This document shows positions 1 to 29,440 of a DNA stretch of 29,440 bases, one piece after another. The DNA comes from a virus. Within the stretch, counting starts at the first letter, position 1, and every line of letters begins with the position of its first letter. The stretch lies in IMG/VR virus record IMGVR_UViG_3300034407_001806, positions 1 to 29,440 of that record. The stretch is one strand, 5' to 3'. The notes beneath the pieces are model-generated. The model saw only the letters and a program-made list of their open reading frames with translations, was not told the origin of the DNA and did not search any database. The translations under genes and the position numbers were made by a program.

Positions 1-1650
1 GGTACTGAAAAAAAAGTATATTTAGAAAATGCTGGAACTTTTAGTGATATTACCCCTATCCGCTCTACTCTTAATTTAGGTTCAGATCCTATTAATACTT
101 CAGGGGGAGCAGGAAGTGGTGTTATTACAGTAACAACACAAACTGCTCATGGAGCGGCTACAGGTGATTTTGTTACATTAGCCAATTTAACCACAACAGA
201 TGGTATAACTGCGGCTCAATTAAATATTGAACATGAAATTACTTCTATCCCCACTACTACTACTTTTACTGTAACAACAGCGGGAGCGGCTACATCAGGC
301 ACTACAGCAGGGGGCGGTAGTTCAGGCACAGCGGCTTTCCAGATATCTATTGGTATTAATACTACTATTTTAGGTTCAGGGTGGAATGCTGGCACATGGG
401 GTAGATTTACATGGGGTTCTGCTTCTGGCTCATTAGCTGGTCAAACTTTAAGGTTGTGGGCGGCAGATAATTTTGGTGAAGATTTAATATTTAATATTGC
501 AGATGGTACAATTTATTACTGGGATGCGACTAATGGTACAAGCACTAGAGCTGTAGCTTTAACAAGCCGAACAGGTGCTAGTGATGTACCTGTAGTAGCT
601 CGCAAAGTTTTAGTTTCTGATGTAGATAGGCATTGTATAGCTTTTGGTACAAACCCTATAACCGATGGCACACAAGACCCTTTGCTTATTAGGTTTTCTA
701 GCCAAGAATCTACTGTAGATTGGACACCTACTGCTACGAATACAGCAGGTGATTTACGACTTTCTAAAGGTAGCGAAATTATTACGGCTATACAAACAAG
801 CCGCCAGATACTTGTTTGGACAGACCAATCACTTTACTCAATGCAGTTTATTGGTGCGCCTTTTACTTTTGGTGTTTCACTTATCGGTGATAATACTCGT
901 ATAGCTGGTCCGAACACAGCTATTGCTGTAAATGATATTGTATTTTGGATGGGTCAAGAAAACTTCTATTTATATGATGGTCGTATTCAAGCTATCCCAT
1001 GTACAGTACGCGATTATGTGTTTGGTGATATGAATAACCAGCAATCATTTAAATTTCATGTTGGTTCTATTGCTAGTCAAACTGAAATATGGTGGTTTTA
1101 TTGTTCTTCTAGTTCATCAGAAATTGACCGTTATGTAGTTTACAATTACGGACAACAAGTCTGGTATTATGGAACATTAGTACGCACTGCTTGGAATGAC
1201 CGTGCTTCTGGGTTGCGTAGTTTCCCACAAGCTACAGGCGTAGATACTTATTTGTATAACCATGAAGATGGTGAAGATGATTTCAGTACAGGTAGTGCTG
1301 TTGCGATAAATGCTTTTGTAGAATCATCTGATTTTGATATAGGCGATGGTCAACAATTTATGTTGGTAAACCGTATTATACCTGATTTAACTTTTGATGG
1401 TTCTAGTGCTAGTAATCCTGCCGCTAAATTTACTATAAAAAGTAGAGATTTTTCGGGGGATAGTTTCACAGAATCAGCTTCTGGTTCTGCAATACGCACT
1501 GCTACTTCTCCTGTGGAGCAATATACAGATAAAATTGATTTACGCGCTCGTGGCAGACAAATGGCTATTCGGGTAGAAAAAGATGCAGTTGGCGTAAGAT
1601 GGAGGTTAGGCGCACCAAGGTTAGATAGCCGTGCGGATGGCAGAAGATGA
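1..1650 (+). CDS. Virion structural protein, P22 gp10-like stabilisation/tail hub type (5' truncated)
   Basis: The reading frame is open from the first base of the window, so the true start lies upstream. A TTG at 454 could initiate but has no visible ribosome binding site and would discard about 150 in-frame residues. The N-terminal visible part is Thr/Ala/Gly-rich and resembles an inserted beta-sandwich. The rest is rich in aromatic beta-strand blocks, such as DLIFNIADGTIYYWD, SLYSMQFIGAPFTFG and IVFWMGQENFYLYDGR. These look like the repeated blades of head-completion or tail-hub proteins of short-tailed phages, similar to P22 gp10. The stop codon overlaps the next start (ATGA), and the gene heads a run of virion genes. 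The exact position in the particle is inferred. It could also be a tail-tip or fibre-attachment protein. Confidence 0.6.
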   Translation, partial: GTEKKVYLENAGTFSDITPIRSTLNLGSDPINTSGGAGSGVITVTTQTAHGAATGDFVTLANLTTTDGITAAQLNIEHEITSIPTTTTFTVTTAGAATSGTTAGGGSSGTAAFQISIGINTTILGSGWNAGTWGRFTWGSASGSLAGQTLRLWAADNFGEDLIFNIADGTIYYWDATNGTSTRAVALTSRTGASDVPVVARKVLVSDVDRHCIAFGTNPITDGTQDPLLIRFSSQESTVDWTPTATNTAGDLRLSKGSEIITAIQTSRQILVWTDQSLYSMQFIGAPFTFGVSLIGDNTRIAGPNTAIAVNDIVFWMGQENFYLYDGRIQAIPCTVRDYVFGDMNNQQSFKFHVGSIASQTEIWWFYCSSSSSEIDRYVVYNYGQQVWYYGTLVRTAWNDRASGLRSFPQATGVDTYLYNHEDGEDDFSTGSAVAINAFVESSDFDIGDGQQFMLVNRIIPDLTFDGSSASNPAAKFTIKSRDFSGDSFTESASGSAIRTATSPVEQYTDKIDLRARGRQMAIRVEKDAVGVRWRLGAPRLDSRADGRR

Positions 1651-1934
1651 GTAAAAAAGTAATCAGGCCAATACTGCCTATTGCGCCTAGTGAGTATGAC
1701 CAATTTTATATTCATCAACTTGCACGAACATTAGAACAATTAATAGATGAAGTTAGGTCAGCTGATATTAATTTTCAAGGAATCCCTAGTAGTGGTTCTG
1801 CTAATGTTTTAGAAAAAGGTGATTTTTATATAGCTGATGGTGGTTTTATAAAAATAATAGAAGCAGAAGAAATTTATTCTGGCAGTGTGCAAGGAACAAC
1901 TGCTGTAGGAACAGTTACTATCTCGGTTGCATAG
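1647..1934 (+). CDS. Small conserved structural-module protein, function unknown
   Basis: This encodes 95 aa. Its ATG overlaps the stop of the preceding structural gene in an ATGA arrangement, which implies translational coupling. The first 40 residues look helical and charged (YDQFYIHQLARTLEQLIDEV). The C-terminal half (from about residue 55) is beta-rich and ends in a Gly/Thr/Val stretch. That layout would suit a small tail or head-completion component that binds the upstream protein, but I do not recognise a named family. No signal peptide or membrane segment is visible. The gene is supported by position, overlap and normal composition rather than by motif. Confidence 0.65.
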   Translation: MSKKVIRPILPIAPSEYDQFYIHQLARTLEQLIDEVRSADINFQGIPSSGSANVLEKGDFYIADGGFIKIIEAEEIYSGSVQGTTAVGTVTISVA

Positions 1935-2012
1935 GGAAGAAAATATGGTTATGATGCAATTAGCAAATATCAGGCATTGCTACCCTGCATCTCATTTTAT
2001 AAGGAAAGTAAG

Positions 2013-3527
2013 ATGCAAGGTATAGCGACACTCCCATACGAGGTACAAGAACAACCTTTCATTCCGACAGGTGGTTTAGAAACAATGAGGTCTGCGGCAG
2101 AAATGTTAGCAGATTTTGGTCGTAATGGTGATACATACATTGTTCATGCTGCTGAAGGTGAAACAATGGTTCCAATGGAAGTATTGGATGAAAACCCTCG
2201 GTTAAAACAAATGTTGTTTACCCAAATGGAAGATATGGGTATTGAGCCTGAGCGTTATATTGTAGGTAGTGAATTAAATAGTATTAATCCTGTTACTGGT
2301 CAACCTGAGTTTTTCTTAAAAAAGATATTTAGGAAAATAAGTCGGGGTGTCAAAAAAATCGTAAAGAAAATCGCCCCAGTAGTATTGCCAATAGCTTTAT
2401 CTTTTGCTCTTGGTCCGATATATGGCAGTGCGCTTGGATCTGGTATCACAACATTATTACAAGGTGGTAGTTTAAAAGATGCAGCTAAATCAGCACTTAT
2501 ATCAGGTGCGATTGGTGGTGTGACTGCTGGCTTTAGTGGTCCAGGGAAATTTATGGATAATGTAAAGTTTGCCGCAGGAAACCCATTACAAGCTGGTGCA
2601 TACCAAACAGATAAATTATTCGACACTAAAGGTGGTATAGGTGGGTTAACTTATGATAACCCTTATGGTTTTAATCCTAACGCTAGTGCAACTCAAGTAG
2701 CCCAAGCTGGTACAGCTGATAAAGCTGTAGATAATGCGTTTATGACAGAGGGTACAGACCCTGTTGTCGCAAGAAAAGCTCAACTTGTAGATACTAAGGA
2801 AATAATAAATAAACCCCCTCCAGAGCCTAAATCATTTATGGAAAAATATTTATATGACCCTAAACCAAATGTTGCATTACCAGATGGAGCATCTAATGTA
2901 ACTAATCCAGCTTCTGGTGAGGGTTATTTAGAAAGTATCTTTAGCCCAAGTCGCTCTAGTATCACACAAGGTGGACAAGCTCTTGAAGCGGGTGCAGCTG
3001 AAGTAGCTAAACAAAATCAAATTTTAGCAGGAGCAGGGAAAGAAGCATTAAGTGAAAAAGCAGCGAATGAGTTATTGATGTCTACTGCAAAAGCAGCTAA
3101 AACAACTGCTCCTACTTTCTTAACAAAAGCTGCGCCTAGTTTGTATGCTGCAGGAGCAGTAGGAACTGGAGTGGCTTTAGCAGGGGCTTTTAAAGATGAT
3201 GATGGTGATGGTGTGGATGATTCTACAGGGTTAACTTTAGATGAGTATAAAACTCAATACCCTGATAGGTTCTTTGATGATCGTTTCTATGGTGATAACC
3301 CTTACTACCAAGATCCTACGTTTTATACTGCTCCAGCAATGTATGCCGCAGGGGGTGGGGCAATCAATGGTCCTGGAACATCAACCAGTGATTCTATACC
3401 AGCTATGCTAAGTGATGGTGAATTTGTTATGAATGCAAAAGCTGTCCGTGGGGCGGGTGATGGTGACCGCAGGGCTGGCGCACAAAGAATGTACGATATG
3501 ATGCGTTCCTTGGAAAGAAGAGGTTAA
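2013..3527 (+). CDS. Probable internal/injection virion protein with glycine-zipper hydrophobic region
   Basis: An open frame extends up to a TTG at 1977, but the ATG at 2013 follows a Shine-Dalgarno-like AAGGAAAG and is the better start, giving 504 aa. Residues about 85-105 carry an NPVTGQPEF motif. Then comes a strongly basic amphipathic helix (about 103-119, many K/R) and a long Ala/Gly-rich hydrophobic stretch (about 120-178), as expected for a segment that inserts into or crosses a membrane. The extreme C-terminus (about 460-504) has the motif DSIPAMLSDGEFVMNAKAV followed by GAGDGDRRAG. I recall this signature from structural or tape-measure-like proteins of marine phages. It lies among virion genes, 3 nt before the next. 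A role in forming a channel for DNA entry is inference. Confidence 0.6.
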   Translation: MQGIATLPYEVQEQPFIPTGGLETMRSAAEMLADFGRNGDTYIVHAAEGETMVPMEVLDENPRLKQMLFTQMEDMGIEPERYIVGSELNSINPVTGQPEFFLKKIFRKISRGVKKIVKKIAPVVLPIALSFALGPIYGSALGSGITTLLQGGSLKDAAKSALISGAIGGVTAGFSGPGKFMDNVKFAAGNPLQAGAYQTDKLFDTKGGIGGLTYDNPYGFNPNASATQVAQAGTADKAVDNAFMTEGTDPVVARKAQLVDTKEIINKPPPEPKSFMEKYLYDPKPNVALPDGASNVTNPASGEGYLESIFSPSRSSITQGGQALEAGAAEVAKQNQILAGAGKEALSEKAANELLMSTAKAAKTTAPTFLTKAAPSLYAAGAVGTGVALAGAFKDDDGDGVDDSTGLTLDEYKTQYPDRFFDDRFYGDNPYYQDPTFYTAPAMYAAGGGAINGPGTSTSDSIPAMLSDGEFVMNAKAVRGAGDGDRRAGAQRMYDMMRSLERRG

Positions 3528-3529
3528 GA

Positions 3530-4390
3530 ATGGCTACCGAAACGGTAATTACCAGAGAAGCCCCCGAAATTGAGGCTTATAAACTTGGCCTTATGGAGCA
3601 AGCTAAAGCTCTGACGAGTGCGCCTCCTATTGGAGGGCAACCAGCTATTACCTCACAAGGTATGACGCAAGCACAACAAGATGCGTTAAATGCTGCTTCC
3701 ACTGGTTTAGGTGGCTATCAATCTTATTTAACTGATGCCGGAACTACACAAGGTTTAGGTCTTGCTGCTTTACAAGGTTCGATGGGTGCGCCGACACAAG
3801 CACAAATAGATAATTATATGAATCCGTATCAGCAATCGATACAAAATGAAATTACTCGTGCTTTTGATATGCAACGGTCACAAATGGGTCAGCAAGCAGC
3901 ACAAGCAGGAGCATTTGGTGGTAGCCGTGCGGCTGTTCAACAAGCTGAGATAGGCCGTAATGAAGCTGCGGCATTAGCAAAATCTCAAGCTGATAATTTT
4001 TTACAAGCACAAGCTGCCGCCCAAAATGAACTGGGTAGGAATTTAGCGGGAGGCCAAGCATTAGGCCAACTCGGTTTACAACAAGCGGGAATAGGTGAAT
4101 TAGCTACTAAATTAGGTATAGCTGACCAATCAAACCTATTTTCACTTGGTGAACAACAAAGAGGTATACTGCAAGCAGGGGATGAAGCAGCTCGTCAAAC
4201 CCAAATGGCTAAGATTTTTGAGCCTTATCAACGGCTTGGTTTTTATGGTGATGTATTGCGGGGTGCGCCTAGTACTCAATCTACAATCACACAAGCAGCA
4301 GCACCAAACCCCAGTATACTGAATCAATTGATTGGTGCGGGGATAGGTGGGTTGAGCTTGTATGGTGCAGCAGGGAAAGCGTTTAGTTAA
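3530..4390 (+). CDS. Ala/Gln-rich internal virion (DNA-transfer-like) protein
   Basis: This encodes 286 aa and starts two bases after the previous stop, with AGAAGAGG just upstream as a ribosome binding site inside the previous gene. The protein is exceptionally rich in Ala, Gln and Gly. It carries two motifs common in phage internal proteins: an NPYQQ-type motif near residues 92-96 (YMNPYQQSIQNEI), followed by AGAFGGSRAAV near 124-134. Most of the chain looks like long amphipathic helices. It ends in a Gly-rich hydrophobic tail (IGAGIGGLSLYGAAG). The organisation resembles T7 gp14-type or P22-type ejection proteins. Motif memory and context support a virion role. The specific ejection function is inferred. 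Confidence 0.6.
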   Translation: MATETVITREAPEIEAYKLGLMEQAKALTSAPPIGGQPAITSQGMTQAQQDALNAASTGLGGYQSYLTDAGTTQGLGLAALQGSMGAPTQAQIDNYMNPYQQSIQNEITRAFDMQRSQMGQQAAQAGAFGGSRAAVQQAEIGRNEAAALAKSQADNFLQAQAAAQNELGRNLAGGQALGQLGLQQAGIGELATKLGIADQSNLFSLGEQQRGILQAGDEAARQTQMAKIFEPYQRLGFYGDVLRGAPSTQSTITQAAAPNPSILNQLIGAGIGGLSLYGAAGKAFS

Positions 4391-7020
4391 TGGATCCAGT
4401 ATTACAGAGAGCAATGTTTAGTGGACAAGTCCCGCAAGTCCCGCAAGCTGCTGGGACAGGTATTACTTCTGGGTTAGAAACTACACCTCAGCAAGAAGCT
4501 GAAATGGAAGGTACTCTAGCTGAGATAGCTGGTGGCCTCCAGAGTATGAATAGTGATATTGATAATGCTGAAGATTATGTAGGTATTATGAATGCTATCC
4601 GTGGTGATGATCAAAGTATTGAACAACGACGTAGTGAGTTAGCTGGTTATATTGGTAAAGAAGATGCTGGTAAAACACCAGAATCTGCGCTTACTCTTAT
4701 ACAGCCCTCCCTTACTTTACTAGACTCCGCTGACCAAGGCTCTCAGGGAGAGGGTGGGGCTATTGCTGATGATGGTATTATGTCTATGCTTGGTGAGTTA
4801 GGTAGTCAGGGTGCAATGCAAGGTGCTGCTAATGCAATGCAGGGTGGTCAGCCTATGCAAGCTCCTGGACAGGGTGAAGCTATGGCTCGTATGGCTATGG
4901 GTGAACAACCTGTAATGCGTAAAGACGGAACAACTCCAACACCATTGGGTGGAGAAATGCCTTCCGGAATGAGTTACGCTGCCGTACAAAATCTACAAAG
5001 TTTAATTCCTCAAGCCAAAACATATGAAGAATTACTTCCTAAATACGAAACAGCATATGGTGATACTGGTAAAGCATATGAATTAAATCCTTATATTTCT
5101 GGATTAAATTTAGCAGCGGCTATAGCTAATGCTGGGGAGGGCGAATTACTTAGTTCTATTTTAGCCCCTGAAACAATAAAAGCTGTGAGTGATCCTATTT
5201 TGCAAATGGCTCAAGCTAAAGCTGCCGGAGCAGGAAAAGCTAAAGCTGCTGCCTTAACTGCTGCACAAACCAGTGCAGATAAATATCAAGATCGTATGTT
5301 TGATATTACCAAAATCGGAGCAGAACTTGGTTTAACCCCTGAAAAGTTTGAAACACAAAAACTTGAAGACGGTACGGTTATTCAATGGAAGCCTTCTATG
5401 ATTGGCAAAAAAGTACCAGATGGTAAAGGTGGTGAAGTTGATTATGCGGCATCTATCGTAGGGCAAAGTGGGGTTAAATATAACCAAGTAGCTACAGGTG
5501 ATGGACGGATTGCTATTTTAAATCCGTATATAGATCCTAAAGATCCTACTAAAAACCCTGTTATTTCGTACATCGGAACTAAAAAAGGTAACTTTAGCCA
5601 AGTTACAACAGATAATGGTGACATTATAAATATCAATAATGACACAGGAACCTTTAAGAATATATACAAAGGTTCGGGTAATATTATAGGTGATATGAAC
5701 GATGGGTTTGCTCGTATAACTCGTAGTACTGATGCTAATGGTTTGCCTACTTTTGATGTACAACCTGTTCGAATACCAGATGGAAAAGGTGGGTTTGTTA
5801 ACCATCCAGGAGATATGACAGATTTACAGAGAAATGCAAATGAGTTTGCTGCTTTAAGCACTCTTCTACAAAATCCTGAAGAAGATTATAAACAAAGCGA
5901 AGCATTTGTAACGGATAGTGCAAAACTCAAAGTTCTTACAAAAGCATTGTTTAAAGATGAAACAACTACTGAATTTGAAAGATTGTTATCTGCTCAAGAA
6001 GAAGCAATCCGTAGCAAAGCTATCGCGGCTGGGAAAACTCCTGCAGAAGCAGATAGGTTAGCAGCGGAGTTTGGTAGTACGGCTAGAACAAACTTTATTA
6101 CAAAAGCTGGGACAGTTACTTCTAGCTTTAATCCAAATGCGGAATTAAATGATGCTTCTTCTAAAGCCTTAGTTAAGCGTATTGAAGAGCAAGCTGACCA
6201 AGTAGGTAAACTACAGGCTATTTCAGTACAAGCTAATCAAGTTATATCAACTATTGGTGAAGGTGGGTTTACAGGTGGCCGACTGGGTGAGGGTCGGGCA
6301 AGTGTCTTAGGTCTTATAAAAGATTTAGGAATAGAAAGTGCTGTTGCAGATTGGTTTGGGGTAGAAGGAAGTATTGATGAATGGTTGGGTGGTAATTTTG
6401 AATCAGCCCAAGTACAACAAGCTCTGGGTGAACAAATTGTTGTTGCTCTTGCTGGTTCCTTCCCAGGAAATCTTAACCAAACTGAAATTGAAATACTTGA
6501 AAAAGCTGCTCCAGGAATCGGCAAAACACCAGAAGCCAACCGAATAATAGCTGATACTATGCGGTTTGCTGCAGAGCGCGAGCGTTTGGTTTCCAAAGCT
6601 ATGAATGAATACATTAATACAGAAACAGCTAAAGGTACTCCTCCAACTCAAATGCAAACAGGGTTAATTGAAGTACAGGCTAAAATGCGTAGCGAAGATG
6701 TATTGATGGAAAATCCAGAATTTAAACAGTTATTGGAGCGAACATCAAGATTAGAAGCTGAGATGTTAGCAATGCCTTATGAAAATCAAAGAGGGGCGGG
6801 GCAAACATTAGATCCAGATGATGTTCAAAGACATGAGGATATACAACAATACCCTGATGTTGATTCTTTCTTACAGGGGTACAATACTTTATCGGTGAAT
6901 AACCCAACCCTTTACCCTGCTATTCCCCCAATAAACGACCCCCAGAGGGATACAGCTATTTCACAAATTAAACAAAACTTTAGATTCCTAAAAGGGCTTA
7001 CAAAAAGGAATACTCCTTAA
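4390..7020 (+). CDS. Large internal/structural virion protein, function unknown
   Basis: This encodes 876 aa. Its ATG shares one base with the previous stop (TAATG), a strong sign of coupled translation. The first 200 residues are low-complexity and rich in Gln, Met, Gly and Ala, including a short VPQVPQ repeat. The middle (about 330-480) is beta-rich with repeated GDGRIAILN- and DNGDIININ-like strands. The C-terminal third is helical and charged. No catalytic motif, signal peptide or clear membrane segment was recognised. Size, composition and position between two other large virion proteins suggest an internal core or injection protein. A C-terminal region with SFPGNLNQTEIEILEKAAPG (about 691-710) looks conserved and would be the best query for homologues. 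Confidence 0.6.
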   Translation: MDPVLQRAMFSGQVPQVPQAAGTGITSGLETTPQQEAEMEGTLAEIAGGLQSMNSDIDNAEDYVGIMNAIRGDDQSIEQRRSELAGYIGKEDAGKTPESALTLIQPSLTLLDSADQGSQGEGGAIADDGIMSMLGELGSQGAMQGAANAMQGGQPMQAPGQGEAMARMAMGEQPVMRKDGTTPTPLGGEMPSGMSYAAVQNLQSLIPQAKTYEELLPKYETAYGDTGKAYELNPYISGLNLAAAIANAGEGELLSSILAPETIKAVSDPILQMAQAKAAGAGKAKAAALTAAQTSADKYQDRMFDITKIGAELGLTPEKFETQKLEDGTVIQWKPSMIGKKVPDGKGGEVDYAASIVGQSGVKYNQVATGDGRIAILNPYIDPKDPTKNPVISYIGTKKGNFSQVTTDNGDIININNDTGTFKNIYKGSGNIIGDMNDGFARITRSTDANGLPTFDVQPVRIPDGKGGFVNHPGDMTDLQRNANEFAALSTLLQNPEEDYKQSEAFVTDSAKLKVLTKALFKDETTTEFERLLSAQEEAIRSKAIAAGKTPAEADRLAAEFGSTARTNFITKAGTVTSSFNPNAELNDASSKALVKRIEEQADQVGKLQAISVQANQVISTIGEGGFTGGRLGEGRASVLGLIKDLGIESAVADWFGVEGSIDEWLGGNFESAQVQQALGEQIVVALAGSFPGNLNQTEIEILEKAAPGIGKTPEANRIIADTMRFAAERERLVSKAMNEYINTETAKGTPPTQMQTGLIEVQAKMRSEDVLMENPEFKQLLERTSRLEAEMLAMPYENQRGAGQTLDPDDVQRHEDIQQYPDVDSFLQGYNTLSVNNPTLYPAIPPINDPQRDTAISQIKQNFRFLKGLTKRNTP

Positions 7021-10000
7021 ATGTGGAAACCACAAACTGCCACTACCGCTGTTCCTTCTTCTGCCGCTGCTTCAGTAGCTGCCCAGAGTTTAACTACTCC
7101 TGGAGGGGTTTCTTTAAATCCTGTAACGATAGAAGATACTTTATCAGAAGTGCCTGATAATTTAGCAAAAGAAGCAATGCGCGAAAATCTTACTTTAGTA
7201 GAACCCGACCATAGAGATATAATGGATAGAGGTTTTGCTATTTCCCCAGATGATATGCCGAAGATTACTGCAGAAGGGGCTATAAGTGCAGGTCTAAAAA
7301 TAGATTATGAAGAAGCTAAAGATCTTGAAGCTACACGAATAGAAAATGTTCTTACTGAAGTAGTGCCTAATTATGAAGGTAAAGATATTGCTGGTCCGTT
7401 GGGTACAGATATCAGTATGCAAGATGGTTTGGCTCGTAGACGAAAGTTTGAACAACGTGAGCGGTATTATAAAAAGAAATTTCCAGAAGGTAGATATTTT
7501 CGGCAAGATGTAGGGGGTAATTCTTTTGAAATTTATAGCCCTACTCCCGATGGTCCGATATACCGTGTTTCTCCCGATGTATATTCATTAGGAGATATAG
7601 GTGAAGTCACAGGTGCAATTTTAAACTATACTACTGCTGGAAGTGTTGTTGGCTCTTTATTTGCTCCTTTTTACGGTACCGCAGGAGGAGCATACATTGG
7701 AGCTACCATTGATGATTTTATAGCTGATGGTGGGTTTGATCCTGATGCTTTTAAAACTAAATTATTATCTGGTGACCGCGCAACAGTAGCTTTGGTTGAT
7801 GGCCTAATAACCAAGTTTCTTCCAGGAGCTGGTCGTGTTGTTAAAAAATCAACCACTAAAATAGCCGGAGTAGATAATGAGCCGACAAGTATTTTGTATG
7901 AGTTGGGTTTGTTTTCTGTTTCACCCAATGCTGTAGCTGCTCAAAAAGCTGCTACAAATTTAAGTGTAACAACAGGTGTTTCTGTACAACCTTTAAATGC
8001 TGCTCAACTTAGTAATAGTGTTGTACTAAGAGGGATTGCCAGTCAAATATCTGGTACTTCAGGAAAGTTACCGCAACAACTTAGCAATCAACAAAACAAA
8101 GTTTTACTTGCTTTAGAAACGCATCTAAAAAAATTAGGTGGGGATTATTCTCAACTTAGCCAAGACGAATTAAAAAATTATATAGCTCTTACCAACAAAA
8201 AATTAGCTGATAATGTTTTTGAAGCTTTTAGGTCGCGTACAGGTGGAGCAATAGGTCTAGATGCTTCAGATGATATAGCTAAAAACATAGCTGCTAATGC
8301 TACTAAAGTAGATAATTCATATAAACAAATTATTGATACTACTTATGAAAAAGCCTTTCATTCCGCTGAAACACAAAATGTAAGGTTTGATTTAAGTGAG
8401 GTGGTAAATGTTGCTAAAGAAATACAACAAGGCATACAAATAGGAGCTCAAAAGAAAACAACTACAACAAGCACACCTTCTTCTTTGTTGGATTCTACTG
8501 GCAAAGCTATGCCTTCTGTTAAAACAACAACAAGAACAGGTGCTGATACAGTACGATCACGAGAGCTTCAAGGTGAATTAAAAAGTATTACTGATAAATT
8601 GATTAACATTGTTGACCCTAATGTTACAAATCAAACAGTAAAATCTGTTTCTCAATCAGGCAGAAAAGAAACAGTAAGTTCTTTTAAACAATTAAAAGAC
8701 CTTCGTGATCAAGTCCAAGATCTTATGGGCAGGGCTGAGGGTTCTGATTTAAATTCAGCCAGTAAACTTCTTAAATCCATGGATGATCTTATCGTTAATG
8801 GTGTGGAAAATGGTAAAGTAACAGGTGGTAGTGATGCTTGGCGAACCTTATACAAAGAGGCTGGACAATTAGTTAAACAACGCTCTGATGTAAAAAACTT
8901 TACATCTATTGGTCAAATTTTTAGTAACCAAGCTAATATCACACCACAAGCAGTAGCTGACAGATTATTAAACGGTGGCCTCACAGATGAGACTTTTACT
9001 ATTCTACAAAATATGGTTAGAACCACAGCCGTAACCGCAACCGAGAAAAAAACTGCTGATGCACTTATAAGAAATATAAAAGATTCTTTTGTGGCTCAAG
9101 TTATTAGGGATCCTGAAAACAGTGTTGACTTAATTGTACAAATGAAAAAACGAGATAAAGCTCTATTTAATAAATTACTGGATGGTGATAAAAATTTAAT
9201 TTCTGCTATGGATGATTTTGTAACTACTTCTCAACAATTACTATCTGGTCCTGTTTATGCAGCTTTAAGAGATGAACAAATGAATTCATCAAGAGCGATG
9301 ACTTATGTTCGTAGTTTGTACACTACTAAAGCTGATAAGGGTGTTCAGAATTTTATTTTAGCTAATGGTGGTCATACTGGACAAAGGGCAGCACAAATTA
9401 GGGCTAGTGTATTTAAAGATATATTAGATAAATCAAGGGTAGTAGACCAAGGGATAGGTTCAAATAGCCAAGGCAAAACTACTATAAATCCTGCGATACT
9501 AGCTAGTGAATTAAATAAACTTTCCAATTTTTCTGGAGCTTATGAAGCCTTTAAACCTTTGTTCGGTGTTGTAAACGAATCGGGTGAGCTTGTTATGGAT
9601 AAAGCTGGTCAAAAATATTTTGACACAGTAACTGATATGAGTATTTATAATGCTTTCTTAAGCAATGCCCCCGATGTAGGTGGTGCTTTTGCTACAGGTT
9701 CCATACGTTCTGCTTTGTTAGATCCAGGTGGTAAATTAATTGCTGGTGGTTTAAGACCTCTGTTTACGAACTCTTTAATGGGAAAAGTTTTATCAGCAAC
9801 CCCTTCCGTTGCCCAGTTAGAACGCGCTACTAAAATAAAAAGTTCTGCTAGATTTATTAATGGGGCGACAACCCTTTTAAACCAGATAACAGATAGTTTA
9901 AATATAGAATTCAAAGATGGTATTCCTGGAACTTTTGGGCAAACTGGTTCTAATTTAGGTCCAGAAACTTCTGAAGAAGAAATAGAACGTACAGGTGGTC

Positions 10001-10212
10001 CTTTACAAACAGGAACATTACCCGAACAAATTAGTTCTGTTGCCCCTACTACTCCTGCGCCTACGCAATTAGCGAGCGCACCACAGATACAACCACCACC
10101 TAGAGCTAGTCAGGGTGCAGGGATTACGAACTTTTCCTCTCTGTTCCCTCGCGATGAGTTAGGTGGTGCAATAGCAAATCGTCGTAACCAAGGTATCATG
10201 GGATTAGCATAA
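7021..10212 (+). CDS. Very large internal virion protein, probable injection protein
   Basis: This encodes 1063 aa and starts at the base after the preceding stop, so the two genes abut exactly. The N-terminal 190 residues are acidic to mixed. A basic stretch (about 137-165, with RRRKFEQRERYYKKKFPEG) then precedes a Gly/Ala-rich hydrophobic region (about 192-236, with two GxxxG-like stretches) that could insert in a membrane. The remaining 800 residues are mainly helical, with Ser/Thr/Lys-rich linkers near 480-510. The C-terminus is Pro/Gln/Ala-rich. No lytic transglycosylase or protease active site was recognised. Position last in the structural block, just before lysozyme, is typical of T7 gp16-like or other ejection proteins, but sequence homology to those is not claimed. 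Confidence 0.6.
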   Translation: MWKPQTATTAVPSSAAASVAAQSLTTPGGVSLNPVTIEDTLSEVPDNLAKEAMRENLTLVEPDHRDIMDRGFAISPDDMPKITAEGAISAGLKIDYEEAKDLEATRIENVLTEVVPNYEGKDIAGPLGTDISMQDGLARRRKFEQRERYYKKKFPEGRYFRQDVGGNSFEIYSPTPDGPIYRVSPDVYSLGDIGEVTGAILNYTTAGSVVGSLFAPFYGTAGGAYIGATIDDFIADGGFDPDAFKTKLLSGDRATVALVDGLITKFLPGAGRVVKKSTTKIAGVDNEPTSILYELGLFSVSPNAVAAQKAATNLSVTTGVSVQPLNAAQLSNSVVLRGIASQISGTSGKLPQQLSNQQNKVLLALETHLKKLGGDYSQLSQDELKNYIALTNKKLADNVFEAFRSRTGGAIGLDASDDIAKNIAANATKVDNSYKQIIDTTYEKAFHSAETQNVRFDLSEVVNVAKEIQQGIQIGAQKKTTTTSTPSSLLDSTGKAMPSVKTTTRTGADTVRSRELQGELKSITDKLINIVDPNVTNQTVKSVSQSGRKETVSSFKQLKDLRDQVQDLMGRAEGSDLNSASKLLKSMDDLIVNGVENGKVTGGSDAWRTLYKEAGQLVKQRSDVKNFTSIGQIFSNQANITPQAVADRLLNGGLTDETFTILQNMVRTTAVTATEKKTADALIRNIKDSFVAQVIRDPENSVDLIVQMKKRDKALFNKLLDGDKNLISAMDDFVTTSQQLLSGPVYAALRDEQMNSSRAMTYVRSLYTTKADKGVQNFILANGGHTGQRAAQIRASVFKDILDKSRVVDQGIGSNSQGKTTINPAILASELNKLSNFSGAYEAFKPLFGVVNESGELVMDKAGQKYFDTVTDMSIYNAFLSNAPDVGGAFATGSIRSALLDPGGKLIAGGLRPLFTNSLMGKVLSATPSVAQLERATKIKSSARFINGATTLLNQITDSLNIEFKDGIPGTFGQTGSNLGPETSEEEIERTGGPLQTGTLPEQISSVAPTTPAPTQLASAPQIQPPPRASQGAGITNFSSLFPRDELGGAIANRRNQGIMGLA

Positions 10213-10652
10213 TGGATCTTGAAGTATTACGGAAACAAATAGAAGCAGATGAGGGGTGTAAGTATGAAATATACTTGGATCATTTGGGTCTGCCTACTTT
10301 TGGGATTGGTCACTTGGTCACTGAATCTGACGAAGAGTATAACCGTCCAGTCGGAACATTTATCACAACAGATAGAGTCGCAGAGTGCTTTAATAAAGAT
10401 GTTGGAACAGTCCTCGAAGACTGTGAACGATTGTACCCCGACTTTGATTCCTTACCAGAAGAAGTGCAACTAATAATAGCAAATATGATGTTCAATATGG
10501 GATACCCTCGGTTAAGCAAATTCAAAGGTATGAAAGCTGGTGTCGATGCACGTGATTGGCAGCAAGCAGCCGATGAGATGGTTGACTCAAAATGGTATCA
10601 CCAAGTAACCAATCGTGCTGAACGGTTAGTCTCCCGTATGCGGGAGGTATGA
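10212..10652 (+). CDS. T4-type lysozyme (glycoside hydrolase family 24 endolysin)
   Basis: This is a muramidase that would cut the MurNAc-GlcNAc bond of peptidoglycan at the end of infection. It has 146 aa, close to the 140-165 aa usual for the family. The catalytic triad of T4 lysozyme (Glu11, Asp20, Thr26) aligns with Glu14 in EADEG, Asp23 in YLDHLG, and Thr29 in TFGIGH. The conserved C-terminal Asn-Arg-X-X-Glu-Arg block (NRAERLVS) is present. There is no signal peptide or N-terminal anchor, so export would need a holin. The ATG shares one base with the previous stop. Its 3' end forms a hairpin that covers the ribosome binding site of the next gene. Confidence 0.92.
   Translation: MDLEVLRKQIEADEGCKYEIYLDHLGLPTFGIGHLVTESDEEYNRPVGTFITTDRVAECFNKDVGTVLEDCERLYPDFDSLPEEVQLIIANMMFNMGYPRLSKFKGMKAGVDARDWQQAADEMVDSKWYHQVTNRAERLVSRMREV
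10631..10646 (+). promoter_or_regulatory. RNA hairpin covering the ribosome binding site of the tail-anchored protein
   Basis: CTCCCG and CGGGAG form a perfect 6-bp GC-rich stem with a TATG loop. The 3' arm contains most of the GGGAGG Shine-Dalgarno of the gene starting at 10654. The hairpin lies in the last codons of lysozyme, so ribosomes finishing lysozyme would open it. This would couple synthesis of the downstream membrane protein to lysozyme translation. The sequence shows the pairing directly. The regulatory effect is inference. Confidence 0.5.
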
Positions 10653-10653
10653 T

Positions 10654-11142
10654 ATGGAACCTATATCTACTGCTCTCGCAGGGATAGCCTTATTCAAAAG
10701 TGCTGTTGATGGTATTAAAGGTGCTATCGGCACTGCTAATGATGTTGGTGAGATTGCGGGTTTTATAGACAAGCTCTTTGAGGGAGAAAAACAAGTCCAA
10801 CAACGTCGTAACCAACAGTCTGGCGTTGGTGTTGGTGATCAGTTTGGTGTTACTAATGTTGCTAGAGAAGTAATAGATGCAAAGTTAGCCCAAGAACAAA
10901 TGCGAGAAATAGCCAGTATGATTGATATGCGGTTTGGTCATGGGACATGGAAAAGTATCGTAGATGAAAGAGCTAAACGTATACGCGAAGCTAAAGAAGC
11001 TGAAGCTGAAGCTCGTCGTTTAAAGCGTCAACAAGAAATGGAAACTGCTGAAAATATAAAACAATTTTTCATGATAAGTGGCGCAATTCTCGCAGCAGCA
11101 ATATTTTTCATAGGTATGATTTTTATAATATCAAAACCTTAA
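10654..11142 (+). CDS. C-tail-anchored membrane protein of the lysis region (possible holin or lysis accessory)
   Basis: This encodes 162 aa. Residues 1-45 are Ala/Gly/Ile-rich and weakly hydrophobic. Residues about 103-133 form a highly charged helix rich in Arg, Lys, Glu and Ala, likely a coiled coil. Residues about 138-160 are one strong transmembrane segment, followed by only SKP. Such a protein would sit with its bulk in the cytoplasm. It starts one base after the lysozyme stop, with GGGAGG as its binding site. The position suggests lysis, but a single C-terminal segment is not a typical holin. An ejection-related or regulatory protein is also possible. Its stop codon overlaps the opposing helicase stop codon on the other strand. 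Confidence 0.65.
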   Translation: MEPISTALAGIALFKSAVDGIKGAIGTANDVGEIAGFIDKLFEGEKQVQQRRNQQSGVGVGDQFGVTNVAREVIDAKLAQEQMREIASMIDMRFGHGTWKSIVDERAKRIREAKEAEAEARRLKRQQEMETAENIKQFFMISGAILAAAIFFIGMIFIISKP

Positions 11143-12575
11143 ACAATCCAATCCCTAAAATCCTCAGCAAGAACTTGACTAGCTATATTGATTTTGTTCC
11201 GTAAGGCTAACAGTATTTTATCATCTACTGTTTTATCAGCTACAATATCTATATAAGTAACTTTACTTGTTTGTCCAATACGGTGCGCTCTATCTTCACT
11301 TTGTAACCTTATCTCAAGGTCAAAGTTATTACTATAATATATAACGGTTTTAGCTTCTGTCAGAGTCAGCCCATAACCACCTGTGCGTGGTTGGCCTATA
11401 AAGTATTTAAGAGGGCTGTCTGGATCCTGAAAACGGTTTACAATAGCTTGCCGTTCATCACTCTCTGTTTCCCCATAATATGTAGCTACTGTTTCAGCAC
11501 CATACATTTTAGATATTTCTTGTTCTATTGTTTTTATATCATGTGTGAAGTTAGCCCATATTATAACTTTACCATCTACTTCTTCTAATACAGACATAAG
11601 CTCTGGCAGTTTAGCTGAGTTGAAAGTTTTCATTTCACCATCATCCATTTTTACATGGCCTGAGCATACTTGTTGCAGCCTGAGTAATTGCGTAAGGATA
11701 GTATCAGTAGTTACTGAACCATCTTCTAGTAAGGCAAGAGCAAATGTTTTTAAACTATTGTATACAGACTTTTGTTCTTCAGTGAGTTCTACACTACGCT
11801 TGATATATACTTTATCCGGTAAATCTAAACAGTCTTCTTTCTTTACGCGATAGCTAAAGTTTTCAAGTATACCATTAAGTTTATCTAAATTACGATAGCC
11901 TACTACTTGATTAAAACTATGCGCTCCCATACTACGCCTTTGTACGATGGCATATTCATATTGGAAACTGAAAAAACTACTATGCCCCAATAACCATTCA
12001 TCAAGGAACTCTGCTTGTGTGTACAGATCCATAGGGCTTTTTGTAACAGGTGAGCCTGTAAGTATACGTCTGTACTGAGCTACTTTACCTATCTTTACAA
12101 TACTCTTAGTACGTTTAGCATCTTTGTTTTTTATAGTAGTGCTTTCATCAATAACCATAAGGGAAGGATGTGCATTTAAAAAACGTTCGGCAGCTTCACA
12201 ACCTTTTTTAGTGCTGAAAGCTTCTACATTCATAACAAAAATCTTTAAGTTATCATCTACAACATAAAGTTTATTTTGTTTTTCTAATTGTGTTTTAGTC
12301 TGACTAGGATTCCATAGCACTGTATCATACATGACATGCTCAGGAATATGCGTGGGCAGTTCACCTTGCTCCCAGTTTCGGTATACACCTTTAGGGGCAA
12401 CTATCAATGCACCAGTAATCTCTCCACGGTCGTAGAGGACACACATATTATCAATAAGAACTTTTGATTTACCTGTCCCCATATCCATGAAGTAGGCAAA
12501 TTCTTTCTTATTCCACGATCTTTTTAATGCCTCGAGCTGATGCTCGTAGGGCTTGTATTTAAATTTGTAACGCAT
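11139..12575 (-). CDS. SNF2-family (SF2) DNA-dependent ATPase/helicase
   Basis: This encodes 478 aa from the ATG at 12575, which follows AGAAAGCGG. An upstream in-frame TTG at 12614 would add 13 residues and has no binding site. The motifs in order are a Q-motif-like YEHQ (10-13), Walker A DMGTGKS (31-37), Walker B DEST (143-146), LTGSP (172-176), then a second RecA domain with GGYGLTLTEA (399-408) and the SNF2 motif VI QSEDRAHRIGQ (425-435). DEST and the QxxDRxxRIGQ-type motif mark phage SNF2 proteins rather than UvrB-like or DEAD-box enzymes. It probably translocates on duplex DNA in replication, recombination or displacement of bound proteins. It is the only clear minus-strand gene in the window. 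Confidence 0.92.
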   Translation of the reverse strand: MRYKFKYKPYEHQLEALKRSWNKKEFAYFMDMGTGKSKVLIDNMCVLYDRGEITGALIVAPKGVYRNWEQGELPTHIPEHVMYDTVLWNPSQTKTQLEKQNKLYVVDDNLKIFVMNVEAFSTKKGCEAAERFLNAHPSLMVIDESTTIKNKDAKRTKSIVKIGKVAQYRRILTGSPVTKSPMDLYTQAEFLDEWLLGHSSFFSFQYEYAIVQRRSMGAHSFNQVVGYRNLDKLNGILENFSYRVKKEDCLDLPDKVYIKRSVELTEEQKSVYNSLKTFALALLEDGSVTTDTILTQLLRLQQVCSGHVKMDDGEMKTFNSAKLPELMSVLEEVDGKVIIWANFTHDIKTIEQEISKMYGAETVATYYGETESDERQAIVNRFQDPDSPLKYFIGQPRTGGYGLTLTEAKTVIYYSNNFDLEIRLQSEDRAHRIGQTSKVTYIDIVADKTVDDKILLALRNKINIASQVLAEDFRDWIV

Positions 12576-12614
12576 AACACCGCTTTCTATTGGGTACTTT
12601 TTATAATAGCACAA

Positions 12615-12835
12615 AAACCAAAATCTTACATATGTTTTTATGTTCGTGTTTTATCTCGCGTAGGGGCTCAAAGTAACCGTTTGTAAACGAACAATTCCCA
12701 GATATCAGATATCAGATATTAAAATATCGGATGGATAACAATGATAAGTTTTTTGTTTTACCCCTATATATAAAAGTGTAATGTAATTTTGCTTGGTAAT
12801 ACCACTAAGCACAGAAAGCAGCGGAGTAGAAAGCC
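12615..12835. promoter_or_regulatory. Divergent promoter/operator region between the helicase and the replication block
   Basis: This 221-bp non-coding AT-rich gap separates divergent genes. An inverted repeat CGTTT-GT-AAACG lies at 12678-12689. A 7-bp unit (GATATCA, GATATCA, GATATTA) is repeated in tandem at 12701-12721. An inverted repeat GATATT-AA-AATATC lies at 12715-12728. A candidate rightward promoter is TTGTTT (12753-12758) and TGTAAT (12777-12782) with an 18-bp spacer. A candidate leftward -10 is TATTAT on the minus strand at 12603-12608. The repeats look like repressor or initiator binding sites. They could also be part of a replication origin. Which protein binds is unknown. Confidence 0.5.
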
Positions 12836-13159
12836 GTGACAGTCTACATTACACAAGAAGTGCGTGGTAGAGATATCACAGATGCAGTTGCCTTTGGCGA
12901 TTTGCAGATACTTGTTCCGGCTAAAGAACAGGTTTCATTCAGCACTCAACCAACGGTGCGTAGGATTAGCCGAGGCCTTCGTAACTTTAATGATAGTGAT
13001 TACTTATTATTATCTGGTGACCCTTTATGTATAGGCATTGCCTGTGCTGAAGCAGCCAGAATGAACAATGGTAGGTTCAAAGCATTAAAGTGGGATAGGT
13101 TAGAGGAACGTTATTATCCGTTGGAAGTAGATCTATACCATAGGAAGGAGTCTAGTTAA
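12836..13159 (+). CDS. Conserved phage early protein, function unknown
   Basis: This encodes 107 aa from a GTG start, with GCGGAG and AGTAGAAAG just upstream. It begins MTVYITQEVRGRDITDA and contains a beta-rich N-terminal half, then DYLLLSGDPLCIGIACAEAA (about 54-73) and NNGRFKALKWDRLEERYYPL (about 77-96). I recall this overall pattern from small proteins encoded just before SSB-like genes in marine and roseobacter phages, where no function is known. It is the first gene of the + strand replication block, so it is probably made early. Its stop shares a base with the next ATG. No nuclease, kinase or DNA-binding motif is evident. Confidence 0.75.
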   Translation: MTVYITQEVRGRDITDAVAFGDLQILVPAKEQVSFSTQPTVRRISRGLRNFNDSDYLLLSGDPLCIGIACAEAARMNNGRFKALKWDRLEERYYPLEVDLYHRKESS

Positions 13160-13701
13160 TGGACTTTGAAAGTGTAGCTGGAGACCTAACCAGCATAAAT
13201 CAATCGGGTATCAGCACTGTGAGTAACCTATGCAAACAACAAATTGCGTTAGAGAAACGCATTGCTGATCTAGAGTTAGAGTTAAAGGATTCCAAACGCG
13301 AGCATCGCAAGGTAGCAGAAGATTTGTTACCAGCCGCTTTGCAAGAGTATGGGGTTACTGAACTTAAGATGGAGGATGGCAGTGAGATTAGTGTTGCGCC
13401 TTATTATAATGCCAGCATTGCCAAAGACCGTCAGGATGAAGCCTTTCAATGGCTTATAGAAGCAGGGCATGGTTCCCTTATAAAGAACCACGTTACAGCG
13501 GCCTTTGGTCGTGGTGAGGATAACTCTGCTAAAGATTTGCTTGCCGAGCTTGAACAGCGAGGTATGCAAACACAAACTAAGACTTGGGTGGAACCCATGA
13601 CACTAAAGTCGTTTGTGAAGGAACAGGTAGAAAAAGGCGAGAATTTGCCGTATGACCTGTTGGGTGTTTTTGTGGGGCAGAGAGCCAAAATACGGAGGTA
13701 G
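13159..13701 (+). CDS. Conserved coiled-coil phage replication-block protein
   Basis: This encodes 180 aa. Residues about 20-60 are a charged heptad-like helix (QQIALEKRIADLELELKDSK and onwards), very likely a coiled coil. A conserved-looking central block follows: ISVAPYYNASIAKDRQDEAF (about 76-95), then a Gly-containing GRGEDNSAKDLLAELEQRGM (about 117-136). It ends with WVEPMTLKSFVKEQVEKGENLP. The same order of blocks is familiar from phage genes placed directly upstream of single-strand binding proteins, as here, where the gap is two bases. A helper role for recombination or SSB loading is plausible but unproven. The ATG shares one base with the previous stop. Confidence 0.75.
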   Translation: MDFESVAGDLTSINQSGISTVSNLCKQQIALEKRIADLELELKDSKREHRKVAEDLLPAALQEYGVTELKMEDGSEISVAPYYNASIAKDRQDEAFQWLIEAGHGSLIKNHVTAAFGRGEDNSAKDLLAELEQRGMQTQTKTWVEPMTLKSFVKEQVEKGENLPYDLLGVFVGQRAKIRR

Positions 13702-13703
13702 AT

Positions 13704-14504
13704 ATGGCAACAGAAGTAGCAAAGAAAGAATCAACTGCTGTAGCAGTAGCACAGTTTGAAGATTTAGGTGGGTTGGGTTTTGAAGAAACCACTTCCCAAG
13801 ATATGGCAGTACCGTTTTTACGCATACTCGCACAACTCAGTCCACAAGTGAATAAGCGTGATGGTGCTTATGTTGAGGGTGCTGAAGCTGGTATGATGTT
13901 TAATACGGTGGCTAATAAAGCATACGATGGTGAAAAGGGTGTGACTGTTGTCCCATGCTATTACAATCGTAGGTTTGTAGAATGGGCTCCTAGGGAAAAA
14001 GGTGGTGGCTATTTTGGTTCATACCACCCTGATGACCCTATTACTAATACTACAACAAAGAATGAGCGTGGTGAGGATATTTTGCCTAACGGTAATATAC
14101 TCACTAATACAGCACAGTTCTTTGTAATCTTGCTTGATGAGGATGGTCCACAGCGTTGCCTGATTACTATGTCTAGTACACAGTTAAAGAAAGCTCGTAA
14201 ATGGGTCACACAAATGCAAGCTCTTACAGCACAAGGCAAAAATGGTCCGTACACTTTACCAATGATGTCTCATAAATATCAATTATCTACGGTTCCTGAA
14301 ACCAATGATAAAGGTAATTGGTTTGGTTGGGAAATTAATAAAGTCGGTCCGATAAGCCTAACAGATGCTGAAGAAGCTAATGTATTTGAGATGGCTGTAG
14401 CGTTTGCTAAATCAGTAAAAGCTGGTGAAGTAGAGGTAAAAGAAACAGCCCCTCCAGAGCCTAAGGATAAAGGTGCAGCACCAGATGATGATGTACCTTT
14501 TTAA
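13704..14504 (+). CDS. Single-stranded DNA-binding-like protein with acidic DDDVPF tail
   Basis: This encodes 266 aa. The central part (about 35-215) is beta-rich with many aromatic and basic residues, such as VTVVPCYYNRRFVEWAPREK and a Gly-rich turn. It fits an OB-like phage ssDNA-binding core, though no standard SSB signature was found. The clearest evidence is the C-terminus: a Pro/Glu/Lys linker ending in DDDVPF, nearly the same as the DDDIPF tip of E. coli SSB that docks partner proteins. It lies between a coiled-coil helper gene and a primase. The protein would coat ssDNA and recruit polymerase or helicases. The acidic tip is seen, and the binding activity is inferred. Confidence 0.72.
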   Translation: MATEVAKKESTAVAVAQFEDLGGLGFEETTSQDMAVPFLRILAQLSPQVNKRDGAYVEGAEAGMMFNTVANKAYDGEKGVTVVPCYYNRRFVEWAPREKGGGYFGSYHPDDPITNTTTKNERGEDILPNGNILTNTAQFFVILLDEDGPQRCLITMSSTQLKKARKWVTQMQALTAQGKNGPYTLPMMSHKYQLSTVPETNDKGNWFGWEINKVGPISLTDAEEANVFEMAVAFAKSVKAGEVEVKETAPPEPKDKGAAPDDDVPF

Positions 14505-14540
14505 GCACAACCAAGGGGGTTGATCGCCTCTAGGTTGCTC

Positions 14541-14580
14541 GGGAGGGTAGGGTTTAGGTATCAACTAACCTTACTCTCCC
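14541..14580 (+). promoter_or_regulatory. Intergenic 14-bp stem hairpin before the primase gene
   Basis: The arms at 14541-14554 and 14567-14580 pair along all 14 positions, with two G-U wobbles. They enclose a 12-nt loop. No U-tract follows, so it is not a standard intrinsic terminator. It lies between the SSB-like stop and the primase start. It could be an mRNA-stabilising or processing structure, or an attenuator. A hairpin with the same stem and loop lengths occurs at 19067-19106. Confidence 0.5.
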
Positions 14581-14602
14581 ACCCTTCTCATTGGAGAAAG
14601 CA

Positions 14603-16117
14603 ATGACATTAGCAGAACAGTTTTTAAAATTATTTGATGGTAATAAACGCGCTCATGGGGTGTTTAACCCTGAAGAACAGCGCGGTGATGGTAAACGTCT
14701 AGGCGTATACAAAATTATAAAAGAGCCACCCACAGAAGAACTTTGGCAACAGCACCTTGATGGTAAGCAAGGTTTAGGAATCATTCCTATTCGGGATGAT
14801 AACTTGTGTAAATGGGGTGCGATTGATATTGATAATTACAGTGTTGACCATCAATCATTAGTCAATAAATTAAAAGAAGCAAAAATTATAGGATGGGTGG
14901 GGCGTAGTAAAAGCGGAGGTGCTCATGTTTATTTTTTCTTCAAAGATGCGCTGAAAGCTGAGTTCGTACAATCTAAACTTACTGAGCTAGCTGCATCATT
15001 AGGCCATGCTGAAGGTGAGATATTCCCTAAACAAACAACCATTTTGGTAGACCGTGGTGATACTGGTAATGGTTTGAATATGCCGTACTTTAAAGGTGAT
15101 TTAAGTACACGGTCTGTTTATGATTTTAAAGGCGAGTTAATGCCGCCAAAAGATTTTGTAACAAAAGCAGCCCGATATCTAATAACACCTGAGGATTTTG
15201 CAAAGTATCGTATTTCAGAACCAGAACCAAAGTTAAAGGATGGTCCACCTTGTTTGAATGAACTTTGTCAGCAAGGGTTTGGTGAAGGCTCACGCAATAA
15301 TGCTCTCTTTAATTTGGGTGTGTACGCACGAATGTTTGATGCTGATAATTGGGAAGCATTAGTGCAAAGATATAATGTTGATTACTTACAGCCCCCTCTT
15401 AGTCATACTGAGGTAGGTGCTGTTATCAAACAGCTACAACGTAAAGATTATTACTATAAATGTGATGACCAACCTATCAAACCTTTTTGTAATAAAGATA
15501 TATGTGTTACTCGTAAATTTGGTGTTGGTCCGGCTGGTGTACAAAACCAGATGTCCAGCCTTACAAAAATTGATGGTGACCCACCGATATGGTTATTAGA
15601 TGTAGATGGTAATAGGCTAGAGTTAAGTACAGATGGTTTAATTAGCCAGACTCGTTTCCAAAGGGATTGTGTAGCCCAAATCAATAAACTACCTATTGCT
15701 GTTAGCCAAAGAGCATGGCAGACACGTATACAGTTATTATTAGATAACTTAACTATTGTGGAAGTGCCGCCTGACGCTACAATAAAAGGTGAGTTTGAAG
15801 ATTTACTCTCACAATTTTGTACTGATAGAGCTAAAGGTACAGAGCGTGAAGATGTGCTACAGGGTGTAGCGGTATGGTTAGAAGATAAGGTATTCTTTCA
15901 AGTTAAAGATATTAAAAAGCACCTGACTGTTAATGACTTTAACCACTACACCTCCAATAAAATAACTCTTAGGTTACAGGGGCTTGAAGCTGAAAAAATG
16001 TTTTGGCGTGTCAAAAATAAAGGTGTCCATGTATGGTCACTGCCACAAGATTATTTTGCAGATAGCCAAGAGCCATTAGAGTTACCACACCTACCAGATC
16101 AAGAAGAAATACTCTGA
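14603..16117 (+). CDS. Archaeo-eukaryotic-type primase (TOTE/phage primase family)
   Basis: This encodes 504 aa from the ATG at 14603, which follows GGAGAAAG. An in-frame TTG at 14591 is less likely. The AEP active-site motifs are in order: WGAIDIDNY with metal-binding Asp75 and Asp77, SKSGGAHVYFFF with His108 (motif II), and LNMPYFKG (about 158-164, motif III region). A C-terminal region (about 215-310) follows, with cysteines at 217, 287, 296 and 301 in a pattern suggesting a zinc or iron-sulphur site. The gene sits between an SSB-like protein and a UvrD-like helicase, and shares a base with the latter. It would make primers, and possibly extend DNA, for phage replication. The order and motifs match TOTE-type primase domains best. 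Confidence 0.85.
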   Translation: MTLAEQFLKLFDGNKRAHGVFNPEEQRGDGKRLGVYKIIKEPPTEELWQQHLDGKQGLGIIPIRDDNLCKWGAIDIDNYSVDHQSLVNKLKEAKIIGWVGRSKSGGAHVYFFFKDALKAEFVQSKLTELAASLGHAEGEIFPKQTTILVDRGDTGNGLNMPYFKGDLSTRSVYDFKGELMPPKDFVTKAARYLITPEDFAKYRISEPEPKLKDGPPCLNELCQQGFGEGSRNNALFNLGVYARMFDADNWEALVQRYNVDYLQPPLSHTEVGAVIKQLQRKDYYYKCDDQPIKPFCNKDICVTRKFGVGPAGVQNQMSSLTKIDGDPPIWLLDVDGNRLELSTDGLISQTRFQRDCVAQINKLPIAVSQRAWQTRIQLLLDNLTIVEVPPDATIKGEFEDLLSQFCTDRAKGTEREDVLQGVAVWLEDKVFFQVKDIKKHLTVNDFNHYTSNKITLRLQGLEAEKMFWRVKNKGVHVWSLPQDYFADSQEPLELPHLPDQEEIL

Positions 16118-17634
16118 TGAATATAATACTCGGACCTCCAGGAACAGGGAAAACAACTTATCTGTTAAACAAGGTCGAAGAGTATATGTTAAAGGGTGTC
16201 CCACCTGATCGTATTGGATATTTCGGTTTTACTCGTCGGGCAGCGGCAGAAGCAATAGATCGTGCTTGTGGTAAATTTAAATTAAGTAGGCGTGATCTAC
16301 CTTTCTTTCGTACCCTTCATAGCCTTGCCTTCATGCAGATGGGTATAAACCATAACCAGATAATGACTGCAGATAAGTTCCCTGAGGTTGGTGAATGGTT
16401 AAAGATTGGTGGCTTTTTTAACTCAGGTCTAACTGACCAAGGTCCGTACAAAGATTTTGGTTATGGTGATAAATTTTTAGAAATAATAAACATCGCCCGA
16501 ATACTGCAACAGCCTTTACAACAAGCATACAATGAGTCTACTGTCCCTTTAAAAACAGATTGGGCTAGGGTAGATTATGTTGATAGAGGTTTAAAAGCAT
16601 GGAAAGATAGATACCAGCTTTTTGATTATACTGATATGCTTGAGCAGTTTTGTTATAGAGAGTTAGCACCTAAACTTGAAGTAGTCTTTATTGATGAAGC
16701 CCAAGACCTTTCACCCCTACAATGGAAGATGGTGCATCTATTACAAGCTAATGCCAAAGAGGTGTTTGTAGCTGGCGATGATGATCAAGCCATCTTCCGC
16801 TATGCGGGTGCAGATGTAGACTACTTCATAGGGTTGCAAGGAAGTGTCACTGTGTTGGATCAAAGTTACAGGATTCCCGCCACTCACCATGCACTTAGTC
16901 AGAAAGTTATTCAGCGAGTTATTGATAGACGACCCAAAGAGTTCAACCCACGGGATGAGGATGGTTGCATCAATTGGCATAGGCACTCCGAAGAAGTGAA
17001 TATGGCTAACGGTGATTGGCTTTTGTTAAGCCGTACAACAAGAGGGGCAAAACAAATAGAAGAAGAGGTACGTCGCCGAGGCCATTTATATATCTATAAT
17101 GGCAGTAAATCTATCGATGGTAAAGTTTTGGAAGCTGTGCGTTTATGGGAAAATATGAGGAATGGTTCTACCCTTAATGCAGAACAGGTGCGTGTGGTAT
17201 ATGGTCAAATGCTGTTGGGTAGCCAAGTAGCATATGGTCATAAGACATTTAATAAAGGGCAATCTGACCAGCGATATGCAATGCAAGACCTTTTAGATTT
17301 CCATGGTCTATTACATACCTTACCTTGGGACGAAGGATTAGGTAAGATATCAGAAAATGATAGACGTTATATTAAGGCTTGCCTTCGTAAAGGTGAATCT
17401 TTGACGGATGAACCACGTATCCGAATCTCTACGATTCATTCAGCTAAAGGAGCACAAGCAGATAATGTTATGCTTCTCACTGATACTATGCGTCGTTCCT
17501 ATTCTATGTGGCGTAAGTTTGAGAACGAACATCTGGATGAGGCTCGCGTGTTTTATGTGGGTCTTACTCGCGCTTTACAACATCTTCATCTAATACACCC
17601 TATGTATAGCCGTGGTTATCAAATCCCAGCATAA
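16117..17634 (+). CDS. UvrD/PcrA-like superfamily 1 DNA helicase
   Basis: This encodes 505 aa. The SF1A motifs are complete and ordered: Walker A GPPGTGKTT (6-14), Ia-like YFGFTRRAAAEA (35-46), Walker B DEAQD (193-197), motif III GDDDQAIFRYAG (220-231), motif IV-like LDQSYRIP (247-254), motif V ISTIHSAKGAQADNV (437-451), and motif VI VFYVGLTRA (478-486). It is shorter than bacterial UvrD (about 720 aa), lacking much of the 1B/2B insertions, as is common in phage versions. It would unwind duplex DNA 3' to 5' during replication or recombination. The ATG shares one base with the primase stop, so the two products are likely made together. Confidence is high for family, lower for polarity. Confidence 0.93.
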   Translation: MNIILGPPGTGKTTYLLNKVEEYMLKGVPPDRIGYFGFTRRAAAEAIDRACGKFKLSRRDLPFFRTLHSLAFMQMGINHNQIMTADKFPEVGEWLKIGGFFNSGLTDQGPYKDFGYGDKFLEIINIARILQQPLQQAYNESTVPLKTDWARVDYVDRGLKAWKDRYQLFDYTDMLEQFCYRELAPKLEVVFIDEAQDLSPLQWKMVHLLQANAKEVFVAGDDDQAIFRYAGADVDYFIGLQGSVTVLDQSYRIPATHHALSQKVIQRVIDRRPKEFNPRDEDGCINWHRHSEEVNMANGDWLLLSRTTRGAKQIEEEVRRRGHLYIYNGSKSIDGKVLEAVRLWENMRNGSTLNAEQVRVVYGQMLLGSQVAYGHKTFNKGQSDQRYAMQDLLDFHGLLHTLPWDEGLGKISENDRRYIKACLRKGESLTDEPRIRISTIHSAKGAQADNVMLLTDTMRRSYSMWRKFENEHLDEARVFYVGLTRALQHLHLIHPMYSRGYQIPA

Positions 17635-17723
17635 TTATCATAGCGACCTGTTTGTAGTTGCGCTCTAAAAGCTACACCTATTAAATATACCTATACACAA
17701 ACCACCCACAGAAAGGGGCTAGT

Positions 17724-17987
17724 ATGTCCGACGTAAAATACTTAACTAAAGAGCAGTTCGCTAAACTTAATGAACGTGCGATACAGCGTAAAGCTAACCG
17801 TACCGTTGAGCCTAAGTTTATAAAGCGTTTGTCTGATGGGTTTAAGTTCCCCATTATTGAGACACTGCTGCATAATGATGTAGAAATGCGTTGCCACATT
17901 GCTATTAGTTCTGAAGGCAACACTTGTTGGTTGGACATTGCTTTGTCTGACTTTGATGTTCTACCTAGTGTAGACACTGGTGCTTAA
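17724..17987 (+). CDS. Small hypothetical phage protein
   Basis: This encodes 87 aa, starting after the typical CACAGAAAGG binding site at 17707-17716. The N-terminal third is basic (KLNERAIQRKANRTVEPKFI), and the C-terminal half is more acidic, with alternating hydrophobics. No family was recognised and there is no membrane segment. It opens a new transcription or translation unit after an 89-bp gap behind the helicase. It is followed 23 bp later by the DUF932 gene, with which it may be co-expressed. Confidence 0.65.
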   Translation: MSDVKYLTKEQFAKLNERAIQRKANRTVEPKFIKRLSDGFKFPIIETLLHNDVEMRCHIAISSEGNTCWLDIALSDFDVLPSVDTGA

Positions 17988-18010
17988 CTCTTTATAGAAA
18001 GGAAGATAAA

Positions 18011-19036
18011 ATGGCACATATGGTTGAAACAATGGCTTATGCGGGACAGGTTCCTTGGCATGGGCTTGGCGAAAAAGTTGAGGGCAACCTCACACCTGAG
18101 CAAATGCTCAAAGCTGCAAAGCTAGACTGGACAGTAAGTAAACGTCCGATGTACTTTGCAGATAAACCAAATACATGGGATCTCAATGACCCACGAGGTG
18201 AGGCACAAATGCTCCGCGCTAATGAGCATTATGCAGTAGTTCGTGATTCAGATAACCGTGTATTATCCCACTGTGGTGAAGGGTTTGTTCCTTTCCAGAA
18301 CCATGAAACAATGTCCTTCTTTAAAAAGTTTACTGAAGCAGGGCATATGGAAATGGATACGGCTGGTAGCCTAAGTGATGGTGAGCGTGTCTGGGGCTTG
18401 GCTAAAATCAAGAAGGGTTTCAAGCTGGCTGGCGGTGATGATATAGAGGGTTACTTACTTATGGCTAACAGTCATAAAGTAGGTACTGCTATGACAGTTA
18501 TGTTCACACCTATCCGTGTTGTATGTAACAATACGATTACCCTAGCTCTTAGTCAAGAGGGTATTACTGGTAAGTTCCGCGTATTGCATTTGCAAATGTT
18601 TGACGAGGAAATTATGCAAGCTGCCGAAACAGCACTTGGTATTAGTGGTGAGCAAATGACTAAGTTCCAAGAACAGTCAGAGTTCCTTGCTGGTAAGAAA
18701 GCTACTAAAGAGCAGATAGACCAGTACATTGCTGAGTTATTCCAACCTAAATTACTCATTGAGCGTGGTAAATCTAAGGAAAAAGACCTACCACCTTTGC
18801 ATGAGGAGTTTACCAAAACCTCCCAGTCTATACTGGAAGCTATTGAAACATCTCCTGGACATGATATGCAGTCTGCCAAGGGTACTTGGTGGGGAGCACT
18901 CAATGGTGTGACGTATGTTATGGATCACCAGAAACGTGCTAAGACTCGTGACCATGCACTTAACTCAGCTTGGTTTGGCTCAGCCGCACAGACTAAGCGT
19001 AAAGCTATGGCAAAAGCATTAGAGTTTGCCGCTTAA
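18011..19036 (+). CDS. DUF932 phage/plasmid-like protein
   Basis: This encodes 341 aa from an ATG preceded by TATAGAAAGGAAG. The start MAHMVETMAYAGQVPWHGLG is the hallmark N-terminus of the DUF932 family (phage/plasmid-like TIGR03299 group). Further family-typical segments are LSHCGEGFVPFQNHE (about 76-90), TPIRVVCNNTITLAL (about 166-180) and WWGALNGVTYVMDH near the C-terminus. Length is normal for the family. The biochemical role is not established in general. Members accompany replication or recombination genes in phages and plasmids, as here. A 14-bp stem hairpin follows the stop. Confidence 0.9.
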   Translation: MAHMVETMAYAGQVPWHGLGEKVEGNLTPEQMLKAAKLDWTVSKRPMYFADKPNTWDLNDPRGEAQMLRANEHYAVVRDSDNRVLSHCGEGFVPFQNHETMSFFKKFTEAGHMEMDTAGSLSDGERVWGLAKIKKGFKLAGGDDIEGYLLMANSHKVGTAMTVMFTPIRVVCNNTITLALSQEGITGKFRVLHLQMFDEEIMQAAETALGISGEQMTKFQEQSEFLAGKKATKEQIDQYIAELFQPKLLIERGKSKEKDLPPLHEEFTKTSQSILEAIETSPGHDMQSAKGTWWGALNGVTYVMDHQKRAKTRDHALNSAWFGSAAQTKRKAMAKALEFAA

Positions 19037-19066
19037 TGTGAAGGCTCGGATAACCCTGCCTTTCGC

Positions 19067-19106
19067 CAAACACCTTCCTAGGAGATAACTTTTAGGGAGG
19101 TGTTTG
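19067..19106 (+). promoter_or_regulatory. Intergenic 14-bp stem hairpin after the DUF932 gene
   Basis: The arms at 19067-19080 (CAAACACC...) and 19093-19106 pair along 14 positions with one G-U wobble, around a 12-nt loop. No U-tract follows. The stem and loop lengths equal those of the hairpin at 14541-14580. It lies in a 143-bp gap in which no gene was found. A processing, stabilising or attenuating RNA element is more likely than a simple terminator. Confidence 0.5.
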
Positions 19107-19179
19107 AGTATTTAACACTTGCGTGATTCCCTACATATAGCTAGAGTTTATTTATTAGCCCCATAGAAAGGAGGCAATC

Positions 19180-19797
19180 ATGGTAGCCATAAAGACATAT
19201 GCTGTATTAGAAAACAGTATAGAAAGTAACCGTAATGATCCGTATTCTTACTTTGTTTTCAAATCCTTACGAGAGTTAAGGGAGTGCAAAGAATTGAATG
19301 AGCATAGTATCGTGTTCTCTGAACTACATCAATTACAGGATACATACAGTGAAGAAGAGTTACGCAGTGTCGTTACAGCTACTCAGGGTGAATGTACCCT
19401 GCCCAATTATCCCAGCTTTCATAAGAATTTTGCTGAGTATGTTCATGAGAAAGCTAAGAAATATAAACCTGTTTCAAAGGAGAAACACATGACTGCTGAA
19501 GTAGTAGATATCACGCCCGAGCCACAAGGCATAGAGGCTGTTGTGACCGATAAACCAAAACGTGTAGCAAAATCCAAGTATGACTTAAATGCTAAGATAC
19601 TTGTGCTTGCTGGTGCTTCTGGTGTGTACCAAAACCCATACCGTGAAAACAGTAATCGTTGGCATAACTTTGAAGCCCTTGTTAAATCACCAACAGTAGG
19701 TGAAGCCCTTGCTGCTATGAAAGCATTAAGTCCGGGAGGCAATAGCGTTGATATTCGCCTTGCTATTGAAAAAGGCTGTATCCAGTTAGGAGAATAA
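19180..19797 (+). CDS. Two-part hypothetical protein with a possible internal translation start
   Basis: This encodes 205 aa from an ATG preceded by CATAGAAAGGAGG, the strongest binding site in this region. The N-terminal part (1-103) is charged, helical and unrecognised. At codon 104 (19489) an in-frame ATG is preceded by AAAGGAG with good spacing. This suggests a second product of 102 aa from the same frame. That part has a Lys-rich linker and then a compact domain (about 132-205, with ILVLAGASG, NSNRWHNFEALVKSPTVGEA and DIRLAIEKGCIQLG). It resembles small phage winged-helix-like domains I have seen ending in a similar DIR...G.I pattern. It may bind nucleic acid, but this is uncertain. It precedes the hypermodification genes by 3 bp. 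Confidence 0.65.
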   Translation: MVAIKTYAVLENSIESNRNDPYSYFVFKSLRELRECKELNEHSIVFSELHQLQDTYSEEELRSVVTATQGECTLPNYPSFHKNFAEYVHEKAKKYKPVSKEKHMTAEVVDITPEPQGIEAVVTDKPKRVAKSKYDLNAKILVLAGASGVYQNPYRENSNRWHNFEALVKSPTVGEALAAMKALSPGGNSVDIRLAIEKGCIQLGE

Positions 19798-19800
19798 ATT

Positions 19801-20697
19801 ATGGAGAACATAGAAAGGTTCTGCTACTGGATAAACGAGCGTCACGCTATTTACCAAAAACGAGCCAAGGGGCAACCAGCCCCTTGGACTAATGACCCTA
19901 TACTACGGGATTATAAGTTTACTAACCCATTCCGTGAGAATGATAGGGTGACTGTTTGGATGCGTCAAAACTGGACTAAGCCAAATGATAACCGCCCACA
20001 TGGGGAAATGATATTTAACTGTTGTATGTTTCGTATGATTGGTACAAGTGAGTTTGCCGAAGAACACGGCTGGGTAGAAGAATTTAACCCTGCTCGCACA
20101 AAAGAACTTATACAAACTAGAATCGACAATGGTTTACGGACATTCACTGGTGCGTATATAATCACTAACCAAGGTCTTAAAGCACCAAAGTCGGAGGTTG
20201 TTGTTGACCATTTCCTTTCGCCGATATGGGAGAATAGAGAAGCGTTGGCGCAGACCGCCGCTGATACGCAATCGCTGGAAGAAGTACACAAAGCGTTGGG
20301 TGCATATAAAGGATGGGGCGGGGGAGGTTTTATGTCTTATGAAGTCGTCACAGACCTCAACTACACCCCTGTCCTCGATCAAGCAAAAGATAAATACAAA
20401 TGGGCAAACGCTGGTCCGGGAGCAAAACGTGGCCTCAACAGGATCCATGATAGACCCCTCACTAAAGCGTTAAGTGCCTATCAAAGTAATAGGGAGATGC
20501 AAGATTTACACAAAGATTCGCACCGTTATCTTGGCGATCACATCCCAACTTTGGCGGTGGATATGCGCTGCATTGAACATAGCTTATGCGAGTGGGATAA
20601 ATATGAGCGTGTACGCCTTGGTCAAGGTACACCTCGTAGTAAGTATAATGGGTTACAAGGTTCTATGCTGGAGGCTGTACATGGGGAGGTGGCGTAG
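19801..20697 (+). CDS. DNA base hypermodification protein of the HMUDK-helical / aGPT-pyrophosphorylase superfamily
   Basis: This encodes 298 aa. Key blocks are FCYWINERHAIYQKR (7-21), PAPWTNDPIL (26-35), YKFTNPFRENDRVTVW (38-53), the Gly-rich hairpin ALGAYKGWGGGGFMSYEV (166-182), NAGPGAKRGLNR (205-216) and DMRCIEHSLCEWDKYERVR (254-272). This order matches the family annotated as 5-hmdU DNA kinase helical domain or alpha-glutamyl/putrescinyl thymine pyrophosphorylase, which has a helix-hairpin-helix DNA-glycosylase-like fold. In characterised phages, such enzymes act on activated 5-hydroxymethyluracil in DNA and install an amine or amino acid. No P-loop kinase domain is fused. It lies in a tight operon with a glycosyltransferase and a radical SAM gene. 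The family is fairly secure; the exact reaction is not. Confidence 0.82.
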   Translation: MENIERFCYWINERHAIYQKRAKGQPAPWTNDPILRDYKFTNPFRENDRVTVWMRQNWTKPNDNRPHGEMIFNCCMFRMIGTSEFAEEHGWVEEFNPARTKELIQTRIDNGLRTFTGAYIITNQGLKAPKSEVVVDHFLSPIWENREALAQTAADTQSLEEVHKALGAYKGWGGGGFMSYEVVTDLNYTPVLDQAKDKYKWANAGPGAKRGLNRIHDRPLTKALSAYQSNREMQDLHKDSHRYLGDHIPTLAVDMRCIEHSLCEWDKYERVRLGQGTPRSKYNGLQGSMLEAVHGEVA

Positions 20698-20699
20698 AT

Positions 20700-20993
20700 A
20701 TGTTGTGTCCAAAATGCAACGGCAAGTCTTCCGTCGTAGAGAGTCGAACTCGAAACAAAACCACTTGGAGGAAGAGACATTGTCCGAAATGCAAATACAA
20801 TTATCGGACATTGGAAGTATTAGAGCCGCTCAAGAGCAAAGAGCCGCCCAAATTGAAACTGGTAAAACCAAAAAAGAAAAGGTTGAAACCAAAGCCAAAA
20901 CCAACGATGTTTGAGTTAGAACATTTAACCGATGAAGAGTTAGAGGCCGCAGTATTAGAAGGCCAAGTAAGATTTGATGAGGATGAGATATGA
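20700..20993 (+). CDS. NrdR-like zinc-ribbon protein without ATP-cone
   Basis: This encodes 97 aa. Residues 1-40 form a zinc ribbon: CPKC (3-6), VVESRTRNKTTWRKRH, CPKC (28-31), then YNYRTLE. This closely follows the N-terminal zinc ribbon of NrdR (CPxC...SRxxxxxxxxRRRxC..C..RFTTFE). The ATP-cone of NrdR is missing. In its place are a Lys/Pro-rich linker (about 47-68) and an acidic helix (about 70-95). It probably binds DNA or a partner protein. Its ATG lies two bases after the upstream stop, and its own stop overlaps the glycosyltransferase start (ATGA). This embeds it in the modification operon, but a role in modification is only inferred. Confidence 0.75.
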   Translation: MLCPKCNGKSSVVESRTRNKTTWRKRHCPKCKYNYRTLEVLEPLKSKEPPKLKLVKPKKKRLKPKPKPTMFELEHLTDEELEAAVLEGQVRFDEDEI

Positions 20994-21790
20994 TACCGAT
21001 ATACATACCAACAAGGGGTAGGATGAATAACCAAGTTACTTGGGATAGTATTGGTCCAGAAGCCCGAGAGCATGCTGTTCTTGTTTGTCCACAGGATGAA
21101 CTGAGCTGGCACGCAAAACAAGGACGCGATTGTATCACGCGCCTCGACAAAAAGGGCGGTGAAATTAAAGGAATCAATAATGTAAGGCAGTTCATATTAG
21201 AACATGCTATGGAGGAAGGACATGATAAAATTATTGTTTTGGATGATGATCTTATATTTGGTCGCCGCATACATGGGCTGGCTCCCAACCTAAGAAAAAC
21301 AAACCAAGAGGAAATGCATGAGTTATGGGAGCGTATGGAATGGCTATTAATGAACCATACCCATGTTGGCCTCAGCCCACGGCAAATGAATGATAAGCAC
21401 TTCCCCGATACAGTTAAATACGGTATGCGACAAAATGCTGTCCATGCAATACGCCCTGAAATTATACATAGTTTGGGTATACGTTATGATGTTATGGATC
21501 TGATGGAGGATTATTACGTTACCCTGAAATTGTTCCAGCTAGGGCATCGCAATGCTGTTATCGTTGATTGGACATGGGATCAGCGGGGTGCTTCTGGTGC
21601 GGCCGGAGGTTGCAGTTCATACCGCAATGCAGAGTTACAAGAAAAAGCAAGCCGAGCATTAGAAGAAGAGTTTCCCATGTATGTAAAAGCAGTCCAGAAA
21701 GAAACTAAAACAGGATGGGAAGGTATGAAAACACGCTGGGATGTTCGTGTACAATGGAGAAAGGCGGCTAAAGATGGCGGCGCAATCTAA
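20990..21790 (+). CDS. TET-associated-type glycosyltransferase (GT-A fold), probable DNA base glycosylating enzyme
   Basis: This encodes 266 aa. Features are the N-terminal nucleotide-binding start IPIYIPTRGR, VLVCPQDE, a GINNVRQFILEHA block (61-73), the metal-binding DDD motif in IIVLDDDLIF (81-90, Asp85-87), and the acceptor-side MEDYYVTLKLFQLG (172-185). A Gly/Ser-rich loop GASGAAGGCSSYRN (200-213) follows. This set matches the TET-associated glycosyltransferase (TAGT) family predicted to add sugars to hydroxymethyl-pyrimidines in phage DNA. A UDP-sugar donor would be usual. No TET/JBP oxygenase is seen here. The hydroxymethyl group may instead come from the ThyA homologue. Its end overlaps the radical SAM start by 17 bp. 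Confidence 0.8.
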   Translation: MIPIYIPTRGRMNNQVTWDSIGPEAREHAVLVCPQDELSWHAKQGRDCITRLDKKGGEIKGINNVRQFILEHAMEEGHDKIIVLDDDLIFGRRIHGLAPNLRKTNQEEMHELWERMEWLLMNHTHVGLSPRQMNDKHFPDTVKYGMRQNAVHAIRPEIIHSLGIRYDVMDLMEDYYVTLKLFQLGHRNAVIVDWTWDQRGASGAAGGCSSYRNAELQEKASRALEEEFPMYVKAVQKETKTGWEGMKTRWDVRVQWRKAAKDGGAI

Positions 21791-22793
21791 CAATTACCAA
21801 GACCCACCAAACTCTATTCAGATAGAATTAGCAGAGGGTTGTAACCTTGCTTGTTCTTTTTGCGGTATACAATCTATACGAGAGAATGGTGCAGATGGTC
21901 CGGATAATACACATGGTAAAGCCTCTGCCCCTTACAAATATCTAAGTATTGAAGCAGCTAGGGCTATATGCGCTCGCATAAAAGAAGCAGGGTGGAACCC
22001 TCGGCTAGAGTTTGCTATGCATGGTGAGCCAACCATGCACCCTTTCTTTATTGATATGATTAGACTGTTCCGTCAAGAGTTACCAAAAACATCTTTAATG
22101 ATGACCAGTAATGGCGGTGGTCTTTTACGCGACACTGAAAAAAGTGTCAACCAACTGATGGAAGCAGGGTTGAATGTACTGTTTCTTGATAATTATGATC
22201 GTATAAAAATAGTGGATAAAATAAAGGAGAGATATAATGGTCCATACCCTGTATACGAATACCCCGCAGAACGTAACGCAAACCCTCACCAACGAAGAAA
22301 AGCTAATGAACATATTATCGTGGTTGGAATGGATCTTACGCTCGCTACAAGTGGAACCCATGCCCAAGTCAGTAACCACGCTGGTAACGCTTTCCATCTA
22401 AACCATGAACAAGATGGTAAACGGTGCGCCAAACCTTTCCGTGAGATGTCTATACGTTGGGATGGTAATGTTGCTGTTTGCTGTAATGATTGGGTGGGAT
22501 GGTATAAGTGTGGCAATGTAATTGATACACCAATGGAAGAAGTATGGCAGGGGGAAGCATTTCATGCAGCGCGAACAAAATTGTATCATGGGCAACGTGA
22601 TTTCGGTCCTTGTAACGGTTGTGACAATACCACTTTGCGTAATGGATTGTTACCTGACCGCATGGGACGCAAGGCATTACCCGAGCCTACTGAGGAAACA
22701 ACGCTTGCAATCAAGGAGGCGTTAAAAGGAGGTACTTATACTAAAAGAGTCAAGAAACATTTTGACTTTATTACTGGTTACTCAGACAGCTAG
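21774..22793 (+). CDS. Radical SAM enzyme with SPASM-like C-terminal cysteines
   Basis: The chosen ATG at 21774 follows AGAAAGGCGG and gives 339 aa. An upstream alternative initiation codon at 21741 lies deeper in the glycosyltransferase gene. The radical SAM cluster motif is CNLACSFC (Cys23, Cys27, Cys30). The SAM-binding MHGEPTMHP (82-90) and the strand end MMTSNGG (109-115) follow. The C-terminal region has Cys218, CC at 236-237, Cys246 and CNGC (280-283) in a SPASM-like arrangement that could hold one or two extra Fe-S clusters. The length is typical of small peptide- or nucleotide-modifying members. It overlaps the glycosyltransferase, so both are likely made together. Radical SAM enzymes are known partners in thymine hypermodification in some phages. 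The substrate here is not known. Confidence 0.88.
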   Translation: MAAQSNNYQDPPNSIQIELAEGCNLACSFCGIQSIRENGADGPDNTHGKASAPYKYLSIEAARAICARIKEAGWNPRLEFAMHGEPTMHPFFIDMIRLFRQELPKTSLMMTSNGGGLLRDTEKSVNQLMEAGLNVLFLDNYDRIKIVDKIKERYNGPYPVYEYPAERNANPHQRRKANEHIIVVGMDLTLATSGTHAQVSNHAGNAFHLNHEQDGKRCAKPFREMSIRWDGNVAVCCNDWVGWYKCGNVIDTPMEEVWQGEAFHAARTKLYHGQRDFGPCNGCDNTTLRNGLLPDRMGRKALPEPTEETTLAIKEALKGGTYTKRVKKHFDFITGYSDS

Positions 22794-22831
22794 AGGGTTG
22801 CTTTTAGCAGTAGGGTAAGGCACATTAACTC

Positions 22832-22849
22832 AGGCCGCTGTAGCGGCTT
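22832..22849 (+). terminator. Short GC-rich hairpin followed by TTTAAAA, possible terminator
   Basis: GCCGC (22834-22838) and GCGGC (22843-22847) pair around a TGTA loop. G22833-T22848 (wobble) and A22832-T22849 extend the stem to 7 bp. The U-run is short (TTT), so termination may be weak. It lies 39 bp after the radical SAM stop and 28 bp before the thymidylate synthase-like gene. It could reduce read-through between the two. Confidence 0.45.
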
Positions 22850-22876
22850 TAAAACCCCATAGAAAGGCGGTTAAAT

Positions 22877-23905
22877 ATGGCATTATATGGCAAAGCACCC
22901 ATGCGAGGGGTGCATACTTTCACCGTAGGAAATGTAAGTGAAGCATTGTTTGTTGTGAAGCAAGCATTAGAAGCTAATGGTGAAGAAGTAGAAACTCGTA
23001 ATGGTAAAGCAATTGAGTTCCGTGAACCATGCGCTATTGTCTACAATAACCCACGCGAACGTGTTCTGTTTTATCCCGAGCGTGATGCAAACCCAATATT
23101 CCATTTTATGGAAAGCCTATGGATGTTAGCAGGGCGTAATGATTTAGAGTGGATACAACGCTATAACGCACGGATGGGTGAGTATAGTGATGATGGTAAA
23201 TTATTACAGGGAGCATATGGTTATCGCTGGCGTAATTATTTCCATCGTGACCAGCTTGATGTAATCACCCATAGATTGATGACACATACAAATGATAGAC
23301 GAGCAGTTCTAGCAATGTGGGATGCTGAAGGTGATTTACGGATGGGTAATAGCTGTAAAGACCACCCTTGTAATACCCATATCTATTTTAGTGTGCGCGA
23401 TAATGTATTGGATATGACCGTATGCAACCGCAGTAATGATATGATTTGGGGTGCATTGGGAGCTAATGCTGTCCATATGTCCATTCTCCAAGAGTATATA
23501 GCCTCACGCATTGGCGCGAGTGTTGGCATCTATACACAGTTTAGTAATAACCTTCATGCCTATACTGAAGTATTAAAAAAGCTAGAAGGTATGCAGCCGG
23601 ATTATGAATCATACAATGTGCGTATGATCAGGCCAGATGCTTTGGTAAATAATATAGAATCATTTGATAAAGAGCTTAGTTGGTTTATGGAGGATGCTGA
23701 AAAGCCAAGAGCATATAAAAACTCCTGTTTCTCTGATTTGGCACAACCTATGCACCGAGTATGGCAAGCATGGAAAGCTAAAGAATTAGCTTTAGCTTTT
23801 GACCATTGTGCAGATATAAAACCCGATGATTGGCATTTAGCCACTTGGGAATGGTTAGAACGTAGGAGAGATAAATGGGCAGAGAAAGCCACGAACAATA
23901 CATGA
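22877..23905 (+). CDS. Thymidylate synthase homologue, candidate dUMP hydroxymethylase
   Basis: This encodes 342 aa. ThyA-fold landmarks are present: the folate-site start with RNGKAIEFREP (41-51), GAYGYRWRN (112-120), the catalytic Cys165 in KDHPCNTHIYF, CNRSNDMIWGALGANAVH (183-200) and NNLHAYTEV (224-232), equivalent to the THLYSNH block. The residue matching E. coli Asn177, which selects uracil over cytosine, is Asn197. That points to dUMP rather than dCMP, where T4 hydroxymethylase has Asp. The product is either dTMP or 5-hydroxymethyl-dUMP. Divergence from ThyA and the hypermodification neighbours favour the latter. There is a long C-terminal extension (about 235-342). It starts after CATAGAAAGGCGG and overlaps the next gene by 31 bp. 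Confidence 0.82.
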   Translation: MALYGKAPMRGVHTFTVGNVSEALFVVKQALEANGEEVETRNGKAIEFREPCAIVYNNPRERVLFYPERDANPIFHFMESLWMLAGRNDLEWIQRYNARMGEYSDDGKLLQGAYGYRWRNYFHRDQLDVITHRLMTHTNDRRAVLAMWDAEGDLRMGNSCKDHPCNTHIYFSVRDNVLDMTVCNRSNDMIWGALGANAVHMSILQEYIASRIGASVGIYTQFSNNLHAYTEVLKKLEGMQPDYESYNVRMIRPDALVNNIESFDKELSWFMEDAEKPRAYKNSCFSDLAQPMHRVWQAWKAKELALAFDHCADIKPDDWHLATWEWLERRRDKWAEKATNNT

Positions 23906-24273
23906 AAAGGCGTATGAAGGAATTAAGTTGGGAGGAGTATGCAGTTATGGCAAAAAAGGATGATATTACCCCTGATGATTATAGCCCTATTGTTAATAAT
24001 ATCCTTGGGTTAGCTAATCAAGATGTAGAGGGGCTGCATAGTTCTGAGCAATCTTATGGTGATAGTTGGAAACAACGTGGTGGGGTCGGTGCATTTATGA
24101 TGCTGGCTCGCAAATGGGATAGGCTTGAAAAGCAAGTAAATGAATATAATTATGATGTATTCTTAGCTGCTAAAGATGATATGCGTGAGGAAGGCATACT
24201 TGATGATATCCGTGATTTGCGTAGGTATTTGTTTCTTGTAGAGGCAGAAGTGCGAATGCGAGGGAATGGATAA
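23875..24273 (+). CDS. Phage nucleotide-metabolism-associated alpha-helical protein (tentative)
   Basis: This encodes 132 aa. The ATG at 23875 follows AGGAGAG, which supports it over the internal ATG at 23902. The key region is EQSYGDSWKQRGGVGAFMML (58-77), ARKWDRLEKQV (78-88) and a C-terminal GILDDIRDLRRYLFLVEAE (107-125). These alternating conserved Glu/Asp helices recall all-alpha NTP pyrophosphatase or DUF1599 (nucleotide modification associated domain) proteins of phages. The match is from memory and not exact. Its 31-bp overlap with the ThyA-like gene suggests a role in nucleotide pools. A MazG-like dNTP-cleaving role is possible but unconfirmed. Confidence 0.7.
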   Translation: MGRESHEQYMKRRMKELSWEEYAVMAKKDDITPDDYSPIVNNILGLANQDVEGLHSSEQSYGDSWKQRGGVGAFMMLARKWDRLEKQVNEYNYDVFLAAKDDMREEGILDDIRDLRRYLFLVEAEVRMRGNG

Positions 24274-24439
24274 CGAAAAGTTAGATAAAGAAGTATTGGC
24301 TGAATGTGAGTGCGGAAGGGAAAAGAAAGTTATTACCTTCCGTAAACTCAAAAACAAATGGCCTCATTGTTCTAAATGTAACCAACCCATGATGGTAAAG
24401 GTAAAAGATGCAATTCCCACTATTCACACCACCGACTGA
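24266..24439 (+). CDS. 57-aa zinc-ribbon protein overlapping both neighbours
   Basis: This short gene starts at the ATG at 24266, inside the end of the previous gene (8-bp overlap), with GAGGGA just upstream. It stops at 24437-24439, 32 bp inside the polymerase gene. The product begins MDNEKLDKEVLAECECGREK and has two cysteine pairs, CEC (14-16) and CSKC (35-38), separated by a basic stretch (KVITFRKLKNKWPH). That is a plausible four-Cys zinc ribbon. Its composition is that of a real protein rather than a chance frame. The overlaps on both sides fit phage translational coupling. A role in replication or DNA binding is possible. I recognise no named family. Confidence 0.62.
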   Translation: MDNEKLDKEVLAECECGREKKVITFRKLKNKWPHCSKCNQPMMVKVKDAIPTIHTTD

Positions 24440-26327
24440 ATGGGTAATGCCAGATGGCTATCCTGATTTATCAGAAGCTAGGGAAGTATCTATTGACCTA
24501 GAAACTTGTGACCCTAACCTTACATCTCGTGGTAGTGGATGGCCTCGTAAAGATGGTTATGTAATTGGCATCGCGGTAGCTGTAGATGGGGCTGCTTGGT
24601 ACTTCCCTATCCGGCATGATAATGGTAGTAACCTTGATGCTAAACAAACACTCCGTTGGTTAGCTGATGTATGCTCAGTTGAGCGTGATTATATTATGCA
24701 TAATGCTATGTATGACCTTGGATGGTTATGGGCAGAAGGTATAGAAGTAAAAGGCCGTATTGTAGATACAATGATTGTAGCTGCACTTATTGATGAAAAT
24801 AGGTTTAGTTATGCCCTCAATGCTCTAGGCCGTGATTACTTGAATGAGCGTAAGAGTGAAAAAGACTTATACGAAGCAGCTAACTCTTTTGGTGTAAATG
24901 CTAAGAGTGAAATGTGGAAGCTCCCTGCTCATTTTGTGGGTGCATATGCTGAACAGGATGCTGCGCTTACCCTGAAGCTGTGGCAGTTCTTTAAAGGTGT
25001 GATAATTAAAGAAGATGTAGCAGATATATTTGACCTTGAATTACAAGTCCTCAAAGTTGTATTTGATATGCGTAAGAAAGGTGTGCGGGTAGACCTAGAA
25101 AAAGCTGAAGAGTTAAAGGTATATCTGCAAAGGGAAGAGGAAAAAGTATTACAAGAATCAGGCGGCACAGATATTGATATATGGGCAGCGGCAAGTATCG
25201 CTAAAGCATTTGATGCAAAAGGATTGACTTACCCTAAAACGCCCAAATCAGGCCAGCCTAGCTTCACTAAGAATTTTCTAGTTAACCATGCCCATGCGCT
25301 TCCTCAGGCTGTGGTTCGAGCTCGTGAGCTGAATAAAGCTAGAACTACTTTTATCGATACTATTATAAAACACCAGCATAATGGTCGTATCCATGCGGAA
25401 GCACATAGCCTCCGTAGTGATGATGGTGGGACAGTTACAGGTCGGTTTAGTTATAGCAATCCTAATCTACAACAAGTACCCGCAAGGAATGCTGAGATTG
25501 GTCCTATGATACGCGGATTGTTCTTACCCGAAGAAGGTGAACTGTGGGGTGCTTTTGATTATAGTAGCCAAGAACCACGGCTCGTCGTCCATTATTCTAG
25601 CCTTCTTAAACTGACTGGCGCACAAGAGTTTGCTGACCAGTACAATGTAGATGCTACTACAGATTTCCACCAGATGGCTGCCGATATAGTTGGAGTACCT
25701 CGTAAACAAGCAAAAGATATTAACCTTGGTTTGTTTTATGGGATGGGTAAGAATAAACTGGCAGAACAATTAGGACTTGAGTATGAGGATGCTAAAGATT
25801 TATTTAAAGAGTATCATGGTAAAGTCCCCTTTGTTCAACAGCTTGCTGATTATGTAGTTAATCGTGCTTCTAATAAAGGTGTTATCCGTACCCTGCTTGG
25901 TCGTAAATGTAGGTTTGATAAATGGGAACCAAATGCTTATGGATTGTATAAACCACAGACATATGAAGATGCATATGCTGAGCATGGTCCAGCTATCAAA
26001 CGTGCCTTCACATATAAAGCCCTTAACAGATTGATACAGGGTAGTGCTGCCGACCAAACAAAAGCTGCGATGGTAGCTTTACATAAAGAAGGTATAACAC
26101 CATTGATACAAGTGCATGATGAATTAGATATATCAGTAGCTGAACCAGAAACAGCCTCTGTAATACAAGAGATTATGGAGACTTGTGTAGATATGCAAAT
26201 ACCAAGTGTGGTAGATGCAGAGTTTGGTCCGAGTTGGGGCGAAGCAAAAAAGACATTTAGTGATAAGCCTTGGTCAAGAGGGGTAAAAGATGGCGGGACA
26301 CCAATGCCAGACAATACCAAACATTAA
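24408..26327 (+). CDS. polA: Family A DNA polymerase with 3'-5' exonuclease; Leu at the Phe762-equivalent position
   Basis: This encodes 639 aa, the phage replicative polymerase. The N-terminal 3'-5' exonuclease has all motifs: SIDLET (Asp30, Glu32), HNAMYDLGWL (Asp103) and YAEQD (Tyr180, Asp184). The polymerase has motif A AFDYSSQEPRL (Asp384), motif B RKQAKDINLGLFYGMG (Arg432, Lys436, Leu440, Tyr444) and motif C QVHDELD (Asp571, Glu572). There is no 5'-3' exonuclease domain. Leu440 replaces the Phe found at position 762 in E. coli Pol I. In viral surveys, this substitution has been linked to slower, more accurate copying and possibly a temperate or less aggressive lifestyle. The start lies inside the zinc-ribbon gene. 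The end overlaps the HD gene by 38 bp. Confidence 0.96.
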   Translation: MQFPLFTPPTEWVMPDGYPDLSEAREVSIDLETCDPNLTSRGSGWPRKDGYVIGIAVAVDGAAWYFPIRHDNGSNLDAKQTLRWLADVCSVERDYIMHNAMYDLGWLWAEGIEVKGRIVDTMIVAALIDENRFSYALNALGRDYLNERKSEKDLYEAANSFGVNAKSEMWKLPAHFVGAYAEQDAALTLKLWQFFKGVIIKEDVADIFDLELQVLKVVFDMRKKGVRVDLEKAEELKVYLQREEEKVLQESGGTDIDIWAAASIAKAFDAKGLTYPKTPKSGQPSFTKNFLVNHAHALPQAVVRARELNKARTTFIDTIIKHQHNGRIHAEAHSLRSDDGGTVTGRFSYSNPNLQQVPARNAEIGPMIRGLFLPEEGELWGAFDYSSQEPRLVVHYSSLLKLTGAQEFADQYNVDATTDFHQMAADIVGVPRKQAKDINLGLFYGMGKNKLAEQLGLEYEDAKDLFKEYHGKVPFVQQLADYVVNRASNKGVIRTLLGRKCRFDKWEPNAYGLYKPQTYEDAYAEHGPAIKRAFTYKALNRLIQGSAADQTKAAMVALHKEGITPLIQVHDELDISVAEPETASVIQEIMETCVDMQIPSVVDAEFGPSWGEAKKTFSDKPWSRGVKDGGTPMPDNTKH

Positions 26328-26817
26328 AACTTTGACAACAGCATGGGATGCTCAGTTTCTATTGCGCTTCCATACAGTTGCCATGCAAGCAGAAAGACAG
26401 ACAGTGGGAGCACATTCATACGCAGTAAGTATATTGATAGACCAACTCTGGCCTGATAGTACAAAACAACTCATCATGGCTTCATTGTATCATGATGTGC
26501 CTGAATTAATACTTGGCGATATACCAGCTACAGCTAAATGGTCTTATCCTGAAGTACAGAAAGCATTTGAAGATGCTGAGAAAAAAGTGTTTGAAGACCT
26601 TGGATTGATCTTTGTTCTTACGGCAGAAGAAAAGAATAGATTGAAAATGGCCGATATGCTTGAACTCGTACTCTATTCTAATCGCCATACAAATCAAAGT
26701 GAACAAATGAAAGTGATCATGCATACAGGTATCAATTTTTTGTATAAAAGGTTTTCTGATTTACCTGATTTTGAGCCAGTAAATAAAGTGCTAACTCATT
26801 ATAATTTAAGCGTTTGA
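26290..26817 (+). CDS. HD-domain 5'-deoxynucleotidase-like phosphohydrolase (YfbR type)
   Basis: This encodes 175 aa. Metal-binding and catalytic residues of the HD family are seen: Arg26/His28 (LLRFHT), His42 in TVGAHSYAV, His68-Asp69 with Glu72 in LYHDVPELILGD (67-77), and Asp122 in KMADMLEL. This spacing is that of YfbR-like enzymes, which remove phosphate from dNMPs. Such an enzyme could drain one canonical nucleotide from the pool, for example dTMP, in a phage that uses a modified pyrimidine. The related dATP phosphohydrolase DatZ has a similar size and also sits near PolA genes in diaminopurine phages. No PurZ is seen here. The 38-bp overlap with polA points to shared expression. Confidence 0.85.
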   Translation: MAGHQCQTIPNIKTLTTAWDAQFLLRFHTVAMQAERQTVGAHSYAVSILIDQLWPDSTKQLIMASLYHDVPELILGDIPATAKWSYPEVQKAFEDAEKKVFEDLGLIFVLTAEEKNRLKMADMLELVLYSNRHTNQSEQMKVIMHTGINFLYKRFSDLPDFEPVNKVLTHYNLSV

Positions 26818-26818
26818 T

Positions 26819-26836
26819 AAAAAAGACAACTTTTTT
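26819..26836 (+). terminator. AT-rich hairpin after the HD-nucleotidase gene
   Basis: AAAAAAG (26819-26825) pairs with CTTTTTT (26830-26836) around ACAA, right after the stop codon. The 3' arm is itself a T-run on the + strand, and the structure is near-symmetric, so it could weakly terminate in either direction. With only one G-C pair it is unlikely to be strong. A promoter candidate follows 38 bp later. Confidence 0.35.
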
Positions 26837-26851
26837 ACTACCCTGAAGTAC

Positions 26852-26880
26852 AAATCCGTAAATAGTTATGCTACTATAAT
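26852..26880 (+). promoter_or_regulatory. Candidate sigma70-type promoter for the accessory block
   Basis: A perfect TATAAT (26875-26880) lies 26 bp before the ATG at 26906, in an 88-bp gap after a weak hairpin. The -35 region 17 bp upstream (AAATCC) matches poorly to TTGACA, so the promoter may need an activator. It would drive the small genes from 26906 onward. The -10 match is seen; promoter use is inferred. Confidence 0.4.
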
Positions 26881-26905
26881 TAAGTAAACACAGAAAGGTT
26901 TGCTT

Positions 26906-27148
26906 ATGGATTGGCAACAATACGAAGATTATATGTTTGACCATGTAGTCTATTACACAATTACAGAGTTCCATGGTCGCGCTAAGTACAGCACATGGCG
27001 TTATGATGATTTACAGGATGCTACTATGGCAATACGCAGAGTAAAATCTACAGAGCCGCGCCGCAGGGTACTCATGTATGCTGTATGCCAGCCTCCTAAC
27101 CGCTTACTCACAGTCAGTTTGCCATTGCCCGAGGATCGTATGCCATGA
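26906..27148 (+). CDS. Small hypothetical protein
   Basis: The ATG at 26906 follows CACAGAAAGG and is preferred over the TTG at 26900, giving 80 aa. The product is rich in aromatic residues at the N-terminus (WQQYEDYMFDHVVYY). It then has a basic helix (about 40-54, AIRRVKSTEPRRR) and a Pro/Leu C-terminus. No family was recognised and there is no membrane segment. The stop overlaps the next start (ATGA), which couples it to the glycosylase-like gene. It is the first gene after the candidate promoter at 26852-26880. Confidence 0.65.
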   Translation: MDWQQYEDYMFDHVVYYTITEFHGRAKYSTWRYDDLQDATMAIRRVKSTEPRRRVLMYAVCQPPNRLLTVSLPLPEDRMP

Positions 27149-27618
27149 ATATATTCTGGCTTTCCATGGATCCCGAGCAATGTGCTCAAATGCATTGTGA
27201 TAAGCATGTTGTTAAGATGCCACTTGAGATGGTGCAGATGCTTTGTACTACTCATTGGCAGCATGGCAATGAAGCACCTTATATGCCTGTTCACCCTAAA
27301 CACCCATGTACGATATGGGTAGGCCAGACTGTAGATAATTACCGTCTGGCATGGCGTATAGGCTATCACTTATTCAAAGAATACACATACCGATACGGCA
27401 AAGTTCATAAGTCCGAATCAGTATTGTATGCTGTACGTTGTGCTCCTCCAGCATTAAAAGCGCGAGGGGTTACTACTCTTCCGCAAGCAATGCCTGAGCA
27501 GTACAAACACCATGATGTTATGGTTGCGTACCGTGATTACTACCGTGGGGAAAAGTCAGAGTTCTGCAAATGGACTAATAGACCTATCCCCGACTTTATG
27601 TTAGACCTGTGTGCATAG
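27145..27618 (+). CDS. Phage protein resembling the pyrimidine-dimer DNA glycosylase/endonuclease V superfamily (tentative)
   Basis: This encodes 157 aa. Its recurrent blocks are MNIFWLSMDPEQCAQMHCDK (1-20), HVVKMPLEMVQML (21-33), HPKHPCTIWVGQTVDNY (50-66), FKEYTYRYGKVHKSE (77-91) and LPQAMPEQYK (111-120). A family of phage proteins with the same pattern is known to me, often left as hypothetical and sometimes linked to the Pyr_excise group that includes T4 endonuclease V. The His/Lys/Glu-rich start would suit a nucleic-acid enzyme. The catalytic N-terminal Thr of T4 endonuclease V is not present. If related, it may act on damaged or unmodified bases. The function is unproven. Confidence 0.6.
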   Translation: MNIFWLSMDPEQCAQMHCDKHVVKMPLEMVQMLCTTHWQHGNEAPYMPVHPKHPCTIWVGQTVDNYRLAWRIGYHLFKEYTYRYGKVHKSESVLYAVRCAPPALKARGVTTLPQAMPEQYKHHDVMVAYRDYYRGEKSEFCKWTNRPIPDFMLDLCA

Positions 27619-27627
27619 GAGAAAGAA

Positions 27628-28071
27628 ATGGACACCAATAACTATAAATCAGTTTCTATTGATATAGAGACATACGAAATACTGGCTAAAATAGCCTCAC
27701 ATGAGTGTCGTACTGTTGGGGGGCAAATTCGTTGGTTGATTAAACAAATGCCCTTACTCGCTGACCTTAAACCAATGTCACCAAGCGCACCTTTACGTCG
27801 TAAGAAAAAAGCTACGGCTATGCGAGCAATGAGTACAAAAGAAAACTATACTTCTAAAATACTTGAGCAGTTTGCAAGCACAAGAGCAACAATGTGCAAA
27901 GATGATTTTGAGCATTTGGCTGGTGAGTGTGACCCCTCTAAAATACTGTCAACACTTTGCCACCGTGGTGATTTAGAACGTATCGGTACTTCCGGTCGCC
28001 CTTACTATTACCATATAACACCTCGCGGTATTCGTTCTCATAATGCAGTTATGGCAAGGAGGGCAGCATGA
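27628..28071 (+). CDS. Putative DNA-binding regulator: ribbon-helix-helix plus winged-helix-like region
   Basis: This encodes 147 aa and starts after AGGAGAAAG. The N-terminal part (SVSIDIETYEILAKIASHECRTVGGQIRWLI, given here in overview from residues 8 to 38) looks like a ribbon-helix-helix fold: one strand, then two helices. A basic linker follows (RRKKKATAMR, about 57-66). The C-terminal part (about 72-140) has helices and a KILSTLCHRGDLERIG block followed by YYYHITPRG, typical of a winged helix. Such a protein could repress or activate phage promoters. Its stop overlaps the next ATG (ATGA). The fold assignment is by pattern only. Confidence 0.62.
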   Translation: MDTNNYKSVSIDIETYEILAKIASHECRTVGGQIRWLIKQMPLLADLKPMSPSAPLRRKKKATAMRAMSTKENYTSKILEQFASTRATMCKDDFEHLAGECDPSKILSTLCHRGDLERIGTSGRPYYYHITPRGIRSHNAVMARRAA

Positions 28072-28319
28072 AACCCATCTGGGAAATTTACCAAGCTGAA
28101 GATGTTAGTGATACTGGTTGCAAAATATGGTTACTGGATGGACCGTTGGTAAAAGGACCTCTGATGTTTCCATCATTAAAAGAACTGCATCGGTATATGG
28201 AATCATTTCATGAAACACCTAAAGAGCGCAATGTTACCAAGTTGCGCTCGGGGGATGCTAGTACACCTAAACATCCTTATGATAGGCCAGATAGTTTCTG
28301 GGAGAAGCAAGATGGCTAG
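28068..28319 (+). CDS. Small hypothetical protein
   Basis: This encodes 83 aa. It begins MKPIWEIYQAEDVSDTG, has a central Leu/Pro-rich part (LLDGPLVKGPLMFPSLKELH), and ends in a charged, Pro-rich tail (KHPYDRPDSFWEKQDG). No motif was recognised. It overlaps the regulator upstream by 4 bp and the helix-turn-helix gene downstream by 8 bp, so all three are likely translated as a group. Confidence 0.6.
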   Translation: MKPIWEIYQAEDVSDTGCKIWLLDGPLVKGPLMFPSLKELHRYMESFHETPKERNVTKLRSGDASTPKHPYDRPDSFWEKQDG

Positions 28320-28638
28320 AGATCCGATTGATGTAGAAACCATGCGTAAGGTAGCAGCAACCGTCGGCAGCCATAAAGAGTTCCGTGATCATTTTGACAT
28401 TGCACCACCGACCGTTCTCCGATGGAAGATGCAATACAATCTGGATTTACCGGATGGAAGGCATACCCGCCAAGATGCTGATTGGATTACTTCTCGCCGT
28501 ATTGATATTCGCAATAGACATGATGCTGGTGAATCATACCAAAGTATCGCTAATGATTATGGAGTAAGCCGACAGATGATATACAATATTTATCGGCGTG
28601 ATAAATTGCGGCTTGCACATGAGGCTGTAAATACTTAA
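28312..28638 (+). CDS. Helix-turn-helix DNA-binding protein
   Basis: The ATG at 28312 follows GGGAGAAG. A longer open frame upstream lies mostly within the previous gene and is unlikely to be used. The 108-aa product has two candidate helix-turn-helix units. One is KEFRDHFDIAPPTVLRWK (22-39), and the other is a classic RHDAGESYQSIANDYGVSRQ (74-93) followed by MIYNIYRRDKL. The pattern resembles the resolvase/transposase-type HTH found in small phage regulators. It may regulate transcription. It overlaps the preceding small gene by 8 bp. Confidence 0.68.
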   Translation: MARDPIDVETMRKVAATVGSHKEFRDHFDIAPPTVLRWKMQYNLDLPDGRHTRQDADWITSRRIDIRNRHDAGESYQSIANDYGVSRQMIYNIYRRDKLRLAHEAVNT

Positions 28639-28677
28639 ATTAATATATGGCAGTTTGTTAATAGAAAGGAGCAAGCC

Positions 28678-28911
28678 ATGACTGGAAATAAAGACTTTAT
28701 TGAAAACCTTGAGCAGTTTACTCGTGTTCATCATGATGTTTTAGATGCTTCACATCAGATTAGTGATTTAGCTAATCTGTATGGTGAGTTACTCGCTTAT
28801 CAAGGTTATGTTGAAGCACGGTATCCTCAAGTGCATAAGGAAGCTATGTTATGTGCTGAGCGTATTGCCCAAGCTCGTATGGATAGGGAGCTTGAGCGTG
28901 AGGTGTCATAA
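28678..28911 (+). CDS. Small hypothetical helical protein
   Basis: This encodes 77 aa and starts after AATAGAAAGGAG, a good binding site in a 39-bp gap. It is likely all helical and rich in charged residues (NLEQFTRVHHDVLDASHQIS and a C-terminal ARMDRELEREVS). No family was recognised. The end overlaps the next small gene in another frame. Confidence 0.6.
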   Translation: MTGNKDFIENLEQFTRVHHDVLDASHQISDLANLYGELLAYQGYVEARYPQVHKEAMLCAERIAQARMDRELEREVS

Positions 28912-29095
28912 ACATGGGTCACCAGCTGATCGTGGTGGGGCTGACCGTTATTATGGTCGGCCTTACAAACCTCATTACTTTCCCGAGGGTACATATGTTG
29001 GTGAGCGGATTACGCCCCCACAAATGACTGAAGCTCAGATTGAGGAGTACCATAATGCGTACAGACAGGAAGAAGACCGTAAAGACTGGGGGTAA
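28898..29095 (+). CDS. Small conserved phage protein with HGSPxDRG motif
   Basis: The chosen GTG start at 28898 is preceded by AGGGAG with 8-nt spacing and gives 65 aa. A longer frame upstream would lie wholly within the previous gene. The protein begins MRCHKHGSPADRGGADRYYG and ends YRQEEDRKDWG. The HGSP-x-DRG-x-AD-x-YYGR block and the terminal DRKDWG are features I recall from small, widely spread phage proteins of unknown function. The recall supports this being a real gene despite the non-ATG start. Its stop lies 48 bp before the next gene. Confidence 0.6.
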   Translation: MRCHKHGSPADRGGADRYYGRPYKPHYFPEGTYVGERITPPQMTEAQIEEYHNAYRQEEDRKDWG

Positions 29096-29143
29096 CTCAT
29101 TGATCGGGTTACATATTTTATCTGCAACACCAAAGAGGACATC

Positions 29144-29407
29144 ATGGATAAACAAGATTTGGAAAACAGTGGCTCACTTCTTGAGCAAATAGTATCACTA
29201 GATTGGGCAAGCCCAACAGGAGCAGAGTGTAGTGCATTTGATATTAGCGATAATTTGAATGCTAGGATATGCTTTCGTCCCAATAACCAAGTTTGGATCA
29301 TCGATAAAAATGAGTTGCGTATAAAATATAATGATGGTCCAGCTTCGGAATTTTGGGGTTTAGAATATTTTTATGGGCAGGATGATAATAATCCTGTTCC
29401 GAGATAA
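29144..29407 (+). CDS. Small hypothetical acidic protein
   Basis: This encodes 87 aa from an ATG preceded by AGAGGAC. It is rich in Asp, Glu and aromatic residues, with alternating hydrophobics in the middle (ICFRPNNQVWIIDKNELRIKY, about residues 42-62, likely beta) and a Phe/Tyr-rich end (EFWGLEYFYGQDD). No family was recognised. It is the last gene before the right edge, and 33 bp of sequence remain after it. Confidence 0.55.
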   Translation: MDKQDLENSGSLLEQIVSLDWASPTGAECSAFDISDNLNARICFRPNNQVWIIDKNELRIKYNDGPASEFWGLEYFYGQDDNNPVPR

Positions 29408-29440
29408 GGGGGTAGACAATTAGGAGTTTTTTCTCCACCT

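Follow-up and report, generated by a model that had tools for sequence, protein, structure and literature searches.

To our knowledge, a DNA kinase catalyzes the first step in the characterized thymidine hypermodification pathways. The thymidine hypermodification of Pseudomonas phage M6 is reportedly the subject of Lee 2018 and Lee 2022. The hypermodified thymidine of this phage is 5-aminoethyl-dU (Flodman 2019, PMC6449724). In pelagiphages of the HTVC023P type, the combination of a ThyA-family enzyme, a HMUDK_hel protein and a TAGT glycosyltransferase has already been noted (PMC9599517), and in T6-like phages the second glucose on 5-hmC is ascribed to TAGT (PMC13390438). Here, a five-gene cassette at positions 19801-23905 of the window (the whole 29,440-nt stretch of viral DNA that was analyzed) is described, with which the phage probably replaces thymine in its own DNA by a sugar-bearing base.

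Layout of the Cassette

All ORFs of the cassette lie on the plus strand. First, HMUDK_hel (19801..20697; 298 aa) matched PF18723 (E 7e-53). Second, a 97-aa NrdR-like zinc ribbon protein (20700..20993) matched PF22811 with 35 bits (cut-off 27.2). Third, the TAGT glycosyltransferase (20990..21790; 266 aa) matched PF20691 (E 3e-18, 66.9 bits; cut-off 27.5) and phrog_842 (E 5e-45), which is annotated as 'beta-glucosyl-HMC-alpha-glucosyltransferase'. Fourth, a radical SAM enzyme with a BtrN-like auxiliary cluster domain (21774..22793) matched PF04055 (Radical_SAM) and PF13186 (SPASM). Its start could also be the first ATG at 21741, giving 350 aa instead of 339 aa; the ATG at 21774 is nearer to the onset of conserved sequence. 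Fifth, the ThyA-family enzyme (22877..23905; 342 aa) matched PF00303 (Thymidylat_synt) and phrog_5131 (E 7e-105). The cassette is adjoined by a gene for a family A DNA polymerase (24408..26327, plus strand; PF00476, E 1e-60), and a phosphohydrolase-like protein is encoded at 26290..26817 on the same strand (phrog_6047, E 1e-34; phrog_7076 dATP triphosphohydrolase, E 1e-14).

The five genes named in an earlier sequence-only reading were present at the stated place and correctly identified; each of the five proteins matched its family in the HMM searches suggested there. The 17-bp overlap between the TAGT and radical SAM genes holds with the start at 21774. The genes had been described as lying almost without gaps, which fits most junctions but not that between radical SAM and ThyA, which are 83 nt apart. 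A terminator between these two genes was rejected, since the small hairpin found there folds no better than shuffled sequences. The term 'aGPT-pyrophosphorylase' used for the first gene is an old label (formerly aGPT-Pplase1); in Pfam, the family now bears the name of the helical domain of the 5-hmdU DNA kinase. The window protein belongs to it without possessing a kinase domain.

The zinc ribbon was listed correctly as a gene of the window, but it is not a constant member of the set: it occurred in only 6 of 16 contigs and was discarded as a core part. A full-length NrdR with ATP cone was ruled out because the protein scored 23.8 bits against the NrdR equivalog TIGR00244, far below the cut-off of 124.65. 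The zinc ribbon is probably an accessory outside the core system.

Conservation of the Gene Set and Exclusion of the Kinase

The combination is no peculiarity of one phage but recurs in relatives. HMUDK_hel, TAGT, radical SAM and ThyA occurred together in essentially all relatives retrieved, with HMUDK_hel in every clade contig reaching that far. Since the order DUF932-HMUDK_hel-TAGT-rSAM-ThyA-X-polA is kept across 16 contigs, the set is far beyond chance. The phosphohydrolase-like gene was present in 15 of these 16, and its product possibly lowers the normal dTTP/dTMP pool.

In the window, neither the 5-hmdU kinase (PF18748) nor Tet_JBP (PF12851) was matched, as the sequence-only reading had stated, and both were likewise missing from the records of relatives over their entire length. 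Among 19 clade records (the window and 18 relatives), none matched PF18748, with M6 and Sonora as positive controls, none contained TET/JBP, and none matched the amino acid:DNA transferase (ADDT, PF18724) above the cut-off. The relatives include three apparently complete genomes (G004, G006 and G008), regarded as such because their ends overlap; G002 was not accepted as complete, since its ends match at just 77-81% and a chimeric origin is possible.

Kinase and TAGT excluded each other among 80 HMUDK_hel loci: 32 contained the kinase, 37 TAGT, none both and 11 neither (Fisher p 2.7e-13, a value that overstates independence because the loci are related by descent). ADDT occurred only alongside the kinase, in 23 of the 32 kinase loci versus 0 of the 37 TAGT loci. 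An amine-bearing product, which had been suggested earlier, was set aside because no ADDT was found and because the M6 radical SAM enzyme shows no detectable relationship to the BtrN-like enzyme of the window.

A kinase-dependent route would require that an unrecognized or host kinase phosphorylates 5-hmU as in M6, with HMUDK_hel as its helical subunit and with TAGT and radical SAM acting on the phosphorylated intermediate. The fusion of HMUDK_hel to a kinase in phage Goe26 and the adjacency of the two genes in M6, Sonora and Pam3 speak for such a route, as does the divergence of the kinase family, the kinase of Lucjan scoring below the Pfam cut-off. Against it, PF18748 matched nothing in the window, its 18 relatives and 48 further records with TAGT or HMUDK_hel (67 records in all), and no locus combined kinase and TAGT. 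A Walker A search of G002, G004 and G008, by motif only, yielded no further good candidate besides a helicase and a structural-type gene. This route is thus considered quite improbable.

Base and Glycosyltransferase

The ThyA-family protein of the window is 43% identical to M6 gp058, and 74 of 74 homologues retain the catalytic Cys as well as Asn at the position discriminating dUMP from dCMP. It is proposed to be a dUMP hydroxymethylase on the basis of its kinship to M6 gp058, as these residues do not separate a hydroxymethylase from an ordinary thymidylate synthase. Alternatively, it could be a dCMP hydroxymethylase, with TAGT glycosylating 5-hmC as in T-even phages. The best PDB sequence match of the protein is indeed a CMP hydroxymethylase, and the T6-like TAGT is credited with action on glucosylated 5-hmC. 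The dUMP-type Asn in all homologues, however, argues for the uracil base, the closest characterized relative M6 modifies thymidine, and HMUDK_hel, a protein of thymidine systems, accompanies most TAGT genes (see below). The cytosine route is therefore rated as very unlikely, the least probable of the alternatives weighed here.

The acidic GT-A-like motif LDDDL is kept in the window TAGT, with D85 and D86 invariant in an alignment with LuckyBarnes, ctUhy936 and DLP_6. From its sequence, the protein is proposed to be a 5-hmU DNA glycosyltransferase. TAGT had been regarded mainly as a partner of TET, which the gene neighborhoods do not bear out: outside the window clade, 39 of 48 TAGT loci contained HMUDK_hel, 40 ThyA, 4 TET and none the kinase, and all four TET-bearing loci were devoid of HMUDK_hel and ThyA. 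Most such loci contained no recognized sugar transferase other than TAGT. A glycosylated 5-hmU is the likely product.

The Role of HMUDK_hel

HMUDK_hel of the window is 35-39% identical to M6 gp055 and the Sonora protein, and its AlphaFold model is all helical (pLDDT 91.7). Foldseek found no significant structural match, the best being endonuclease III-3 with E 1.3. This weak result and the lack of a Pfam HhH match among 32 members do not establish a DNA glycosylase fold. Kinship to the P-loop kinase was rejected (hhalign probability 0.1%). The HMUDK_hel profile is weakly similar to that of ADDT, a catalytic family (hhalign E 0.0005, probability 33%); given this and the lack of a significant structural match, HMUDK_hel may itself be an enzyme.

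If HMUDK_hel were the catalytic transferase, TAGT would merely extend the sugar chain. The ADDT similarity and the addition of the second glucose by the T6-like TAGT fit this assignment, but the P-loop domain is the catalytic part in Goe26, and TAGT is the sole recognized sugar transferase in most of the loci concerned. It is accordingly regarded as improbable. The chances that HMUDK_hel is instead the base-presenting partner of TAGT are put at about even.

At least three changes of label are required for the kinase-linked genes on the HMUDK_hel tree, on which radical SAM is optional and often changing. We tentatively envisage HMUDK_hel as a general 5-hmU-recognition module whose partners (kinase, TAGT, other glycosyltransferases, perhaps a sulfotransferase) were swapped several times, with a radical SAM enzyme, in the branch of the window, editing the DNA-attached sugar to give an undescribed keto- or epi-sugar thymine.

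The Radical SAM Enzyme

The best Foldseek match of the radical SAM enzyme was BtrN (E 1.4e-12; TM-score 0.79 by target length), then SpeY, with BlsE and DesII as further structural matches; the predicted model has a mean pLDDT of 74.9 with weak stretches. Invariant in 16 sequences were CxxxCxxC, C229, C247, C248, C291 and C294 (numbering from the 21741 start). The enzyme is proposed, from this model, to oxidize or epimerize a DNA-linked sugar. By analogy with HygY, an epimerase according to a title cited in PMC10991966, an extra invariant cysteine (C247/C248 pair) may indicate an epimerase rather than a dehydrogenase.

Among 45 radical SAM loci outside the window clade, 41 contained HMUDK_hel, 42 ThyA, 22 TAGT and none the kinase. 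Since about half were without a recognized TAGT, some having another glycosyltransferase and others an unclassified protein, radical SAM is not tied to TAGT alone. This distribution, its optional nature on the HMUDK_hel tree and weak viperin-like matches to its core would be compatible with action elsewhere, i.e., on a base linker, a protein or a free nucleotide sugar, leaving a simple 5-hmU glycoside as the product. On the other hand, TAGT and radical SAM are fused as a single 581-aa ORF in relative L148, HMUDK_hel and ThyA accompany nearly all radical SAM genes, and the enzymes nearest in structure have sugars or cyclitols as substrates. Action elsewhere is rather unlikely, and action on the sugar is slightly favored. 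A defense-system reading was rejected in view of the weakness of these viperin-like matches.

Proposed Pathway

The ThyA-family enzyme would form 5-hydroxymethyl-dUMP, from which the phage polymerase would put the base into DNA in place of thymidine. HMUDK_hel, kin of the partners of a P-loop DNA kinase, would recognize or present 5-hmU in DNA, and TAGT, its catalytic partner, would move a sugar directly onto the hydroxymethyl group, so that phosphorylation would not be needed. The BtrN-like radical SAM enzyme would then edit the sugar on DNA, either epimerizing it or dehydrogenating it to a keto sugar, and the modified DNA would be shielded from restriction. We consider this kinase-free system as a whole fairly probable. 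Gene identities, conservation, co-occurrence, the mutual exclusion of kinase and TAGT, the single TAGT-radical SAM fusion and the active-site residues are observations, and from them each catalytic step, the sugar identity, the presenting role of HMUDK_hel and the protection are inferred. The central idea of the sequence-only reading, thymine hypermodification starting from 5-hmdU and using TAGT and radical SAM without kinase or TET, is supported.

If true, a widespread second branch with direct 5-hmU glycosylation would change phage genome annotation and account for many kinase-less HMUDK_hel genes, and the editing of a DNA-borne sugar by a radical enzyme would be a new kind of nucleic acid chemistry. 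Since the same gene set is found in many uncultured phages, a way of disguising DNA that has been overlooked can now be tested. LuckyBarnes is cultured and possesses the core set, so its base can be tested at once.

Comparison with Known Systems

M6 resembles the window in having a ThyA-family enzyme, HMUDK_hel, a radical SAM gene and a family A polymerase in one neighborhood, and the polA-type neighborhood of the cassette is also found in Sonora and Pam3. Unlike the window, M6 possesses the 5-hmdU kinase, ADDT, a PALP enzyme and Nmad5, and its radical SAM enzyme has no detectable kinship to that of the window; no TAGT was found in the M6 stretch scanned.

In the open-licence literature searched, the ThyA-HMUDK_hel-TAGT combination is already known from pelagiphages. 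That study (PMC9599517) leaves radical SAM unmentioned; its passages on these genes say only that the system may be broadened by the glucosyltransferase and propose no kinase-free mechanism. Brevibacterium phage LuckyBarnes, whose host (Brevibacterium iodinum) is cultured, carries ThyA-TAGT-TAGT-HMUDK_hel in a row and no kinase, and no radical SAM of the window's family was found within the 16.8-kb stretch scanned.

TET/JBP-TAGT systems and T6-like 5-hmC glycosylation share the TAGT family with the cassette, but it is TET or a dCMP hydroxymethylase that supplies their 5-hydroxymethyl base, and the TET loci are without HMUDK_hel and ThyA. The window enzyme shares its predicted fold and its auxiliary cluster domain with BtrN and SpeY, two radical SAM dehydrogenases from antibiotic biosynthesis; their substrates are a free cyclitol or sugar, whereas the proposed substrate of the window enzyme is a sugar on DNA.

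The cassette and its conservation

Searches for ORFs and protein families bore out the positions and families that the sequence-only reading gave for five ORFs of the window, an IMG/VR fragment of 29,440 bp classed as linear. Five plus-strand ORFs lie in series, encoding HMUDK_hel (PF18723; 19801-20697), a zinc ribbon (20700-20993), the TAGT glycosyltransferase (PF20691; 20990-21790), a radical SAM enzyme (ending at 22793) and ThyA (22877-23905). The radical SAM ORF has two possible starts, 21741 or 21774, and the claimed 17-bp overlap with TAGT is obtained with the latter; ThyA follows after 83 nt. The cassette is preceded by tail and structural genes and by genes for a primase and two helicases, one SNF2-type and one UvrD-type; it is followed by genes for a polymerase of family A and a phosphohydrolase-like protein. 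The SNF2/DpdE/ZorD-like helicase gene (11139-12614, minus strand) stands alone among plus-strand genes and is kept in the clade, i.e., the window and its relatives. A DUF932 protein (18011-19036) is encoded on the upstream side of the cassette in every relative extending that far.

Relatives were collected by radical SAM and TAGT protein searches, and 15 contigs clustered together with the window. Of these 16 contigs, 15 or all 16 carried each of HMUDK_hel, TAGT, radical SAM, ThyA, the polymerase, the phosphohydrolase and a protein of 132 aa, and all absences fell at contig ends; the zinc ribbon occurred in 6/16. Three relatives look complete since their contig ends overlap (G008, 126 bp at 100%; G006, 105 bp at 100%; G004, 370 bp at 96.5%). 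Another relative of 69 kb, G002 (L060-L063), carries a structural gene block in two copies with 77-81% identity and is possibly a chimera.

Neither a kinase nor TET had been recognized in the window, and this holds for 18 relatives as well: neither the kinase (PF18748) nor TET/JBP (PF12851) was found in the 19 whole records searched, and nothing matched the amino acid:DNA transferase (ADDT) PF18724 above cut-off. In the kinase-bearing phages M6 and Sonora, used as controls, kinase and ADDT were matched as expected.

Mutual exclusion of kinase and TAGT

With M6 HMUDK_hel as the lead, a scan yielded 585 loci, of which the best 80 were analyzed with purpose-built HMMs. Among these 80, 32 carried the kinase, 37 TAGT, 11 neither and none both (Fisher p = 2.7e-13, in a test that ignores shared descent). 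Thus, kinase and TAGT exclude each other at these HMUDK_hel loci. ADDT accompanied the kinase at 23 of 32 loci and TAGT at 0 of 37. A TAGT-led scan, together with two loci found via HMUDK_hel of the cultured Brevibacterium phage LuckyBarnes, gave 48 loci outside the clade, with HMUDK_hel at 39, ThyA at 40 and TET at 4, and with no kinase in any of the whole records. All four TET-bearing loci lacked HMUDK_hel and ThyA. LuckyBarnes has the gene order ThyA-TAGT-TAGT-HMUDK_hel, and no kinase was found in its genome.

On an HMUDK_hel tree of 48 rows, in which Goe26 and the ViI type, both on long branches, are joined without certainty, at least three changes are required for the kinase label and six or more for the radical SAM label. 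Hence, HMUDK_hel has probably switched partners on more than one occasion. Because kinase and glycosyltransferase replace each other beside it, the simplest reading is a putative role of HMUDK_hel in recognizing or presenting the base. Its predicted model is confident (pLDDT of 91.7) and all helical, and had no significant match in the PDB (top match endonuclease III, E 1.3). Profile comparison gave a weak link to ADDT over 105 columns and none to the kinase.

Some loci that combine HMUDK_hel and ThyA without kinase or TAGT have sugar or sulfur genes of other kinds: L222 and L254 have GT-B enzymes, L200 has PIG-L and a GT4-like gene, and L216 has PIG-L, APS kinase and a sulfotransferase-like gene. 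A distant HMUDK_hel lineage (L283-L348, 25-31% identical; e.g., L286 on the Rubrobacter marinus chromosome) lies on bacteria-assigned contigs, mostly without kinase, TAGT or ADDT, and a ThyA-like gene adjoins some members. Near HMUDK_hel, L263 has a Dam-type and L223 a C5-cytosine methylase gene, and ThyA of the cassette family is absent from both stretches.

The radical SAM enzyme

Outside the clade, a scan led by radical SAM turned up 45 loci, with HMUDK_hel at 41, ThyA at 42, TAGT at 22 and the kinase at none. At L148, TAGT and radical SAM form a single 581-aa ORF. At loci where TAGT was not recognized, the slot near radical SAM can be taken by a GT-B enzyme (at L414), by a weak TAGT (at L409), or by a member of a roughly 340-aa family that has the motif RxDFDK and no convincing Pfam match (L381, L382, L384, L388, L402, L408, L427).

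The predicted model matched BtrN (E 1.4e-12) and SpeY best in the PDB, with BlsE, AbmM and DesII lower; the peptide-modifying anSME and SuiB were also among the matches. Eight cysteines are invariant. C34, C38 and C41 are the predicted three for the radical SAM cluster, and four of the other five (C229, C247, C248, C291, C294) could bind one auxiliary cluster, leaving one spare. In epimerization by NeoN, Cys249 supplies the hydrogen (PMC10991966), and the same paper cites HygY as an epimerase that a one-cysteine change turned into a dehydrogenase. In view of these reports, the cysteine count would make epimerization as plausible as oxidation.

The probable modified base and known systems

Asn occupies the dUMP-marking position in 74/74 ThyA homologues, which we take to indicate dUMP use by the Asn/Asp rule separating thymidylate synthase from dCMP hydroxymethylase. 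The window ThyA shares 43% identity with its M6 counterpart, and M6 DNA contains modified thymidine (PMC6449724). Together, these observations favor thymine over cytosine as the modified base; taken alone, they are consistent with either a hydroxymethylase or a thymidylate synthase.

In the open-licence literature, no statement was found of a kinase-free route, of kinase/TAGT exclusion or of a radical SAM link to the cassette. For pelagiphages, PMC9599517 already reports TS, aG/PT-PPlase1, nucleotidase and glucosyltransferase together. In M6, a single gene run encodes ADDT, a PALP enzyme, the phage's own radical SAM, the P-loop kinase, HMUDK_hel, Nmad5 and ThyA; the runs of the kinase-bearing phages Sonora and Pam3 resemble it, and in Goe26 kinase and HMUDK_hel are fused in one 636-aa protein. 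From these gene runs and this fusion, HMUDK_hel normally partners the kinase; the window, in contrast to M6, carries HMUDK_hel without it.
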